From: Gemmatimonadota bacterium
GTDB taxonomy: Bacteria > ARS69
Assembly: GCA_030747075.1 (NCBI GenBank)
Contig: JASLLL010000002.1
Span: forward strand, 101,821 to 165,820
Direction: 5' to 3'
DNA length: 64,000 bases
Under the pieces are notes generated by a model. That model was not told where the DNA came from. It was given only the letters and a program-made list of their open reading frames with translations, and searched no databases. The translations under genes were made by a program, and so were the position numbers. This document shows positions 1-64,000 of the stretch, piece by piece (the first letter of the stretch is position 1; each line of letters opens with the position of its first letter).

Positions 1-776
1 GGAACGCGTCCCGGGACAGTGCCGCCGTGGACGCCTACCGCGCGGCGGCCCCGGGCTACGATGTCCGCGCCCACTACTACTCCGGGTTCATCACCGACGA
101 CGCGCTTCACTGCCGCGCCAAGGGCGTCATGGACCGGGGGATGCTTCGCGTGGAGCACATTCCCGTCCGTGAGACGACCGCCGCACCCGTGCTGATTTCG
201 GCCGTGGTGGACGATCGCAGCGGCGCGGGGATCGCGGCGGTGGAACTGCACTACCGGTACGCCGGAGACATCTGGAGATCCGACCCGATGACCGCTGTCG
301 GCGGGGACTCCTACGAAGCGTTTCTCGGCGTCGGGACCGGTCTCCCCCTGGCTGCGGACACGACGCTCGTGGAGTACTACATCCACGCGACGGACCTCAC
401 CGGGCGAAGCGCCGGCATGCCGAGAGTGGAGCCGGCACACTGGTACACCTTCCCGATGGTCGGAGGATCTCCGGTGGGCGTGGAGTCGATGGGGACGGAA
501 TCGGCCCTGGCACCGCGCGTCGCGCCGAACCCGGTGCGCGGATCGACAACATTTTCGTTCGAACTCCGAACCGCCGATGAAGTGCAGCTCTCGGTATACG
601 ACATCACCGGACGGCGCGTGGCGACGCTTGTGGAAGGAGTGCGTCCCGCCGGGGAAAACCGCATCCACTGGGACACCAGGGATGACCAGGGACGGAGTGT
701 GGCGTCCGGCGTCTACTTCTTCCGGCTTCGCACCGCGGGGATCCGGTACTCCCGGCCGGTGCAGGTGGTGCGTTAG
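1..776 (+). CDS. Secreted peptidylarginine/agmatine deiminase-like protein, C-terminal part (5' partial)
   Basis: The reading frame is open from the left edge, so the N-terminus lies outside the window. The first visible part carries DDALHCRAKGVMDRG, which resembles the catalytic-cysteine end of Porphyromonas-type peptidylarginine deiminases (PAD_porph). That assignment is from memory of the family. It is followed by an Ig-like or reprolysin-type linker (VVDDRSGAGIAAVELHYR) and, in the last 85 residues, a FlgD-like Ig sorting domain (APNPVRGSTTFSFEL, VYDITGRRVATL, SGVYFFRLRTAG) ending in VQVVR. Such tails usually mark proteins exported to the cell surface in FCB bacteria. It converges on lnt with a gap of only 9 bp and no clear terminator. 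The sorting tail is certain, the enzyme family fairly likely, and the substrate unknown. Confidence 0.6.
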   Translation, partial: NASRDSAAVDAYRAAAPGYDVRAHYYSGFITDDALHCRAKGVMDRGMLRVEHIPVRETTAAPVLISAVVDDRSGAGIAAVELHYRYAGDIWRSDPMTAVGGDSYEAFLGVGTGLPLAADTTLVEYYIHATDLTGRSAGMPRVEPAHWYTFPMVGGSPVGVESMGTESALAPRVAPNPVRGSTTFSFELRTADEVQLSVYDITGRRVATLVEGVRPAGENRIHWDTRDDQGRSVASGVYFFRLRTAGIRYSRPVQVVR

Positions 777-785
777 CGCGGCGGC

Positions 786-2345
786 CTACTTCGCTTCCGG
801 CACGGCCCACCCCCGGCGCCGGAAGCGGGCCATCGCCAGGAGAATGACGGACCCCGCGATACCCACCCACGACCAGAGCCCGGGGGCCAGCGAGTAGATC
901 GTGCGGCCCTCGCGAAGCGGCACATCCACGACCGACACCGTTCGTTCAAAGAGCGCCGTCTCTCCGAAGGTGCGCCCGAACGGGTCGATCCCCATGGAAA
1001 TCCCGGAGTTCGCGGCGCGCGCCATCCCGCATCCGGTCTCGACACATCGAACGGTCGCCATCCGGGCATGCTGCTCCGCACCGGAGCCTGCGCCGAACCA
1101 CGAGTCGTTCGTGATGGCCACCAGCATCTCCGCGCCCTCCTCGACATACTTTGCCGAAAGGCCGGGAAAGATGGCCTCGAAGCAGACAAGTGCGCCGAAG
1201 CCCCAGTCGCCCGGATGGAAGACGATGGGAAAAGTTCCGGGAAGGAAGTCCGCTTCGCCGAAGTCCAGGCGATTCAGAAACGGAAGCACGGCGGTGAAGG
1301 GCAGCCGCTCTCCGAAAGGAACCAGCAGGATCTTGTCCATACGCCCGCCCAGGAACCCGCGCGAGTCCATGAACGCCCCCGAGTTCGTGTAGGTCACCCG
1401 GCCGCCGTCGCGTACCTGATAGTCCGGCGTACCCAGAAAGATCGGGACGCCTGTCTCCCGCGCGAGGTCTTCCACAAACGGACGCCACCTTGCGTCCTTG
1501 AGCAGGTAACAGGGTGCGGCAGTCTCCGGCCACACGACAAACTCCGCTCCCGCTTCGATCCCCTTTCGGGTCAGTTGCGCCAGCGTTTCGAAATGGATCG
1601 GGCGAAGGTCCGCGTTCCACTTCGTCTCGTTGGCGATATTGGGCTGCACCAGCGCGCACCGCACGGTTTTCCAGTCGCCACCGTGCTCGATTCGTTCACG
1701 CCCCGCCGCAAGTGGCAGTGCGATGACCAGAAGAGTCGTGGCCAGACGAAACACCGGACGGCGGCCGGGGAACCCGGCAAGGATCCCGTTCACCAGCACA
1801 ATCCACGCGGTCAATCCACCCACACCCACGACGGACGCGGCCTGGAGCGCGGGCAGGAAGGGAACCTGCGAATACCCCGCTTCGCCCCACGGAAAGCCCA
1901 TCTCTCCGGTGCCGCGCAGCACCTCCGCCGCCGTCCACAGAAGGGGCGCCACCACAAACGCCGGGATGCGCGTCCGGCTTCTCACGCGGACATAGGCCAG
2001 CGAGAAGAGGGCCGGATAGACCCCCAGGTAGAGCGGGACGGCGAGAGTCGCCGGGTATCGAACCCAGGGGATCGTGAGAGTCGGCGCGTCGAGAAGCGCA
2101 ATCCACCAAAGGAGCGGCAGGAAGAATGCGAACCCGAAGAGGAACCCCGCGCGAACCGCGGACACGCCGGTGCGCGGCGCGCCGGTGCGAGCTTCGGCCG
2201 CCAGCGATTCGAGCGCGCGCAGGAAGGGAATCAGCGCGACCCACGCGACGGGAAACGCGGAGAAGGGTGGAAACGCGAACGCGAGCAGAAGCCCCGACAC
2301 AAGGCTCCGGGCCGCGTAGGACCCCCGCACGGTAGGACGGGTCAC
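786..2345 (-). CDS. lnt: Apolipoprotein N-acyltransferase
   Basis: Inner-membrane enzyme that adds the third acyl chain to the N-terminal cysteine of lipoproteins. The 519-residue length is normal for the family. Hydrophobic segments fill roughly residues 1-215, followed by a carbon-nitrogen hydrolase domain (ALVQPNIANETKWN onward). The catalytic triad is visible as Glu in VVWPETAAP (near residue 271), Lys in DKILLVPFGE (near 338) and Cys in LVCFEAIFP (near 388), close to the E. coli positions. ITNDSWFG and the AEQHA run are also typical. The start is GTG and overlaps the TGA of the upstream apgM gene (GTGA), so the two are probably translationally coupled. Its presence fits the many lipoproteins encoded in the window. 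Confidence 0.95.
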   Translation of the reverse strand: MTRPTVRGSYAARSLVSGLLLAFAFPPFSAFPVAWVALIPFLRALESLAAEARTGAPRTGVSAVRAGFLFGFAFFLPLLWWIALLDAPTLTIPWVRYPATLAVPLYLGVYPALFSLAYVRVRSRTRIPAFVVAPLLWTAAEVLRGTGEMGFPWGEAGYSQVPFLPALQAASVVGVGGLTAWIVLVNGILAGFPGRRPVFRLATTLLVIALPLAAGRERIEHGGDWKTVRCALVQPNIANETKWNADLRPIHFETLAQLTRKGIEAGAEFVVWPETAAPCYLLKDARWRPFVEDLARETGVPIFLGTPDYQVRDGGRVTYTNSGAFMDSRGFLGGRMDKILLVPFGERLPFTAVLPFLNRLDFGEADFLPGTFPIVFHPGDWGFGALVCFEAIFPGLSAKYVEEGAEMLVAITNDSWFGAGSGAEQHARMATVRCVETGCGMARAANSGISMGIDPFGRTFGETALFERTVSVVDVPLREGRTIYSLAPGLWSWVGIAGSVILLAMARFRRRGWAVPEAK

Positions 2346-3553
2346 GCGCCGAACTTCTGGAGGCGGCCGGCGGCGGCAAGCGCTTCGGCCATGATCTCAC
2401 GCGCGGGGAACCTCCCCAGCGAACCGGTGCGGCAGACGGTCTCGCCGAAGGCGCGCGTCTCGTCCACGAATGCGTGCCCGCCGCGCAGGAGAATCGGCAC
2501 CGGATGCGAAGAGTGCGACCCCATGAGTGCGGGTGTGGAGTGATCTCCCGTCACGATCATGATATCCGGTGCGGCCGCCTCCACCTTCGGCAGGAGTGCG
2601 TCCACCTCCTCGATGACGCTCACCTTGCGGTCGAAGTCGGCGTCCTCTCCGGCGGAGTCGGTCTGCTTGATGTGCAGGTAGACAAAGTCCGAGTTGCCGA
2701 GCGCATCGGGGAGCAGGTCAAACCCCTCTTCGATCGACGCGGGGGTCGGGGCCACGCCCATGCCGACCAGCCGCGCCAGACCGCGGTACATGGGGTACTG
2801 GGCGATGGCAATGCCGCGCAGTCCGTACCGTTCGTGGAAGGACCGGGGCGGATCCCACCCCGCGAATCCGCGGAGGAGGACATCGTTCGCTGCGGGTTCG
2901 CCCGCCAGAATCTCACGCGCCCGGGTGACGAACTCGCCCGCCACGGCAGCGGTCCGCGCCGCGCACGGATCGTCGGCGGTGGGCGCGGGATCTCTCGCGG
3001 GAACTCCGGTACACTGCGGATCGGTATCCGCCACATCCCCGGAGAGCCCCTCCCCGCGGAAGACGACGACGGCGCGGTGCTCCTTCTCCGCACAGACCGT
3101 CACTTCCACGCCGGGAATCCGAATCCCCCCGGCAAGGAGCGCGGCGACACGCTCTCCGTCTTCCGACGAGATCCTCCCCGCGCGCCGATCCGCAATGTTC
3201 CCGTCCGGGCCGCGTGTCGCGAAGTTGATGCGTGCCGCCACATCCCGGGCAGTCAGCGACAGCTCCGCACCCAGCGCCGACAGGACGCCCCGGCCGACAT
3301 TGTCCGCCACCGGGTCGTATCCAAAGAGCCCCAGATGCGCCGGGCCGCTCCCCGGCGTGATTCCCCGCGCGATGGGATCATGGAGACCGGTGGCGCCCTC
3401 GGCCGCCCAGCGGTCCAGATTCGGCGACTCCGCCGACTCCAGCTCCGTGCGCCCGGTCTTCGGATGGGGAAGCCCGCCCAGCCCGTCGAGGACGAGCAAC
3501 AGGATCTTCGAGTCTGACGGCTGTGCCAATGAGGAGAGAATCCCCCGGTTCAT
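2342..3553 (-). CDS. apgM: Cofactor-independent phosphoglycerate mutase, archaeal type
   Basis: Interconverts 3- and 2-phosphoglycerate in glycolysis and gluconeogenesis without 2,3-bisphosphoglycerate. The protein has 403 residues and belongs to the alkaline-phosphatase superfamily. The N-terminal metal-site segment LLVLDGLGGLPHP is followed by the ApgM signature ITPGSGPAHLGLFGYDP. Near the C-terminus IVTGDHSTPALMGSHSSHPVPIL supplies the second set of metal ligands. The start ATG has a good ribosome binding site (GGAGGTGA, 6 nt upstream). It heads a two-gene operon with lnt. This is the archaeal or ApgM type, not the GpmI type. Confidence 0.93.
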   Translation of the reverse strand: MNRGILSSLAQPSDSKILLLVLDGLGGLPHPKTGRTELESAESPNLDRWAAEGATGLHDPIARGITPGSGPAHLGLFGYDPVADNVGRGVLSALGAELSLTARDVAARINFATRGPDGNIADRRAGRISSEDGERVAALLAGGIRIPGVEVTVCAEKEHRAVVVFRGEGLSGDVADTDPQCTGVPARDPAPTADDPCAARTAAVAGEFVTRAREILAGEPAANDVLLRGFAGWDPPRSFHERYGLRGIAIAQYPMYRGLARLVGMGVAPTPASIEEGFDLLPDALGNSDFVYLHIKQTDSAGEDADFDRKVSVIEEVDALLPKVEAAAPDIMIVTGDHSTPALMGSHSSHPVPILLRGGHAFVDETRAFGETVCRTGSLGRFPAREIMAEALAAAGRLQKFGA

Positions 3554-3953
3554 CCTTCACCTCCAGAGTCGATCGGGGAGAGTATCATGCGGCGATGGAA
3601 GCGACCATGCCCGGTCCCACCGGAACCTCCGGTACCGCCTGACCGGAACCATTTGGGTCGCTTCCGGCCTTCGTGGGCCAGGCCACGCACGAGATTTCGG
3701 AAAAGCCCGGGGCCAGCAGGGACGCTAAGTTGCGGTGCGAACAGGAGTTGCAACTTAGTTCGGAAAATCTGCCCAGATCGCGGAGTATTGGCCCGCAACT
3801 TGCAGTATTCCCGGACGCAGCGCGGAAGGACCCCCTTCCGGGAATCAGCGTTTCGAATGGCTGCATTCGGACGGACCAGACGGCGATCGGGAAATGCGTG
3901 CAGGGGGGAGCCGCTTTCCGCAGGTCGCCGTCGGCCGCCGACTCCTCGGCTCA
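3554..3953. other. Intergenic region upstream of apgM, with clustered GCAACTT half-sites
   Basis: About 400 bp separates apgM (start 3553) from the end of the asparaginase gene. Open frames here look like chance. The section 3690-3805 is less GC-rich than its surroundings. It holds a 9-bp inverted repeat (CTAAGTTGC/GCAACTTAG, 3725-3758), a further GCAACTT at 3795, TTCGGAAAA twice, AGTATT twice 20 bp apart, and a small perfect hairpin at 3823-3840. A possible -10 for apgM on the minus strand is GATACT near 3586-3591. Confidence 0.5.
3725..3758. repeat. 9-bp inverted repeat CTAAGTTGC / GCAACTTAG
   Basis: The arms are at 3725-3733 and 3750-3758, with a 16-nt spacer. The right arm also lies inside the 10-bp palindrome AGTTGCAACT (3746-3755). 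There is no T-run on either side, so a terminator is unlikely. A regulator binding site or the core of a small structured RNA are alternatives. It lies about 170 bp upstream of apgM. Confidence 0.5.
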
Positions 3954-4976
3954 TCAAGGCGCCTCCCCACCCTCGGCGCGGATGAACCGCCCCACCTCCG
4001 TCCCGGCCCGGTTGACAAGCGGCGCCGAGTGAAACGGCGCGAGCGCGGCCAGTCCCGCGTCGTCCAGAACTCCCAGGCTCCGCAATGCTCCCGCCACGGC
4101 GAAGTACCGGCTTCGGTCGTCCCCCGCCTCCGCCTTCGCGACCAGCCCCCTCCCGCGGCCGTCGTCATCGGTCCAGGCGGCTGCGTAGAACCCCTCGGCC
4201 CCGGTCTTGGCCAGAAGGGGCCGGTTTGCGACACGCACCACTTCCGTGCAGAAGCGGCCGGTCCCCCCCACCATCTCCGGGTGGCTGGTCATCGCGCGGA
4301 AGATCCTGGCGGAAGCGCCCCGCCAGCGGTCCGGCCCTTTCCCGGCCGCGAACTTCGCCAGCGCCCGGGCAAAGGACTCCACCGGCAGGCGGAAGGTGGG
4401 CAGGCCACATCCGTCTGTGGCGTGGGTCACCGAGTCCGGATCGACTCCCGCATACTCCGCGAGAAGCGTGCGAATCTCCCTCTGGAGCGGATGATCCGGC
4501 GAGAGGTACCCCTCCGTCTCCCAGCCGCGATGCCGACAGACTGCCAGCATCCCCGCGTGCTTTCCGGAGCAGTTGTTGTGGAGGGCGCCCGGAGTCTCCC
4601 CCGCGCGGATCATGCGGTACCAGGTGGGTTCGTGAACCGGCTCGTGGGGGCCGCACTGCAGGTCCGCTTCAAGAAGCCCCGCCCGCGAGAGAATCTCCTC
4701 CACGGCGCGCAGGTGGAAAGGCTCGGAACTGTGCGACGCACAGCAGACGGCCAGCTGGCGGTCGTCCAGCCCGAGAGCGTCCGCCGTCCCGGATTCGACC
4801 AGCGGAAGCGCCTGAAACATCTTCGCGCTGCTGCGAAGGAAGGAGACCCACGATGGATCTCCGAGACTCGCAAGCACCCGCCCCGAATCGTCGATGACGG
4901 CCAGAATGCCCCGATGACGAGACTCCGGGAATCCGCCTCGCTCGACAATCATCCAGGGTTCAAAGATCCGTTTCAT
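3954..4976 (-). CDS. L-asparaginase II family (Rhizobium etli type)
   Basis: Hydrolyses L-asparagine to aspartate and ammonia. The fold is related to serine beta-lactamases and not to classical EcAII asparaginases. The 340 residues match family length. Diagnostic segments are SSAKMFQALPL (Ser-Lys pair of the SxxK type, near residue 50), CASHSSEPFHL, CGPHEP, NNCSGKHAGMLA (near residues 135-146) and ATDGCGLPTFRLP. The last third contains GGTGRFCTEV and KTGAEGFYAAAW, where the second active-site lysine is expected. It is transcribed in the same direction as apgM but separated from it by about 400 bp, and only about 50 bp from the end of sbcC, so it could lie at the 3' end of an sbcDC transcript. 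Confidence 0.9.
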   Translation of the reverse strand: MKRIFEPWMIVERGGFPESRHRGILAVIDDSGRVLASLGDPSWVSFLRSSAKMFQALPLVESGTADALGLDDRQLAVCCASHSSEPFHLRAVEEILSRAGLLEADLQCGPHEPVHEPTWYRMIRAGETPGALHNNCSGKHAGMLAVCRHRGWETEGYLSPDHPLQREIRTLLAEYAGVDPDSVTHATDGCGLPTFRLPVESFARALAKFAAGKGPDRWRGASARIFRAMTSHPEMVGGTGRFCTEVVRVANRPLLAKTGAEGFYAAAWTDDDGRGRGLVAKAEAGDDRSRYFAVAGALRSLGVLDDAGLAALAPFHSAPLVNRAGTEVGRFIRAEGGEAP

Positions 4977-5027
4977 AGGGCGGGATCGTGGCTCATTCGA
5001 AGCGCAATCGCCAGCGGGAAAAAGGCG

Positions 5028-8000
5028 TCAGACGACGAAGCGGGCCGAACTGCCGCGCCGTCCGCGAGTGATCTCCAGCCGGGCCGGAACCTGCGTCCTC
5101 AGTTCGGAGACATGGGAGATGATTCCGACCAGCCGTCCCGTGGCCTGAATCTCTGAAAGCGCCTTCATTGCGAGTTCCAGCGACTCCGTGTCCAGCGTGC
5201 CGAATCCTTCGTCGACAAAGAGGGTCTCCAGGCGCACGCCGCCCGAGTACGACTGCACGACCTCCGCCAGGCCCAGTGCCAGCGACAGCGCCGCGAGGAA
5301 GCTCTCGCCGCCGGAAAGCGTGGCGACCGGACGCTCGACGCCCGTGTAGGTGTCGTTGACCGCAAGATCCAGCCCCCCCGCGCGGCGGCCGTCAACGCGC
5401 TCTGAAGCGCGGCGCAGCTCGAACCGGCCGGAACTCATCACGCGGAGACGATCCGTGGCAACCCGAAGCGCGTGGTCAAGAAAGGCTCCGAGAACAAACC
5501 GCTGGAAGGCAATGCCCGGCGCGTTCGCGCCTTTTCCGTTGGCGATCTCTGCGACACGCCCGACGACGCCGTGGCGTTCCTCGCGGTCGGTGAGCTTCTC
5601 CGCGGTCTTCGCGAGGTCGGCGAGCCATGCACCCATCTGCTCCCGATTCGCCCGCATCCCGCCCGCCGCTTCGTTCGCGTCGTCGTGGGCGGCCCCCGCG
5701 CGATCGGCGACCTCCCGCAGCGCGGGGATGTCCGGCGCGGCGATCCCGTCGGCTGCCTCTTTCGCAAGCCGGACACGCTCCCGGGCCGCCGTGAGCGCCC
5801 GGTCGTGTTCGCGAATCCGTCCGTCGAGCGCATCGACCACCGCTTCCGAGCGGACCGCCGCGCCCTGTTCGCTTTCGCTCGCAAACCCCGCTTCGGCGAG
5901 CTTCTCTCCGGCCGCGCTCGCCTGCTTCTCGTGCTGCTTCCGGGCCGCCTTGTCCGCCCCAAGCGCGGACGCGCGCTCCGCCTTCGCTCCCGCGGTGGCT
6001 TCCTTCGCGTCCTCGGCCTCTTTCCGCGCATCGGTCAGCGCGCACTCCAGCGCGTCCGCTTCCTCGCGCGCGGCAGCGAGCCCGGCCTCCAGCGCGCCTT
6101 CGGGGCGAAGCTCCTCCGGGATGGCCTCCTGCTTCTCCGCGGACACCGCGTCGGCCGCGGCGGCCGCTTCCGCGAGGCTTCGGCCCTCCTTCTCCAGCTC
6201 GGCATGATCCGAGCCGAGACCCTCCCGCGCTTTCTCCGCCGTCTTCACATCCTCCAGAAGAGACTCCACCCGCGTCCGGGCAAGGTCCGCCTCTTCCGCG
6301 GAATCCTCCAGCACTTTCCGTTCCTCCGCCAGCGCACCCGGTTCCCGCGATGCGGCGTCACCCAATCCCCCGGCAAGCGTGCTTCGCGTGGAATCCAGCG
6401 AGGCCACGGCCAGACCCGCCTCCGCTGCCTCGTCGCGAAGGTCGGCCAGCGCGTCGGAAGCCGCCGCTTCCGCGTCACGGGCGTCGGTCACGCCCGCCTC
6501 TGTCGGGAGATCCTTCGCCGCACGCGCGGGGTCCGGGTGCTCCTGTGATCCGCACACGGGACACGCTTCCCCGTCCGCCAGCCCCCTCGCGAGGTGCGCC
6601 GCCTGCCCCTTCTGCCACGCGGCCTCCCGCTTCTCCCGAAGAGCCTTCGCCGAGGTGAGTTCCTTCTCCGCGCACTCCAGACTTGTGGCGAACCCCTCCT
6701 GCTCTTTCCGCGCGGTCGTGAGTGCCTTATCCAGTTTCTCAAGCCTCACGCGATCCTCGTGCGCACGACGCGCCGCCACGACACGCACGGACAGGCCCTC
6801 GGCTCCGGAGGCCGTCTTCCGCACACGGTCCAGTTCCTCGCGCAGTTCTTTCAGCCGGGTGTCCGCCCTGGTGATCCGAGCCGCCAGTGTCTCTTTCTTC
6901 TCCGCCGCCTCGGTGGCCTTGCCCCTCGCCTTCCGCGATGCTTCCCGCGCGGCCTCGATCCCGGCGACCTTCCCGGTGAGCGCGTCGAGTTCCGTCACAC
7001 GCGCGGCCGCCTTCCTGCGGTCGGGATCCCGCTTCCGCTCCCGCGCAAGGCGGTCCTCAGTCTCCTTCTTCTCGCCCTCGGCCTTCGTCAGGGCTGATTC
7101 CGCGTCGGCGAATCTCCGGGCCGCGTCCCCGGCTTCTTCCGCACGCTTCGCGAGACTCGCCAGCACCGGAACCAGCGGCTCCGCCTTCCGTGCCCGGGCC
7201 AGATCCCGTCGGTCCGCATCGATCTTCTCCCCGCGGTCCGCCACGGCCTTCCGCGCCGTCCCGGCCGCCACCACTTCCTCCAGTTTCTTCGCGTCCTCAT
7301 GCCCCGCGGACAGCCGCTTCTCCGCTTCGGCCGCCAGTTTCCCCAGTTTCTCAACCTGGAGGGCGTGCCTGTTCATCTCCGCGAGAAGCGCCTCTTCCTG
7401 CGTGCGAAGCGCGTCCCCGGAATCCGCCCCCGCCTGCTCCAGCACGGTGCTCCGCCGGTCTCTCAGGCTGCCCACTTCCTTCTTGAGCACGGCCGCCTTC
7501 TCCTTCAGCGCCACTTCGATCCGACGGTAGAGCCCCGTGTGGAAGAGCCGCTGGAGGATCTCCTCGCGACCCTTCGAGTCCGCAAGGAGGAGCCTCCGGA
7601 ACTGACCCTGCGGCAGGAGGATGACCTGCCGGAACTGCCGCTCCTCGAGCCCGAGCAACTCCTCCGCATGCGTGGTGACCTTCCGCGCCCCGTCCGCAAG
7701 CACGCGACCTTCCGGATTCTCCGGCCCTGCGTCGGTGATCTCCCAGAGTGTCGCGGAATCGGGAGCGGTGGTCGTTCCGGCGCCGCGCTTTCTGGGACGC
7801 TCCTGCCGGGGTGCCCGCATCACGCGATAGCTTCTTGCACCCAGCGAAAACTCGAACTCCACCTCCGTCGCGGTCTCCGGGTCCGCCCAGTCGCTTCGCA
7901 TGTCCGCGCCTTTTCGCTCGTCCCGCCCGCCGGACGCCACTCCGTAAAGCGCGAAGCAGATGGCGTCGAGCAGCGTGGTCTTCCCCGAACCCGTCGGTCC

Positions 8001-8102
8001 GTGAATCAGGAAGAGCGACTGCCCCAACAGATCCGCGAAGTCCAGCGTCTCTGTGCCCGGGTACGGGCCGAAGGCCTGCATGCGGAGGCGAAGCGGCTTC
8101 AT
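5028..8102 (-). CDS. sbcC: Exonuclease SbcC (Rad50-like ATPase)
   Basis: ATPase subunit of the SbcCD nuclease, which opens DNA hairpins and trims double-strand ends. The start chosen is MKPLRLRMQAFGPY. Its ATG overlaps the sbcD stop codon by 4 nt (ATGA), and the longer open frame upstream is only overlap with sbcD. In its 1024 residues it has Walker A GPTGSGKTTLLDAICFALYG near residue 36, a long Ala/Glu/Lys/Arg-rich coiled coil interrupted by a zinc-hook CPVCGSQEHP near residue 513, the ABC signature LSGGESFLAALSLALGL and Walker B LFVDEGFGTLD near the C-terminus. All motifs are intact. Confidence 0.95.
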   Translation of the reverse strand: MKPLRLRMQAFGPYPGTETLDFADLLGQSLFLIHGPTGSGKTTLLDAICFALYGVASGGRDERKGADMRSDWADPETATEVEFEFSLGARSYRVMRAPRQERPRKRGAGTTTAPDSATLWEITDAGPENPEGRVLADGARKVTTHAEELLGLEERQFRQVILLPQGQFRRLLLADSKGREEILQRLFHTGLYRRIEVALKEKAAVLKKEVGSLRDRRSTVLEQAGADSGDALRTQEEALLAEMNRHALQVEKLGKLAAEAEKRLSAGHEDAKKLEEVVAAGTARKAVADRGEKIDADRRDLARARKAEPLVPVLASLAKRAEEAGDAARRFADAESALTKAEGEKKETEDRLARERKRDPDRRKAAARVTELDALTGKVAGIEAAREASRKARGKATEAAEKKETLAARITRADTRLKELREELDRVRKTASGAEGLSVRVVAARRAHEDRVRLEKLDKALTTARKEQEGFATSLECAEKELTSAKALREKREAAWQKGQAAHLARGLADGEACPVCGSQEHPDPARAAKDLPTEAGVTDARDAEAAASDALADLRDEAAEAGLAVASLDSTRSTLAGGLGDAASREPGALAEERKVLEDSAEEADLARTRVESLLEDVKTAEKAREGLGSDHAELEKEGRSLAEAAAAADAVSAEKQEAIPEELRPEGALEAGLAAAREEADALECALTDARKEAEDAKEATAGAKAERASALGADKAARKQHEKQASAAGEKLAEAGFASESEQGAAVRSEAVVDALDGRIREHDRALTAARERVRLAKEAADGIAAPDIPALREVADRAGAAHDDANEAAGGMRANREQMGAWLADLAKTAEKLTDREERHGVVGRVAEIANGKGANAPGIAFQRFVLGAFLDHALRVATDRLRVMSSGRFELRRASERVDGRRAGGLDLAVNDTYTGVERPVATLSGGESFLAALSLALGLAEVVQSYSGGVRLETLFVDEGFGTLDTESLELAMKALSEIQATGRLVGIISHVSELRTQVPARLEITRGRRGSSARFVV

Positions 8103-9256
8103 GCGTCCACCTCGCGATCCCGGCGGTCCATCTCCTCCACGACTTCGACGAGGGCGGCGCGTTCCGCTTCGGTGAGGTCCTGACCGGTCACTTCCGCGTG
8201 GAAGGCGGTGAAGAGTTCCTCCGGACTCATCTTCCGCGCACCGGGACCGATGACCAGCCCGCTGCCGCCCGGCACTTCTTCCAGAGGCCGCTCCACATGA
8301 AGGATGTTCGGATAGACCTCGCGAAGCTGACCCATGGGATCCAGGATCGCGCCGCGGTCGGCCAGTCGCACGCAGAGGTAGTCGTCCCGGGCGGGGTCGG
8401 CACGGGCATCGCGCAGGATGTCCTTCAGCGAACCTTCCACGCGACGAACCGCCCGCCGCGCGGGCAACGGAAGGCACTCCACGCGGCAGGCGCCGGTGGC
8501 GTCCATCTCCACCAGCGCGACCGACTTCCCGTGCGCCGCTTCATCAAACGAGTAGGGATAGAGGGACCCCGAGTAGCGAGCCGAGTCCCGGCCTGCCGTC
8601 TGCGGACGGTGGAGGTGCCCGAGGGCGACATAGTCGAATCCGTCAAAGCGAGACGCCTCCACCAGCGCACTCCCGCCGACCACGAGCTTCCGCTCGGACT
8701 CGGTCTCCTCTCCGCCCGCCACAAACGCGTGGGCGACGGCCACCTGCCGCTCTCCGGCAGATGCTCCCGCCCGTGCCCGATCGAGAAGCGCACCGAGCGC
8801 GGCGTCGTGGTCCATGAGGGAGTCGTCGGCCAGCGCTTCGCGAGCGAGAGGCGGGTCCGCGTACGGAATCAGGTGGAAGCGCACCGGGCCGTCAGCGTCG
8901 GCGAAGACGGGCGACGGCACGGGATGGCGCACATCCCCGGCGAGATGCAGCCCCTGCTCCCGCAGCATCCCCGAGAGAAAGCGGAGGCGCGTTCCTCCGT
9001 CGTGGTTTCCGGCGATGGCCAGCACGGGAACCTTCTCTTCGCGCACGAGGCGGTCCAGCACATCGCCCAGAAGCTCAACCGCGGACGGAGGAGGGACGGC
9101 GCGATCGTAGATGTCCCCCGCGATCACGACGACATCCGGGCGGGTATCTCGAACGATCTCCACGAAACCGTCCAGAATGTGCGCCTGGTCTTCCGTCAGG
9201 TGGATGCCGTGGAAGAGGCGTCCAATGTGCCAGTCGGCTGTGTGCAGGATACGCAT
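8099..9256 (-). CDS. sbcD: Exonuclease SbcD (Mre11-like nuclease)
   Basis: Metallophosphoesterase nuclease that works with SbcC. The 385 residues begin MRILHTADWHIGR and contain the phosphoesterase motifs DxH (ADWH), GDIYD, GNHDGG and, further on, GHLHRPQ, which bind two Mn ions. The last quarter is the capping and SbcC-interaction domain. It overlaps sbcC by 4 nt, so the two are made together. A sigma-70-like promoter lies 51-79 bp upstream. Confidence 0.95.
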   Translation of the reverse strand: MRILHTADWHIGRLFHGIHLTEDQAHILDGFVEIVRDTRPDVVVIAGDIYDRAVPPPSAVELLGDVLDRLVREEKVPVLAIAGNHDGGTRLRFLSGMLREQGLHLAGDVRHPVPSPVFADADGPVRFHLIPYADPPLAREALADDSLMDHDAALGALLDRARAGASAGERQVAVAHAFVAGGEETESERKLVVGGSALVEASRFDGFDYVALGHLHRPQTAGRDSARYSGSLYPYSFDEAAHGKSVALVEMDATGACRVECLPLPARRAVRRVEGSLKDILRDARADPARDDYLCVRLADRGAILDPMGQLREVYPNILHVERPLEEVPGGSGLVIGPGARKMSPEELFTAFHAEVTGQDLTEAERAALVEVVEEMDRRDREVDA

Positions 9257-9306
9257 GAGGCATTCCGTTTACATTGCATTGTAGTCAGGTGGTCACTCCC
9301 TCTCTC

Positions 9307-9335
9307 TGTATACCGGGCCGGGAGTGGCGTGGCAA
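9307..9335 (-). promoter_or_regulatory. Sigma-70-like promoter for sbcDC
   Basis: Read on the minus strand the site is TTGCCA, a 17-bp spacer, then TATACA. Both hexamers are close to consensus and the spacing is ideal. Transcription would begin near 9300, giving a leader of about 45 nt before the sbcD ATG. No experimental support is available here. Confidence 0.55.
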
Positions 9336-9358
9336 GTGCGTTCCGTGGATCGCGTGAT

Positions 9359-9505
9359 TCACTCCACGCCGAGGTTCCGCATGCGTCGCCAGAGAGTGGT
9401 CCGGTGGACCCCGAGAATCCGCGCGGCTTCCTCGCGCTGATCCAGCAGGCGACTCGCCGTCACCAGCACGAGGAGCTCGCCGCCATCATTGCGGACCACT
9501 GTCGT
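9359..9505 (-). pseudogene. Orphan Fis-type helix-turn-helix (remnant or very small protein)
   Basis: The last 25 residues of a minus-strand frame read REEAARILGVHRTTLWRRMR plus NLGVE and a stop. This is a textbook C-terminal Fis-type DNA-binding helix-turn-helix, as found at the end of NtrC-like activators. Upstream the frame loses any recognisable AAA+ domain and becomes antisense overlap with the RND gene. A possible GTG start about 46 codons before the stop would give a mini-protein, but no good ribosome binding site is visible. I favour a remnant of a deleted sigma-54 activator or a tiny DNA-binding protein. The coordinates of the 5' end are approximate. Confidence 0.4.
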
Positions 9506-9667
9506 TTCCCGCCCACGCACGGGTGGTCGAAAACGGGGGTGTGCCCTATCTTCTCTCAAATGCGCGACTTCCGGCCGCCTCTCTGCGCCCCTGCCCTCTC
9601 GGCCCGATCGTTGCGTGACAGCCCCGCAGACGGATGGACAAGAACCTCGCCACCCGGGAGACACCGG

Positions 9668-11977
9668 ATGAAAAAGCTGCTGGTCGGATTCTCGCTGGAC
9701 CACCCGAAGTGGGTGATCGGGATCACGCTCGCGTTCACCCTGGCGCTGGGCCTTCAGATTCCGCGCATCCACATCGACACCGACCCGGAGAACATGCTCC
9801 CGGCGGACGAGTCCGTGCGCCTGTTCCACGACGAAGTGAAAGAGGTCTTCGGGCTGCACGACCTGATCGTTCTGGGGATCGTCCGCGAGGAAGGCGTCTT
9901 CCGGCCGGAAACGCTGGAGAGGGTGGCGCGGATTACGGAAGGGATTCTGGATCTTGAAGGAGTGATCGAGGACGACCTTCTCGCGCCCACGGAAGTGGAC
10001 GACATCTTCACGACCGCCGACGGGATTCTCCGCGTGGACACGCTGATGGACGAAGTCCCGGAGTCCCCGGAGGAAGCGCGGCGAATCCTCGCGCAGATCG
10101 GGAAGAACCCCGTGCTTCGCGGCAAGCTGGCCTCGGACGACGGGAAGACGATGGCCGTCTTCATTCCGCTGGAGTCGAAGGACCGTGCGCGGGAAGTGGC
10201 GGCGGGAATCCGGGAACTGATCGCGGCGGAGGGCGGCGACGAGGAATACCACCTCGCCGGAATCCCGCTGGCCGAGGACACCTTCGGAGCGGAGATGTTC
10301 ATTCAGATGGCTGTCTCCGCCCCTGCGGCGATGCTCCTGATCTTCCTGCTCATGCTCTACTTCTTCCGCAAGCCCATGATCATCGCGGCGCCCATGATCG
10401 TCGCGATGATGAGCGTCATCTGGACGATGGGACTGCTCATCGGGCTGGGCTTCACGGTCCACATCATGAGTTCGATGATCCCGATCTTCCTGATGCCGAT
10501 CGCGGTCCTGGACTCCATTCACATGATCACCGAGTTCCACGAACGCTATCCGTCTTCGCGGAGCATGCGCCAGACCATCTCGGACACCATGGACGAACTC
10601 TTCGTCCCGATGATCTTCACCTCGCTGACGACCGTGGTGGGCTTCGTCTCGCTGATCCTGACGCCGATCCCGCCCGTTCAGGTGTTCGGCGCGTTCGTCG
10701 CATTCGGGATTGCGGTCGCGTGGTTCCTGTCGATGACCTTCGCCGTGTCCTTCGCCGCGCTCATCCCGGAGAAGAGGCTGAAGAACTTCGGCGAGCTGCC
10801 GGAGAGCCGCGACTGGATGCGCCATGCCATGCACGCCGTGCGGCGGGTCTCCACTTCACGCGCAAAGCCGATCGTGGCCGTCGGGGCGCTTCTCTTCGTG
10901 GTGGCGCTTGTCGGGTTGACGCGGATCGAGGTCAACGACAACCCGGTGAAGTGGTTCAAGCCGGGACACTCGCTGCGCGTGGCGGACGCGGTACTGAACG
11001 AACACCTTGCGGGGACCTACATGGCGTACCTGTCGGTGGAGTCGGAGGAAGACGGCGGGTTCACCAACCCCGACGCCCTGCGCTTCGTCCAGAATCTGCA
11101 GGCGCACCTCGGGGAGCACCCGAATGTCGGGGGCACCACTTCCATTGCGGACATCGTGGAAAAGGTCCGGCTGGAGATGACGGGCGAGCGTGCCGCGGGC
11201 ATTCCGGACACCCGGGAGGAGATCGCGCAGTACCTCTTCCTCTACGAGATCTCCGGCGGCGACCCGGACGATCTCTTCAAGTTCATCACGCCTGAAAGCG
11301 ACCGCACCGTAGTGTGGGTACAGATGCGCCGGGGTGAGAACCGCGAGGTCGCCAGCGTGCTCGCCGCGGCAGACGAGTTCCTGTCGGCGAACCCTCACCC
11401 GGGGCTCACGACGCACTGGGCCGGACTTCCCTACATCAATGTCATCTGGCAACAGAAGATGGTGGCGGGCATGGGAAAGGCGCTCGCGGGGAGCTTCGCG
11501 ATCGTCCTGGTCATGATGTCACTGCTCTTCCGGTCGATCCGGATCGGCATCCTGTCGATGATCCCGCTGACTGCCACGATCGCCGCCGTATATGGCTTCA
11601 TCGGATTCGCGGGCAAGCCGTACGACATGCCGATCGCGGTCCTGTCTTCGCTGACGCTGGGCCTGTCGATCGACTTCGCCATCCACTTCCTGCAGCGGGC
11701 ACGGGAGATCCTGCGTGAGACCGGCGACCTTGCCGAGACCATGCGGCAACTCTTCGAAGCCCCGTCCCACGCGATTGCCCGGAACATCCTGGTGATCGCG
11801 CTGGGGTTCGTCCCGATGTTCTTTTCGAACCTCGTGCCCTACATCACCGTGAGCGCGTTCTTCTTCGCGATCATGGTGGTGAGCGGCGCCACGACCATGT
11901 TCTCACTCCCGGCCATCATCTCGCTGACCGGCGGACGCGTGCTGGGTGTGGGACAACGCAAAGGGAGATCCGTATGA
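9668..11977 (+). CDS. RND superfamily exporter (MMPL/HAE3 type)
   Basis: Inner-membrane, proton-driven exporter of the hydrophobe/amphiphile efflux-3 or MMPL type. The start MKKLLVGFSLDHPKWVIGI gives a cytoplasmic end and the first membrane helix; the open frame extending upstream is overlap with sbcD. In 769 residues the protein shows the two-fold RND plan. Helix 1 is followed by a large periplasmic loop (residues about 35-210) and five helices. A second half begins near residue 400 (KPIVAVGALLFVVALVGL) with another periplasmic loop and a helix bundle (LSSLTLGLSIDFAIHFLQRA). Its stop overlaps the next gene's start (ATGA). With the LolA-like and barrel genes it probably forms a trans-envelope lipid or hydrophobe export route. 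Substrate unknown. Confidence 0.88.
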   Translation: MKKLLVGFSLDHPKWVIGITLAFTLALGLQIPRIHIDTDPENMLPADESVRLFHDEVKEVFGLHDLIVLGIVREEGVFRPETLERVARITEGILDLEGVIEDDLLAPTEVDDIFTTADGILRVDTLMDEVPESPEEARRILAQIGKNPVLRGKLASDDGKTMAVFIPLESKDRAREVAAGIRELIAAEGGDEEYHLAGIPLAEDTFGAEMFIQMAVSAPAAMLLIFLLMLYFFRKPMIIAAPMIVAMMSVIWTMGLLIGLGFTVHIMSSMIPIFLMPIAVLDSIHMITEFHERYPSSRSMRQTISDTMDELFVPMIFTSLTTVVGFVSLILTPIPPVQVFGAFVAFGIAVAWFLSMTFAVSFAALIPEKRLKNFGELPESRDWMRHAMHAVRRVSTSRAKPIVAVGALLFVVALVGLTRIEVNDNPVKWFKPGHSLRVADAVLNEHLAGTYMAYLSVESEEDGGFTNPDALRFVQNLQAHLGEHPNVGGTTSIADIVEKVRLEMTGERAAGIPDTREEIAQYLFLYEISGGDPDDLFKFITPESDRTVVWVQMRRGENREVASVLAAADEFLSANPHPGLTTHWAGLPYINVIWQQKMVAGMGKALAGSFAIVLVMMSLLFRSIRIGILSMIPLTATIAAVYGFIGFAGKPYDMPIAVLSSLTLGLSIDFAIHFLQRAREILRETGDLAETMRQLFEAPSHAIARNILVIALGFVPMFFSNLVPYITVSAFFFAIMVVSGATTMFSLPAIISLTGGRVLGVGQRKGRSV

Positions 11978-12777
11978 AGGGCATCGCTCTGGCGGGGGCC
12001 GTCCTGGCGGCGACCGCCTTCCCCGGGGGCACCGGGGCGGCGGACACGCCGCAAGCCGAGGACATCATGAAGAGCGCGCACATGAACCTCTACTATCCGG
12101 GAGACGACGGGCGGGCGTTCGTGCGCATGACCATGACGGACAAGCGCGGAAAGACACGCGAGCGCGAGTTCGTCATGGTACGCCGCGATCTGGAGGACGG
12201 CGGAGCGCAGAAGTACTTCGTGTACTTCCTCAAACCGGCCGATGTGCGGCGGACCGCGTTCATGGTCTGGAAGGATCCGCAGAAGGACGACTCACGGTGG
12301 ATCTATGTCCCGGCCATCGACCTTGTGAAGAGAATCTCGGCGAAGGACAAGGGTTCGTCGTTTGTCGGCAGCGACTTCTCCTACGAGGATGTCTCCGGAC
12401 GACACTGGACTGATGACGACCACGCCATTACCGGTGAGGAGGAAATCGACGGGACCGCGTGCTGGATCGTCGAGAGCACGCCGCGGGGGAAGGACTCCTT
12501 TTCGAGAAAGGTGAGCTGGGTGTCGAAGGAGGACGCGATCGCGGTGCGGGAAGAGTACTACGATCGCAAGGACCGACGGGTGCGCGTGCTGACCGCCGGA
12601 GAGATCCGCGTCGTGGACGGGCACCGAACCGTCACAAAGCGGACGGCCCGGAACGAGAAGAAGAACCATACGACCACGGTGGAGTTCTTCGATATCGCGT
12701 ACGACCTCGGGGTCGACGAGAAGGTCTTTACGGAACGATACCTCAAGAACCCACCCGGAGATCTTGTCTCCCGGTAG
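11974..12777 (+). CDS. Periplasmic LolA-like outer-membrane lipoprotein-sorting protein
   Basis: The 267-residue secreted protein has a signal peptide (cut near GTGAADTPQAED). Its body resembles the 'outer membrane lipoprotein-sorting protein' family that follows RND exporters: MTMTDKRGKTREREF, YFVYFLKPADVRRTAFMVW, DDSRWIYVPAIDLVKRIS, FVGSDFSYEDVSGR. The fold is expected to be a LolA/LolB-like half-barrel with a hydrophobic cavity that carries lipid across the periplasm. Its ATG lies in the stop of the RND gene. A partner of the exporter rather than true LolA is the best reading. Confidence 0.8.
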   Translation: MKGIALAGAVLAATAFPGGTGAADTPQAEDIMKSAHMNLYYPGDDGRAFVRMTMTDKRGKTREREFVMVRRDLEDGGAQKYFVYFLKPADVRRTAFMVWKDPQKDDSRWIYVPAIDLVKRISAKDKGSSFVGSDFSYEDVSGRHWTDDDHAITGEEEIDGTACWIVESTPRGKDSFSRKVSWVSKEDAIAVREEYYDRKDRRVRVLTAGEIRVVDGHRTVTKRTARNEKKNHTTTVEFFDIAYDLGVDEKVFTERYLKNPPGDLVSR

Positions 12778-12796
12778 CGTGGAAAGGAGCCTTTGG

Positions 12797-14026
12797 ATGA
12801 ATCGCTCAATCCTGGCCGCCCTGGGCGCGGCGCTTCTCCTGAGTCCGGGAGTGGCTGTCGCTCTGGAGGAGTTCCACGGGTTTGTGGAGACCGCGTGGGG
12901 CATCCGGACGACCGAAGTCCCCGCCGCCCCTTCGGACTATGTCCTGGACGAGACGCGGGGACAGCTTCGCCTGAACGCATTCGGGGAGCAGGGCGAAGCG
13001 TTCCTGCGGCTCGACTTTCTGCATGACCGGGTCCAAGGGGGCGCGGCGGAACTGGAGATGCGCGAAGGCTTCCTGCGCTTCACGACGCTCGGCGACCATC
13101 TGGATGTGAAGGCGGGCCGCCAGGCGCTGACATGGGGCACGGGAGACCTGATCTTCATCAACGATCTCTTCCCGAAGGACTGGGTGTCGTTCTTCGCGGG
13201 TCGCGAGGACCAGTACCTCAAGGCTCCGTCGGACGCCGTGCGGCTGGGGATCTTCGGGCTTCCGGTCGATCTGGATGTGGTGGTCGCGTCGGGGTTCACG
13301 CCCGACCGGATGCCGGACGGAACGAGGCTCGTCTTTGCCTCACCGGTAGCGGGCGGCGTGCCGACCCTGCCCAACGCCGCGCTCGGGAATGCGGAGATCG
13401 CGGCGCGGGCATCGCGGTATGTGGGCGACTTCACGGCCGCGCTCTACACCTACCACGGCTTCTTCCCGACGCCCGCGTGTGTGTCTCCGGGGGGCAGCGT
13501 CCCCACGCTGACCTACCCGGCGCTCTCGGCCCACGGCGCCAGCCTGCGCGGTCCGCTCGGGCCGGGGATCGCCTGGGCGGAGACGGGGCTGTACGATTCG
13601 CGGGACGACCGCGACGGGACAGATCCCTTCGTGCCGAACTCTTCCGCGCGGTGGCTGGCCGGGTACGAGGTGCCGCTTTCCACCGACTTCAACCTGACGC
13701 TGCAGTACTACGGGGAGCGGCAGCTCGACTACGACGCGTATCTCGCCCACCTGGACGGAGCGGTCCCCGACGACGAGGACTACACGCTTCTCACGGCACG
13801 CGCGGAGAAGTGGCTGCGGTATCAGACGGTGCGGCTGTCGCTCTTCGCGTTCCATTCGCCGACGGTGGAGGAGACGCACATTCGCGCGCTTGCCAGCGTC
13901 AAACTGAGCGACGAGATCGAAGCCGCGCTCGGCGCGGGCCTCTTCGCCGGGGACTACGCGAGGGGCCGGTTCAGCCGGTTCGACGACAACGACCATGTGT
14001 TCCTGAGATTCCGGTACGGGTTCTAG
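12797..14026 (+). CDS. Outer-membrane beta-barrel protein of the RND/LolA-like cassette
   Basis: The start was chosen at the ATG preceded by AAAGGAG, 7 nt away. The 409-residue product begins with a signal peptide (ALLLSPGVAVA) and then runs in alternating amphipathic strands (LDVKAGRQALTWGTGDLIFIND, FNLTLQYYGERQLDYDAY), ending with an aromatic residue (FRYGF), as barrel proteins do. The GRQALTWGTGD segment is typical of DUF1302-like and phosphate-selective-porin-like barrels. It sits 19 bp after the LolA-like gene, so it is the likely outer-membrane end of the same export system. Confidence 0.72.
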   Translation: MNRSILAALGAALLLSPGVAVALEEFHGFVETAWGIRTTEVPAAPSDYVLDETRGQLRLNAFGEQGEAFLRLDFLHDRVQGGAAELEMREGFLRFTTLGDHLDVKAGRQALTWGTGDLIFINDLFPKDWVSFFAGREDQYLKAPSDAVRLGIFGLPVDLDVVVASGFTPDRMPDGTRLVFASPVAGGVPTLPNAALGNAEIAARASRYVGDFTAALYTYHGFFPTPACVSPGGSVPTLTYPALSAHGASLRGPLGPGIAWAETGLYDSRDDRDGTDPFVPNSSARWLAGYEVPLSTDFNLTLQYYGERQLDYDAYLAHLDGAVPDDEDYTLLTARAEKWLRYQTVRLSLFAFHSPTVEETHIRALASVKLSDEIEAALGAGLFAGDYARGRFSRFDDNDHVFLRFRYGF

Positions 14027-14044
14027 GCACTGCGCGGCGGGGTG

Positions 14045-15097
14045 TTATGCAGCCCCGCTTCCCCCTTCTCCTGCCGGGTCCGAAGGCAACCCCAGCCTGC
14101 GGATCATCTTGATCAGCCCCTGCCGCGAAATCCCGAGACTCCGCGCGGTCTGCGCCTTGTTCCAACGGTTCCGCCGAAGGCTGCCCAGGAGGATCTCCCG
14201 CTGCGCGCCGTTCACCCTTTCGCGGAAGGACCCGCCTGCCGGCACGGGAGGAGGCCCGGCACGGCCCGCCAGAACCTCCGGCGAGAGCGACGCCGGGGTC
14301 GCCGGCCCCCGTCCGCGCGTCACGATGGCCACGCGCTGGACTTCGTTCGCGAGCTGCCGCAGATTCCCCGGCCAGTCACACGCGACCAGCGCCTCCAGGA
14401 CTTCCGGCCCCAGGACATCCTCCAGCGGCTCCCCCCCACGGACGGAGCACTCCACAAAGTGCCGGACGAACAGCGGAATGTCCCCCCGCCTTTCGCGAAG
14501 CGCGGGGACACGCACGGTGATCCCGTTCAGCCGGTAAAACAGATCCTCGCGGAACTTCCCCGCGCGCACCTCGGCCGCCAGATTCCGGTTGGTCGCGGCG
14601 ATCACCCGCACGCTCACCCGGCGCGGCGTGGATTCCCCCACGCGCTTGATCTCCCCTTCCTGAAGCGCACGCAGAAGACGAACCTGCACGCCCGGCGCGA
14701 TCTCCCCGATCTCGTCCAGGAAGAGGGTGCCGCCATCCGCCTCTTCGAAGAGGCCGCGCCGATTCCCGGCAGCCCCCGTGAACGCTCCGGCGACATGCCC
14801 GAAGAGGTCGCTCTCCAGCGTCCCCTCCGCGAGCGCGGCACAGTTGTGAGCCAGATAGCGACCGGGGCGTTCCCCCGTCTCATGAAGAAGCCGCGCCACC
14901 AGTTCCTTCCCGGAGCCGCTCTCGCCCGTCACCAGAACATTGGCGCTCGTCCCCGCGAGCGATTCCACAAGACCCAGCAGTTCCAGGGATGCGCGACTGC
15001 GGCCGACAACGGGCAGGACTCGCCGCGCGGCCTCGGAGAAGGGGGCGGGGCGGGCGGCGGGGATGGACAACGGCATGGCGGCACGAGCGAGGGACAT
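14045..15097 (-). CDS. Sigma-54-dependent activator without a sensor domain
   Basis: The AAA+ activator opens sigma-54 promoter complexes. The 350 residues comprise about 30 residues of N-terminal tail, then the AAA+ core: Walker [18 protein letters not shown] (near residue 57), the sigma-54 contact loop GAFTGA (near 108), Walker [12 protein letters not shown] and the arginine-finger region [22 protein letters not shown]. The end is a Fis-type helix-turn-helix ([21 protein letters not shown]). There is no receiver, GAF or PAS domain, so activity may be set by expression or by a partner protein, as with PspF. It is convergent with the barrel gene. The target is unknown. Confidence 0.88.
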
Positions 15098-15250
15098 GAC
15101 AAGCCTCCGGGAGGGGGGGTGGAGCCGCCCTTCCTTGCAGGAGGCGTGCCGGTTCGCGCACGGGGCTGGAGGCGATTCAGCCGCGCTTCGCAGGGCGAAC
15201 AGGCTTCCGGGGACCTCGCTACCGGCCTCCCTGTTCCAGGCGGAACCGGA

Positions 15251-16294
15251 TCAGCGGCTCTCGGGGGCAGGCCGGGAAGGCCCGAAGCGCACTTCTCCAC
15301 CCCCGGCGACGATGCTCCCCACGGGAAGCCCCGCGCCGGTCTCTCCGCCCGCCACGGCCACGAGACCGAGTCCCAGGTTGAAGGCGCGGCGCATGTCGTC
15401 TTCCGGCACGCCGCCCGCCTCACGCAGCAGATCGAAGATGGCCGGTTCCTCCCAGGAACCCGGATTCAGCACGGCATCCACGCCCGCCGGGAGAATGCGC
15501 CGGAGGTTGCCGGGGATCCCGCCACCGGTAATGTGCGCGAAGCCTTTCACGCGCGCCGAATCATCCGCCATCAGCGCCCGCATCTCCTTCGTGTAGGAGA
15601 GGTGGGGGGCGAGAAGCGCATCGGCAACGGTCTCCCCGCCGAGACACGCGGGCGTGGCCTCCAGCGACAGCGACGCCGTGTCCTCCACGATCTTCCGGGC
15701 CAGGCTGTAGCCGTTGGTATGCAGCCCGGACGACGGGAAGCCGACCAGCCGGTCTCCCGGCAGGATCCCGGAGCCGTCCAGAAGCCGCGCACGATCCGCG
15801 ATCCCCACGATGAACGCCGCCGCATCGTATTCGCCATCCGCGTAGAACCCAGGCATCTCCGCCGTCTCTCCGCCGAGGAGCGCAATCCCCTCCTCGCGGC
15901 AGGCACCCGCCATGCCTTCGACCAGCGCGGCCATCACATCGTCCGAGAGTCTTCCGGTCGCCAGGTAGTCCAGGAAGAAGAGCGGGCGCGCACCAAGCAC
16001 CGCGATGTCATTCGCGCAGTGCCGAACAAGATCTCCCCCGACCCGCGCGTGCTCTCCGGTCGCGAACGCCAGCTTGAGCTTCGTCCCGACGCCGTCGGCG
16101 GACGACACCAGAACCGGTTCCGCCATGCCGGAAAGATCCGGCGCGAAGAGCCCGCCGAAGCCGCCGATCTCCCCCAGTACTCCGGGTGTCTTTGTGGACT
16201 GCACGGCCGATCGGATCCGATCGACGAACCGTTCCCCGGCCTCGACATCCACACCGGCGTCCTTGTACTGGATGGACCGGGGAGATTCCTCCAC
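15251..16294 (-). CDS. purM: Phosphoribosylformylglycinamidine cyclo-ligase
   Basis: Catalyses the fifth step of purine synthesis, the ATP-dependent closure of FGAM to AIR. The protein begins VEESPRSIQYKDAGVDVEAG, with a GTG start preceded 9 nt away by GGAGAGG; another GTG lies two codons upstream. The 347 residues match family length. Signatures are SADGVGTKLKLA, HCANDIAVLGARPLFFLDY, LLGGETAEMPGFY, GLHTNGYSLARKI and HITGGGIPGN. It ends about 150 bp from the sigma-54 activator and lies 32 bp downstream of the HD-GYP gene on the same strand. Confidence 0.95.
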   Translation of the reverse strand: MEESPRSIQYKDAGVDVEAGERFVDRIRSAVQSTKTPGVLGEIGGFGGLFAPDLSGMAEPVLVSSADGVGTKLKLAFATGEHARVGGDLVRHCANDIAVLGARPLFFLDYLATGRLSDDVMAALVEGMAGACREEGIALLGGETAEMPGFYADGEYDAAAFIVGIADRARLLDGSGILPGDRLVGFPSSGLHTNGYSLARKIVEDTASLSLEATPACLGGETVADALLAPHLSYTKEMRALMADDSARVKGFAHITGGGIPGNLRRILPAGVDAVLNPGSWEEPAIFDLLREAGGVPEDDMRRAFNLGLGLVAVAGGETGAGLPVGSIVAGGGEVRFGPSRPAPESR

Positions 16295-16326
16295 AAGCAC
16301 CCGCCTCTCCGTACTCGCGCTGCGCG

Positions 16327-17757
16327 TCAGTCCTCGGCCGGGACCTCTTCGGTGAGTGCGCTGAGTTTCGCAAGGTAGACTTCGCGCTCCGGACCGCTGG
16401 CCGTCTCGAGGCGCATCTCCACGAACTCCTTCAGAACGCGCGAATTGTAGCGATCCGAAGTGTACATCTCCAGTTCGTCCACATCGATCTCGTCGAAGAG
16501 ACCGCCGCTCTTGTGCAACTCGACGAGGGCGTCCGTGGCGTCGGAGAAGAACTGCGTCCCGCTGCATCGACGAAGTTCCTCGTAAGCCTTCTCATGCGGG
16601 AGGCCCGCGCGGTAGGGGCGGTCGGAGGTCATCGCGTCAAATGCGTCCACCACCATGATGATCCGACTTCCCATCGGGATATCGTCTCCGGTGAGCCCGC
16701 GCGGGTAGCCGCCGCCGTCGGGTTGCTCATGGTGGCAGTACACGATCTCCGCCGCGTTCTCCAGGAACTTGAGTCCCTTCAGAATATCGTACCCCACCTT
16801 CGGATGGGTTCGCATGAGGCGGGTTTCCTTTTCGTCCAGGCGGCCGGGCTTCAGCAGAATGTCGTGCTGGATGGCGATCTTCCCGATGTCGTGCAGGAGC
16901 GCGCCGTATTCGATCTCCTCAACTTCCCGCTCTCCCACCCCGAGAGAGCGCGCAATCCGCACGGCATACTTCGAGATCCGGTAGGAGTGCCCGCGAGTGA
17001 AAGGGTCGCTCGCGTCGATCGCCGAAGCCAGCGCCTGCACGGTCGCGATGTGCGCTTCCTTCGTGTCGATCCACAGCTTGAACGAGTACCTTGCCAGAAA
17101 CAGCGGGATCAGGAAGAGCGCCACGCCGACCGGCCCGATGCGCAGATGAACCAGTGCCAGGAGAATCCCGAACGGCAGGAAGAAGAACACATGGAGGATT
17201 TCCCACTGGAAGTTCATCTGCCAGACCCGGAAGGCGGAGATCTGGTCCTTCATGCCGATGGCGATGGCGATGAGTCCGGTGTTCACCAGGAAGTAGGTCA
17301 GGGGTGCCAGGACCAGCGGGAGCGCATGATGGGCATCGAGGACGAACGCCTGCCCGACCTCTCCTCCGGACTGCTGGTACACCCACCCCGCCAGCCCGAT
17401 GGACAGAATGATCTGCCCCAGATTGAAGACGACCTTGTAGAGCGGATTCCGCTTCACGAGAACATTCGTCATCAGATCGGAGACGATCCCGAACCAGCAC
17501 GCGAGAGCCGGCCCGAAGATGAGGATGGCCGCGAAGTCCAGCGCGGAGGTGACGGTGACGGTGGCGCCGCCGCGCGGAAGCGGAATGGGCGACATGGCCG
17601 CCACGGAGACCATGGCGGTCCACAGGAGAAGGCTGGTGACGGTGCCCGGCCCCCAGTCCAGCTCCATCAGCTGAATACTGGTTCGTGACAGAAGCGTGAG
17701 CCCCAGCCCGATCACCACCAGGATGTACAATCTTAGCGCTGGTTTCAGTTCCTTCAC
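16327..17757 (-). CDS. Membrane HD-GYP domain phosphohydrolase
   Basis: The N-terminal half (residues 1-215) is hydrophobic, with about seven likely membrane segments and no periplasmic sensor domain of known type. The C-terminal half is an HD-GYP domain: HSYRISKYAVRIARSLG, the metal-binding HDIGKIAI near residue 289, then HHEQPDGGGYPRGLTGDDIPMGSRI and DAFDAMTSDRPYR. This family usually hydrolyses cyclic di-GMP. The GYP part reads GGYP, which is within normal variation. A C-terminal extension of about 60 residues follows. It probably acts at the inner membrane to lower c-di-GMP. It may be co-transcribed with purM. Confidence 0.88.
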   Translation of the reverse strand: MKELKPALRLYILVVIGLGLTLLSRTSIQLMELDWGPGTVTSLLLWTAMVSVAAMSPIPLPRGGATVTVTSALDFAAILIFGPALACWFGIVSDLMTNVLVKRNPLYKVVFNLGQIILSIGLAGWVYQQSGGEVGQAFVLDAHHALPLVLAPLTYFLVNTGLIAIAIGMKDQISAFRVWQMNFQWEILHVFFFLPFGILLALVHLRIGPVGVALFLIPLFLARYSFKLWIDTKEAHIATVQALASAIDASDPFTRGHSYRISKYAVRIARSLGVGEREVEEIEYGALLHDIGKIAIQHDILLKPGRLDEKETRLMRTHPKVGYDILKGLKFLENAAEIVYCHHEQPDGGGYPRGLTGDDIPMGSRIIMVVDAFDAMTSDRPYRAGLPHEKAYEELRRCSGTQFFSDATDALVELHKSGGLFDEIDVDELEMYTSDRYNSRVLKEFVEMRLETASGPEREVYLAKLSALTEEVPAED

Positions 17758-17913
17758 GCGAACCCGCTCCGGATCACCTCATCGAACCGGCCGACACCTC
17801 TCCAGTCCTCTTCAATCTACCAGTCGTTTCGACCGCCGGACGCCATCAGTACGCTGAGAATCAGCGCAGGCAAGAGGGCCATCATGGAGATAGTCTCCCT
17901 TCCACGAAAGTCT

Positions 17914-17937
17914 CACCCGAATCCGCTCGGACGGGTG
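17914..17937. terminator. Hairpin downstream of the conserved hypothetical gene
   Basis: CACCCG and CGGGTG arms pair around an inner TCC/GGA stem. On the minus strand it follows the stop at 17978 by about 40 nt and is followed by a short T-containing stretch (GACTTTCG). It is weak as a factor-independent terminator. Confidence 0.3.
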
Positions 17938-17977
17938 GCATTCGCTACGCTCGGGAGCCGCTCTTCTCCTTCAATAC

Positions 17978-18664
17978 TCAGGCGAGAGGTGCCGGACCGA
18001 TTTCGTATTCCACGGCTTCCCGGGGAGGAAGCCTCTCCAGAAGCCGGTTCACCGCGTCAAGGACCGCGAAAATCACGGCCCGGGTGGGATCATAGCCGAT
18101 CTCACTGCATCCGAAGAGACTGTTTTCCGATCGCCCCTCCGCATGGTTCACACATACAACCAGGAGCTTGCGCCCCCCCAGTTCCTTCTCCTCCATTTCG
18201 CCCAGGGAGAATGGAGGCGCACCCTCCACCAGCCGGGAAATGGCGTCCAGCGTCGCCAGCGCCACGATTCTCCGGGTCTGGTAGCGGGTATTCGGCCCGG
18301 ACGCACGGCCCGTGGCCTGAATGGGATCCGCGTGGAGCAGGACCTCCGCCTCGTAGCCGCCATTGACCTGATGCAGGCTCAATCCGCCCACCGCAACGCG
18401 GCCCAGTGCCTCCACCGATGCGGAATCCTCTTCGCCGTACTGAGCGATGGAGATCTTCCGGTGATCGAGATGAACGCCTTCCTCGGCGGCCAGGATGGCC
18501 TCGACATCGCGCGCAATCTGTTTCGGGGACCGCCCGGGCAGAGCGGTCACATGGACGGCGGAGATGGCGCCGTCCGTGCCCAGCTGGATCTCACAAGAGG
18601 ATACATCGCGGAGCATGCAGATCAGGCGTTCCGCGGTCGCAAAGCTCTCGGCCGGTCTCTCCAT
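17978..18664 (-). CDS. Conserved hypothetical protein, two alpha/beta repeats
   Basis: I do not recognise a named family. The start chosen is MERPAESFATAERLICML (228 residues); the longer frame upstream is Gly/Pro-rich and unlikely. There is no signal peptide or membrane helix, so the protein is cytoplasmic. The first third has a compact alpha/beta pattern with the phrase GRSPKQIARDVEAILAAEEG then LDHRKISIAQYGEED. I associate this phrase with a conserved protein found in several phyla, without a known role. The rest contains two similar blocks, RRIVALATLDAISRLVEG and DPTRAVIFAVLDAVNRLLER, each after beta-rich stretches, suggesting an internal duplication. It stands alone, 313 bp upstream (on the minus strand) of the HD-GYP gene. 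Confidence 0.6.
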   Translation of the reverse strand: MERPAESFATAERLICMLRDVSSCEIQLGTDGAISAVHVTALPGRSPKQIARDVEAILAAEEGVHLDHRKISIAQYGEEDSASVEALGRVAVGGLSLHQVNGGYEAEVLLHADPIQATGRASGPNTRYQTRRIVALATLDAISRLVEGAPPFSLGEMEEKELGGRKLLVVCVNHAEGRSENSLFGCSEIGYDPTRAVIFAVLDAVNRLLERLPPREAVEYEIGPAPLA

Positions 18665-18785
18665 CCCAATGTCCCCCCCCACCCCCACCGGGGCCTGTCG
18701 CCCACCACCTGAACTACATAGCACAACCGCAGGCAGCATGGGAAGTTCTCCCTTCCGGGAGATTTCCTCCTTCCGCGCCCCCCGA

Positions 18786-19691
18786 TCAGCCGTCCCAGCC
18801 GCCGATTCTCCGAAGCGTCGCGTACCGGGCGTCGATCTCCGCGCGGTTCAGCCCCACGAGCCGCTCCATCGAGAAGGCCTCCACCGCAAACGACGCCGTC
18901 ACCGCCCCGTACAGAAGCGCGCGCTTCACGCCGCCCGGCGAAAAATCTCCGCTCTCGGCCAGACTCCCCACAAACCCGCCCGCGAAAGTGTCTCCCGCGC
19001 CGGTCGGATCCCGGACCTCTTCCAGCGGATAGGCCGGGAGCCGGAGGAGGCGATCCCCTTCCGCAAAGAGAACCCCGTGTTCGCCCATCTTCACCACCAC
19101 TCGGGACGGCCCCATGCCGCCGATCGCCCGCGCGGCGCGCACCACATTCCGCTCTCCGGCGAGGCTCTTCGCCTCCGTCTCGTTCAGGAGCAACACATCC
19201 ACGCGCTGGAGAAGGCGCAGCAGTGCGTCCCGCTTTCCGTCGATCCAGAAGTTCATCGTGTCGCACACGACCATCTTCGGCCGGGACATCTGCTCCAGCA
19301 CCGACAGCTGAAGCTCGGGGTCGATGTTCGCCAGGAAGACGAAGTCCTCCCCGCGGCTCGCCTCGGGAACGGCCGGACGGAAGTTCTCGAAGACATTCAA
19401 GTGGGTCGCCAGCGTCTCGGCATCGCCCAGTTCCTGTCCGTAGGAACCCGACCATCGGAAGGTCTTTCCCGACTCGACGGAGATCCCGGAAGTATCGACT
19501 CCCTGCGTGCGCAGGAACTCCAGCTCCGCCGCGTCAAAATCCTCGCCGACGACCGCGACCATCTTCACCGGCGAAAAAAACCGCGCCGCCGACGCGAAGA
19601 ATGTCGCCGAGCCACCCAGTGCGTCCTCCACCTGTCCGGAAGGCGTGGCCACGGTGTCGTACGCGATCGACCCCACCACCAGAATGCTCAT
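18786..19691 (-). CDS. PfkB family sugar/nucleoside kinase
   Basis: A ribokinase-like ATP-dependent kinase. The start MSILVVGSIAYDTV has an AGAGGGG ribosome binding site; upstream codons in the frame are leader. The 301 residues show the N-terminal beta-hairpin region (GQVEDALGGSATFFASAARFF), the phosphoacceptor GG motif and the C-terminal signature RDPTGAGDTFAGGFVGSL with the catalytic Asp and anion hole. Substrate specificity cannot be read. It lies 56 bp after argS in the same direction. Confidence 0.87.
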   Translation of the reverse strand: MSILVVGSIAYDTVATPSGQVEDALGGSATFFASAARFFSPVKMVAVVGEDFDAAELEFLRTQGVDTSGISVESGKTFRWSGSYGQELGDAETLATHLNVFENFRPAVPEASRGEDFVFLANIDPELQLSVLEQMSRPKMVVCDTMNFWIDGKRDALLRLLQRVDVLLLNETEAKSLAGERNVVRAARAIGGMGPSRVVVKMGEHGVLFAEGDRLLRLPAYPLEEVRDPTGAGDTFAGGFVGSLAESGDFSPGGVKRALLYGAVTASFAVEAFSMERLVGLNRAEIDARYATLRRIGGWDG

Positions 19692-19747
19692 CGTCCCCTC
19701 TTTCTCCAAAGGCGCCGCGTGATCGGCCTGAGTCCGCGTCGAGCGCA

Positions 19748-21568
19748 TCACATTTCATCCATGGCGTGAATCCCCAACAGCCCCAGCGCGTCGCGGAGCA
19801 CATCCGCCAGCACGCCCACCAGGAAGAGTCGAGCGCGCGAACAGGGCTCATCTTCCGTCAGTACACGGAACTTCGGCTCCTGCTTCCCGCGCGTGTAGAA
19901 CCGGTGGTAGGTCCCCGCCAGTTCGCGAATGTAGGTCACCAGCCGGTGCGGCTCCATGCTCCGCGCCGCCTCCCGGACGATCTCCGGATAGCGCAGAAGC
20001 GACCGCATGATGGCGACCTCCTCCTCGGCTCGCAACACCGAGAGATCCGGCGTCTTCCCGGGCTCCGGAAGAAGATCCTGCGCCATCGGCTGGCGGAAGA
20101 TACTGCGCGAGCGCGCGTGCGCGTACTGCACATAGAACACGGGATTGTCCATGGACTCCCGCTTCGCCAGTTCCAGATCGAAATCCAGATGCGACGACGC
20201 CTTTCGCATCAGGAAGAAGAACCGCGAGACATCCGTCCCCACTTCCTCCACCAGTTCATCCAGCGTGACGAACTCTCCCTCGCGCTTCGACATCCGCACG
20301 GGCTCCCCGTCGCGAAGGAGGTTCACCTGCTGCACGATGTGAATGCGCAGCCACTCCTTGCCCAGCCCGAGCGCCTCCGCCGCCGCTTCCATCCGCCGTA
20401 TGTAGCCGTGGTGATCCGGACCGAGAATGTCCACGACCCGGTCGAACCCCCGGCGTGCCTTGTCGAGATGGTAGGCGATGTCCGCGAGAAGATAGGTGGG
20501 CGTTCCGTCGGAGCGGCGCACGACGCGGTCCTTGTCGTCGCCGAACGCGGTGGAGAGGAACCAGCTGGCCCCGTCCCGCTCCGCAAGGTGCTCCCGTTCG
20601 CGAAGAACGCGCTCCGCCTCACACACGCGGCTCTCCCCGCCCTCGCCCGGCGCATGGAGACTGCTCTCCGGGAACCACCGGTCGAAGTCCACGCCGAAGC
20701 GACCCAGCGACTCCCCGGCCGCCGCGACCATCGAACGCAGCCCGAGCGCCGCGAAGTCGAATCCGTCCGCGAGCGCATCCACCGCCTCCCGGGATGGCGA
20801 CGCTCCCTCCGGCGCTTCTCCCGCCAGGTGCGCCACCTTCTCGATGGTCGCCCCGCCGGAAGCCGCACGCCGCACGAACTCCGCGGCCGCGTCCGGGGTG
20901 TCGCCCGCCGCTTCCCGCGCGGCCAGCGCGCTGGCCAGCGACTCGCCGAGCGCGGCCACATACGCTCCCCGGTAGCCGTCTTCCGGGAAGGGCGCGTCGT
21001 CGCGCCCGCCTGCGGCCAGAAACCGCGCCCGGAGCGACTCACCGAAGAGCCGCGCCTGATTCCCTTCGTCGTTCACATAGTACTCGGAGGCGGCCTCCAC
21101 CCCGGCGGCCCGATACAGCCGGACGCACGCATCTCCGTACGCGGCGGCCCGCGCCGAAACGACATTCATGGGGCCGGTGGGGTTTGCGCTGACGAACTCC
21201 AGCTGAATGCGCCCCGTCTCGTGCGCAAGATCCTCGTCCCGCAGCATCTTTGCGCGCTTGGCCGGATCCGCCAGTTCGGCAAGGAACGCACGGATGCCGC
21301 CCGGAGCCACCCGGAGGTTGATGAACCCCGGCCCCGCGACTTCGGCCTCTCCGAGCGGGCCTTCGAAGCACTCCACAATGCGCTGCGCGATCGCGCGGGG
21401 ATGGTCGCCGAGAGCGCCCTTCAGGAGGAACGCGGCGTTCGATGAAAAGTCCCCGTGCGATGCGTCGCGCGGATTCTCCAGCGAAAGCCCCTCCAGCAGG
21501 GCTTCGTCCACGGCCGGGTAGGCCGTTCGGATGGAGCGGCGCACTTCCTCGATCAGGAGATGTCGCAT
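19748..21568 (-). CDS. argS: Arginyl-tRNA synthetase
   Basis: Charges tRNA-Arg. The 606-residue class I enzyme starts with the Arg-specific N-terminal additional domain (residues 1-110). The HIGH-region equivalent follows FVSANPTGPMNVVSARAAAYGD near residue 128, then ASEYYVNDEGNQARLFGESL. The KMSKR loop is present as VRMSKREGEFVTLDELVEEVG. The C-terminal DALR anticodon-binding domain ends LLGIHAMDEM. All parts look intact. Confidence 0.95.
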   Translation of the reverse strand: MRHLLIEEVRRSIRTAYPAVDEALLEGLSLENPRDASHGDFSSNAAFLLKGALGDHPRAIAQRIVECFEGPLGEAEVAGPGFINLRVAPGGIRAFLAELADPAKRAKMLRDEDLAHETGRIQLEFVSANPTGPMNVVSARAAAYGDACVRLYRAAGVEAASEYYVNDEGNQARLFGESLRARFLAAGGRDDAPFPEDGYRGAYVAALGESLASALAAREAAGDTPDAAAEFVRRAASGGATIEKVAHLAGEAPEGASPSREAVDALADGFDFAALGLRSMVAAAGESLGRFGVDFDRWFPESSLHAPGEGGESRVCEAERVLREREHLAERDGASWFLSTAFGDDKDRVVRRSDGTPTYLLADIAYHLDKARRGFDRVVDILGPDHHGYIRRMEAAAEALGLGKEWLRIHIVQQVNLLRDGEPVRMSKREGEFVTLDELVEEVGTDVSRFFFLMRKASSHLDFDLELAKRESMDNPVFYVQYAHARSRSIFRQPMAQDLLPEPGKTPDLSVLRAEEEVAIMRSLLRYPEIVREAARSMEPHRLVTYIRELAGTYHRFYTRGKQEPKFRVLTEDEPCSRARLFLVGVLADVLRDALGLLGIHAMDEM

Positions 21569-21617
21569 GGGTCATCGGGCGCGACCCGGAGTCCAGTCCC
21601 GCAATGGCGGGGTGCCG

Positions 21618-22064
21618 TCAGGCGGACTCGCGCGTTTCGCCCTCCTCCTCCACCTCGATGGTCTTCGCATCTCCCCAGAGCGTTTCCAGGGAGTAGAAAT
21701 CTCGCGTGTCCGTATAGAACACATGGACGACGACATCCACATAGTCCAGAAGAACCCAGCGGCCCGCGTCGTAGCCTTCGATCTGCCAGACGCGGCTGCC
21801 CTCCTGCTTCATTGTCTCCTGGATGTGGGTGGCGATCGCCTTGACCTGAACATCGGAATCCGCGCTGCAGATCACGAAGTGGTCGACGACGGAAGTGAGT
21901 TCCTGAAGGTCGAGAACGCGGACATCGCGGGCTTTCTTCTCCAGAGCAAGCCGCGCGGCCCTTCTCGCAAGCCGGGTGGGGTCCAACGGGAAGCCGATCT
22001 CCTGGGAAAGTGGACTGAGGTCTCGGGCGGAGTCGCTCTCCGACGAGGGCGAACACTCTACCAC
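21618..22064 (-). CDS. rsfS: Ribosomal silencing factor RsfS
   Basis: Binds protein L14 of the 50S subunit and blocks subunit joining in starvation. The core reads ALEKKARDVRVLDLQELTSV, VDHFVICSADSDVQVKAIA, EGYDAGRWVLLDYVDVVVHVF and YYSLETLWGDA-like residues (RDFYSLETLWGDAKTIEVEEE). The start chosen is the GTG at 22064, which overlaps the stop of the upstream membrane protein gene by 7 nt and gives 148 residues. The longer open frame is Arg/Pro-rich overlap with that gene. Confidence 0.92.
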   Translation of the reverse strand: MVECSPSSESDSARDLSPLSQEIGFPLDPTRLARRAARLALEKKARDVRVLDLQELTSVVDHFVICSADSDVQVKAIATHIQETMKQEGSRVWQIEGYDAGRWVLLDYVDVVVHVFYTDTRDFYSLETLWGDAKTIEVEEEGETRESA

Positions 22065-22567
22065 GCCGGGAGCCTCCGGTGGAGCGAAGAGACGAGTCCG
22101 CCGGTCACGAGCCCCAGCGGGACGGCGGGGCCCACGAGCATCGGCAGAAGGAAGAGCGCGCCGGCGCCCGGATCGAGCAGCAGGACGAGGACGGCGAGTT
22201 GGGCGCATCCGTGGGCGGCGGCTCCGGCAGCACTGACGCCAAGAAGCGAGAGCGGCGGCGAGGCGAAGCGAAGCGACGCGGCCATCACGACGAGCGCCGC
22301 CAGCGCCCCCGCCAGCGACAGGAGGAACGACGGCCCGCCGAGCGTCCCGAGAAGCAGCCCGGCGAGGGTCGTCCGGACGAGCGCCACTGCGGCCGCGCTT
22401 GCAAAGCCCAGCCGTGACAATGCCAGGAGCGTCACCGCGTTCGCCAGCCCCAGACGAAACCAGGGAACGGGCCGGGGGAAGAGGCTCTCGGCGATCTGAA
22501 GCGTCGCGGCCGCCACCACGAGAAGCGCCAGCCGCGCCACCGTCCGCGCGGGGATGCGCGGCGTCAC
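22058..22567 (-). CDS. Gx transporter / heptaprenyl diphosphate synthase component I-like membrane protein
   Basis: The 169-residue integral membrane protein has about five helices: VARLALLVVAAATLQIAESLF, FRLGLANAVTLLALSRLGF, ALVRTTLAGLLLGTLGGPSF. The PWFRLGLANAVTLLAL and LVRTTLAG phrases match the Hpre_diP_synt_I or 'Gx transporter' family. It starts at a GTG inside the stop of the NusG-domain-II gene (GTGA). These two families are regularly paired, and the polyprenyl synthase gene lies just upstream, the classical context for this family name. Its real function is uncertain; membrane transport is now often assumed. Confidence 0.8.
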   Translation of the reverse strand: MTPRIPARTVARLALLVVAAATLQIAESLFPRPVPWFRLGLANAVTLLALSRLGFASAAAVALVRTTLAGLLLGTLGGPSFLLSLAGALAALVVMAASLRFASPPLSLLGVSAAGAAAHGCAQLAVLVLLLDPGAGALFLLPMLVGPAVPLGLVTGGLVSSLHRRLPAW

Positions 22568-22968
22568 TCCGTCACCGCATCGGGAGCGTCCGGGTCCGGC
22601 GTTCCGCCCGAGAGACGCACGATCACCCCGTTCGGCACGCACGCGATGAGATCGCCCGAACGCCTCTTCCAGCCCATGGAGACGCACACCTGCCCCGGGC
22701 ATCCGCTCCGAACGACCCGCACGGCGCCGTGGCGCACTTCCACTTCCACCGGCCCCAGCGCTCCCGCAACGGGAATGCGCGCATCCTCCGCGAGCGGAAT
22801 CCGCGCCACAGGAGTACGCCCCACCTCCACAATCGCTTCCGAGGGAACCGCCCGCCCCCCCGCAAACCACGGCGCGAAGGACGCCAGCACCAGCGCCGCC
22901 GCCAGCGCGCGGTCCGCGCCGGTCATGGCACGCCAGAGCCCGCGCGGACTCCACCACGACGATGTCAC
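22564..22968 (-). CDS. NusG domain II-containing membrane-anchored protein
   Basis: A small protein (134 residues from the GTG; a later ATG at 22926 would give 120) with one N-terminal helix (RALAAALVLASFAPWFAG) and an exported NusG_II domain. The signature is GCPGQVCVSMGWKRRSGDLIACVPNGVIVRL, with the paired cysteines usual for this family. Neither start has a strong ribosome binding site. Its stop overlaps the next gene. In other genomes this pair accompanies flavin or quinone-related membrane systems; here it sits between polyprenyl synthase and rsfS. Confidence 0.83.
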   Translation of the reverse strand: MTSSWWSPRGLWRAMTGADRALAAALVLASFAPWFAGGRAVPSEAIVEVGRTPVARIPLAEDARIPVAGALGPVEVEVRHGAVRVVRSGCPGQVCVSMGWKRRSGDLIACVPNGVIVRLSGGTPDPDAPDAVTE

Positions 22969-23064
22969 GAAACGCTCGGCATGACTTGGGGGGCGAAGGA
23001 AGGCCGGGGCCGCGCGCCCGTCCGCGGAAAGAGGACCGACGGACGAGCCCGCCGGAGCGCCATG

Positions 23065-24042
23065 TCAGCTCCCCCGGGCGATCACGAACTCCACGGTAGC
23101 GCGAAGCGGCGCCGCCACTTCCCCGAGGTCCAGCGCCGCAAGCCGATCCCGCGCGGACTCCGCGCAGGCGACCGCCTTCTGCCGCGCAAACTCCACGCCG
23201 CCGGTCTCCAGCACGAATGCGCACACTTCGTCCCACTCTCCATCGGAGGGATCCCCCCGGAGGAAGAACTCGCGCACGCGCGCGGCGCGATCCACCGCCC
23301 CCTGTTCCAGCGCGTGAATGAGCGGAAGCGTGGCAAACCCGAGGCGGAAGTCACTGCCCACCGGCTTCCCGATTTCCTGCGGATCGCCCGTGAAGTCGAA
23401 GATGTCGTCAATAATCTGGAAGGCGAACCCCAGATCCCGGCCGAACCGGGAAAACTCCGCGATACTCTCTTCCGGAAGGTCCGCGAGCGTTCCGCCGATT
23501 TCACATGACGCCGCAAAGAGTGCCGCCGTCTTCTCGTCGATCACCTGGAAATAGTCCTCTGCCGAAAGGTCCGCATTGCGGCGCTGGGCATATTCGCGGT
23601 TCATCCCGCAGCTCATCCGGTGGGTATGGTGGCTCAGGATGCCGATCGCCGAGTAAGCGCGGTATTCGCAGAGGATCTCGTAGGAGCGCGTGAACAGGTA
23701 ATCGCCCATGAGGATGGCGGCCTGCTGATCCCACCGGTGGTTCACCGTGGGAAGTCCTCGCCGGACCGTCGTGCCGTCCAGGCAGTCGTCGTGGAGCAGC
23801 GTGGCCGTGTGAATGAGTTCCACGACCGCCGCGGACCACAGGAGCGCCTCGCGGTCGCGGACCTCTCCCAGACGCGCCGTCAAGAACAGCAGAATGGGAC
23901 GGACCCTCTTCCCGCGAAGGGCGAGCACATGGTCCAGAATCTCACGGACCATGGGAACATCCGGCCGCGCAAGGGAGCCCAGACGCGATTCCAGCCCGTC
24001 GAGGTCCGGACGCACGAGTTCCACAACCTGCGGAAGAGTCAT
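23065..24042 (-). CDS. Polyprenyl diphosphate synthase
   Basis: Trans-type isoprenyl chain elongation enzyme (octaprenyl or heptaprenyl type), supplying the quinone side chain. The start is MTLPQVVELVRPDL with AGGAGG 6 nt upstream. The 325 residues carry GKRVRPILLFLTARL, the first Asp-rich motif HDDCLDGTTVRRGLPTVN and the second, QIIDDIFDFTGDPQEIGKPVGSDFRLG. Chain length cannot be determined by eye. The gene diverges from the YfhO-like gene. Confidence 0.92.
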   Translation of the reverse strand: MTLPQVVELVRPDLDGLESRLGSLARPDVPMVREILDHVLALRGKRVRPILLFLTARLGEVRDREALLWSAAVVELIHTATLLHDDCLDGTTVRRGLPTVNHRWDQQAAILMGDYLFTRSYEILCEYRAYSAIGILSHHTHRMSCGMNREYAQRRNADLSAEDYFQVIDEKTAALFAASCEIGGTLADLPEESIAEFSRFGRDLGFAFQIIDDIFDFTGDPQEIGKPVGSDFRLGFATLPLIHALEQGAVDRAARVREFFLRGDPSDGEWDEVCAFVLETGGVEFARQKAVACAESARDRLAALDLGEVAAPLRATVEFVIARGS

Positions 24043-24231
24043 CACGGCCTCCTGATCGGACGCGCGTCTGGCCATCGACTCAGGCAACCGGGGACCACCT
24101 TCCAGGCCGGAATCCACAGGACAGGCTCCCGGCATCGCGGACATGACGAAACGGAACCGGGCGAAGGTATCAGGACGCGCCGGGGCAGTCAACGCCACCC
24201 GGCAGGCAGGCTTGTCCGCCCCGGGGAGAGC

Positions 24232-26751
24232 GTGATACGGTCCGGGCGCTCGGTTCCCACCCTACCGGAGAGGCCCAAGATCCCGCGATTCCCCACGAAT
24301 CCTCGCGCCACCCGCCCCACGCGGGCGGATCTGGTCGCGCTCGCCGGGCTGGTGATCGCCGTCACGATCTTCTTCGCGCCTGCTCTCTTTGGCGACCGGG
24401 CCGTCTTCACCTGGAACATGGATCTCTGGTCACCATGGACCGCTTCCGCGGATGCGGAGGATCTGGCGCGACCCACACGCCTTGCCGACTGCGCCCGGCA
24501 GTTCGCCGTGATGCGCCACATTGCCACAGACGCCTTCTCCGAGGGTCGAGCGCCGCTGTGGAACCCGTGGATCTTCGCGGGGACACCATTCCTCGCGAAC
24601 TTCCAGCCCGGGGTCTTCTACCCGCCCAATGTCGTGTTGTCGCTCTCGGGGATGTCGGTGCCCGACCAGATGTCGTGGTACCTGTGGTTCCATCTGCTCG
24701 TCGCCGTGACCGGCCTGTACGCGCTGCTCCGCAGATTCGCGTTGTCGGCAGGGGCCGCCGCCGTCGGCGCAGTGGTCTTCGGCTGGAGCGGATACATGGC
24801 CGCGCGCACCGGCGTCCCTACGATGGTCGCCAGCGCCGCATGGCTGCCGTGGGCACTGCGCGCGTCTCGCGGGTGGTTCGACCGGCGGGGAGGCGCATCC
24901 TGGGCGGGGATGGCCGCTTCTCTCGGCATGTCTGGGCTGGCGGGCTTCGCGCAGATCTTCGTGTTCACCGCCTACACATGGGCCGCGTACGGAATCGTGG
25001 AGGGTGCCCTCCGGCGCCCGCATCCCCGCGCGAAAACCTGGATCGGCTGGGCACTCGCCGGGGCGGTCGGGCTCCTGCTGGTCTCGGTCCACCTGCTGCC
25101 CGCCGCAGAGTTCATGGGGCGCGCTCAAGACGCGAATCAGGACACGGAGATGCTCGCATCCGGGACGCTCCATCCGGTCGCCGCCGGGAAGTTCCTCGTG
25201 CCGGGCCTTCTCGGAAACCCGGTGGAGGGAAGCAACGCCACCCACGCGCTGACAGTCCGGAACGGCTACTACCACCAGACCGAACGCAGCACGGCGGTGT
25301 ATGCGGGGCTTCTCCCGCTGCTTCTGGCGTGCATGGTCCTCCTCTCACCGGGTGACCATCGCCGAGAGGCGTTTTTCGGGGCACTCCTCGCGGCGGGCGG
25401 GCTTCTCTGGTGCTTCGACACGCCGCTTCTCGCCATCGGGAAGCATCTGCCGGGCCTGGGGTTCTCGCGACCCGACCGGGCCGCGTTCCTGTGGTGCGCC
25501 GGGGTGTCCGTACTCGCCGGGTTGGGCGCGCAGCGACTCGCCGGTCCGGAAGGAACCGGCACGACCCGCCTGAGCCACCAGCTTGCCACGGGGATCGCTC
25601 TGGTCGGTATGCTCTTCGCGGCGGCAGTGACCGTATCTCCGGGAGTGATGGTCCCGCAGCGTGTCCTGGAGATCGCGGGGGAAGCCACCATCGGGCGGGC
25701 AGGCGTCTGGAGCCTCTGCGCGGCGGCGGCGGCTCTGGCCCTCGTCACGCTTCGCACCTCCGCGCGGATCGGCGGCGGGGCGTTTCTGATCCTTGCGCTC
25801 CTGCTCACGGGCGCCGACCTGGGGCGCGTCGCCTGGAAGATGAATGTGATGCAGCCCGAATCCGCCATCTTCCGGGACGCCACACCCGGCGGGAGTCTCG
25901 AGTTTCTTGCGAAGCGGCGGGAAGCCGAAGGCCCGTTCCGGGTCATCCGGTACGAGACGGTACGCGGACAGTTCCGTGGAGTCCTGCCGCCGTCCACCGG
26001 CGCCCCGTATGGAATCGAGGACGCGCTCGGGTTCGACTCCATCAACACCCGGCGGTACCGGAGTGCCATGCACGCGCTGGATCCCGCCACGGTCGTCAAG
26101 CGCGGGAACTTCCGGGGTGTCCGAAACGCCGCCGCACTCTCCTCCCCACTGCTCGACGCGATGAATGTGCGGTTCGTGCTGGCCGCGCCGGGAACAAGAC
26201 TCCCCGGCTTCGCCACGGTGCACGACACGGACATGGCCATCCTGGAGAATGCCGGGGCGGTCCCGCGCGTACGACTCGTCGGCGGCGTTCGCGTGTTCCC
26301 GAACGAAGACGCCGTCCTCCGCGCCATGTCGCACCCGTCATTCGATCCCTCCGCTTCCGCCGCTTCCGAATCCCCGATTCCCGGGCTCACCGACGCGCCG
26401 GGCGGCGAGGCGGGAGCCGCACGCGTGGAGTCCTATGCCGCGGAGGCGGTCCGGGTGAGCGTGAACGCCCGCAGGCCGGCGCTTCTCGTGCTCGCCGACA
26501 GCCACGATCCGGGGTGGAAAGCCTCGATCGACGGGAAGGTCGTGCCGATTCACCGGGTGGACCATCTCTTTCGCGGAGTTCGCGTAGACCCCGGTGACCG
26601 GGAAGTGATCTTCCGCTACGATCCCCCCGAGTATCGCAAGGGGGCCATCCTGAGCCTGGGTGCGCTGCTCGCGCTGATCGCGGGAACTCTGGCGTGGGGA
26701 CGGGGAACGGGGCGGGCATCATCGCCTTCGGAAAGGAGTGCACCATCCTGA
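24232..26751 (+). CDS. YfhO-like multi-pass membrane protein
   Basis: A large membrane protein with about 12 helices in the first 560 residues (LVALAGLVIAVTIFFAPALFG, PLWNPWIFAGTPFLANFQPG, MSWYLWFHLLVAVTGLYALL) and a soluble C-terminal domain (about 580-839) ending VIFRYDPPEYRKGAILSLGALL. The DLWSPWT, PLWNPW and QPGVFYPPN phrases are those of the YfhO/GT-C-like family linked to glycosylation of surface polymers. The listed start is a GTG (24232) with a poor ribosome binding site. An ATC at 24280 lies 6 nt after GGAGAGG and fits the protein better (see findings). It leads the cassette of four alkaline-phosphatase-like lipoprotein genes and shares the last few bases with the first of them. Confidence 0.8.
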   Translation: MIRSGRSVPTLPERPKIPRFPTNPRATRPTRADLVALAGLVIAVTIFFAPALFGDRAVFTWNMDLWSPWTASADAEDLARPTRLADCARQFAVMRHIATDAFSEGRAPLWNPWIFAGTPFLANFQPGVFYPPNVVLSLSGMSVPDQMSWYLWFHLLVAVTGLYALLRRFALSAGAAAVGAVVFGWSGYMAARTGVPTMVASAAWLPWALRASRGWFDRRGGASWAGMAASLGMSGLAGFAQIFVFTAYTWAAYGIVEGALRRPHPRAKTWIGWALAGAVGLLLVSVHLLPAAEFMGRAQDANQDTEMLASGTLHPVAAGKFLVPGLLGNPVEGSNATHALTVRNGYYHQTERSTAVYAGLLPLLLACMVLLSPGDHRREAFFGALLAAGGLLWCFDTPLLAIGKHLPGLGFSRPDRAAFLWCAGVSVLAGLGAQRLAGPEGTGTTRLSHQLATGIALVGMLFAAAVTVSPGVMVPQRVLEIAGEATIGRAGVWSLCAAAAALALVTLRTSARIGGGAFLILALLLTGADLGRVAWKMNVMQPESAIFRDATPGGSLEFLAKRREAEGPFRVIRYETVRGQFRGVLPPSTGAPYGIEDALGFDSINTRRYRSAMHALDPATVVKRGNFRGVRNAAALSSPLLDAMNVRFVLAAPGTRLPGFATVHDTDMAILENAGAVPRVRLVGGVRVFPNEDAVLRAMSHPSFDPSASAASESPIPGLTDAPGGEAGAARVESYAAEAVRVSVNARRPALLVLADSHDPGWKASIDGKVVPIHRVDHLFRGVRVDPGDREVIFRYDPPEYRKGAILSLGALLALIAGTLAWGRGTGRASSPSERSAPS

Positions 26752-28100
26752 GACGATTCGCACGCGCCGCGGGAGCGGCTGCGCTGCTTGCCCTGCTTGC
26801 GGGAGTTCTCTCCTGCGGCACTCCCCCCGCCGGGAAACGGCGCGTCTTCCTCATCGGAATCGACGGAGCCACCTGGGATCGCATCGACCCGCTTCTCGCG
26901 GAGGACAGGCTCCCGAACCTCGCCGCGCTCATCGACGAGGGCACGCGCGCGCCGCTCGCTTCGCTGACGCCGTGCCGGAGCCCGGCGCTCTGGACGACGG
27001 TCGCCACGGGGAAGAGCTTCGAGAAGCACGGGATCAATGACTTCACGGTCGTCGAAACGAAATACCGCCCCATGCGCGGAACCGGGAAGAAGAAGTCGGA
27101 GAAGAGTAAGACCAAGGGGAAGAAGGTCACGAGGACATCCCGCGTCATGCACATGACCTCAAACCTCCGGAAGACGAAAGCGTTGTGGAACATCGTGGGC
27201 GACCAGGGAGGCCGCTCCGCCTTCGTCGGGTGGTGGGTGACCTGGCCCGCGGAAGAGGTGGAGGGGTACATGGTGTCGAGCCATATCCCCCTTTCCCAGA
27301 CAGGCACTCCCGACAAGCCCACCAAGGGCACGCTTCACGAGAATGTCGGAAACCAGACCTGGCCGGCGGACCTGTTCGACAAGCTTCGCCCCGGCATTGT
27401 CTCCGCGGAGGATGTCGTCCGCGAAGACATGCTGCCGTTCATGGATGTCCTTCCCGGCGAGATGGAGATGGATCTCGTCAAAGGGTTCCAGTGGGCATGG
27501 GCCGCGGATGAGACCTACCGCAACGCCGCCGTGCATCTGCTGGAGACCGACCCGGATCTCGATCTCGTGGCGGTCTACTTCAACGGCGTGGATGTGGTGG
27601 GGCATCGTTACTGGAAGTACTTCGAACCGGCGGCCTACCCGCCGTTCCCGCCGGAGGAGATCCCGCGGTACGGGCAGGTAATCGAGCGCTACTACGAATA
27701 CACGGACGGACTCCTCGGCGAAGTCCTGCGCTACCGGCGGCCCGGGGACACGATCATCATCGTCTCCGACCATGGCTTCCATGCGCACGGACACAAGGAC
27801 GGGCCGGATGGAATCCTGATCGCGGCGGGAGATCGCATTCGCCCGGGATCCAGTCCGGAGAAGAAGACGCAACTCGCCGACATCACCCCCACGGTGCTGG
27901 CGCTTCTGGGGTATCCCGTCGGGCTGGACATGGACGGGCGCGTGCTGGAGGAGCTGTTCACAAGTGCGTGGAAGCGGGACCGTCCGCGAGACACCGTGGA
28001 GACCCACGACACGGAAGAGTGGAAGGAACAGGAGGCCATCCCCTCCGACGCCGATGAGGAGCTCCTCCGCAGGTTGCGGGCGCTGGGGTACATTCAGTGA
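26694..28100 (+). CDS. Alkaline-phosphatase-superfamily lipoprotein 1 (type I phosphodiesterase-like)
   Basis: Periplasm-facing hydrolase of the nucleotide pyrophosphatase/phosphodiesterase group. A lipoprotein signal is visible (ARAAGAAALLALLAGVLSCG). Metal-site segments are FLIGIDGATWDRI at the N-terminus, CRSPALWTTVATGKSFEKHGI (probable nucleophile Ser), FNGVDVVGHRYW, IIVSDHGFHAHGHKDGPDG and, at the end, ADITPTVLALLGYPVGLDMDGRVL. An unusual Lys-rich insertion (GKKKSEKSKTKGKKVTR) follows near residues 133-149. The only standard start is a GTG at 26694 inside the YfhO-like gene. A leader beginning at ATC 26745 after AAAGGAG would give a better signal peptide. The C-terminus is LRALGYIQ. Substrate unknown. 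Confidence 0.82.
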   Translation: MGTGNGAGIIAFGKECTILRRFARAAGAAALLALLAGVLSCGTPPAGKRRVFLIGIDGATWDRIDPLLAEDRLPNLAALIDEGTRAPLASLTPCRSPALWTTVATGKSFEKHGINDFTVVETKYRPMRGTGKKKSEKSKTKGKKVTRTSRVMHMTSNLRKTKALWNIVGDQGGRSAFVGWWVTWPAEEVEGYMVSSHIPLSQTGTPDKPTKGTLHENVGNQTWPADLFDKLRPGIVSAEDVVREDMLPFMDVLPGEMEMDLVKGFQWAWAADETYRNAAVHLLETDPDLDLVAVYFNGVDVVGHRYWKYFEPAAYPPFPPEEIPRYGQVIERYYEYTDGLLGEVLRYRRPGDTIIIVSDHGFHAHGHKDGPDGILIAAGDRIRPGSSPEKKTQLADITPTVLALLGYPVGLDMDGRVLEELFTSAWKRDRPRDTVETHDTEEWKEQEAIPSDADEELLRRLRALGYIQ

Positions 28101-29425
28101 GAGGGTCCGGGTTCGTTGCTTTCGCCGCGTGCGCCGTCGTGGTGGTGTCGGCGGCGTCCTGCTCGTCCCCGGAAGCGGAACGCCCGCCCCGGTCCACCGT
28201 CGTCGCGCTGGACGGAGCGGACTGGCGGCTCGCGCTCCCTCTCGTGCGGCAGGGCAAGTTGCCGGTGCTGTCGGCACTGCTGCGAGCGGGTGCGTCGGGC
28301 ATCATGCTCTCCAACCCCGATTACAGCTGGTCTCCGGTTCTCTGGACGACCATCGCCACGGGCCGCCTTCCCGAACGCCACGGCGTCACGGCGTTCATGA
28401 CGAGCGTCCCCGGAATGGACCGCAAGATCCCGACGCCTTCCACCTCCCGAACCTGCCGCGCCCTATGGAATCTCTTTTCGGAGAGCGGCAGGACTGCGGG
28501 CTTCGTGGGCTGGTGGGTAACCTGGCCTGCGGAGGAAATCCGGGGATTCATGGTGTCCGACCACTTCTCCGTGTCCCGATTCGATCTGGGCCGGGACTTC
28601 GAGCGAGAGGTGGAAGAGCCGGTCTTCCAGGCCCGACAGACCTGGCCCGAGGAACTGGCGGCGGAACTGGCTCCGCTTCGCGTCCCGCGCGACTCCATCG
28701 GGGTCGACGATCTCTCGCGCTTCGCCGATCTTCCCGATGGCTACCGGTTTCCCGACCGCTTCCGGAAGTTCGACAAGGTGAGCGAGTTCTCCATCGCGCA
28801 CTCCGTGGACCGCACGCATCACGCGGCAGGCATGCATCTGCTTCGCCGGGAGTCTCCCGAACTGTTCGGCGTCTTCTACGAAGGCGTCGATGTCCTTCAG
28901 CATTTCCTCTGGGAGGACATGGATCCGGAAGGAGCGGGCACGGCCCCTTCCGTCCGGGAGCGCGAGATATTCGGAGAGACGATCGAACGCTACTACGCCT
29001 TCGCGGACGGGATGATCGGTGAACTCGTGGAGGCCGGAGGGAGCGAGCGGGCGGTGATGATCGTGAGTGACCACGGCTTTCAGCCGTCCACGGAACGCTA
29101 CGAGAAGAAGGGGATCTCCGGGGAGCACCGGCGGCAGTCGTTCTTTCTGTTTGCGGGGCCGGGCGTGCGCCGGGGCGTGCGTGCGGACTCCGTGGACGCC
29201 ATCGACATCACTCCGACGATTCTGGTGTACCACGGACTTCCCTGGGGCGAGGACATGGACGGAGTGCCGGCCGCACGCCTTCTGCGCGACGACTGGCGTG
29301 CCGCGCACCCCGTTCGGTCCGTCCCCACCTGGGAGACCGGACCGTGGAAGCGTCCGGAACTGCCGGAGGATCCCGCGACGCGTGATCTCGAAGAGCGAAT
29401 CCGATCACTGGGGTACATCGAATGA
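28097..29425 (+). CDS. Alkaline-phosphatase-superfamily lipoprotein 2 (type I phosphodiesterase-like)
   Basis: The 442-residue paralogue of the preceding gene starts at a GTG in that gene's stop codon (GTGA). Signal peptide and lipobox are AVVVVSAASCSS. Conserved features line up with copy 1: TVVALDGADWRLALPLV, DYSWSPVLWTTIATGRLPERHGV (probable nucleophile Ser), FVGWWVTWPAEEIRGFMVSDHF, FYEGVDVLQHFLWE, MIVSDHGFQPS and IDITPTILVYHGLPWGEDMDG. The C-terminus IRSLGYIE matches the other three. It lacks the Lys-rich insertion of copy 1. The shared GWWVTWPAEE phrase shows that the two arose by duplication. Confidence 0.83.
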   Translation: MRGSGFVAFAACAVVVVSAASCSSPEAERPPRSTVVALDGADWRLALPLVRQGKLPVLSALLRAGASGIMLSNPDYSWSPVLWTTIATGRLPERHGVTAFMTSVPGMDRKIPTPSTSRTCRALWNLFSESGRTAGFVGWWVTWPAEEIRGFMVSDHFSVSRFDLGRDFEREVEEPVFQARQTWPEELAAELAPLRVPRDSIGVDDLSRFADLPDGYRFPDRFRKFDKVSEFSIAHSVDRTHHAAGMHLLRRESPELFGVFYEGVDVLQHFLWEDMDPEGAGTAPSVREREIFGETIERYYAFADGMIGELVEAGGSERAVMIVSDHGFQPSTERYEKKGISGEHRRQSFFLFAGPGVRRGVRADSVDAIDITPTILVYHGLPWGEDMDGVPAARLLRDDWRAAHPVRSVPTWETGPWKRPELPEDPATRDLEERIRSLGYIE

Positions 29426-30771
29426 CAAGCGCGCGTGCCGTCCTTCTCGCCGCACTCCCGGCTGCGCTCCTCGCGGCCGGATGCACCGGCGGCAAAGAGC
29501 CACCCGTGGCGACGGACGCGCCACAGGTCATACTGATCACGCTCGACACATTCCGTGCGGACCACATGGGATGCGCCGGGAGCCCCACGGTGCGCACGCC
29601 CCGGCTGGACCAACTGGCGCGACGCGGCACGCAGTGGAGCGGGGCCGTCACCCCCATCCCGCTGACGACGCCCTCGCACGCGTCGATCCTGAGCGGCGCC
29701 CACCCGCGCGACCACGGACTGGTCGCCAACCGGATGCGCCTCAGGCCCTCCGTCGCGACGATCCCTTCGGTGCTCGGCGCGCGGGGCCTGAACTCCGCCG
29801 CGGTCGTGTCCAGCCCGATCGTTCTGGGCCGTGAACTCGGCCTCGACCGGGGCTTTGCGAAGTACCGGATCATCCCGGAGCAGTACCGCCTGGCCCCCGG
29901 GCAGGGCGTCTGGACCACAAACGCCGCGCTGGAACTCCTGTCCGGGAATCCGGACTTCCTGTGGGTCCACTACTTCGACGCCCACCTGCCCTATACACCG
30001 CCCGCGCCGATGGGACTCCTGTACGGCGTGCCGGGGCCGTACGGATCGGGCGAGGACCTTCACGAAGCCCAGACGCGCTTTCGGGAAGGCCCCGAACCCG
30101 CGCGCGAAGAGGTACAAGCCATGACCGCGCGCTATGCGGCGGAGGTGACCTTCCTCGATGCCTGCGTCGGGACGGTGGTGCGGGCCGCTCCCGGCGCCAC
30201 CATCCTTCTGACCGCGGACCACGGCGAAGGGCTCTTCGATCACGATCGCTACTTCGGACACGACATCCACCTCTATGAACCTTCCCTGCGCGTGCCCCTT
30301 CTCGCGGCCGGAGCCGGAGTCGATGCGGGGCGCCTTGTGCAGACGGGAGTTGCCACGACCGATGTCGCGCCGACGATCCTGGCGATGTTCGGGATGGACG
30401 CCCCTTCCGGCATGACCGGGCGGGACCTCCTGCGTGACCCCCCCGGCGAGGGCGACGCACCGCCGCTCTTCGCGGAGACGCACCCTCTTCCGGAGAAGGG
30501 CAGGCCGCTCTACGCGCTTCGCACGGAGAAGCACAAGGTCGTCTGGGAGCCGAGAGCGGGCCGGTGGCGCTACTACGATCTCGTCGCCGACCCGGCGGAG
30601 CAGACCGACCTGAGCGAGGAGCGGTCACAGTATCTGGAGATGCTGGAGTCCGACCTGCGACGGGATCTCACCAGCCGCCCACCGCTGGGCGCCCGGCCGA
30701 TCCGCGCGGAATCCGCCGAAGAGGAGGCGAATGTGCGCGACGCGCTCCGGAGCCTGGGGTACGTGAATTGA
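29422..30771 (+). CDS. Sulfatase-like lipoprotein 3 with Thr at the nucleophile position
   Basis: The 449-residue sulfatase-fold lipoprotein (lipobox LLAAGCTG) overlaps copy 2 by 4 nt (ATGA). Motifs are VILITLDTFRADHMGCAGSPTVRTPRLDQLA and IPLTTPSHASILSGAHPRDHGL. Where true sulfatases have Cys or Ser in CxPSR for conversion to formylglycine, this protein has TTPSH, so Thr is the likely nucleophile. That favours phosphodiester or phosphoglycerol chemistry over sulfate ester cleavage. ILLTADHGEGLFDH and GHDIHLYEPSLRVPLLAAG give the remaining metal ligands. The C-terminus is LRSLGYVN. Confidence 0.82.
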   Translation: MTSARAVLLAALPAALLAAGCTGGKEPPVATDAPQVILITLDTFRADHMGCAGSPTVRTPRLDQLARRGTQWSGAVTPIPLTTPSHASILSGAHPRDHGLVANRMRLRPSVATIPSVLGARGLNSAAVVSSPIVLGRELGLDRGFAKYRIIPEQYRLAPGQGVWTTNAALELLSGNPDFLWVHYFDAHLPYTPPAPMGLLYGVPGPYGSGEDLHEAQTRFREGPEPAREEVQAMTARYAAEVTFLDACVGTVVRAAPGATILLTADHGEGLFDHDRYFGHDIHLYEPSLRVPLLAAGAGVDAGRLVQTGVATTDVAPTILAMFGMDAPSGMTGRDLLRDPPGEGDAPPLFAETHPLPEKGRPLYALRTEKHKVVWEPRAGRWRYYDLVADPAEQTDLSEERSQYLEMLESDLRRDLTSRPPLGARPIRAESAEEEANVRDALRSLGYVN

Positions 30772-32000
30772 CCGTGTGGCGGGCGCACCTCGCGCCACTT
30801 GCCGCGGCGGCGGTGGTGACGCTGTCCGGATGCGGCGGTCGCGCGGACGACGGGCGCATCTTCCTTCTGGTGACTGTGGACACGCTCCGCGCCGATCATC
30901 TGGGAGAGTGGGGGTACCCGCGCGGCACGACGCCCGTTCTCGATCGACTGGCCGCCGGGTCGGTGGTCTTCGCTGAGTGCGCGTCCGTATCCTCGTGGAC
31001 CATGCCCGCAATGGGCACGATCGCGACGGGACTGCGCCCTGCCGAGCACGGCCTGGTGTACTGGCACCTCCCGCTGGCCGATGTCCCTGCGACGCTGGCG
31101 GAGGTTCTGGAAGATGCCGGCATCGCCACGGCCTTCTTCGGCAATCCCATCCCGAGGCTCCGCGGGCTCCAGCGCGGCTTCGGAAGATGGGAGACTCGCG
31201 ACGGCGACGACCTCACCGCCTGCCGGGACGCCGCGCGCTGGCTTCAAGAGAACCGGGACCGCGATCGCTTCCTGTGGGTGCATCTGCTTGCGCCGCACGC
31301 CCCGTATGATCCACTCCCGCAGACCGTCCCTCCGCGCGGCGGCCACGGCATGACGGACCTCTACGACGGCGAGATTCGAACCGCCGACCTCTTTCTGAAG
31401 GAACTCCTGCGCGCGGCGGGCCCGGAAGCGGCGGTGCTCGTGACCGCGGATCACGGAGAGTCGCTGGAGGAGCGACGCGAATTCCGATACGACCACGGAC
31501 GGTTCCTCTACGAAGAACTCCTGCGCATTCCCCTGATCCTCCGCCTGCCCGGGGAGGCCGCGGCTCTTCGGCGGGATCGAGTCTCGCTGGCGGATGTTGC
31601 GCCGACCATCTGTGATTGGTTCGGCACCGCGCCGCCGGGCGGCTCCTTCGGAAAGTCATTGCTCGCGGGCACGCGTGAGCCGGACCGGGTGTCGTTCGCC
31701 TCGGTCGTGGAGGATGACCCCCCGCGACATCGCGACACGCGCTGGTCCGTTCGCGCGGGCCGATGGAAGTCGGTCTTCAACGAAACGCGCGGCACGGTCC
31801 GCCTCTTCGATCTGGACGCCGACCCGATGGAGACCGCCGACCTTTCCGCTGCCAATCCTTCGGAGACCGAGCGGGCCAGAGCTCTCCTCGACGAATGGAT
31901 CCACCGCGCGCCCATGCCCGACATCCCGTTTGAGCGGCGCTTCTCCCGCGAAGAGCTCGACCGCCTGAAAAGCCTGGGTTATCTGGGCGGCTCCCCGTAG
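30768..32000 (+). CDS. Sulfatase-like lipoprotein 4 with non-canonical nucleophile motif
   Basis: The last of the four tandem superfamily members (410 residues). The start is taken as the TTG overlapping the previous stop (TTGA); a GTG two codons later is equally possible. Signal and lipobox are AAAAVVTLSGCGG. It keeps FLLVTVDTLRADHLGEWGYPRGTTPVLDRLA and LVTADHGESLEERREF. The nucleophile region reads SSWTMPAMGTIATGLRP, so the CxPSR box of sulfatases is absent and Thr is again at the expected position. It ends LKSLGYLGGSP. It is followed by a probable promoter for the next gene, so this is likely the end of the cassette. Confidence 0.8.
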   Translation: MTVWRAHLAPLAAAAVVTLSGCGGRADDGRIFLLVTVDTLRADHLGEWGYPRGTTPVLDRLAAGSVVFAECASVSSWTMPAMGTIATGLRPAEHGLVYWHLPLADVPATLAEVLEDAGIATAFFGNPIPRLRGLQRGFGRWETRDGDDLTACRDAARWLQENRDRDRFLWVHLLAPHAPYDPLPQTVPPRGGHGMTDLYDGEIRTADLFLKELLRAAGPEAAVLVTADHGESLEERREFRYDHGRFLYEELLRIPLILRLPGEAAALRRDRVSLADVAPTICDWFGTAPPGGSFGKSLLAGTREPDRVSFASVVEDDPPRHRDTRWSVRAGRWKSVFNETRGTVRLFDLDADPMETADLSAANPSETERARALLDEWIHRAPMPDIPFERRFSREELDRLKSLGYLGGSP

Positions 32001-32008
32001 CGGCCCTC

Positions 32009-32038
32009 TTGTTTCCCGGGGGGGGAACACGATACAAT
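32009..32038 (+). promoter_or_regulatory. Candidate promoter for the PNGase F-like gene
   Basis: TTGTTT, 18-bp spacer, TACAAT. The -10 is near consensus. Transcription would start near 32045, some 50 nt before the ATG. The run of eight or more G in the spacer is unusual. Confidence 0.42.
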
Positions 32039-32093
32039 CGGGTTGTCGTCGTCGGCACTTCGGCGTGCCTCCTCCAGAATCCAGGAGAGCGTG

Positions 32094-33449
32094 ATGGAAC
32101 CCCGCCCCGCCCGATCCCGGTTTGCGTTGGCCCTTCTCGTCTGTCTGGTGGCCGTCCCTGCTGCGGCCGCACCGGGTGACACCACCTGGGTCCGTACTTT
32201 TCAGGAGGACTTCATCAACTGGGCCACCCCCCACGACAGCTCGTTCACCTTCCCCGACGATCCCTTCGCGTATTCGCAAGTGGTGCTCTTCTACACGATC
32301 GGCTGCCCGACCTCCCCGGGGGACTGCGACCCGTGGGACCGGCTCGGGTACCTGCAGGTGGTGGGAGACACCGAGATGACGGAGATCGCCCGCATCGTCA
32401 CACCGTATGACATCACCGGAGGCGGCGGTCCGGGCACATGCACCTGGGAGATCAATGTCTCGCCGTACAAGACCCTTCTCACGGGAGAAGTCACGCTCCG
32501 GAACTACATCGAAAGCTGGATCGGAGGAACGCGCGGGTGGCTTGCCACGCTGGACTTTGCGTTCATTGAAGGGGAACGCGAATACGAACCCTACCGTGTG
32601 GCCAACCTGTGGCAGGCGGGGCACGCCACCTACGGCGACCCGGACAACCCCGTGGATGCGGCCTTCCAGCCCATGACCATCCCCACCGATCCCGCCACCG
32701 CGAAGATCAAGGTGCGCGTGCTCGCAAGCGGACACGGACAGGGCAACACGGACAACTGCGCGGAGTTCTGCCGGAAAGAGCACTCTCTGATTGCGGGCGG
32801 CGACACCTACTCGCACAACCTCTGGCGTACGGACTGCTCGGTGAATCCGTGCAGCCCGCAGGGAGGCACCTGGACTTTCGCCCGCGCGGGATGGTGCCCG
32901 GGAGCGGATGTGAAGCCGTGGAATGTGGACATCACGTCTTCCTTCACCCCCGGCCAGCCGATCACGCTGGACTATGACATCGAGCCGTATGAGAACTTCT
33001 GCAGACCGTCGAATCCGGATTGCGTCAGCGGTTCCACCTGCGCCGACTGCGACTACAACTACACCGGGCACACGCAACCGCACTACACCATCCGCGCGCA
33101 GGCCATTCTCTATTACCTCCGAACCTCGGTCACCGGAGCGGGAGAGCAGGGGAACGCCGAAACGGCGTCCGGACGCTCCATGAATGTGAACGCATCTCCC
33201 AACCCCTTCTCAGGTTCCACCACGCTGACCGGTACCGTGAGCCGACCGGGCCGCGTCCGCGTGACCATCCACGACGCGTCGGGAAGGCTCGTCCGGGCGA
33301 TGTCCCGCTTCCAGGCCGTACCCGGCACCCTGGCGGTTCCATGGGACGGCCGCGACACGGAGGGGACACCCGTGGCCGCGGGGACTTACTTCGCGCGGAT
33401 GATCGCCGACGGCACCGGGTCGGTGGCGAAGGTGGTCGTGATTCGGTAA
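32094..33449 (+). CDS. Secreted PNGase F-like glycoamidase with C-terminal sorting domain
   Basis: The start ATG has AGGAG close upstream; the 451-residue product begins with a signal peptide (LALLVCLVAVPAAAA). The central part matches the two-domain peptide-N-glycosidase F fold as I remember it: YTIGCPTSPGDCDPWDRLGYLQV, then ASGHGQGNTDNCAEFCRKEH and NPCSPQGGTWTFARAGWCPGADVKPW. PNGase F cleaves the Asn-GlcNAc bond of N-glycoproteins. The acidic residues expected for catalysis cannot be assigned without an alignment. The last 80 residues are a FlgD-like Ig sorting domain (ASPNPFSGSTTLTG, IHDASGRLVRAM, AAGTYFARMIADG) ending VVVIR, implying surface delivery. It is monocistronic, between the phosphatase-like cassette and a hairpin. 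Confidence 0.8.
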   Translation: MEPRPARSRFALALLVCLVAVPAAAAPGDTTWVRTFQEDFINWATPHDSSFTFPDDPFAYSQVVLFYTIGCPTSPGDCDPWDRLGYLQVVGDTEMTEIARIVTPYDITGGGGPGTCTWEINVSPYKTLLTGEVTLRNYIESWIGGTRGWLATLDFAFIEGEREYEPYRVANLWQAGHATYGDPDNPVDAAFQPMTIPTDPATAKIKVRVLASGHGQGNTDNCAEFCRKEHSLIAGGDTYSHNLWRTDCSVNPCSPQGGTWTFARAGWCPGADVKPWNVDITSSFTPGQPITLDYDIEPYENFCRPSNPDCVSGSTCADCDYNYTGHTQPHYTIRAQAILYYLRTSVTGAGEQGNAETASGRSMNVNASPNPFSGSTTLTGTVSRPGRVRVTIHDASGRLVRAMSRFQAVPGTLAVPWDGRDTEGTPVAAGTYFARMIADGTGSVAKVVVIR

Positions 33450-33518
33450 TGGCGGCGGTGCACTCTGCGTGCAGGACGCGGAGCCGCACCAGAATATGCA
33501 AGGCGCCCCATTGTGCGG

Positions 33519-33552
33519 GCCGGCTTCGCGCCCGGCCGGACGCGAAGCCGGC
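33519..33552. terminator. Strong bidirectional hairpin between convergent genes
   Basis: A perfect 12-bp stem (GCCGGCTTCGCG paired with CGCGAAGCCGGC) with a 10-nt loop lies between the PNGase-like gene and the minus-strand mini-gene. No T-run follows on either strand, but position and stability suggest transcription termination or mRNA end protection. Confidence 0.5.
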
Positions 33553-33572
33553 CAGGCGCATCCGGTCTCTTC

Positions 33573-33788
33573 TCAGCGCAACATCAGCATCTTCTGCGCT
33601 CCGGAGATCTCGCCGTCGACGAGAATTCGGACGAAGTAGACGCCACTCGGCATGGCTTCATCCAGTGTGTCAATCGGGAGCCGCTCCCATCCCGGAGCGA
33701 CCGCCGATCCGGCCGCCAGCCATACCAGCATGACCGGCAGCAGGAGTGACCCGCATCGTTGAACCCAACCGGTGGGTTCGCCTTTCAT
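33573..33788 (-). pseudogene. Mini-gene: signal peptide joined directly to the end of a sorting tail
   Basis: The 71-residue frame has a strong ribosome binding site (AGGAGG, 7 nt before ATG) and an intact signal peptide (SLLLPVMLVWLAAGSAVA). It then contains only about 40 residues, ending MPSGVYFVRILVDGEISGAQ plus KMLMLR. This end matches the last two strands of the FlgD-like sorting domain seen in the neighbouring S1 peptidase (SAGVYFYRLEAEG...MSVLR). The catalytic or binding body expected in between is missing, as if removed by an in-frame deletion. It could be a decayed gene or a genuine tiny exported peptide. Confidence 0.55.
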
Positions 33789-33881
33789 GAGCAACCTCCT
33801 CTGTGCACGGAAACTCCCGCCATGCGAAGCCATCGGCTACGCCCCGGGCGACGATACCCGGCTGAGAACCCCGGAACAAGC

Positions 33882-33911
33882 GCGGCCCCCGGGGAACCCC
33901 CCGGAGGCCGC
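33882..33911 (-). terminator. Hairpin after the S1 peptidase gene
   Basis: GCGGCC and GGCCGC arms, extended by a CCGGGG/CCCCGG inner stem, lie about 30 bp past the stop of the S1 peptidase on the minus strand. A short T-containing stretch (GCTTGTTCC) follows. A factor-independent terminator is plausible. Confidence 0.45.
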
Positions 33912-33939
33912 GTCAAAGTCAAGAGGAAGTAGCCACGGC

Positions 33940-36498
33940 TTACCGAAGAACGCTCATCCTCTGCATCTCCGTCCGGCCCTCCGCTTCCAGCCGGTAGAAA
34001 TACACCCCCGCCGACACGAGACGGCCGGCTGAGTCCCGCCCGTCCCAGCGAGCCGTGTGGCTCCCGGCCTTGTGGACTCCATCCACAAGCGTCCGCACGA
34101 GGCGCCCGGACACATCAAACACATCCAGCCGTGCCGTGGAACTGCCGCTCAGGTGGAAAGAGATTTCCGTCACGCCGTCAAAGGGGTTCGGGCGGTTCGC
34201 GGAGAGAAACTCCCCGGAGGCCGCCTGGGAGACTTCGCCCACGCCGGTCTGCGTGTCTTCGCAGACGGTGCAGGCCCCCTGAAGGACCGGCGTCGTGTCG
34301 AGCGACCAGCTGGTCACGCTTCCGGTATCGCTGCCCGCATGATCCGACACCGTCAGCGTCCAGGTTCCGGAGACATTCTGACCGTTGAACGCACTCAATG
34401 ACGCAAAGGGTGCGCCCGTCCCCGAGTACCACGGCGTCGTACCGGAGCAGTGGCTCTCCAGATTCACGCCGGACGCGTCGTCAAAGGTGACGGCCATGTC
34501 GTTGTCGCTGCATCCGTATCCGGAAGTGGTTCGTCCCGGGCGATCCAGCAGCGTCACGGAAGTCCCGGAAGGGCTCTGCAACACGATCTTCAGGTCGCCG
34601 ACATAGCTGTGGTTGATCGAGACATTCACATTCACATCCGACAGCGTGAAGCTCGATCCCACATCCAGCGTTGTGGAAACACCGGCGGAGCTGTTGTCCG
34701 GAATCGACGCCGGAAGCCCGGACGGCATGAGCTGCTCTCCCACAGTGCCGCTGAAGGAGTGCGACCAGGGGCCGCCCTCGGCGCTGCTGACGGAAAGGTC
34801 CAGCGCGATGGTTGTCCCGCAGGCGATGGTCGGGTCCAACTCCAGCGTGAAGTGCGGCGATTGGCTGGTGGCCACCGTGCCATTCGCCATGTTCGACCAG
34901 GAAGCCGTTCCGTCCGTGACGCTCACCCCGGGTGTTGAAGAGGACAGAACTCCCTGAATGCCGGTGTGGTCTCCGCCGGATGCGCGAAGGTCCACACTCA
35001 CGGTGATCGTTTCGCCCGGTTCCCAGATCCCGTTCACATTGGCTGCGCTGGACGGGCAAGCGTCGGTGGATGCTTCGGCGACGAACTGCAGACTGCCGAT
35101 GCCGGACGGATACGATCCCGCAACACTCGATGCGCCGGTGTTGCCCGGATCCAGCCAGTCCTTCAGACGCGCCGACGACGAAGACCCGTTCCACGCCACG
35201 GAGAACTTCCCGTAGCAGTCGTAGTTGATGTTGCTGCACGACGCCAGACCCCCCGAAAGGAAACCGACCAGAGAGTGCGTGCCGGAATCCCACAGCCCGG
35301 AACCGGAAGACCCCGGCTCGGTGGTGCCGTCTTCCCAGTCATCGACATACCAGTGAGTGTTCGACCCCCCGCTCCCGATGCAGCTGTTCCCCGTGGAGAG
35401 AGAGTTCGTGTTGAAGCTGATGGCTTTCTCGTCCGTGTTCGGATGATGAATGCCGACGCTCCCGCCCGGGGTGGACCCGGAGTTGTCCCACCCGGCGTAG
35501 TACACCTGATAGGCCGGGTTTGGATCGGAGTTCAGCTCCACAAGGCAGAAGTCCACATCCGAACGCCGGGCACGGAAAGTGGCCCCCGACTGGTTCTGTG
35601 AAAGAGACCCCCCGGAAAGCGCCCCGCAACTGGGGGACTCGTAGTTCCAGTAGACCACCAGACTCGATGCGTTCCCGGAAGTCACGCCGCAGTGGTTCGC
35701 GGTCAGGAAGTAGTTCCGGAAGTCCCCGTTGGTGTTGTTCACCATGGACCCGGTACACATGAGGCTGCCGCCGGTCGAGTACACGGCCACGCTCTGGATT
35801 TCATCGCGCCAGGGATCTCCCTCGGGGCAGATCACATCGTTGTTGCACCAGCCCTGCCGCCCGCCGGGCACCTGAAGATGGAAGAGGTCCCGGTATCCGT
35901 ACCCGACATGAGTCAGTTCGAATCGCGGCTCGGCCTTGACCTTCTCCGGCACCAGCATTTCCAGCACGCACTCATCGCCGGGAACGACCGGCAACCAGAG
36001 TTCGCCGGTTTCCGTGACATCTTCCGCCGTATACGGCCCCTGATAGTAGTCCCGCACTCGGCTGCTCACATGAATGGTGGCGCCATACGGGAGATTGCAG
36101 GATGCGAAGCCCAGATTCAGATCCGTCGCGCCGGGCGCACGGATGGCAAGCCGCCAGAGGCGCTCGCCGGTGGGAAGCGTCTCCCGGGTGCCGTGGCTCG
36201 ACGGCGTCACGAAGACATCCATCGGTTCCGCATAGCGGATCGGGCCCGGGGAAGTCATCGAAGCGGCCTCGTCTTCCGAGAGAAGCGCCGACACATCCAA
36301 CCGAGGAAGCTCAAGAACCTCCACGCCGGAGGGGGCGGCCCCCATCCCGAGAAGAGATGCGGGAGGAGAACTCATTCCGGCCGAGGCGGGGAGTACCGAT
36401 GCCAGCAGGAACAGAAGGGCAAGAGAACACGAAGTCAGGGAAGCAGGCGAGAGCGGAGCGCTCTGGCGCACAGTCGCACGGGTGTTGCCCGGATGCAT
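33940..36498 (-). CDS. Secreted lysyl-endopeptidase-like S1 protease with P-domain and sorting tail
   Basis: The start MHPGNTRATVRQ has AAGGAG upstream; 852 residues. A signal peptide (LALLFLLASVLPASAG) is followed by a propeptide-like region to about residue 230. The trypsin-fold domain resembles Achromobacter protease I: CTGSMVNNTNGDFRNYFLTANHCG (catalytic His), RRSDVDFCLVELN (Asp) and TTEPGSSGSGLWDSG (Ser). Next come an Ig-like linker and a proprotein-convertase P-domain (VNVSINHSYVGDLKIVLQSP, DDASGVNLESHCSG, FNGQNVSGTWTLTVSDHAG). The end is a FlgD-like sorting domain (NRPNPFDGVTEISFHL, VFDVSGRLVRTL) finishing MSVLR. All catalytic residues are present. The protein is exported and probably surface-bound or released. 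Confidence 0.88.
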   Translation of the reverse strand: MHPGNTRATVRQSAPLSPASLTSCSLALLFLLASVLPASAGMSSPPASLLGMGAAPSGVEVLELPRLDVSALLSEDEAASMTSPGPIRYAEPMDVFVTPSSHGTRETLPTGERLWRLAIRAPGATDLNLGFASCNLPYGATIHVSSRVRDYYQGPYTAEDVTETGELWLPVVPGDECVLEMLVPEKVKAEPRFELTHVGYGYRDLFHLQVPGGRQGWCNNDVICPEGDPWRDEIQSVAVYSTGGSLMCTGSMVNNTNGDFRNYFLTANHCGVTSGNASSLVVYWNYESPSCGALSGGSLSQNQSGATFRARRSDVDFCLVELNSDPNPAYQVYYAGWDNSGSTPGGSVGIHHPNTDEKAISFNTNSLSTGNSCIGSGGSNTHWYVDDWEDGTTEPGSSGSGLWDSGTHSLVGFLSGGLASCSNINYDCYGKFSVAWNGSSSSARLKDWLDPGNTGASSVAGSYPSGIGSLQFVAEASTDACPSSAANVNGIWEPGETITVSVDLRASGGDHTGIQGVLSSSTPGVSVTDGTASWSNMANGTVATSQSPHFTLELDPTIACGTTIALDLSVSSAEGGPWSHSFSGTVGEQLMPSGLPASIPDNSSAGVSTTLDVGSSFTLSDVNVNVSINHSYVGDLKIVLQSPSGTSVTLLDRPGRTTSGYGCSDNDMAVTFDDASGVNLESHCSGTTPWYSGTGAPFASLSAFNGQNVSGTWTLTVSDHAGSDTGSVTSWSLDTTPVLQGACTVCEDTQTGVGEVSQAASGEFLSANRPNPFDGVTEISFHLSGSSTARLDVFDVSGRLVRTLVDGVHKAGSHTARWDGRDSAGRLVSAGVYFYRLEAEGRTEMQRMSVLR

Positions 36499-36571
36499 CC
36501 GGTATCTCCTTGGTGGCAGGTCCGTGGGGGGGGTACGCAAGGGTACCACAGATGGCCGCCCGGATGAAACA

Positions 36572-36601
36572 CGCCCGCCCCTCCATGTGAAGAGACGGGC
36601 G
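36572..36601 (-). terminator. Terminator-like hairpin after the cytochrome operon
   Basis: CGCCCG and CGGGCG arms flank a CTC/GAG inner pairing. On the minus strand the hairpin is followed by TGTTTCATC and lies about 40 bp beyond the stop of the nonaheme cytochrome gene. Confidence 0.42.
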
Positions 36602-36637
36602 CAGTCGTCTGAGGTCAGTCTCCGTCCGGGGAAAGAA

Positions 36638-37906
36638 CTATTCGTCCAGTGAGCGAATCCGGAAGGAGAGGGAGATTCCCAGCACCGTGATGAGAAGCGT
36701 TGCGATCAGAAGTCCCTTCCGACGGAATCGGAACTCCTCCAGCGACTCCGTACCCCCGGCACGAACGCTGTCGGCCAGCGCCAGGCCGTCGGAGACGAGC
36801 ACGCCCAGCGAATCCGGATCGAACATGTGGATCCCGGTCCGCGCGTGGAATTGCTTCTGCCGGACATCGTTCCAGAGGAACTCCAGGTCCGTGACATACA
36901 TTCCCTTCTGTTCCGCCTCCTCGATCAGCCCGTGCGTTTCTTCCACCGCGTGATTCAGAGTGTCCAGAAGGGCGCGCATGGAGAGGATCTTCTCCGACTC
37001 GTCCGAACCGTCATCCTCATGGCACTCCACGCAGAAGGCGCCTTCGGCAAGCCCGATGCAGAAGTCCCCGGTCGTCTGAACTCCGTGATTGCCGTGGCAG
37101 GTGACGCACCCGTGCTCCTCGATGTCCTCGAAGATGGAGCGCTTCACGCTGCTGGCGTAGAGATCCCGATTGAAGACATGGCAGTTGCCGCAGATCGCGT
37201 GGATGGAGGCCACATTCGGAGGCAACGCTCCGTGGTCTCCGTGGCAGTCGTTGCAGGTCGGCGCAGAGAGATCCTTGCCCTCCACGACCAGTCTCCCGTG
37301 AACGCTGCCTTCGTAGAGTTCCACCTGATCCGCCGGCAGGGCGTAGCGATCCATCAGCTTCGCGTCCGAGTGGCACTCTCCACAGGTCGACGCAATCCTC
37401 TGCGGATGCACCCGCGACTTGGGCTCCGAAGGCGCACGCATCTCATGGACGCCGTGACAGTCCGCGCAGGTCGCCACACGCGGATCCCCCTCCCGGTTCC
37501 GCAAGCCGTGGCCGCTCGACAGGTACTGCGAAAGCTGGTCCACGGGAATCGCGGGATTGAAGGTGCGCATGTACTCCGGGTCCGCATGACACCTGCCGCA
37601 AAACTCCGGCGTATCCAGCGCTCCGGGCGCCCCGACAAACCCGGCGTCTTCGTCCATGGCGGCGTCTTCGTCGTCCGTGGTGGAGTCTCCACCGTGGCAG
37701 TCCACGCACGAGAGTCCGGCCCGCGCGTGCACATCCACCGCATGGAACTGGCCGACATCCACTTCGCCGTCCTCTTCTTCCGCATGGCACACCGAGCACC
37801 GGTCTTCCGCGGGAATCTCCGCGGCAGCCCAACCAGCCGGAAGCAGCGCGAAGAGCGCCACGAGAAACGCCGCGCCGAATCGGGTCATCATGGAATCTGC
37901 TTTCAT
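36638..37906 (-). CDS. Nonaheme c-type cytochrome of a Rieske/cytochrome b complex
   Basis: The 422-residue exported cytochrome has a signal peptide ([18 protein letters not shown]) and nine CxxCH heme motifs: CSVCH, CVDCH, CGRCH, CADCH, CGECH, CNDCH, CGNCH, CVTCH, CVECH. A helical stretch rich in Glu follows, then a C-terminal membrane anchor ([18 protein letters not shown]). The start ATG overlaps the stop of the cytochrome b gene (ATGA). It takes the place of cytochrome c1 in a bc1-like complex and passes electrons from Rieske onward in the periplasm. The longer upstream frame is overlap with cytochrome b. Confidence 0.9.
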
Positions 37907-39027
37907 GTGAGATACCCCCACACGGTCATGACGACGATGAAGATCACCACGCACCATCCGATCCCCTGAACGACGCGCGCGCCCACCGAACCCGGCTTCG
38001 ACCGGTCCAAGAAGGGAATGAGTATCCAGAGAAGCCCGGCCAGACCGAAGGCCAGCACTCCGAGAAGCTCCCCTTCGATCGGACCGACATGCGCGGGAAG
38101 CAGCTTGAGCGTCTGAAACATGAACATGAAGTACCACTCCGGGCGGATGCCCTCCGGAGCGGGCAGGAATGGATCCGCCTTCTCCCCCAGCGGCCACTCA
38201 AAGGGGCCGATCCCAAACGGCGCAACCACCGCCAATACGGCCAGCACATTGAGAACGATGAGCCAGAGCAGTGCGTCGCGCAGCAGGAAACTGGGGAAGA
38301 ACGAGATGGACTTCCGCTCCCGCGGAGGCTTCGACTCCCATGACTGCGGAGCGCTCATCCCCTGTCGCTGAACGCACATCAGGTGGACGAACAGCATCAT
38401 GACCATGAGCCCGGGAAGAACCGCCACATGAATTCCGTAGAAGCGGAAGAGCGTGGCGCCCGTGACATCTTCTCCGCCACGAAGCAGCGAGAGCATGGCC
38501 GTCCCCACGACGGGAAGCACGCCCATGATGTCCGTGCCGACTTTGGTGGCGAAGAACGCGAGTTCATTCCACGGGAGGAGGTATCCGCTGAACCCGAACC
38601 CGAGGCCGAGCAGAAGCAGGACCATCCCCGTCACCCAGGTCAACTCGCGCGGTTTCTGATACGCCCGGGTGAAGAACACGCTGAACATATGGATGAATGC
38701 GGCCAGAATCATGAGGTTGGCGGACCAGGAGTGAATGGCCCGCACGAGCCACCCGAACTCCACTTCCGAGAGAATGAACCGCACGCTTTCAAACGCGGTC
38801 TCCGCGCCCGGCTTGTAGTAGAGCATCAGGAGGATGCCTGTCGCGACCTGGATCATGAACAGGAAGAGCGTGACACCGCCGAAGTAGTACCAGAGCGACT
38901 CATGATGGACGGGCACCGTCTTGTGGGCCGCGAACTCCACCAGTTTCCCGATCTGAAAGCGCTCGTCGATCCAGCCGTAGAGTCTGGAAGGCTTGCCGTT
39001 CCCGCGCGACGGCTCCCCGCCGCTCAT
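37903..39027 (-). CDS. Cytochrome b of a bc-type quinol-oxidising complex
   Basis: The 374-residue integral membrane diheme cytochrome starts [19 protein letters not shown]. The ATG overlaps the Rieske gene's stop. Heme-ligand helices are visible in [22 protein letters not shown] and [22 protein letters not shown]. The quinol-oxidation motif is PEWYFMF, within [32 protein letters not shown] is another family hallmark. It lies between the Rieske and nonaheme genes in one operon and forms the membrane core of the complex. Confidence 0.93.
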
Positions 39028-39464
39028 GCCGGCCTCGATACATGGACCTCGCCATCGCGAAGATCCACACGAAGCGCATCCAGAGGCCGCGGCGGCGGAC
39101 CCGCGATGTTCCTGCCTTCCAGGTCGTACTTGCCGTTGTGGCAGGCGCACCAGATCACGCCCAGGTCCTGCTTGTACTGCACCGTGCAATCCAGGTGGGT
39201 GCAGGTGGCTTTGTACGCCTTGAAGTCTCCGTCCGGCGTTCGAACCAGAAGCCCGGGCTTGCGCCCAAAACGGAAAATACGGCCGGAATCCGGCGCGAAG
39301 TCCGCCGCCTTCCCCACGATGACGGAAGCCACGGCCTCCTCCGCCAGCGGGGGCGGCACCAGATACCGGGCGACCGGATACAGGATGGCGCCAAGCCACC
39401 CCAGAAGGCCGGTTCCCAGGAGAATGTCCAGGAACCTGCGGCGGCTGTGTTTCGTCTGATCCAC
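39024..39464 (-). CDS. Rieske iron-sulfur protein
   Basis: The 146-residue subunit of the bc-type complex has an N-terminal twin-arginine motif (SRRRFLD) and one helix ([19 protein letters not shown]), so it is inserted by the Tat system; tatC is the next upstream gene. The 2Fe-2S ligands are in CTHLDC and CACHNGKYD. The second motif is slightly divergent from CPCHGS, and Gly-Lys-Tyr at its end is typical of arsenite-oxidase-like or b6f-like Rieske proteins, which hints at a modified redox potential. Confidence 0.93.
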
Positions 39465-39511
39465 GCTTCACCTCTCGTGCGGTGTCTTCAGGAGACATTC
39501 TGGCCGCACAC

Positions 39512-39539
39512 AGTATACTGGACTCCCGGGTCCTGAAAA
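39512..39539 (-). promoter_or_regulatory. Candidate promoter for the Rieske-cytochrome operon
   Basis: On the minus strand TTTTCA, 16-bp spacer, TATACT. The -10 is strong. It lies in the 90-bp gap between tatC and the Rieske gene, giving a leader of about 40 nt. Confidence 0.42.
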
Positions 39540-39554
39540 GGGTCTATCCAAGGC

Positions 39555-40349
39555 TCAGTCCTGTTTCTTCTCCTCGTCCCGCGCTCGCCCGCGGTTCCGT
39601 GCGATCATCGCCGCGATCCCCATCGAAATCCCGTACAGCAGGAGAACCGGTCCCGCCATCAGGAGCTGGGACGCGACATCCGGCGGCGTGATCATCGCGG
39701 ACATCGCGAACACGACCACGACGCCGTACCTCCAGTACTTCTTCAGGAAGCCGGGATCCATCACCCCCCAGAGCGTCAGGAGCGTCACCACCAGCGGAAA
39801 CTGAAACACGCCGCCAAAGGCCACGGCAAGTCGCACCGCGAAGGCGAAGTAGTTCTCACCGGAGATCATCGCCTGAAGGTGCTCCGTCCCGAACCCGACC
39901 AGGAACGACATCGACACCGGGAGAATCACGAAGTACGCAAAGGCCACGCCCAGATAGAAGAGCACGACCGAAGTGGCGACGACCGGCAGAAGGAAGCGGC
40001 GCTCCTTCCGAAGCAGCCCCGGGACGACGAAGGACCAGAGCCGCTCCATGAGGACGGGAGCCGCCAGCAGGACGCCCAGCCCCACGGACATCTTCAGTCG
40101 CATCAGGAAAGCGCCGGTGGGAGAAAGGAACACCAGCCGGTCCGAGCCGCCGAACTGAACCGCCGGACGAATCAGGATTTCGAGTGCTCTCTCCGAGACG
40201 AACCAGGTCCCGACGGACACGAGGGCCAGAATCGCCGCCGACTGGAAGAGGACTTTGCGCAAGTCCTCCAGATGCTCGACGAGCGTCATCTCGCCGGGAC
40301 CGCCCCCGGCTTCCGCCGCCGGCTTCCGCGGAGCGTCGTCAGGAGCCAT
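39555..40349 (-). CDS. tatC: Sec-independent protein translocase TatC
   Basis: The six-helix core of the twin-arginine translocase reads MTLVEHLEDLRKVLFQSAAI at the start of the conserved region (residue 20), FLSPTGAFLMRLKMSVGLGVLLAAP, LWSFVVPGLLRKERRF and AVAFGGVFQFPLV. The 264 residues match family length. The ATG lies 11 nt inside the end of the M16 peptidase gene. It precedes the Tat-dependent Rieske gene, an apt functional neighbour. The tatA/B genes are not in the window. Confidence 0.93.
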   Translation of the reverse strand: MAPDDAPRKPAAEAGGGPGEMTLVEHLEDLRKVLFQSAAILALVSVGTWFVSERALEILIRPAVQFGGSDRLVFLSPTGAFLMRLKMSVGLGVLLAAPVLMERLWSFVVPGLLRKERRFLLPVVATSVVLFYLGVAFAYFVILPVSMSFLVGFGTEHLQAMISGENYFAFAVRLAVAFGGVFQFPLVVTLLTLWGVMDPGFLKKYWRYGVVVVFAMSAMITPPDVASQLLMAGPVLLLYGISMGIAAMIARNRGRARDEEKKQD

Positions 40350-42969
40350 CGTGGGCCACACCTCCGACCGGCGCCAGTCCCTCGTCCACGGGGCCCGCCA
40401 CCGCAAGAACCTTCGCGCCGCGCGCGAGTCGCTTCGCCACGCGCTCCAGATCGGCCTTGGTCAGTGCGCGAATGCGACCCCGGTACTCGCCCAGATAGTC
40501 TTCCGGCCACTCGTTGACGGAACTCATCGCCCAGAACCGCGACAGGCGGCCGTAGGTCGTGAACAGCAAAGGAAAGGAACCCGTCAGGAAGCTCTGGGCA
40601 TCCTCCAGCTCCGTATCGGTCACGCCGTCTGAGACCAGCCGGTCCAGTTGCTCGCGAACCGCCTCCACCGCGGCCAGCACATTCTCCGGTCTCGTTCCCA
40701 GACAGACCGTGAAGAATCCGCCGGAAGAACACTCGTAGTTCCTGCTGTAGACCGTATAGGCCAGCCCCCGGTCATCCCGGATGGTGTCGCCCAGTCGGGA
40801 GCGAATGGCACTGCCGCCCAGGATGAGATTCAGCGTCACGCCCGCGAACCGGTCCGGGTCGTTCACGCCAAACCCCTTGCCGCCCAGGTAGATCTTCGCC
40901 TGGCCCTTTTCCGGTCGGCTCTCAACCCATGTACGAGCCGCATCCGACGGGCGAAACGGCGGCAGCGATTCTCGTGGAGAGTCCGGCAGCGCAATCGAAC
41001 CGAACTCTCGCGCCAGCGCACGCTCCATTCGCTCCGGGTCGAAATCTCCCACGAGCGCGAGGTGCGCCCCGTCGGGGCGGTAGTGCGCCGCAAAGAACGC
41101 GCGCAGATCCTCCGGCGTAACCGCCTCCACCCCGGTCTTCGTCCCGTGGGGGAGGCGGCTGAACGGGTGATCTCCGGCAACACCCCGGATGAACAGGTCC
41201 TCGGCGACATCCGACAGATCCTCCGCCCGCGACTCCAGATCCGAAAGAGCGAGCGCACGGATGACCTCCAGATCCCCGGCGCGAAGAGCGGGCGTTCTCA
41301 GCGCCCCGCCGATCCACTCCAGCACGGTTTCGGCATGCCGGGAAAGGAAGCGGCAGCTCACATGCACGAGTTCCCGGCCCGCGACGATGGTGAGGTGGCT
41401 TCCGATCGACTCGAAGCGTCGCATGAACTGCACATGCGATTCTCCCTCGGGGCCGCGCTCCAGCATGGCCGCGGTGAGCCCGGCAAGACCCTCCCGCCCG
41501 GGAGGATCGAATGCTGCTCCTCCGTGAAGAACCATCGAGAGCGACACGAACGGGTCCGAGGAATCCGGCTGGAGAAGAACGCGCACGCCATTCCTGAGGA
41601 CGGAACGCCGCGCGGCAGGGACCGCCCCGAGTCCGGTGGCGAAACGCCTGCGCGGACAGAAGACGCCGTGGAGGGATACTCCCTGTTCCGCCGGAGGCGG
41701 GGGCGCACTCCCGGGGCCTCCACGCGAATCTTGAGTGAGAACGCGTCCGCGCGCACATCCGCTACGCCGAAGAAGCCGACGGGCCAGATCACGGACCTCC
41801 CCCGCTTCCAGAGACCGCAACTGATCGACGAGACGATCCGTGTACCCCACATCACCGTGAGCCTCGTGCCACGCAAGAGTGAATCCACGCGTGGAGGGCG
41901 ACTGCATCGCGTAGACCTGCGCCGCTTCCACACAGGTGCGCGCGCGTTCCAGTTCCTCCTGGGGGATGCTCTCATGCGCCACCCGGTCGATCTCCTGCCA
42001 CAGGATCTCCTCGACCTGTTCGATGGCCGTGCCGGGCGTCGGTTCCGCGCCGATCAAGAGCGAACCCGGGTCTGCTTTCGCGTGGTACTGGAAGTAGACA
42101 TCACCCGCGAGCCCCGTTTCGAGAAGCGCAAGATCCAGTCGCGCCGTCCGGCTCCCCGAGAGGACGCACCCCAGGAGAAGAAGCGCCTCCGACTCCCGTG
42201 AGTGAATCCGTGGCGCGCGGAACAACAGCTGAAGCTGCGACTGCCGGCCGCTCCGCGCAAGATCGACACCCGGGGGATCGGTCCACTCCGGCTCCTCGGG
42301 AATAGACCGCGCGGGACTCTCTCCGGGGGGGATCGCGCCGAAGTGACATTCCGCACTTCGGAACACTTCGTCCGCGGTCACATCTCCGCACACCACGAGC
42401 GCCGCATTGGCTGGCGAGTAGTAACGCCGATAGTGACGGAGAACCGCATCGTGATCCATGGAGCGAATGTCCTCCTCGCTCCCGATGATCGGCCAGCGAT
42501 ACGGGCTGGAGCGGAAGGCGGTGCCCATCAGTTCCTCGTTCAACTCCACGGAGGGAATGTCCCGGTAGGAGAGCCGTTCCTCCAGGACGACCTGTCGCTC
42601 CGACTCCAGTTCCTCCGGGTCGATCCGGAGGTTCACCATGCGCTCCGCCTCAATCTCCAGCGCAAGTTCCCAGCGATCGCTTGCGAAGACCTCGTGGTAC
42701 ATCGTCACATCTTCGGTCGTGAAGGCGTTCAGTTCCCCGCCGTTTCGCTCGACAAGCGCGGCGATCTCCCCCTTCCCGAACCGCTGCGTGCCCTTGAACA
42801 TCATGTGTTCCAGAAGATGGCTGATCCCGGTGATCCCCGGCTCCTCGTCGCGCGACCCCACGCGATACACGACCCCGCTGAACACGGCAGGTCCCAGCCC
42901 GCGCTGCTCGACAATGACCGTGAGCCCGTTGTCCAGCACACGACGATGAATCTCCCGCGCACTTGTCAC
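40339..42969 (-). CDS. M16 family zinc metallopeptidase (two-domain)
   Basis: The 876-residue pitrilysin/mitochondrial-processing-peptidase-like protein has two homologous halves. The N-terminal half has the inverted zinc motif HLLEH in GISHLLEHMMFKGTQRFG (near residue 51) and the distal Glu in ESERQVVLEERLSY. The second half, from about residue 460 (RNGVRVLLQPDS, LVGDFDPERMERAL), lacks HxxEH and is the inactive substrate-clamp half. There is no signal peptide. The start ATG overlaps the nrdR stop by 4 nt (ATGA). Confidence 0.9.
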   Translation of the reverse strand: MTSAREIHRRVLDNGLTVIVEQRGLGPAVFSGVVYRVGSRDEEPGITGISHLLEHMMFKGTQRFGKGEIAALVERNGGELNAFTTEDVTMYHEVFASDRWELALEIEAERMVNLRIDPEELESERQVVLEERLSYRDIPSVELNEELMGTAFRSSPYRWPIIGSEEDIRSMDHDAVLRHYRRYYSPANAALVVCGDVTADEVFRSAECHFGAIPPGESPARSIPEEPEWTDPPGVDLARSGRQSQLQLLFRAPRIHSRESEALLLLGCVLSGSRTARLDLALLETGLAGDVYFQYHAKADPGSLLIGAEPTPGTAIEQVEEILWQEIDRVAHESIPQEELERARTCVEAAQVYAMQSPSTRGFTLAWHEAHGDVGYTDRLVDQLRSLEAGEVRDLARRLLRRSGCARGRVLTQDSRGGPGSAPPPPAEQGVSLHGVFCPRRRFATGLGAVPAARRSVLRNGVRVLLQPDSSDPFVSLSMVLHGGAAFDPPGREGLAGLTAAMLERGPEGESHVQFMRRFESIGSHLTIVAGRELVHVSCRFLSRHAETVLEWIGGALRTPALRAGDLEVIRALALSDLESRAEDLSDVAEDLFIRGVAGDHPFSRLPHGTKTGVEAVTPEDLRAFFAAHYRPDGAHLALVGDFDPERMERALAREFGSIALPDSPRESLPPFRPSDAARTWVESRPEKGQAKIYLGGKGFGVNDPDRFAGVTLNLILGGSAIRSRLGDTIRDDRGLAYTVYSRNYECSSGGFFTVCLGTRPENVLAAVEAVREQLDRLVSDGVTDTELEDAQSFLTGSFPLLFTTYGRLSRFWAMSSVNEWPEDYLGEYRGRIRALTKADLERVAKRLARGAKVLAVAGPVDEGLAPVGGVAHDGS

Positions 42970-43436
42970 GATGCGTTTCCCTTTCGGCTGTCCAACACGC
43001 GCCTCATCTCTTCCATGAAGTGGTCCACATCGCGAAACTCCCGATAAACGCTGGCAAACCGGACATAGGCGATCTGGTCCAGATTCGCCATCTCCTCCAT
43101 CACCATCTCGCCAATCCGGCGGCTCTCCACTTCGCTCTGCCCCAGCGCCTGCACCGCGCCCTCCACACGATCCAGAAGACCCTCCACCTCTTCACGGGGG
43201 ATCGGACGCTTGCCGCACGCCTTCGTGACGCCCTCGTCCAGTTTCTCCCGGCGGAAGGGTTCCCGGCGCCCGTCCTTCTTGATGACGAGAACATTCGTGC
43301 GCTCGACATACTCGTAGGTCGTGAAGCGCGTCTCACACGCCAGGCACTCGCGGCGACGGCGAATCGCGTGGCCGTCGCGCGTCGTTCGGGAATCCACGAC
43401 CTTGTTCTCCATGCTGGAACAGGAGGGGCATCTCAT
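42966..43436 (-). CDS. nrdR: Transcriptional regulator NrdR
   Basis: Represses ribonucleotide reductase genes when dATP is high. The 156-residue protein has an N-terminal zinc ribbon (CPSCSS...ECLACETRFTTYEYVER) and an ATP-cone (VIKKDGRREPFRREKLDEGV...). Length and motifs are canonical. It lies 3 bp from the metallo-hydrolase gene and overlaps the M16 gene. No ribonucleotide reductase gene or recognisable NrdR box lies nearby, so its targets are elsewhere. Confidence 0.95.
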   Translation of the reverse strand: MRCPSCSSMENKVVDSRTTRDGHAIRRRRECLACETRFTTYEYVERTNVLVIKKDGRREPFRREKLDEGVTKACGKRPIPREEVEGLLDRVEGAVQALGQSEVESRRIGEMVMEEMANLDQIAYVRFASVYREFRDVDHFMEEMRRVLDSRKGNAS

Positions 43437-43439
43437 GCG

Positions 43440-44297
43440 TCAGCGCGCCTTCCCGGGAGCGCGAAGGAGTTCCTCCACGGCCCAGCGCTTTCCGTCGCGG
43501 AGGATTCTGGCCGCGCCGACGCGGGGATCATGCTCGAAGAACACGACGCACTCCTCGTCGACGGCGCGCGGAAGGAACGACTCCTTGAACGACAAGGTGT
43601 CCAGCGGGTAGAGATCGTACCCCATCACCCATGGAGCGGGGATGTGCGCCGCGGTCGGCATGTTGTCCGTCGGATAGAACGCGCACTCGTCTCCCGATTC
43701 CACGCGCACGCCGGTCAGTGACCGAACATGCCCTTTCATCAGAACCGTGCGCACGCCGGACGCTACCTCTACTTCCCCCTCCACCACATCGAGAAGGCCG
43801 GCTTCGCGAACCGGGACCCAGTTCTCGGGAAGGTAGCTGGCGCGGGACCGGGAGGTGGGATGCTCCGCGTCGTCGAGTTCCGCACGCTGCACGATGTGGC
43901 GCGCCTTCGGGAAGACGGGAACGACCTCGCCATCTCCGGCGCGTCGCGTGATCCCCCCCGCATGATCGAAGTGCAGGTGCGTCAGGACGACGGTATCGAT
44001 GTCCTGTGGCGCAAGCCCCTGCTCCGAAAGAGAGGTGACGATGTCCGTCTCTCCGCCCAGCGCGAACATCTCCCGGAACGCCTCCGGCTCCTTTCGCCCG
44101 ACCCCCGCATCCACGAGAATGTTCCGGCCCTCGACCCGGATGAGCAGGGCGTTGGTGCCGAGCGTGATCCGATTCCGACTGTCCGGCGGGGTCTTCCGCT
44201 CCCAGAGGGAACGCGGGACAACCCCGAACATGGCACCGCCATCCAGACGGAAGGTGCCGTCGGAAACCAGATCGCACCGGATGGAGCCGATGTTCAT
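43440..44297 (-). CDS. MBL-fold metallo-hydrolase
   Basis: The metallo-beta-lactamase fold hydrolase of unknown substrate begins MNIGSIRCDLVSDGTF; its ATG overlaps the pepA stop (ATGA), which decides the start over one ten codons upstream. It has 285 residues. Metal ligands are HLHFDHAGG (near residue 105), a later His in MKGHVRSLTG and Asp/His in the C-terminal part (FYPTDNMP, FFEHDPRVG). FFEHDP is usual for this quorum-lactonase-like/glyoxalase-like subgroup, but lactonase function is not shown. It is cytoplasmic. Confidence 0.85.
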   Translation of the reverse strand: MNIGSIRCDLVSDGTFRLDGGAMFGVVPRSLWERKTPPDSRNRITLGTNALLIRVEGRNILVDAGVGRKEPEAFREMFALGGETDIVTSLSEQGLAPQDIDTVVLTHLHFDHAGGITRRAGDGEVVPVFPKARHIVQRAELDDAEHPTSRSRASYLPENWVPVREAGLLDVVEGEVEVASGVRTVLMKGHVRSLTGVRVESGDECAFYPTDNMPTAAHIPAPWVMGYDLYPLDTLSFKESFLPRAVDEECVVFFEHDPRVGAARILRDGKRWAVEELLRAPGKAR

Positions 44298-45799
44298 TTT
44301 CGGGCCGCCCGCTTTCCGCCCGGCCATGACGCGAGCGCTTTCGTGAGAAGCCGCACACCGAAGCCGGTCGCGCCACGATGAGGACCCCGGCGCGCACGCC
44401 CGACCGACGCGATGTCCAGATGCGCCCAGGATGCGTCACGAGTGAACTCGCGCAGGAACGCGGCACCGGCAATCGTGCCCGCGCCATGCTTGCCCGTGTT
44501 GCGGACATCCGCGTTGGGTGTCTCCACATCCTGCCGGTGCCCGTCCTCCAGTGGAAGCTGCCAGAGATTCTCACCCACCGCGGTCCCCGCATCGCGGAGC
44601 CGCTGGATCAGCGCCGAGTCCGTCCCGAGGATGGCGGCGGCCCGATCTCCCAGCGCGCCAAACACCGCACCGGTCAGCGTGGCCAGATCCACGACGGCGG
44701 CGGGATCGTACCGGGTCACCGCATAGTCCAGCGCGTCCGCCAGAACGATCCGGCCCTCTGCGTCCGTGTTGAGAACTTCGATCGTTTTGCCGCTTCGCGA
44801 TCCAATGACATCCCCCGGCCGGTAAGCCGTCCCTGAGATCATGTTCTCTACAGCCGGGACCAGTCCGATCACGCGGCGACGGACACCCCGCGACGCCACC
44901 GCCTGCATGGCGCCAATCACGGCGCATCCGCCACACTTGTCGTACTTCATCTCCGCCATGCTCAAGCTGGGCTTGATCGAAAGTCCGCCGGAATCGAAGA
45001 CCAGCCCCTTGCCCACAAGAACGATCGGAGCCCCCCCGTCGCCTTCATGCTCCATCACGATGAACCGGGGTTCCGTTGCGGCGGCGCTCCCGACCGCGAG
45101 CAGCGCTTCCATGTTTTCCTTCGCGATCCCCGCTGGCCCGAGAACACGCACGGCAAAGGAATGCTGCTTTCCGAGGCTGCGGGCTTCCTCTGCAAGAGCC
45201 GCAGGGGACATTCGGTTTGCGGGTTCATCCGCAAGGCGACGCGCCGAGAGCACGGCTTCGCCCAGAGAACGACCCGCGCGGATCCCCTGCTCAACGCCCG
45301 TCACGCCGCGTGCTGTCCTGGCCAGAAACACCCAGCGTCCCGGCCGATGCGGCGCGGGCTTCGTCGACGCGCTCCAGCGGTAGGTTCCCTCCAGAATGCC
45401 GTCGACGGCCGCGGCAACCAGATCGCGAAGTCTCGCTCCGGTACCCAGCGCACCGCACTCCACCGCGACTGAGTCCACACGATCGATCACGCGCGCGCGG
45501 GCCGCGTTCGCGAATGCGGTGCGAACGGACGCGGGCGTGATGCCGTCGTCCTCCCCCAGACCGACCAGCAGGATGCGCGGGAAGCGCACGACTCCCGGGA
45601 CCACCAGCGAAAGAGTGTCCCTCGGCTTCCCCTGGAAGTCCCCGAGATCGACAGCGCGAGCCACCACCTGCGCTCCCCCTCGCGTGATCCGATCCAGGCG
45701 GGGAGCCAGTCCCTGCGCGGGCGAGGGGTTCGGAACAAGAAGCAGATCCGCGCCGAGAGACGGATCCGACGCGGGGCCGTGGGCGAGAAAAACCGGCAT
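44294..45799 (-). CDS. pepA: Leucyl aminopeptidase (M17)
   Basis: The 501-residue manganese/zinc exopeptidase releases N-terminal residues. Catalytic-domain motifs are LVGKGLVFDSGGLSIKPS, MKYDKCGGCAVIGAM, the signature NTDAEGRIVLADAL and LATLTGAVFGALGD. MKYDKCGG differs from the usual MKxDMxGAA only in side residues; the metal ligands are kept. It is the first gene of the pepA-MBL-nrdR-M16-tatC run and lies about 50 bp downstream of trxB. Confidence 0.94.
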   Translation of the reverse strand: MPVFLAHGPASDPSLGADLLLVPNPSPAQGLAPRLDRITRGGAQVVARAVDLGDFQGKPRDTLSLVVPGVVRFPRILLVGLGEDDGITPASVRTAFANAARARVIDRVDSVAVECGALGTGARLRDLVAAAVDGILEGTYRWSASTKPAPHRPGRWVFLARTARGVTGVEQGIRAGRSLGEAVLSARRLADEPANRMSPAALAEEARSLGKQHSFAVRVLGPAGIAKENMEALLAVGSAAATEPRFIVMEHEGDGGAPIVLVGKGLVFDSGGLSIKPSLSMAEMKYDKCGGCAVIGAMQAVASRGVRRRVIGLVPAVENMISGTAYRPGDVIGSRSGKTIEVLNTDAEGRIVLADALDYAVTRYDPAAVVDLATLTGAVFGALGDRAAAILGTDSALIQRLRDAGTAVGENLWQLPLEDGHRQDVETPNADVRNTGKHGAGTIAGAAFLREFTRDASWAHLDIASVGRARRGPHRGATGFGVRLLTKALASWPGGKRAARK

Positions 45800-45850
45800 G
45801 AGTTCCCCTCCGGCTGAAGAAACGGCGCTGGGGGCGACTCCCTCTCGGGG

Positions 45851-46783
45851 CTACCCGGCCCGGGCTTCGAGCCAGCGCTCGGTGGAGATGGCCGCCTGAC
45901 AACCGCTTCCAGAGGCGGTGATCGCCTGGCGGAATGTGTGGTCCGCGACATCTCCCGCGGCGAACACGCCGTCCACGCTCGTGCCGCAGGGACCGTTGTG
46001 CAGCTGAATGTACCCGTTGTCGTCCAGGTCCAGACCGCCCTCGAAGATCGTCGTGTTGGGCAGGTGCCCGATGGCAATGAACAGCCCCTTGACGGGAAGT
46101 TCCGACTGTTCCCCGCTCTTCACATTCTTCAAGGCCACCGCGCGCACCAATCCGTCTTCACCCGCCAGAACATCCGTCGGCACGCTGTCCCAGTGAATGC
46201 GGACCTTGTCGTTCGCGAGAGTTCTATCGCTCATGATGCGCGACGCGCGGAACTCGTCCCGCCGGTGAATGACATGAACGGTAGAGGCGAACCGCGTCAG
46301 GAAGTTCGCCTCTTCCAGCGCGGAGTCTCCCCCGCCGACCACCGCAATCTCTTCTCCGCGATAGAAGAACCCGTCGCAGGTGGCGCAAGTGGAGACGCCG
46401 CGTCCGATGAGCGCGCGTTCATTCGCCAGACCCAGCATCCGGGCTCGGGCTCCGGTGGCGACGATCAGCGCATCGGCCGCAATCTCTCCGTCGTCGAAGC
46501 GCAGTGTGAACGGCGACCCCGACAGATCCACCGAGGTGACATTCCCCCGATGAAACCTGGTGCCGAACCGCTCCGCCTGAGCACGAAACGCCGCCATGAG
46601 TTCCGGCCCCTGCACTCCCTCCGGGAACCCCGGGAAGTTCTCTACATCCGTCGTCGTCGTGAGCTGACCACCGGCCTGCGATCCCTCGATGACGACGGGT
46701 GACAGATTCGCGCGTGCCGTGTAGATGGCCGCTGTCAGGCCCGCAGGGCCCGATCCGACGATGACAACCTGTTCCCGATTCAT
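45851..46783 (-). CDS. trxB: Thioredoxin reductase
   Basis: The 310-residue FAD/NADPH flavoenzyme has an FAD-binding VGSGPAGLTAAIYTARA, the redox-active CATC in STCATCDGFFYRGEE (near residue 134), NADPH-binding VVGGGDSALEEANFL and the FAD-contact GVFAAGDVADHTFRQ. Complete and typical. No thioredoxin gene is adjacent. Confidence 0.95.
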   Translation of the reverse strand: MNREQVVIVGSGPAGLTAAIYTARANLSPVVIEGSQAGGQLTTTTDVENFPGFPEGVQGPELMAAFRAQAERFGTRFHRGNVTSVDLSGSPFTLRFDDGEIAADALIVATGARARMLGLANERALIGRGVSTCATCDGFFYRGEEIAVVGGGDSALEEANFLTRFASTVHVIHRRDEFRASRIMSDRTLANDKVRIHWDSVPTDVLAGEDGLVRAVALKNVKSGEQSELPVKGLFIAIGHLPNTTIFEGGLDLDDNGYIQLHNGPCGTSVDGVFAAGDVADHTFRQAITASGSGCQAAISTERWLEARAG

Positions 46784-46820
46784 GGCGAAACTCCTCGAAA
46801 GAGAGAACCCGGGGAGGCTA

Positions 46821-47690
46821 TCACTTCGTCTGTGCTTTCGGGGAGGTTTCTGCCTCGCCGGCGTCTGAACGCCAGCGTCGGATCCGCTCCTTCAACGCGT
46901 CCAGCCACTCCTGCGGGACCGTGACCGCCCCCACCGTCGAGTGGGCGCCGCGCGGGCCGTGGAAGTCGCTGCCGCCGGTCATCACCAGGTCGTTCTCCGC
47001 CGCGTACTCGGCAAACGCGCGCTCCGCGTCTTCATCATGGAGCGAGTGGCGCACCTCCACGCCGTCGAGGCCCGCCTCCACCAGGAAGTCCAGCCACTCC
47101 GGGGGACCATACACACCCGGATGCGCCGAAACCGCCGCCCCCCCCGCCCGATGCACCATGGCGATGGCGTCTACGGGAGCCGGGGAGTCCTTCGGAATGC
47201 AGGCCGGGCGGCCGTCGCCCAGATAGCGGTCGAACGCCTCGCGGTAGGTGTACACCCAGCCCGACTCCACCAGCGCACGCGCGAGATGAGGCCGGCCGAC
47301 GCCGCCTTCTCCGGCATACTCCAGCACCGCGTCCAGGCTCACCGGAACGCCAAGCTCCCCCAGACGCTCGACGATCTCTTCCGCACGCCGAAGGCGCACG
47401 GTGCGCAAGCGCTTCTGGAGTTCCGCGATCTCCGGGTGCGCGGGGTCGAACCCGTATCCCAGAATATGAACATCGACCTCTCCCTCCAGCGTGGAGATCT
47501 CGATGCCCGAGAGCACTTCCACACCGCAGTCCCTCCCGCAAGCCATGGCCCGGGGGACACCCGCCACCGAGTCGTGGTCGGTGAGCGCGATCGCCTTGAG
47601 CCCCGCATGGGCCGCCGCGCTGACTACCTTCTCCGGCGGCCAGTCGCCATCCGACTGGTTGGAGTGAATGTGCAGGTCCGCAATGCCCAT
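46821..47690 (-). CDS. PHP-domain phosphoesterase
   Basis: The start MGIADLHIHSNQSDGD puts the first metal-binding HxH at residue 7; the longer frame upstream is low-complexity. The 289 residues include KAIALTDHDSVAG, LSGIEISTLEGEVDVHILGYG, VGRPHLARALVESG, AVSAHPGVYG and TGGSDFHGPRGAHSTVG, the full set of PHP ligands. It is closest in layout to the YciV/RNase AM and 3',5'-nucleotide bisphosphate phosphatase group. It diverges from queG. Confidence 0.88.
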   Translation of the reverse strand: MGIADLHIHSNQSDGDWPPEKVVSAAAHAGLKAIALTDHDSVAGVPRAMACGRDCGVEVLSGIEISTLEGEVDVHILGYGFDPAHPEIAELQKRLRTVRLRRAEEIVERLGELGVPVSLDAVLEYAGEGGVGRPHLARALVESGWVYTYREAFDRYLGDGRPACIPKDSPAPVDAIAMVHRAGGAAVSAHPGVYGPPEWLDFLVEAGLDGVEVRHSLHDEDAERAFAEYAAENDLVMTGGSDFHGPRGAHSTVGAVTVPQEWLDALKERIRRWRSDAGEAETSPKAQTK

Positions 47691-47803
47691 CGGTCCGCTC
47701 CCCGGTTGCGCGACGCAAGCGTGGCATTCTCCTACCTTCGGGAGCAAAGCGCCAGCGGGGAAGCACCCGAACGCGCGCCGCCGCTCCGTGGTAATGTCCG
47801 CCC

Positions 47804-48958
47804 ATGAAACGAGATGAGAGGCGGGACGCCGTGGCCCGCGAGGCCGAAGCGCTGGGGTTTGCGCGCGCCGGGTTCGCGCCGGCGGAGCCGTGCCGGGATC
47901 GCGACCGGCTGGAGGCATGGCTGGCGGACGGGTTCCACGCCGAAATGCAGTGGATCGCCCGGCGAGTGGACCGGCGCACTGACCCCACGGTGCTCCTTCC
48001 CGGCGCGAAGACGGTGATCTCGCTCCTGACGCGCTACCTGCCGCCACCCGGGGCAGGCGCGGCGTCTCCTGTCGGGCGGGTGTCCCGATACGCCCGCGGC
48101 CGCGACTACCACAATGTGATCGCGCGGCGCATGAAGAAGCTCGCACGCGCGGTGAAGGCGGCGGACCCCGAATCCGTCACGCGGGCGCTGGTGGACTCAG
48201 GGCCAGTGCTGGAGAAGGAGTGGGCGGAGCGGGCGGGACTGGGCTGGATCGGCAAGCACACGAATCTGGTCACCGAGAGTGAGGGGTCGTGGTTCTTCGT
48301 GTCGGAACTGGTGACCACGGCGGACCTCGCCCCCTCCGGACCCGGGCACGACAACCGGTGCGAACGCTGTATCGCGTGCATCCGTGCGTGCCCGACCGGC
48401 GCCATCGTCGCTCCGTACCGCGTGGATGCGCGCCGGTGCATCTCCTACCTGACGATCGAACTCCGCGGCGCGATCCCCCGGGAACTGCGCCCGCTCGTCG
48501 GGGACTGGATCTTCGGGTGCGATCTCTGCCAGGAGGTATGCCCGTGGAACCGGTTCGCGGTGGAGACGAGCGACCCGGCGTTCGCGGCGGGAGACCGGCG
48601 TTTCCCGGAGGACATCGCGGGACTGCTGTCGCTGGCCGAAGAGGAGTTCCGTCGCCGATTCTCGGGAAGCCCCATTCGCCGGGCAGGCCGCGACGGGCTT
48701 CTTCGGAATGCATGCGTCGCGCTGGGAAACCTGGGGGACGCTTCGACACTGCCCGCGCTGGAGCGGGCGCTTCGGGACCGGGCGGCGCTGGTGCGTGCGC
48801 ACGCCGCCTGGGCCATCGGACGGATCGGGGGCACGGGGTGCCGGATTCTGGCGGAGGCGAGTGAGAGCGAAGAGGACGCCGAAGTCCGGCGGGAAATCAC
48901 GTTCGCAATCGGGGAGTGCCGGGGAGAGGCGGTCGCCCCCCCTCCTCCGGCGGAATGA
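47804..48958 (+). CDS. queG: Epoxyqueuosine reductase
   Basis: The last step of queuosine synthesis in tRNA: cobalamin- and iron-sulfur-dependent reduction of epoxyqueuosine. The 384 residues contain SRYARGRDYHNVI, the WAERAGLGWIGKHTNL region and two 4Fe-4S motifs (CERCIACIRACPTGA and CDLCQEVCPWN). A C-terminal HEAT-like repeat (LRNACVALGNLGD, VRAHAAWAIGRIGG) is normal for this family. No other que genes are in the window. Confidence 0.95.
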   Translation: MKRDERRDAVAREAEALGFARAGFAPAEPCRDRDRLEAWLADGFHAEMQWIARRVDRRTDPTVLLPGAKTVISLLTRYLPPPGAGAASPVGRVSRYARGRDYHNVIARRMKKLARAVKAADPESVTRALVDSGPVLEKEWAERAGLGWIGKHTNLVTESEGSWFFVSELVTTADLAPSGPGHDNRCERCIACIRACPTGAIVAPYRVDARRCISYLTIELRGAIPRELRPLVGDWIFGCDLCQEVCPWNRFAVETSDPAFAAGDRRFPEDIAGLLSLAEEEFRRRFSGSPIRRAGRDGLLRNACVALGNLGDASTLPALERALRDRAALVRAHAAWAIGRIGGTGCRILAEASESEEDAEVRREITFAIGECRGEAVAPPPPAE

Positions 48959-48974
48959 CCATGGGCACAGCGGG

Positions 48975-49472
48975 CTACTTGGGCGACACCATCGACCAGA
49001 CGCCGCCCTTTTCGACCCATCCGTACCGCGCGACGCCTTCCTCCTTGTGGACGGTGACCTGCGTCGTCTCCAGTGCTTCCCCGTTGTCTTTCATGAAGAT
49101 GTCGAGGTCGTAGATCTTCCCGTTTGTGGCGCGAAAGTCCGCGCAGGCGAAGTAGACATCATCACCGAGAGAGGCCAGCCGCTCCCGGTGGACCTTCACG
49201 AGTTCGAGAGCGAGCGCCTCTTTTGCCTGCGTGTCCCAGACGAGGAAGAAGCCGCCGAGGAGCGCTGACTGCGCGGCGACATACGCTTCGATGGAGTCGC
49301 CCAGTTCCTCCAGAGAGACTTCGCGGGGCGACCCGGGGTGCTCGGGGTGCTCGCCGGGGTGTTCCGGGTGCTCGCCGGGATGCTCGGGGTGCTCGGCAAG
49401 GGCGGGAAGTCCCCAGAGGCTGATCGAGAACAGGCAGGCGGAGAGGAGCAGGATACGCGGCGAGATCTTCAT
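48975..49472 (-). CDS. Small secreted protein with EHPEHPG repeats
   Basis: The 165-residue exported protein has a signal peptide (LLLSACLFSISLWGLPALA) immediately followed by three EHPEHPG heptads, and then a folded region (residues 50-165) with EAYVAAQSALLGGFFLVWDT, GDDVYFACADFRATNGKIYDLDIFM and a strand-rich end. The His/Glu-rich start looks metal-binding. The body is not a family I recognise; its repeats of GKIYDLDIFMKDNG and VTVHKEEGVARYGW resemble small cystatin/NTF2-like fold proteins, without certainty. It converges on queG, and the tandem heptads are encoded by near-identical DNA repeats, so copy number may vary. Confidence 0.65.
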   Translation of the reverse strand: MKISPRILLLSACLFSISLWGLPALAEHPEHPGEHPEHPGEHPEHPGSPREVSLEELGDSIEAYVAAQSALLGGFFLVWDTQAKEALALELVKVHRERLASLGDDVYFACADFRATNGKIYDLDIFMKDNGEALETTQVTVHKEEGVARYGWVEKGGVWSMVSPK

Positions 49473-49659
49473 CGCAAGTTCTCCAGGACGAAAGGTGCGG
49501 TCGGAAAAGCGGGATGACGCACGGTGCCCGCCACGCAGGGGAGCAAGCGCCGAACGGATGGGAAGAGTAGTCCGAACGGACGGATTGCGAAAGGTCCGGC
49601 ACGAAAAAGGGACCGGACGCCCGAAGGCAGCCGGTCCCCGATTCCAGGCGAAAGACCGC

Positions 49660-50952
49660 CTACTTCTCCGTGAGAGCGTTCAGCGGCGAGATGCGCCCGT
49701 GCAACACTCCCGATCCCGGGAAGACGGGGTCCGTTGTTCCCGCCACCCGGTGCGCCGCCGTGATCGGCGCAAGCCCCAGTCCCTCAACGAGAATCGCCAC
49801 CGACCCGACCGTTGCGGGAGTGGCCATGGAAGTGCCGCTGGCGGACGCCATGCCCTGCCCGGGATAGCAACTGAGAATACGGACGCCGGGCGCGGCCACA
49901 TGGATCTCCGGCCCCCCGCCCGAGAACTCCGCAAGCGCGTCCACCGAGTCCACCGCGGCGGCACCCAGCGTCATCGGCGAGGTGCCGGGATATGCGGCCG
50001 TTCCCCAGCCTGCGTTTCCGGCTGCGGCCACCACGGGAACCCCGCGAGACACACAGTCCGACAGGATCCGGTCGAACATCTCGACCGGCTCCGAAAGCGA
50101 GAGGCTCAGGTTCACGATGTCGGCCCCCAGCTTCCGCGTGATCTCCATGGCGCGAACGAGGTCCCAGAAGCTGCCCATGCCTTCATCGTTCAGCACCTTG
50201 ATGGGGATGATGGTGATCCCAGGCGCCACCTGAAGCGCGATCCCGGAGACATGCGTCCCGTGCCCGTAGGCTTCGTCCACATATCCGTCTCCGTCGTCGT
50301 CGATCCCGTTCTTCGTTTCCAGAGACCCCATCGTGCTTCCACCGGGAAGAAGCTCCAGGTTCGCCTTGAGAAACCGGTGGTCTGCGTCGACGCCTGTATC
50401 GAGAACCGCGACGCGAACGCCTGCGCCGGTCGCGAGCGCGTGAACCCGCGGCAGCTCCAGTCGGGCGAGCGCGTCTTGGTCTCCCGCAGTGCCGTCATCC
50501 CATTCGCCTTCGTAGAACCCGATGACGAGAGAGGCCCCTTCCAGCAGGTAGACCTCGCGGTTCGTTGCCGCCTCCTCCACTCCCGCATAGTCATCGAGTT
50601 GAGAGATGTCGACCCCCGCAGGGTTGTTGTAGAGCACCGCCACCCCGCCGTCGCACGCCTCCGTGTAGACAATCTCCAGCCCGAACATGTCCACAAGAGC
50701 CTCCGGATCCGCGCCGGGCCGCATCTTGACGACAAACTGCGTACTGTCGGGGACGACCATCTGGGGACTGGTGATTCCCATGGAACCGCCCCCAAGGTCG
50801 CCGCCCCCGCCACCATGAGACCCTCCGGTCGAGCTGCTAATGCGAGAGCGCGCCGGGTCATCGGGTGCGGTAGGGAGGCCTTGGTCCACCCCGCAGCCCG
50901 CCGCAAGCGCGGCGATCCACAGTGCGGCCAGAACTCTGGCGGAATGCTTCAT
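49660..50952 (-). CDS. Subtilisin-family (S8) lipoprotein peptidase
   Basis: The 430-residue lipoprotein has lipobox AALAAGCG, a Gly/His-rich linker (SHGGGGGDLGGGS), a propeptide-like segment (FVVKMRPGADPEALVDMFG), then the catalytic triad: Asp in RVAVLDTGVDADH, His in AYGHGTHVSGIAL, Ser in SGTSMATPATVGS, and the oxyanion Asn in AAAGNAGWG. DDDGDGYVD is a likely calcium loop between Asp and His. The C-terminus has no sorting domain. Copy c of the two-block motif lies about 170 bp upstream and reads toward this gene, so it may belong to the ECF regulon. It is anchored in the envelope and faces the periplasm or the outside. Confidence 0.9.
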   Translation of the reverse strand: MKHSARVLAALWIAALAAGCGVDQGLPTAPDDPARSRISSSTGGSHGGGGGDLGGGSMGITSPQMVVPDSTQFVVKMRPGADPEALVDMFGLEIVYTEACDGGVAVLYNNPAGVDISQLDDYAGVEEAATNREVYLLEGASLVIGFYEGEWDDGTAGDQDALARLELPRVHALATGAGVRVAVLDTGVDADHRFLKANLELLPGGSTMGSLETKNGIDDDGDGYVDEAYGHGTHVSGIALQVAPGITIIPIKVLNDEGMGSFWDLVRAMEITRKLGADIVNLSLSLSEPVEMFDRILSDCVSRGVPVVAAAGNAGWGTAAYPGTSPMTLGAAAVDSVDALAEFSGGGPEIHVAAPGVRILSCYPGQGMASASGTSMATPATVGSVAILVEGLGLAPITAAHRVAGTTDPVFPGSGVLHGRISPLNALTEK

Positions 50953-51368
50953 GATGGCGTCCTCCTCGTTCGCGGTGGGGCATTTCTCCCTGGGGGGAGA
51001 GGACTCGCCGGGGCGACCACCTGAACAGATCTATCGTACCGCAGGAGCAACCCCGACTCACGAGAATACCGGCGCACCGCGCTCCGGGCCCATCGACCCC
51101 GAGGCGCCCGCATCCTCACACAGAAGGGCCACAAGGCCACCTTCTGATACACCCTCTGGTCGCGAAAACCGTGCCGAACGGGCGGAGAGGGAGCAGCGGC
51201 GGGGAAAAACACGCCGAGGGGCCGTGGGAAGCCGGAAATCGGCAGAATCACGGACGAGGAGAAACCGCGGGCGAGGGGGATTCCGGACAGAAATGGACGA
51301 AAAGGGGCAAGTGTGTCCTGAGTCCGACGGCGGGAGCGGCTGGCGTGTGATCCGGCGACCGCCGCGGC
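50953..51368. other. Intergenic region upstream of the subtilase, with motif copy c
   Basis: This region of 416 bp has no credible coding frame. It contains one copy of the two-block motif (51122-51152), whose 5' half also forms a small hairpin (CAGAAGG/CCTTCTG). The remainder shows nothing that I can name. Confidence 0.5.
51122..51152 (-). promoter_or_regulatory. Two-block motif, copy c (upstream of the subtilase)
   Basis: Read on the minus strand: GTGTATCAG, 11 nt, GTGGCCCTTCT. The distance to the subtilase start is about 170 bp. Block spacing (16 nt between TGTATC-type and GCCCTTCT-type cores) is like -35/-10 elements. The match to copies a, b, d and e is the evidence. Confidence 0.6.
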
Positions 51369-54149
51369 CTATCCGGAAACGGCGGCAAAGGGGCCCCAGT
51401 GGAACGGATGCGGCATCGTCGCGCGGACCGCATCCCGGGCCAGAGCGGCGGCTTCCGCGGCGGGGGCACCCCCGACCCACGCGGGGTAGAACGCCGAGGC
51501 GAAAGCTCGCGACGATGCGTCATCCACTTTCCAGAGCGTAAGCACAAGCTCCCGCGCACCCGCCCCGAGCCCGGCGGTGATCCACCCGTCCATGTCGGAT
51601 CCGGGCATGTTCTCGGCAAGGCCGGATTCGCAGCTGGTGAAGTGCAGGAGCGAATCCTGAAGACGGCGTCGGTGAAGCTGCTCGAAGCCGAGCCAGCCGT
51701 CCGCCAGTCGCAGCCCGGAAAAGAGCCATCCCTGTCGGTGGAACACACCGTGCGCGGCGACATGCAGCACACCGAGACGACCGGACCCGTCACCCAGAGA
51801 GTCGCGGCGGCCGGAGACCGTCACATCGAATCCGCTGCGCCGGAGAATCGTGCCAACCTCGCGGACCTCTTTGCGGGTACCCGTTTCTCCACCGCCGAGA
51901 AGGAGCGCGCTCGGGCGAACCTTTCGGCGTCGGCTTCCGAGAAGCGCCGGGTGCGGAAGGCGGGACACACAGGGCGGCCCGTCTCCGTTCGAGACGGGCA
52001 GCGCCTGCACGGGAACGCTGTGCAGATCCCCGTGCGGGACCACGACGACATCTCGGGAAGCAAGCGACAGCGGCGTCCACAGAGCAGACCGCAGTTGCTC
52101 GACGGAACGCGTGCAGTCGTCCAGCGTCCGGTCGAGGAACTCGGCGCGTCGACGAACCGGCGCGTGAGCCGCCGTCTCCAGCGTGATGCGCAGGGGAATC
52201 CAGGTGCCGCGAAGCGCATCCTCGGCATCCGGGAGCGCGACATGCTCCACCCGCCCCCCCGACCGCACGACGAACGCGCGCCAACCGGAGGTGCCGCGAT
52301 CGTAGATCACGAGTTCGCGCCCGTGGAGGAGTCCCTTCCACTGACGGAAGGCCCGTTTCTCCCATGCGCGCCGAACGAGCGCCGGCGGACGAAGCGGCCC
52401 CTCGCCGAGTTCCACTTCCAGACGGGCCATCTCTCCGCGAAGCGCACGGAAGCGGGTGTCCTCGCCGCCGGGCGCCTCGCCTTCGGAGAGGCATTCGTCA
52501 CGAAGCCGGGCAATGGCCGTTCGCGTTTCCGGGCGAAGCTTGCGGGCGTCGCCGTGAAGCAGGTCTTCGATCAGGTTGGGGGAGCGCGCTTTCGCCACGA
52601 GATCTACGGCACGCGCAGCGGCGGAAGGCCCCCCGTGTTCGAGAACGACCTCCACCGCTTCCGCGTAGATGCGATCGCGCGCGCCGCCGGTGAGGATTCG
52701 AAGGCGGCGTGTGCCGAAACGCATGAGCAGCGTCTCGAGATCCTGCACGGAACGGCCCGCCCAGCGAACGGCTTCGCGGGAGCGCCCCAGAGCACCGAGC
52801 GCGCGGGCCGCGACTCCCGCCATGAGCGGCCGCTCCAGTCGGCCCGGGTGGTGGCGTGCGGCGCGGTGAGCTTTCTTCGCGAGAGTTGCGGCGATCCCGG
52901 GTCGGCCCGCGAGAAGATGCGCCTCCGCGGCGACCCCCCGGCAGAGCGCTCCGTCGCCAAGAGGATCTCTTCGGTCGAGGTAGCGCTGGATGCCGCGCAG
53001 GTGATGAAGCGCGCGCTCCGGGTGCCCGCCTTCCAGAAGAACCCGCGCGATCTCCAACTCCGCCCGGCGGCGGGACCACACATTCCCCACTTTCTTCCAG
53101 TAGAGGCGCGCGCGCTCCAGGTGAACCATCGCTTCCTGATGCGTGGCGGTCGTCGCAAGAAGCCGTCCGTGCAGGAACGCGGCCTGCGCGGCTTCCGACT
53201 CCATGCCCAGACCGTCGAACACGGAAAGCGCGGCGGCAGATTCCGGCTGCGCGGCCTCGGGCGCACCGACGGATGCGAAGAGCATCGCCAGTTCCCGATG
53301 GAGCCACGCGACGGCGCGCTCGTCTCCGAGCTTCGCAAAGCGTTGGCGCAGGCGGCCCACCGCTTTCACGCCGATGTCCCAGTTTCCTTCGGCGATGTCC
53401 AGTGCTGCGAGTCCCGTCTCCGCATAGGACTCCAGAAGCTGGACACCCGCCCCGCGGAACTGCTCGCGTGCGCGAAGGAACTCGCGGCGGGCGATGGAGA
53501 CACGCGCGGTCATCATGGCGATGATACCGAGATTGTACGCGCAGACGCCTGCGTCCCATGCGTTCCCGGAGCGGCGGAATATGGCCAGTGCGGCGCGGTA
53601 GCGTTCGGTGGCAAGGTCGTACTTGCCGGTGAAGAGCCACGCGTTCCCGACATTCGACTCCAGCCTGCCGCGAAGCTCCGGCGGCCCTCCGCGAAGATCC
53701 CCCACAGCCCCCCGGGCGACGGCGTGCGCGCGCTTCGGTTCGCCGCGAAGGGCCAGCGCGTGGACCCAGCCGATGGCTGCCTTTCCCGCCTCCAGCCGCT
53801 CCCCCGCCTTTCGGAAGGCAGCGTGCGCGGCGGCATACGCATCGCACGCTTCCGCCACACGACCGACCGCGGACAGCGCGTGCCCTTCCAGGCGCGCGAG
53901 CCGTGCGGCGTCTGCCGGATCCGGGTTGCGCCCTGCGACCCTTCGCATGTGGAGTACCGCATCGAGCGTCTGCGCGGGGTCCAGGCGCAGGTGCCGCAGC
54001 AGCGTGCGGTAGATCCGCTCCCAGGGCGAAAGCTCCGCTTCATCCGCCGGCACGCGCCCACCCTTCGCCCAGCGATCGGGGAGATCCCGATCGGGCGGGA
54101 GGGAAAGCAGGCGCGTGACGGCGCCACGAGTGGAGGGCTTGCGGGTCAC
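51369..54149 (-). CDS. TPR-CHAT caspase-like protease of an ECF sigma operon
   Basis: The cytoplasmic protein of 926 residues starts at a GTG in the stop of the anti-sigma gene (GTGA). Residues about 60-560 are tetratricopeptide-like helical repeats (ESNVGNAWLFTGKYDLATERYRAALAIF, DAGVCAYNLGIIAMMTARVSIAR, LAALDIAEGNWDIGVKAVG). From about residue 640 comes a CHAT domain of the caspase clan: VVVVPHGDLHSVPVQALP, catalytic His in LHVAAHGVFH (about residue 800) and Cys in LHFTSCESGLAENMPG (about 840), ending FHWGPFAAVSG. Both catalytic residues are present. Coupling with the sigma and anti-sigma genes suggests a part in signalling or anti-sigma destruction; that link is inference. Confidence 0.85.
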   Translation of the reverse strand: MTRKPSTRGAVTRLLSLPPDRDLPDRWAKGGRVPADEAELSPWERIYRTLLRHLRLDPAQTLDAVLHMRRVAGRNPDPADAARLARLEGHALSAVGRVAEACDAYAAAHAAFRKAGERLEAGKAAIGWVHALALRGEPKRAHAVARGAVGDLRGGPPELRGRLESNVGNAWLFTGKYDLATERYRAALAIFRRSGNAWDAGVCAYNLGIIAMMTARVSIARREFLRAREQFRGAGVQLLESYAETGLAALDIAEGNWDIGVKAVGRLRQRFAKLGDERAVAWLHRELAMLFASVGAPEAAQPESAAALSVFDGLGMESEAAQAAFLHGRLLATTATHQEAMVHLERARLYWKKVGNVWSRRRAELEIARVLLEGGHPERALHHLRGIQRYLDRRDPLGDGALCRGVAAEAHLLAGRPGIAATLAKKAHRAARHHPGRLERPLMAGVAARALGALGRSREAVRWAGRSVQDLETLLMRFGTRRLRILTGGARDRIYAEAVEVVLEHGGPSAAARAVDLVAKARSPNLIEDLLHGDARKLRPETRTAIARLRDECLSEGEAPGGEDTRFRALRGEMARLEVELGEGPLRPPALVRRAWEKRAFRQWKGLLHGRELVIYDRGTSGWRAFVVRSGGRVEHVALPDAEDALRGTWIPLRITLETAAHAPVRRRAEFLDRTLDDCTRSVEQLRSALWTPLSLASRDVVVVPHGDLHSVPVQALPVSNGDGPPCVSRLPHPALLGSRRRKVRPSALLLGGGETGTRKEVREVGTILRRSGFDVTVSGRRDSLGDGSGRLGVLHVAAHGVFHRQGWLFSGLRLADGWLGFEQLHRRRLQDSLLHFTSCESGLAENMPGSDMDGWITAGLGAGARELVLTLWKVDDASSRAFASAFYPAWVGGAPAAEAAALARDAVRATMPHPFHWGPFAAVSG

Positions 54150-54745
54150 TGCTTCGGATCCTCCAGCGTGAGAGTTTCCCCGTCCGGCAGATGGACCTCC
54201 AGCGTCCAGCCCGACCCCACGGCCTCGTCCAGCACGAAGTCGCCGCCGCTCGGCAGGTCCGCCCGGGCGATCACATGTTCCTGATGAATGAGCGCAATAC
54301 GGACCGCGTCGCCCGGCTTCTCCTTGCGCAGCCAGACCTTTCCCTGGATGCGCCAGCGACCGTCGCCCTTCGGGGGCGTCGCCATGATCCCGACTTCCGC
54401 CTCCGGCACCACCCGCGAGACCATACGAGTCTGCCCGGCGGCCCCCATCCCTCCACCACGAACATCGGCGGGAGCCCACGCAAGCGGGCGTGCGGCGGCG
54501 GTCAGGTCGGGCAGGAGCCTCCCGTCCGGCAGGCGTTCGACGAGTTTTCGCACGCGTTCCGGCGGCGCCACCCACTTCATCGCCTGCTTCGCCCGGAGAA
54601 GAACGCGAAGCGTCCCGACCTCGCGGCGGCAGCGAACGCAGGTGTCGTGGTGCTCCTCCAGTTCGGTTCGGCGGCGGGCCGTCCCCTTGCCCTCCAGCCA
54701 GGCGCGCCAGTCGTCCGGGGCGGGATGGTTGCGTCTTGCGGTCAC
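54146..54745 (-). CDS. Anti-sigma factor with zinc-finger (ZAS) motif
   Basis: The 199-residue partner of the ECF sigma factor has an N-terminal ZAS helix bundle with HHDTCVRC (H-x3-C-x2-C) near residue 33-40. There is no membrane segment, so it is cytoplasmic. The C-terminal half is beta-rich (GRWRIQGKVWLRKEKPGDAVRIALIHQE, GSGWTLEVHLPDGETLTLED) and looks like a small sandwich that could be the sensing part or a CHAT substrate. GTG starts and stops overlap on both sides (GTGA twice), so all three proteins are made at tied rates. Confidence 0.82.
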   Translation of the reverse strand: MTARRNHPAPDDWRAWLEGKGTARRRTELEEHHDTCVRCRREVGTLRVLLRAKQAMKWVAPPERVRKLVERLPDGRLLPDLTAAARPLAWAPADVRGGGMGAAGQTRMVSRVVPEAEVGIMATPPKGDGRWRIQGKVWLRKEKPGDAVRIALIHQEHVIARADLPSGGDFVLDEAVGSGWTLEVHLPDGETLTLEDPKQ

Positions 54746-55305
54746 GATGTCCCCTCCAGGATCTTTCTCATGCGAGCCAGACAGCGGCTTCGAATGGGGC
54801 CGATAGAACCGATGGCAAGGCCGGTCCTCCGCGAGATTTCGTCATACGGGAGCTTGCGCGCGTGCAGGAAGAGAAGCCGCAGGAGCTTCTCGCACTTCCC
54901 GCCCAGTTGTGTGAGGGCGTCCTCCAGCCGAAGGCGGCTCTCCGCGTCCTCGACGACCGTGTCGGGGAGTGCCGCGGGGTCCACCATGTCGGCGGAGATG
55001 TCCGGGAGCATCCGGCGCCTCCGAATGGCGACCTTGTAGGAGAGCCGTCTCGTGGCCACGATGAACCATCGGGGAAGCGCCTCGGCATTGCGAATGCGCG
55101 GAATCGAACGGTGGAGCTCCAGCCATACATCCTGAAACACATCGCCCGCGTCCTCTTCTCCGAGGCCCACTTCCAGGGCCGTCGAGTAGACGAGATTCTG
55201 ATAACGCAGGACCAGTCTCTTCCAGGCGGCCTCGTCGCCTTCGGCGCAAAGTCGGAGAAGCGTCTCATTGCTCTCCTTGTTCTGCGGGGGCGAGCTGTCG
55301 GCCAT
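54742..55305 (-). CDS. ECF-family RNA polymerase sigma factor
   Basis: Sigma-70 family regulator with only regions 2 and 4. The start is MADSSPPQNKES with GAGGAG upstream; a GTG nine codons earlier is less likely. The 187 residues contain region 2 (DEAAWKRLVLRYQNLVYSTAL, EEDAGDVFQDVWLELHRSI, LPRWFIVATRRLSYKVA) and region 4 (LRLLFLHARKLPYDEISRRTGLAIGSIGPIRSRCLARMRKIL). It is followed by its probable anti-sigma factor and the CHAT protease. Copies of the two-block motif lie 158 and about 750 bp upstream, reading toward it, which suggests autoregulation. Confidence 0.92.
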   Translation of the reverse strand: MADSSPPQNKESNETLLRLCAEGDEAAWKRLVLRYQNLVYSTALEVGLGEEDAGDVFQDVWLELHRSIPRIRNAEALPRWFIVATRRLSYKVAIRRRRMLPDISADMVDPAALPDTVVEDAESRLRLEDALTQLGGKCEKLLRLLFLHARKLPYDEISRRTGLAIGSIGPIRSRCLARMRKILEGTS

Positions 55306-55462
55306 CCTCTCCTCGGGGATCCACGGGAGCACAAGAGTCTCAGGGAATCCTAGCGGATCGGATGATTCCTGGCAAAGACGCCGGGCGCCTGCCCCGAGAG
55401 GCGAGTGCCCGGCCGCAACAGGTCATCCCCGCCGCGCCGGCCCACTTGGGTCTCTCCCGGCA

Positions 55463-55494
55463 AGAAGGGCGCGGGAGCCGCGCTCCTGATACAC
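55463..55494 (-). promoter_or_regulatory. Two-block motif, copy b (upstream of the sigma gene)
   Basis: On the minus strand: GTGTATCAG, 12 nt, CGCGCCCTTCT. It lies 158 bp upstream of the sigma start and is the best candidate for an autoregulatory promoter. Confidence 0.6.
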
Positions 55495-55502
55495 CGAAGG
55501 TT

Positions 55503-55875
55503 GTGTTCTGAAGAGGTTGTTTTTCTCCGCCCCCCCCTTCAGGTTCTGTCCATTGGGGTAACTTCCGTTTGGGCTAGAGGTTAGCAGACATGGCCGTGGC
55601 TGGCTCCGCGTGGAATCGGACGAAAGAGAGCCGGGGTGGGGAGTATTCGGGCAGATTGGGGACCGATGTCGCCGCCGATCCTCCGGCCGGTCCTCTCCCC
55701 GGGAGGGAGCGGTCAGGAGGCGTCTGACGCACGGAAGGCCCGCGCCCGGGGTTGCGAGAGCTCAATTCATTGGGTCGTCGTGAGATGCGCCGCCAAAGAG
55801 CCGAACCGTTGCCTCGAGGATCATGTCGGCCCCGGCAACCTGGACCCTACTTCTTCAACAACCTCTTCAGAACAC
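55503..55875. repeat. Perfect 19-bp inverted repeats flanking 335 bp
   Basis: The left arm 55503-55521 reads GTGTTCTGAAGAGGTTGTT; the right arm 55857-55875 is its exact reverse complement. The interior has no credible gene and no target-site duplication is visible at the outer ends. It may be a MITE-like non-autonomous element or a large non-coding RNA stem. Confidence 0.6.
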
Positions 55876-56053
55876 CGTCCAATGAGTGCGGGAGGGGAAC
55901 CAAGGTCTAGTGCCCCCCAGACCAGGCCCCCTCCCGGGTTTGCGTGCCTTGCGGCACAGCCGGATCCGGTTTCCGGCCGGCCATCGGAAGCCCGACGACC
56001 CGGTTCCTCCCCGTCCCCCTTGAGAGAGAGGCGCTCCATTGCCGAATCCGCCT

Positions 56054-56084
56054 AGAAGGGCGCGCTGATTCCGCCCTGATACAC
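56054..56084 (-). promoter_or_regulatory. Two-block motif, copy a (no close gene)
   Basis: On the minus strand: GTGTATCAG, 11 nt, CGCGCCCTTCT, identical in both blocks to copy b. Reading leftwards, the next gene is the sigma factor about 750 bp away, so any transcript would first cover the inverted repeat region. Confidence 0.55.
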
Positions 56085-56223
56085 GCAATGGGGAGATTTT
56101 TGCGGATTTTGCGAAGAATGTCGGCCCGCCCTGTGATCCGGGTGTCGACCGCGCAAGACCGGCCGCCCCCCGAAGGAGACGGCCGTATCCCGTCCATGCG
56201 CAAGTCTCAACACGCAGTGCCGG

Positions 56224-56850
56224 TCAGCAACCGTCGCTGCAGGCCGCGAGGGGGGTGGGGGTTCCGTTATTCCCCTCGTTCGTCTCATCAACGGTATTCA
56301 GCGGGTCCACGATCGCGTTGAAGAAGACCGGCCTCGCAGCAGAGGGCACGCAGTCGCACGGACCCATGTACCATGGGCGTGTAATGACCACTGACGCGCC
56401 TGGAGGAATCGCGGTGCCGATCAGCTGGTTCCACGAATCCCAGTTCCACGGGCCACCGGAGGATGATCCGGATCCCCACCGGATGTGCGTGATGTTCGCG
56501 GGAACAAACCCGGGACCGAGATTGGTCACGGTGACGGACAGGGTGAAGAACCGGTTGCCGCCGATGCAGCCGACATTCGGGAGAACCCCGCCGCACGAAG
56601 TTGTCATCGGGAAGCCCGGATCAAAAGTGATGTTCGAGAGCACAAGGTCCGGCTTCAGTTTGAACGGACCAATGGGCGTACCCACCGGAACGGGGATCGG
56701 CGGAGTGAGCGAGGGGCCGCCGGGCGCCTCCGGCGCCAACGGTGAGGCGGCATCGTCCAGTTCGCCGCACCCGGGCAGAAACGCAACAGCGATCCCCAGA
56801 ACGAGCAGGGCGGAAAGTGTCCGGCAAGTGGCAAGAAAGATGCGGGGCAT
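56224..56850 (-). CDS. Secreted lipoprotein with CARDB-like domain
   Basis: The 208-residue lipoprotein (ALLVLGIAVAFLPGCGELDD) has a Pro-rich linker, then a CARDB-like beta-sandwich: KPDLVLSNITFDPGFPM, FFTLSVTVTNLGPGFVP, and the end VDPLNTVDETNEGNNG. Several cysteines (TSCGGVLPNVGCIGG, GPCDCVPS, ACSDGC) suggest disulfides. This is an adhesion or scaffold-type surface module with no enzyme motif. Motif copies d and e lie 69-146 bp upstream and point toward it, so it is a likely regulon member. Confidence 0.72.
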   Translation of the reverse strand: MPRIFLATCRTLSALLVLGIAVAFLPGCGELDDAASPLAPEAPGGPSLTPPIPVPVGTPIGPFKLKPDLVLSNITFDPGFPMTTSCGGVLPNVGCIGGNRFFTLSVTVTNLGPGFVPANITHIRWGSGSSSGGPWNWDSWNQLIGTAIPPGASVVITRPWYMGPCDCVPSAARPVFFNAIVDPLNTVDETNEGNNGTPTPLAACSDGC

Positions 56851-56918
56851 GGTTCATGTCCTCCGGTAAGGGCGAAGGCAGGGATGTGGCGAAGTCGTTC
56901 TCCCTGCCCGGTCGCTGA

Positions 56919-56949
56919 AGAAGGGCCGCCAACAGGTTTGCTGATACAG
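56919..56949 (-). promoter_or_regulatory. Two-block motif, copy d (upstream of the CARDB lipoprotein)
   Basis: On the minus strand: CTGTATCAG, 11 nt, GCGGCCCTTCT. It starts 69 bp upstream of the CARDB-like lipoprotein gene. The same two blocks and spacing as the other copies. Confidence 0.58.
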
Positions 56950-56965
56950 CGAAAACTCCCGCACT

Positions 56966-56996
56966 CAACGGGCCGCCCGCACTCTTCTTGATACAC
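56966..56996 (-). promoter_or_regulatory. Two-block motif, copy e (divergent promoter region)
   Basis: On the minus strand: GTGTATCAA, 11 nt, GCGGCCCGTTG. It is the second, more diverged copy in front of the CARDB-like gene. Its GTGTATCA block pairs as a palindrome with that of copy f. Confidence 0.5.
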
Positions 56997-57006
56997 ACAA
57001 TGTTTC

Positions 57007-57037
57007 GTGTATCACGCACGGGAAGCCACGCCCCTCT
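57007..57037 (+). promoter_or_regulatory. Two-block motif, copy f, facing right (upstream of lipoprotein 57124)
   Basis: On the plus strand: GTGTATCAC, 11 nt, CACGCCCCTCT. The first block is good and the second is partly conserved (7 of 11 positions by eye). It is the only copy on the plus strand, and the only following gene on that strand is the lipoprotein starting 87 bp downstream. Confidence 0.45.
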
Positions 57038-57123
57038 TGTCGAACGCCCGACGGAAGCAGGCGTCGCGAAGGGTCCGGAAGGCGTTCACTCACTCCTTAC
57101 TGAAACGAAACGGGGGGACCATC

Positions 57124-57645
57124 ATGAGACGCACTTCGAAAGGACTGCTTGCACTGCTGGCACTGGTCGTCACCGGCGCGATGGCCGGGTGCCTGGGGAC
57201 GAGCGATGACAGCGGCGACTACGGAAACCTGCTGACACAACCCGCACTCTTCGACAACGACGAGATTCTCGGGGCGTCCGGCATCGGCGTCGGACCGGTG
57301 ACGCCGGGACAGCAGGTATCTCCGGTACCGCGGTACCGTGGACACAGCGTCCCTCTCGGTCCGCCAAGTGGCGGTTTCCGGGGAGACGAAGACTACGAGT
57401 ATGATCCCACCAACCCGCCGCGCGAACTCGACTTTCATGTGGCTTCCGGGGCGTCCAAGTCGTACCGCTGGCGCGGATCTCACAAGCGCACCGGCGCCAA
57501 GAAGAGTACATACATGGACACGGAGATCGGCACGAAGTCTCGCCACGAGCACATCACTTCGAGCGAAGCGGGACACTATTCTCTCTTCAAGCCGTACAAC
57601 ACAAGCCACATCGTGGAAGGGAACTTCGCGTCGCTGTACGAGTAG
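57124..57645 (+). CDS. Hypothetical lipoprotein
   Basis: The 173-residue product begins with a lipoprotein signal (GLLALLALVVTGAMAGCLG) and a Gly/Pro-rich stretch, then a more structured end with RYRGHSVPLGPPSGGF, DYEYDPTNPPRELDFHVASGASKSYRWRG and IGTKSRHEHITSSEAGHYSLF. No family is recognised. The C-terminal HEH and HYSLFKPYN may be metal- or ligand-binding. The start is preceded by a G-run (GGGGGGACC). Motif copy f lies upstream. A cell-envelope role is likely from the signal only. Confidence 0.65.
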   Translation: MRRTSKGLLALLALVVTGAMAGCLGTSDDSGDYGNLLTQPALFDNDEILGASGIGVGPVTPGQQVSPVPRYRGHSVPLGPPSGGFRGDEDYEYDPTNPPRELDFHVASGASKSYRWRGSHKRTGAKKSTYMDTEIGTKSRHEHITSSEAGHYSLFKPYNTSHIVEGNFASLYE

Positions 57646-57762
57646 GCGTGCGCCGGGACACCGGTGTTCGTGCGGGCACGGGCAGCCTCTTCGGGGGGAG
57701 AGGCGCCCGGCCCGGAACATATCAACCGCGGCCCCAACACGCCGCACTTCGGGAGGGTCCCC

Positions 57763-58896
57763 ATGAAGACGCACACTTCGCAGAAGCTCATCACCCGGAT
57801 CCCGGCGTGTCTCGTCGTTCTGCTCGTCCTTTCCGGGACCGCCGCATCCGCACCCGCGACCCCGCATGTCGTCGTCGGCGCACGCGATCTCCGCACCAAC
57901 GATTCGTACATTGCCGGGCTGTATACGAACCTGGACCTGGAGAACCCGAAGGAAGTGTTTGGATATGTCTTCGAACAACTGTCGGAAGAGGTCATGGTCT
58001 ACCCGTCGGAAGGCTACTTCTACTTTGAGTTCCCGTCGCGCGGGCTGACCGTGTCCGGCTGCATCACCTTCTATGTCCGCGATCGCGCGGAAGGGAAACT
58101 GGGCTTCGGCTATGTCGGCCGCATGGCAGGCACGGGGCCTGAGCCACCGTCGTTCCCGATCGGAGAATCGCACGACTTCACAAAGGCCGACGGAATGGAG
58201 ATGAAGGCGGAGACCGAGTTCCTCTACCGCGTACGGTACGAGGGCCGGACCGTCCGCTTCCGTCTCTATGACCCGGGGATGGACCCGCCCGTGAAGGCGA
58301 AACTCCGCGAAGACGAGATCTTTGTGGGACCGACATTCGACGAGTCAGGTCTGCGGTTCCATCTCGTCTTCAACGAGACCATGCAGCGGCTCTTCTGGGT
58401 GCTGAACGAAGACGGGTTCGTACCCGAAGTCATGACGGTTCATTCAGAACATGTCGCGCTGGGACAGAGAACCGGCTTCGCCTTCTATCTGGACGCCGAG
58501 AACCACCGGAAGATCCTCGTCGGAGTGCAGGGCGACAATGTCCGGCACAACAACTGGCACGATGGACCGTTCGATCAGCTTCCCGACTCTTATGTGAAGA
58601 CCGGGGAGACGGAAATCGAACCGTATCTGCGCGCGCACTACCATCTGGATCCCGGCGAAATCGACCGGTACGGGAACTACACGACCATCCCCGGCTCACG
58701 CGTTCCCGTGGCGCCGTACCGGGCGTACTACGACACGGCGGAACTGAGCTTCGTGGAGGAAGCGGTCACCGAAGGTCTCAAAGGCCCGGAACTCTACGCC
58801 CGCATCACGAAACAGGTGTACAACCGCCGTCCGGAGGCCCCCGGGGAAGCGGCTGGACACACGGTGGTTGCGTCCTTCGTCCAAGCCACAGAATAG
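57763..58896 (+). CDS. Hypothetical secreted protein
   Basis: The 377-residue protein has a signal peptide (PACLVVLLVLSGTAASA) and no lipobox. The body contains HVVVGARDLRTNDSYIAG, NPKEVFGYVFEQLSEEVMVYPSEGYFYFEFPSRG, LRFHLVFNETMQRLFWVLNED and GFAFYLDAENHRKILVGVQGDN, with no recognised catalytic motif. The end is rich in Tyr, His and charged residues. The ribosome binding site is GGGAGGG. It is the second plus-strand gene after the lipoprotein at 57124 and may share its transcript. Confidence 0.65.
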   Translation: MKTHTSQKLITRIPACLVVLLVLSGTAASAPATPHVVVGARDLRTNDSYIAGLYTNLDLENPKEVFGYVFEQLSEEVMVYPSEGYFYFEFPSRGLTVSGCITFYVRDRAEGKLGFGYVGRMAGTGPEPPSFPIGESHDFTKADGMEMKAETEFLYRVRYEGRTVRFRLYDPGMDPPVKAKLREDEIFVGPTFDESGLRFHLVFNETMQRLFWVLNEDGFVPEVMTVHSEHVALGQRTGFAFYLDAENHRKILVGVQGDNVRHNNWHDGPFDQLPDSYVKTGETEIEPYLRAHYHLDPGEIDRYGNYTTIPGSRVPVAPYRAYYDTAELSFVEEAVTEGLKGPELYARITKQVYNRRPEAPGEAAGHTVVASFVQATE

Positions 58897-58927
58897 GCCG
58901 CCGACAAGGGTCGTGGCCGAATAATCC

Positions 58928-58956
58928 TTGGCTTTCCCTCACTCTTGCCATATCTT
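58928..58956 (+). promoter_or_regulatory. Candidate promoter for the Lrp operon
   Basis: TTGGCT, 17-bp spacer, TATCTT. Spacing is ideal; hexamers match moderately. Transcription would begin near 58963, about 40 nt before the GTG start of the regulator. Confidence 0.42.
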
Positions 58957-59000
58957 CGCAGGGTCTTGGCGCACCAACCCAAACCCTGCGAGGCCTGCCC

Positions 59001-59516
59001 GTGCCCTCCCGAAAGCCCGCTGCCCCGGCTGCCGCCCCGCTCGACGCGATTGACCGGCAGATCCTCGCGCATCTCCAGAAGGAGGGGCGCATCACCAATG
59101 CGGAACTCAGCCGTCGGGTGGGCCTGTCCACGGCATCGGTGCTCGAACGGGTGCGCAAGCTGGAGCGAACAGGAGTCGTGCGCGGCTATGCCGCCCTCGT
59201 GAGCCCCGCCAGCGTGGGTCTCCATTGCCTCGCCTATGTCGAAGTAACGCTCGACCGTCATGTGAAGGCCACCGTCCGGCGCTTCATGAACGAAATCACC
59301 GAACTGGAAGAAGTCCTGGAGTGCCATCACATCACCGGAGAGGCGGACTTTCTGGTGAAGGTGACCACGCGCGACATCCCGGCCTACGAGGACTTCATCC
59401 TCCACAAACTCACCGCGCTGCGCGATGTCCGCAATCTGAAGACGCTCATCGTGCTGTCCACGCTGAAGCAGGAGACCGCGCTTCCTCTGACGGAAGCGGG
59501 AGAGGAGCGACGATGA
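59001..59516 (+). CDS. Lrp/AsnC family transcriptional regulator
   Basis: The 171-residue amino-acid-responsive regulator has an N-terminal winged helix-turn-helix (IDRQILAHLQKEGRITNAELSRRVGLSTASVLERVRKLERTGVVRGY) and a C-terminal RAM/ACT effector domain (CLAYVEVTLDRHVKATV, ECHHITGEADFLVKVTTRD). The start is GTG. It is followed, with a 4-nt overlap, by a PLP enzyme gene, so the regulator probably controls its own operon in response to an amino acid. Confidence 0.93.
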   Translation: MPSRKPAAPAAAPLDAIDRQILAHLQKEGRITNAELSRRVGLSTASVLERVRKLERTGVVRGYAALVSPASVGLHCLAYVEVTLDRHVKATVRRFMNEITELEEVLECHHITGEADFLVKVTTRDIPAYEDFILHKLTALRDVRNLKTLIVLSTLKQETALPLTEAGEERR

Positions 59517-60955
59517 ATCCCCACGAGGATCACGAGAAGGGCGTGCGGCACTGGATCGCGGAAGGGAAACGGATCGCGTCCGATCGTGCCCGGAGAATCG
59601 CACGCACAAAGGACTGGAAGTTCGATACGGTCGCCACCCACGGGCTGTATGACTTCCAGCAGGCGTGCAACCTGAACAACGGTTCCATCATGGAGCCGGT
59701 GTACCTGAGCCCCGCCCAGGCCTTTCACGACTATGACGAAATGGAAGTCGCTCTGGCTTACCAGATGCCGTCATGGACCTATTCGCGGATTGCGAACCCC
59801 TCTACCTTCTTTCTGGAGGAAACGGTCGCGCTTCTGGAGAGCTACGGGACGGGCTTGAACGCCGGGTGCGTCGCGTGCTCCAGCGGCATGAGTGCCATCC
59901 GGTCGGCCATTGAGCCGTTCCTGGTGAAGGACGACTCCCTCCCGCCGCCGAATCTCGTCACGACGGCACGGCTCTACGGCGGGACATTCCAGCAGTTCTC
60001 CGAGCGGCAGATGCACGACCGTGGGATTGAGGTGCGCTGGGTCCGCAACAATATGGACATGGAAGAATGGGCGGAGAAGATCGACGCGGGTACGCGCCTC
60101 GTCTACGGAGAGATGCCGTCGAACCCGGCGGTCGCCCTGTTCGACATCGAGAAGGTCGCAGAGCTTGCGCATGCGCACGGAGTCCCGCTCATCGTGGACA
60201 GCACTTGCGCCTCCCCGGCTCTGCTTCGCCCGCTCGCGTTCGGGGCGGACATTGTGGTGCAATCGGTATCGAAGGTGATGGCCTCGCACGGCATGACCAT
60301 CGCGGGGACAATGACCGCAAGGCAGAACCTCCCCAGCCGAGTCGGACCCGACGAAATGCGCGAGGACTTCGCCACATGGGTCAAGCTCCTCCCCTATCGC
60401 GACAACGGCCCGTCGCTCAACCCCATGAGTGCCATCCTGGCGTTGAACGATCTCCGCTCGCTCCGGTCGCGTGTGGCGCAGATGAGCCGGTCGGCGCTCG
60501 CGGTGGCGCGCTTCCTTGAGAGCCAGCCGAAGGTGGCAAGCATTCACTACCCCGGACTGGAGAGCCACTCGCAGCGGGAGATCGCCGACAAGTACCTGAC
60601 GCTCGTGGACAGTGAGCACGACGCCGACGGGCCCGAACACCTTCACGGCTACATGATGACATTTGAGGTCCGCGAAGACGATCCGTGCGATCCCGTGAAC
60701 ACAAGGCTGTTCTACGATGCGCTCGATCTCTTCTGGAGAGCCACGGACCTCGGAAGAGTGAAATCCGTCGCCACGCTGCCTGCCATTTCCACGCATCAAC
60801 AACAGGGCGACGAGGGGCGTGCGCTGGCCTCCATTCAACCGAACTATGTCCGGGTCTCCGTCGGGATCGAGCATGTCGACGATGTCATCGCGGATCTGGA
60901 CCGGGCTCTTGATGCCATTCCGTCACGCGGAAACGCAGAGGGGAACAGGTCATGA
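59513..60955 (+). CDS. PLP-dependent Cys/Met metabolism enzyme
   Basis: The 480-residue enzyme of the trans-sulfuration family begins MNPHEDHEKGVRHW; its ATG overlaps the regulator's stop (ATGA). Motifs are HGLYDFQQACNLNNGSIMEPVYLS, WTYSRIANPSTFFLEETVALLESYG, SSGMSAIRSAIEPF, the PLP-Asp in LIVDSTCASPALLRPLAFGAD, and the PLP-Lys in VVQSVSKVMASHG. The lysine context SVSK differs from the common S(A)TK, and the protein is longer than the usual 390-430 residues. It may be a gamma-lyase, gamma-synthase or sulfhydrylase; which cannot be decided by eye. Confidence 0.83.
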   Translation: MNPHEDHEKGVRHWIAEGKRIASDRARRIARTKDWKFDTVATHGLYDFQQACNLNNGSIMEPVYLSPAQAFHDYDEMEVALAYQMPSWTYSRIANPSTFFLEETVALLESYGTGLNAGCVACSSGMSAIRSAIEPFLVKDDSLPPPNLVTTARLYGGTFQQFSERQMHDRGIEVRWVRNNMDMEEWAEKIDAGTRLVYGEMPSNPAVALFDIEKVAELAHAHGVPLIVDSTCASPALLRPLAFGADIVVQSVSKVMASHGMTIAGTMTARQNLPSRVGPDEMREDFATWVKLLPYRDNGPSLNPMSAILALNDLRSLRSRVAQMSRSALAVARFLESQPKVASIHYPGLESHSQREIADKYLTLVDSEHDADGPEHLHGYMMTFEVREDDPCDPVNTRLFYDALDLFWRATDLGRVKSVATLPAISTHQQQGDEGRALASIQPNYVRVSVGIEHVDDVIADLDRALDAIPSRGNAEGNRS

Positions 60956-62004
60956 CACACAAGCTCGCGCTGATCGGCTTCGGGACGGTCGGTCAGGGAC
61001 TGCTGGAGATCCTCCTCGCCAGGCGGGACGCGCTTCGTGAGGATTATGGCTTCGACTGGGAACTGGTCGCGGTGTCGGACTTCATGAAGGGGTCCGTCCG
61101 AAGCGCAGGCGGACTGGACGCGACGGAACTCCTCCGTCTCGCGGCGGGCGGCACATCGCTGGAGGAATACTCCGGCGACGGGTCGCTCGTCAGGGGCGAT
61201 GACGCACTTGCCACGATCCGTGAGTGCGGCGCGGACACCGTCTGCGAACTCTCCTACACCGATGTGAAGACCGGCGAACCCGCCACCTCTCACTGCCGCG
61301 CCGCACTCTCCGCCGGGATGAATGTGGTCACGAGCAACAAAGGCCCCGCCGCGCTCGCGTACCCGGAACTGGCGGGGATTGCCGCATCACAAGGCGTGCG
61401 TTTCCTGATCGAAGGCACGGTCATGTCGGGAACGCCCGTACTGAACCTCGCCGACGGCCCGCTGGCGGGTTGCCGGATCGACGCAATCCGCGGGATCTTG
61501 AACGGAACCACCAACTACATCCTCTCGGAGATGGAAGCGGGAGCCCCTTACGGTGATGTCCTGACCCGCGCGCAGGAGTTGGGATATGCGGAGGCGGACC
61601 CCACCGGTGATGTCGAAGGGTTCGACGCCATGGCAAAGGTCATCATCCTGGCGAATGTCGTGATGGGCGCGTCCATCGGCGCAGACGATGTGGTTCGCGA
61701 GGGGATCACCGGCATCACGCCGGACATGATCGCCGAGGCCACCGGGGAAGGCGCTCGCTGGAAGCTCATCGGCTCGGTCGAGCGCGACGGCGACGGGGTG
61801 CGCGCGTCCGTCACCCCGGAAAAGGTCCCGTTCTCGCATCCGCTCGCAGGGGTCATGGGCGCGACGAACGCGCTCACCTTCACGACCGATCATCTGGGTG
61901 ATGTGACCATCGTCGGCCCGGGCGCGGGTCGCGCGGAGACGGGATACTCCATCCTCACCGACATCCTCGCGATTCTTCGCGAGCAGGGAGGCGCGTCGTC
62001 ATGA
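60952..62004 (+). CDS. Homoserine dehydrogenase family protein
   Basis: The 350-residue NAD(P) enzyme overlaps the previous gene by 4 nt (ATGA). It has the Rossmann motif LIGFGTVGQGLLEIL, NVVTSNKGPAAL with the catalytic Lys, the family signature GILNGTTNYILSEME and GYAEADPTGDVEGFDAMAKV with the substrate-binding acidic residues. There is no C-terminal ACT domain, so no threonine feedback. Lacking an aspartokinase neighbour but joined to a dehydrogenase and an amino-acid regulator, it may act in the catabolic direction (homoserine to aspartate semialdehyde). Confidence 0.85.
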   Translation: MTHKLALIGFGTVGQGLLEILLARRDALREDYGFDWELVAVSDFMKGSVRSAGGLDATELLRLAAGGTSLEEYSGDGSLVRGDDALATIRECGADTVCELSYTDVKTGEPATSHCRAALSAGMNVVTSNKGPAALAYPELAGIAASQGVRFLIEGTVMSGTPVLNLADGPLAGCRIDAIRGILNGTTNYILSEMEAGAPYGDVLTRAQELGYAEADPTGDVEGFDAMAKVIILANVVMGASIGADDVVREGITGITPDMIAEATGEGARWKLIGSVERDGDGVRASVTPEKVPFSHPLAGVMGATNALTFTTDHLGDVTIVGPGAGRAETGYSILTDILAILREQGGASS

Positions 62005-63413
62005 AAATGCTGATCGGAGGAGAGTGGGTCTCCCGGGAAGACACCATCGATGTGCGGAATCCCTTCGACGGATCCGTCGTGGACACGGTCCCTCGCGGAA
62101 CCGCGGAAGATGTCCGGGCTGCCGTAGCCGGAGCGGTAAGCGGGTACAAGACAAACCGCGACCTCCCGGCCCATCGCCGGATCTCCATACTGATGCGCGC
62201 GGCGGAGATCATGCAGTCCCGCCATGAAGAGCTGGCGGAGACGATCGCAATGGAAGGATCCAAGACAATCACGGAGGCGCGCAAGGAGGTCGGGCGCGCG
62301 ATCAACACCATCACGATCTCCGCCGAGGAAGCGCGCCGCATTACGGGGGAGACGCTCCCCTTCGACAGCGCGGAGGGGTCGGAGAATCGAGTGGGGTACT
62401 ACTTCCGATTCCCCATCGGAGTGATTGCCGCCATCACGCCTTTCAACGACCCGCTGAACCTCGTCGCGCACAAGGTCGGCCCGGCGATCGCCGGGGGGAA
62501 CTCCGTGGTCGTGAAACCCGCGACCGTCACCCCGCTCTCCGCGCTGAAGCTCGCGGAGATCCTCCTGGAGGCCGGGTTGCCGCCGGAAGTGATCTCGGTC
62601 GTGACCGGACCCGGGGGTGAGGTCGGCGAAGCGCTGGTCACCGATGAGCGCGTTCGCATGGTGTCGTTCACGGGCGGAGTGGAAGCCGGAAAGCGAATCG
62701 CGGCGCTCGCGGGGCTGAAGAAAATGGGCATGGAACTGGGCGGGAATGCGCCTGTGCTCGTCGCCGAAGACTGTGACTTGGCGGAAGCCGTGGAGTCCTG
62801 CGTTTCCGGAGCATTCTGGGCCGTGGGGCAGAACTGCATCGGCGTGCAACGAATCTTCGCGCAGGATTCCGTATACGACGCCTTCCGGGATGCCTTCGTC
62901 GCGCGGACCAGGCAGTACCGGACCGGGTTCCAGATGGACGAGAGAACCGACATGGGGCCCATGATCACGGAATCCGAAGCGGCACGAGTCATCGCGTGGG
63001 TGGAAGAAGCCGTCGCGGAGGGCGCGACCCTTCTCACCGGAGGAACGCGCGAGGGAACCCTCGTGCAGCCGACTGTTCTGGAGGGCGTGCGGGACAGCGC
63101 GAAGCTCGCATGCAGCGAGGTCTTCGGCCCGGTGGTTTCGCTCTTTCGGTATGCTGAACTCGATGACGCGCTGGAACGCGCCAACGCCGTGGATGTGGGC
63201 CTGCACGGGGCCATCTTCACAAAAGACCTGGCGAAGGCATTCCACGCCATCCGCCATCTGGATGTCGGGGGCATCATGGTGAACGACTCCAGCGACTATC
63301 GGGTGGACCTGATGCCGTTCGGCGGCGTGAAGAACAGCGGACTCGGCCGGGAGGGAATCCGGTTCGCGCTCCAGGAGATGACAGAACCGAAAGTGGTCTG
63401 TTTCAACCTGTAG
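62001..63413 (+). CDS. Aldehyde dehydrogenase (NAD-dependent)
   Basis: The 470-residue enzyme of the ALDH superfamily overlaps the homoserine dehydrogenase gene (ATGA). It shows GVIAAITPFNDPLNLVAHKVGPAIAGGN, FTGGVEAGKRIAALAG, catalytic Glu in MELGGNAPVLVAED, catalytic Cys in AVGQNCIGVQRIF, and EVFGPVVSLFRY. The end is GGVKNSGLGREGIRFALQEMTEPK. A substrate from the operon, such as aspartate semialdehyde or a related semialdehyde, is plausible but not shown. Confidence 0.9.
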   Translation: MKMLIGGEWVSREDTIDVRNPFDGSVVDTVPRGTAEDVRAAVAGAVSGYKTNRDLPAHRRISILMRAAEIMQSRHEELAETIAMEGSKTITEARKEVGRAINTITISAEEARRITGETLPFDSAEGSENRVGYYFRFPIGVIAAITPFNDPLNLVAHKVGPAIAGGNSVVVKPATVTPLSALKLAEILLEAGLPPEVISVVTGPGGEVGEALVTDERVRMVSFTGGVEAGKRIAALAGLKKMGMELGGNAPVLVAEDCDLAEAVESCVSGAFWAVGQNCIGVQRIFAQDSVYDAFRDAFVARTRQYRTGFQMDERTDMGPMITESEAARVIAWVEEAVAEGATLLTGGTREGTLVQPTVLEGVRDSAKLACSEVFGPVVSLFRYAELDDALERANAVDVGLHGAIFTKDLAKAFHAIRHLDVGGIMVNDSSDYRVDLMPFGGVKNSGLGREGIRFALQEMTEPKVVCFNL

Positions 63414-63451
63414 AGGGCCTCGGGAAGGGGTTTGAACACGAGCCTTCGGAT

Positions 63452-63472
63452 CCGCTTCCCCGGGGAGAGCGG
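63452..63472. terminator. Weak hairpin after the ALDH gene
   Basis: CCGCT and AGCGG arms with a CCCC/GGGG core lie 40 bp past the stop. No T-run. It may end the Lrp operon transcript. Confidence 0.3.
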
Positions 63473-63560
63473 TCGGAACCGCCCCTCACGGCGATCCTGA
63501 GGTCCGTCATGGAGGTTCCGCGCCCGGGCGCGCCGTCGCGGCGGCGGCCCCCTCTTCGCG

Positions 63561-63785
63561 ATGCTCTCCCTTCCGTCCGCATCTCATGCCGCGCTTGGTG
63601 ATGTTCTGGGGTCGTTTCCGGCCCCGGGCTTCTACTGCAATGGTCTTACATGGGACGGAACACACCTCTGGGCCGCGAATATCGCGGCCGCTCACCACCC
63701 CGGGAACAGCGGGTACAAGCTCTACCGAATCGAGACGGCCGGCCCGACGGCGACGGACTCCATCGATCAATTCCCGCGAGGCGGG
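63561..63785 (+). pseudogene. Truncated secreted beta-propeller-type protein
   Basis: The frame begins with a poor signal-like stretch (MLSLPSASHA) and then reads DVLGSFPAPGFYCNGLTWDG plus THLWAAN, HHPGNSGYKLYRIETAGP and SIDQFPR. These phrases are typical of secreted YncE/glutamine-cyclotransferase-like propellers in FCB genomes. After DQFPR the sequence turns into meaningless Arg/Pro-rich codons exactly where a minus-strand gene ends, so the gene is cut off. The exact 5' end is unsure. Confidence 0.5.
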
Positions 63786-64000
63786 TCACGCAGACCGCCC
63801 GTCGATCCAGCCGCGCAGGAACTCCTCTGCCGCATCGAGGTTCTCCGCAGCCGCGGGCGTGAGTCCTTCCTCCATGCTCCGAATGTCCTCCGCCCGGACG
63901 GCCATCGTGAATAGACGCCCTTTCGCGTGGAAGAACTCCCGGGCGATCGCCAGAACCGACCCCGGAAGAACCAGATGCGTCGAGAACTCCGCCTCTCGGT
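63786..64000 (-). CDS. Hypothetical protein, 3' part only (runs off the right edge)
   Basis: A minus-strand frame stays open from the right edge to a TGA at 63786-63788. Its 71 visible residues read EFSTHLVLPGSVLAIAREFF, then a Met-Ala-Val-Arg segment and LTPAAAENLDAAEEFLRGWID before GRSA. Composition and codon use are protein-like (helical, Ala/Glu-rich), unlike the plus-strand frame opposite it. No family is recognised. Confidence 0.55.
   Translation of the reverse strand, partial: REAEFSTHLVLPGSVLAIAREFFHAKGRLFTMAVRAEDIRSMEEGLTPAAAENLDAAEEFLRGWIDGRSA

What the first reader, a model, noticed from the sequence alone, without database searches (positions are those of the whole stretch)
51122..57037. 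A two-block promoter-like motif repeated six times around an ECF sigma gene
The motif reads GTGTATCAG-N11/12-GYGSCCCTTCT. Copies: c 51122-51152, b 55463-55494, a 56054-56084, d 56919-56949 and e 56966-56996 on the minus strand, and a weaker f 57007-57037 on the plus strand. Block sequence and spacing hold while spacer and flanks differ, as in a promoter or operator and not a copied repeat. Four minus-strand copies point into the genes they would serve: c to the S8 lipoprotein, b to the sigma gene itself, d and e to the CARDB lipoprotein. Copy f faces the lipoprotein at 57124. Copy a has no close target. I saw no further copy elsewhere in the window. Inference: this is the promoter recognised by the local ECF sigma factor, defining an envelope regulon.
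Basis: partly seen in the sequence, partly recalled or inferred. Interest (0 to 1): 0.82.

Follow-up and report, generated by a model that had tools for sequence, protein, structure and literature searches.

The report
Self-switching promoter of a protease-coupled sigma factor
A two-part DNA signal that occurs six times at one spot of this bacterial genome is likely the on-switch read by a neighbouring ECF sigma factor, and because the same signal stands before the same kinds of genes (the sigma factor itself, a subtilisin-type protease and lipoprotein-like genes) in other bacteria, it predicts a small cell-surface response that would be released by a caspase-like protease.

Summary
The six copies are real, sit where stated, and are the only strong ones in the 2.67 Mb genome. 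The stated consensus is too strict (only copy c fits it exactly); the shared core is TGTATCA-N15/16-GCCC.

A matrix trained on the six window sites finds the motif before orthologous sigma genes, S8 proteases, a CARDB homolog and the 57124/57763 pair in other genomes. Around 11 sigma genes of three genomes not used to shape the matrix, all 8 matches of score 14 or more in 197 kb precede such genes or lipoprotein/secreted genes. Failures are told too: 12 of 19 orthologous sigma genes outside this genome score below 16.

The sigma gene heads an overlapping operon: ECF sigma, putative soluble zinc-finger anti-sigma, TPR-CHAT (caspase-like) protease. Sigma with CHAT and subtilase genes recurs in many phyla (54 of 80 loci) and resembles published group ECF54. 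The promoter lacks the canonical AAC/CGT boxes. Predicted loop: CHAT removes the anti-sigma, sigma amplifies its own operon and makes envelope proteins. Transcription and cleavage are untested. New variant of a known kind.

The parts
51122..51152 (-). motif copy c, predicted promoter of the S8 protease gene
   Evidence: exact consensus; found by genome scans; 169 nt before start
55463..55494 (-). motif copy b (spacer 16), predicted autoregulatory promoter of the sigma/anti-sigma/CHAT operon
   Evidence: counterpart upstream of the orthologous sigma gene in G001, G061 (2), G070 (4)
56054..56084 (-). motif copy a, no obvious target; about 0.75 kb upstream of the sigma gene, shares a 17-nt stretch with b at 88%
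56919..56949 (-). motif copy d, predicted proximal promoter of the CARDB lipoprotein-like gene
   Evidence: homologous gene in G070 (L263) has a copy 5' of it
56966..56996 (-). motif copy e (block 2 GCCCGTTG), predicted distal promoter of the CARDB gene
57007..57037 (+). motif copy f, predicted promoter of the 57124/57763 gene pair
   Evidence: homologous pairs in G062 (score 22.5) and G001 (11.3) have a copy at the same place
54742..55305 (-). ECF sigma factor gene (187 aa, ATG after AGGAGAGG)
   Evidence: Sigma70_r2 32.2 bits, cutoff 24 (with a start 9 codons earlier); TIGR02937 68 bits, cutoff 42.9
54146..54745 (-). putative soluble anti-sigma: H32-x3-C36-x2-C39 zinc-finger segment plus C-terminal beta-sandwich, no membrane helix; overlaps the sigma stop by 4 nt
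   Evidence: zf-HC2 16.6 bits, below cutoff 22.2; model of 4 helices and 8 strands, pLDDT 72.5; only PDB profile hit RsiW, E 0.018; hydropathy maximum 0.65
51369..54149 (-). TPR-CHAT protease with His800/Cys840 dyad motifs; overlaps the anti-sigma stop by 4 nt
   Evidence: CHAT 87.5 bits, cutoff 24; TPR_12 30.4 bits, cutoff 30.1; motifs
49660..50952 (-). S8 subtilisin-like protease, lipoprotein-like N-terminus (by eye), catalytic DTG/HGTH/GTSMA
   Evidence: Peptidase_S8 110 bits, cutoff 21.8; motifs
56224..56850 (-). CARDB-domain lipoprotein-like protein
   Evidence: CARDB 20.8 bits, just below cutoff 22.7
57124..57645 (+). small lipoprotein-like gene
   Evidence: no family; homologs in G001 and beside the 57763 homolog in G062
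57763..58896 (+). conserved secreted-looking protein of unknown function, behind 57124
   Evidence: homologs in G001, G060, G062 at 46-52% identity, none in G061 and G063
55347..55375 (-). sigma-70-like promoter TTGCCA-N17-TAGGAT just upstream of the sigma gene (predicted basal promoter)
   Evidence: similar TTGGTC-N18-TAGGAT read by eye in G001 (sequence)

Best explanation
The six copies of TGTATCA-N15/16-GCCC are likely the promoters of one small regulon, each read by the ECF sigma factor encoded at 54742-55305, which would thereby switch on its own operon, the neighbouring S8 protease and the lipoprotein-like genes upstream. Block 1 would be the -35 element (contacted by sigma region 4) and block 2 the -10 element (region 2). 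Shown by sequence: the motif, its restriction to this locus in this genome, its orientation, and its recurrence before the same gene classes in other genomes. Inferred: that the sigma factor binds it. Predicted working: a weak sigma-70-like promoter (55347-55375) keeps the operon on at a low level; the zinc-finger protein (54146-54745), soluble by sequence, holds sigma inactive; the TPR-CHAT protease, on an unknown intracellular signal perhaps sensed through its TPR repeats, cleaves or otherwise removes that inhibitor; free sigma then fires copy b (positive feedback, including more anti-sigma) and copies c to f, so that a subtilisin-like protease and lipoprotein-like proteins are made. The confidence given is for the promoter/sigma assignment; the CHAT-removes-anti-sigma step alone I put at about 0.35.
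For: Restricted to the locus in its genome. A matrix trained on the six window sites (score 16 or more in 1 of 2000 random 400-mers) scores 16.4 before the sigma ortholog of G001, 17.2 and 18.8 before both sigma genes of G061, 16.6 and 19.6 before the S8 genes beside them, 22.5 before the 57124/57763 pair of G062 and 22.4 before an S8 gene of G063. In G061 the 3 exact genome-wide matches of TGYATCA-N15-GCCCYTCY are all at its two sigma loci. Six-site profile over nine other genomes: 4 hits up to E 10, namely a sigma promoter (G061), the 57124/57763 pair (G062), and sites 161 and 63 nt before a lipoprotein-like and a secreted-looking gene (G060, G002). Unseen test: upstream of 11 further subfamily sigma genes of G070-G072, 4 of 11 score 16 or more; 8 matches of 14 or more in the 197,009 bases around them (about 1.8 expected) precede sigma (4), S8 (1), a CARDB homolog (1), lipoprotein/secreted genes (2). 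Sites vary with the sigma paralog: both sites at G061:C96 read TGCATCA, both at G061:C6 TGTATCA. Controls: 0 of 9 more distant sigma genes and 0 of 11 more distant S8 genes reach 16.
Against: No transcription start, binding or expression data. Of 19 orthologous sigma genes outside this genome 12 score below 16 (5 of 8, one of them with only 165 bases upstream; 7 of 11), so autoregulation by this motif is not universal, or the boxes have drifted (TGTATCC/T variants at G062:C18, 12.5 at G070:C26). Copy a has no target. Distances to start codons of 157 and 169 nt (b, c) are long. The spacer penalties of the matrix were set after G001 and G061-G063 had been looked at, and the threshold of 14 was chosen; at 16 the same scan has 4 hits, all before sigma. 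With 2 mismatches allowed, the pattern is no more frequent in G060-G063 than its reversed control. The profile hits outside this genome have E 1.2 to 5.1 only, and G002's best sigma match has 35% identity, outside the subfamily. Anti-sigma function rests on a sub-threshold zf-HC2 match, and five relatives of the protein lack the zinc-finger segment.
Confidence: 0.86

Rival explanations
1. The motif is an operator for an activator or repressor, not the sigma factor's promoter: a DNA-binding protein coded elsewhere binds both half-sites and controls the locus.
For: Two conserved blocks with a nearly fixed spacer also fit a bipartite operator; the sigma gene has a separate sigma-70-like promoter; long distances for b and c.
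Against: The blocks are neither direct nor inverted repeats of one another; they point at their genes (5 of 6 in the window, 8 of 8); 16 chosen sites outside this genome lie in genomes with the sigma subfamily, and variants follow the sigma paralog within G061. No other regulator gene was seen to travel with the cassette, though this was not searched systematically.
Confidence: 0.1
2. The copies are a dispersed repeat or a product of local duplication with no regulatory role.
For: Copies a and b share a 17-nt stretch that reaches into the downstream flank at 88%; all copies lie within 6 kb.
Against: Spacers otherwise differ, only the boxes are conserved; independent genomes carry the boxes before the same gene classes.
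Confidence: 0.02
3. The promoter assignment is right, but the cassette is controlled without any anti-sigma: the CHAT and subtilase proteins act on the sigma factor directly, as reviewed for ECF54.
For: PMC8999054 (section 3.3 read) states that proteolytic control without an anti-sigma factor has been proposed for ECF54 because of carboxypeptidase, subtilase and CHAT neighbours; five relatives of the middle protein lack the zinc finger.
Against: The middle gene has a ZAS-like H-x3-C-x2-C segment here and zf-HC2 above cutoff (36.3 bits, cutoff 22.2) in relative L149; its profile's only PDB hit is the anti-sigma RsiW, E 0.018.
Confidence: 0.3

Closest known systems
ECF sigma factor group ECF54 (as described in PMC8999054; the classification paper itself is not held)
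   Same: sigma gene with TPR-CHAT and subtilase genes beside it; relatives of the middle gene give weak CarboxypepD_reg matches (L086, L099), which would explain the published 'carboxypeptidase' neighbour
   Different: here a putative soluble zinc-finger anti-sigma lies between sigma and CHAT, whereas the review describes control without anti-sigma; no promoter or regulon is given in the section read; membership by the group's own model could not be tested
Craspase / CASP system (Cas7-11, TPR-CHAT Csx29, Csx30, CASP-sigma; PMC10028731, passages and section 8 read)
   Same: a TPR-CHAT protease coupled to an ECF sigma factor through an inhibitor protein, with motif matches in promoters of its own locus
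   Different: no Cas protein among the seven module proteins by PADLOC; the middle protein is 199 aa with a zinc-finger segment; a subtilisin and lipoprotein-like genes as targets instead of cas1; trigger unknown
Canonical autoregulated ECF promoters (AAC at -35, CGT at -10; PMC8103513, passages read)
   Same: two boxes with nearly fixed spacing, upstream of the sigma operon, positive feedback expected
   Different: boxes read TGTATCA and GCCCYT; neither AAC nor CGT is conserved
Soluble ZAS anti-sigma factors (e.g. RsrA, ChrR; names from recall, RsrA also a sub-threshold NCBIfam match)
   Same: H-x3-C-x2-C segment, no membrane helix, gene directly behind sigma
   Different: C-terminal beta-sandwich of unknown role (no PDB fold hit at E 0.001 or below); zinc finger missing in five relatives

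Membership tests
ECF (group IV) sigma factor | sigma region 2 and sigma region 4, nothing else | tested here: met
   Sigma70_r2 above cutoff, Sigma70_r4 below (12.9, cutoff 24.1); TIGR02937 sigma70-ECF over residues 27-183 at 68 bits, cutoff 42.9; subfamily profile finds sigma-E, sigma-H and SigW structures
[quoted passage not shown]
   22 hand-compiled sites: TGTATCA and GCCCYT; definition from PMC8103513
Canonical ECF regulon (early definition) | motif before the sigma gene itself (positive autoregulation) | tested here: met
   copy b; 7 of 19 orthologous sigma genes outside this genome at score 16 or more; activity not measured
Canonical ECF regulon (early definition) | cognate anti-sigma co-transcribed with sigma | tested here: inconclusive
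   4-nt overlap with a gene carrying a ZAS-like segment, zf-HC2 below cutoff
ECF54 | CHAT and subtilase genes in the neighbourhood | tested here: met
   window; both present in 54 of 80 loci of the wider family
ECF54 | carboxypeptidase-type domain in the neighbourhood | tested here: inconclusive
   CarboxypepD_reg weakly in L086 (22 bits) and L099 (17.8), cutoff 32.3, in 2 of 8 middle proteins scanned and not in the window's own
ECF54 | no anti-sigma factor | tested here: inconclusive
   a putative anti-sigma is present here and zf-HC2 is above cutoff in L149
ECF54 | match to the ECF54 group model | not testable with these tools
   no ECF-group library on hand
Craspase (type III-E CRISPR) | Cas7-11 and Csx30 with TPR-CHAT Csx29 | tested here: not met
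   seven module proteins against PADLOC: no Cas or Csx match; the rest of the genome was not searched for Cas7-11
CHAT protease | CHAT domain with His-Cys dyad | tested here: met
   PF12770 87.5 bits; AAHG with H800 and SCES with C840; activity not tested

The most novel reading that the evidence does not exclude
A widespread, CRISPR-independent signalling cassette in which a caspase-like TPR-CHAT protease destroys a soluble zinc-finger anti-sigma factor to free an ECF sigma factor with its own promoter code (TGTATCA/GCCCYT), which then builds a surface protease and lipoprotein programme and amplifies itself: the stand-alone system of which Craspase would be the CRISPR-wired version.
Probability: 0.33. 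Interest if true: 0.8.

Novelty: new variant of a known kind. Interest (0 to 1): 0.6.

Why it matters
It gives one branch of a sigma-CHAT-subtilase cassette, which is found in many phyla and has no promoter in the literature seen here, a concrete promoter sequence and a short list of conserved targets, so that its trigger and output can be tested in a two-plasmid reporter. It also points to a candidate anti-sigma as the possible substrate of a TPR-CHAT protease outside CRISPR, and adds an ECF promoter class without AAC/CGT boxes.

Tried and rejected
Strict consensus scan: only copy c. First named-genome scan with the single sigma protein: nothing; the alignment of 41 subfamily members worked. 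Wider family: the window matrix scores 11 or more upstream of only 2 of 80 sigma loci (L080 17.2, L123 13.2), so the promoter belongs to the subfamily, not to the whole cassette family. G060: no copy upstream of its two sigma genes (one has only 165 bases upstream) or its 57763 homolog. G062's own two sigma loci score 4.3 and 8.1. Matches with at most one mismatch that lead nowhere: three of four in G062 and three in G061 (C2, C4, C37) lie inside long reading frames; the two of G060 lie inside a frame and 9 nt before a hydroxymethylbilane-synthase-like gene (named by eye); one of two in G063 precedes a LysR-like gene (by eye). Three of G061 (C84, C99, C112) were not looked at. G008's single hit has no gene of 100 codons or more within 260 nt behind it; G002, G003 and G004 had none, and that pattern had been widened after G001 was seen. 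Foldseek of the putative anti-sigma model: no hit at E 0.001 or below. Rfam: only a sub-threshold L31 leader. PADLOC: no defence system beyond generic subtilase and weak BovA/IetS matches. Literature: searches listed nothing that gave a promoter or regulon for this cassette in the passages read; the ECF classification paper is not held.


Full report
WHAT IS THERE. Six copies of a two-block sequence lie between 51122 and 57037. Letters shared by all six are TGTATCA, GCCC and one later T; the spacer is 15, in copy b 16. TGYATCA-N15/16-GCCC occurs six times in the window against a mean of 0.13 in 100 Markov simulations. In the whole genome (2.67 Mb, 61 contigs) the fixed-spacing pattern with up to one mismatch occurs four times, all here, and at two mismatches seven times, none here; GTGTATCA-N13-18-CCYTYCT occurs three times, all here; and a sequence-only profile of the six copies finds those six and nothing else up to E 10 (150 of 1201 first-look candidates scored).

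THE GENES. Copy b lies 157 nt before an ECF sigma gene (Sigma70_r2; TIGR02937). Behind it, with 4-nt overlaps, come a 199-aa protein with an H-x3-C-x2-C segment and a C-terminal beta-sandwich, without membrane helix, and a 926-aa TPR-CHAT protease with His800 and Cys840 motifs. Copy c stands before an S8 protease, d and e before a CARDB protein, f before a gene pair (57124 and 57763). The label lipoprotein-like is by eye (hydrophobic start, then a Gly-Cys step); a strict lipobox pattern matched none of these proteins. A sigma-70-like promoter, TTGCCA-N17-TAGGAT, lies between copy b and the sigma gene.

CROSS-GENOME TEST. The sigma factor belongs to a clear subfamily: in the protein search the first 73 listed (own included) have 48% identity or more, the next ones 34-41% save one fragment. 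Orthologs were found in G001 (same family), G060 (2), G061 (2), G062 (2), G063 (1) and, in the phylum of G061, in 3 of the other 79 genomes searched: G070 (8), G071 (2), G072 (1). I trained a matrix on the six window sites only. Score 16 or more occurs in 1 of 2000 random 400-mers and about once per Mb. In G001 and G060-G063 the upstream regions of 3 of 8 subfamily sigma genes, 1 of 3 loci of the 57124/57763 type (a second at 11.3) and 3 of 19 S8 genes (all three among the 8 closest; another at 12.5) reach 16; 0 of 9 more distant sigma genes do. The spacer penalties were set after these genomes had been seen, so G070-G072 are the cleaner test: 4 of 11 sigma genes reach 16. In the 197,009 bases around these 11 genes all 8 matches of 14 or more, on either strand, stand before sigma (4), S8 (1), a CARDB homolog (36.6% identity) or lipoprotein/secreted genes (2); about 1.8 were expected by chance. 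The threshold of 14 was chosen; at 16 there are 4, all before sigma. Every target class of the window is thus met again elsewhere with the motif.

OUT-OF-LOCUS HITS. In G062 one of four matches with at most one mismatch, and the only profile hit, is upstream of homologs of the 57124/57763 pair, away from the sigma genes. In G063 one of two such matches is directly upstream of an S8 gene. In G061 the three exact matches are at its two sigma loci; of eight one-mismatch matches one is a sigma promoter (C6), one stands 32 nt before a lipoprotein-like gene (C45), three lie in long frames and three were not looked at. The other profile hits, G060:C580 (E 1.9) and G002:C109 (E 5.1), stand 161 and 63 nt before a lipoprotein-like and a secreted-looking gene; G002's best sigma match has 35% identity, outside the subfamily, so at least that one may be chance. 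In G061 the two sigma loci use different box variants, TGCATCA and TGTATCA, each twice, as expected if each sigma reads its own promoters.

RESULTS AGAINST. Twelve of 19 orthologous sigma genes outside this genome score below 16; G060's two sigma loci show nothing; G062's have at best TGTATCC/T variants; G063's sigma has none; copy a has no target. At two mismatches the pattern is no commoner than its reversed control. The motif is not general in the wider family: 2 of 80 loci at 11 or more.

THE CASSETTE. In 54 of 80 named loci (32-58% sigma identity; by record title Planctomycetota, Chloroflexi, Acidobacteria, Actinobacteria, Proteobacteria, Armatimonadetes and others) both a CHAT and an S8 gene lie on the fetched stretch around the sigma gene; some of the rest are cut contigs. 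The middle gene of relatives has a zinc finger above cutoff in L149, weak ones in L122 and L080, and weak CarboxypepD_reg matches in L086 and L099 (8 proteins scanned); five relatives (L081, L189, L214, L197, P0123) lack the zinc-finger segment. A profile of the middle protein has one PDB hit, the anti-sigma RsiW, at E 0.018; its model is moderate (pLDDT 72.5) and without a confident fold match.

HOW IT LIKELY WORKS. Basal expression from the sigma-70-like promoter; sigma held by the middle protein; on an unknown signal the CHAT protease removes it (inferred by analogy with Csx29/Csx30, PMC10028731, passages and section 8 read); sigma fires copy b and the effector promoters. The promoter step is well supported by sequence, the cleavage step is a hypothesis (about 0.35).

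KNOWN OR NEW. PMC8999054 (passages and section 3.3 read) describes group ECF54 with carboxypeptidase, subtilase and CHAT neighbours and reports a proposal of proteolytic control without anti-sigma. The present cassette fits that neighbourhood; the group model could not be run and the classification paper is not held. New here, as far as the searches go: a promoter sequence without AAC/CGT, a conserved target list, and a candidate anti-sigma.

Noticed in passing
window 55503-55521 and 55857-55875: A perfect 19-nt inverted repeat, arms 335 nt apart, lies between copies b and a; the two arms are the only matches in the genome at up to 2 mismatches.
   Followed up: partly
G070 (L255-L257, L259, L260, L262, L263, L265): One genome of about 5.8 Mb holds eight members of this sigma subfamily, seven of them with anti-sigma-like, CHAT and S8 genes on the fetched stretch: an expanded set of parallel circuits.
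   Followed up: partly
L081, L189, L214, L197 (middle gene), P0123: The anti-sigma-like protein lacks the zinc-finger segment but keeps the beta-sandwich part.
   Followed up: partly
window 48975-49472 (-): Secreted-looking protein with tandem HPEHPGE repeats near its N-terminus, no Pfam match.
   Followed up: no
L190 3095-3416: CRISPR-like regularly spaced repeats (seen by eye in the translations) near a one-mismatch motif copy and a lipoprotein-like gene in G061.
   Followed up: no
window 55960-56007 (+): Sub-threshold Rfam match to an L31 ribosomal protein leader (30.4 bits, gathering 35).
   Followed up: no
L123, upstream of sigma: A motif-like site starting GTGTATCA (score 13.2) before a distant actinobacterial sigma of the same cassette family; could be chance among 80 regions.
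   Followed up: no
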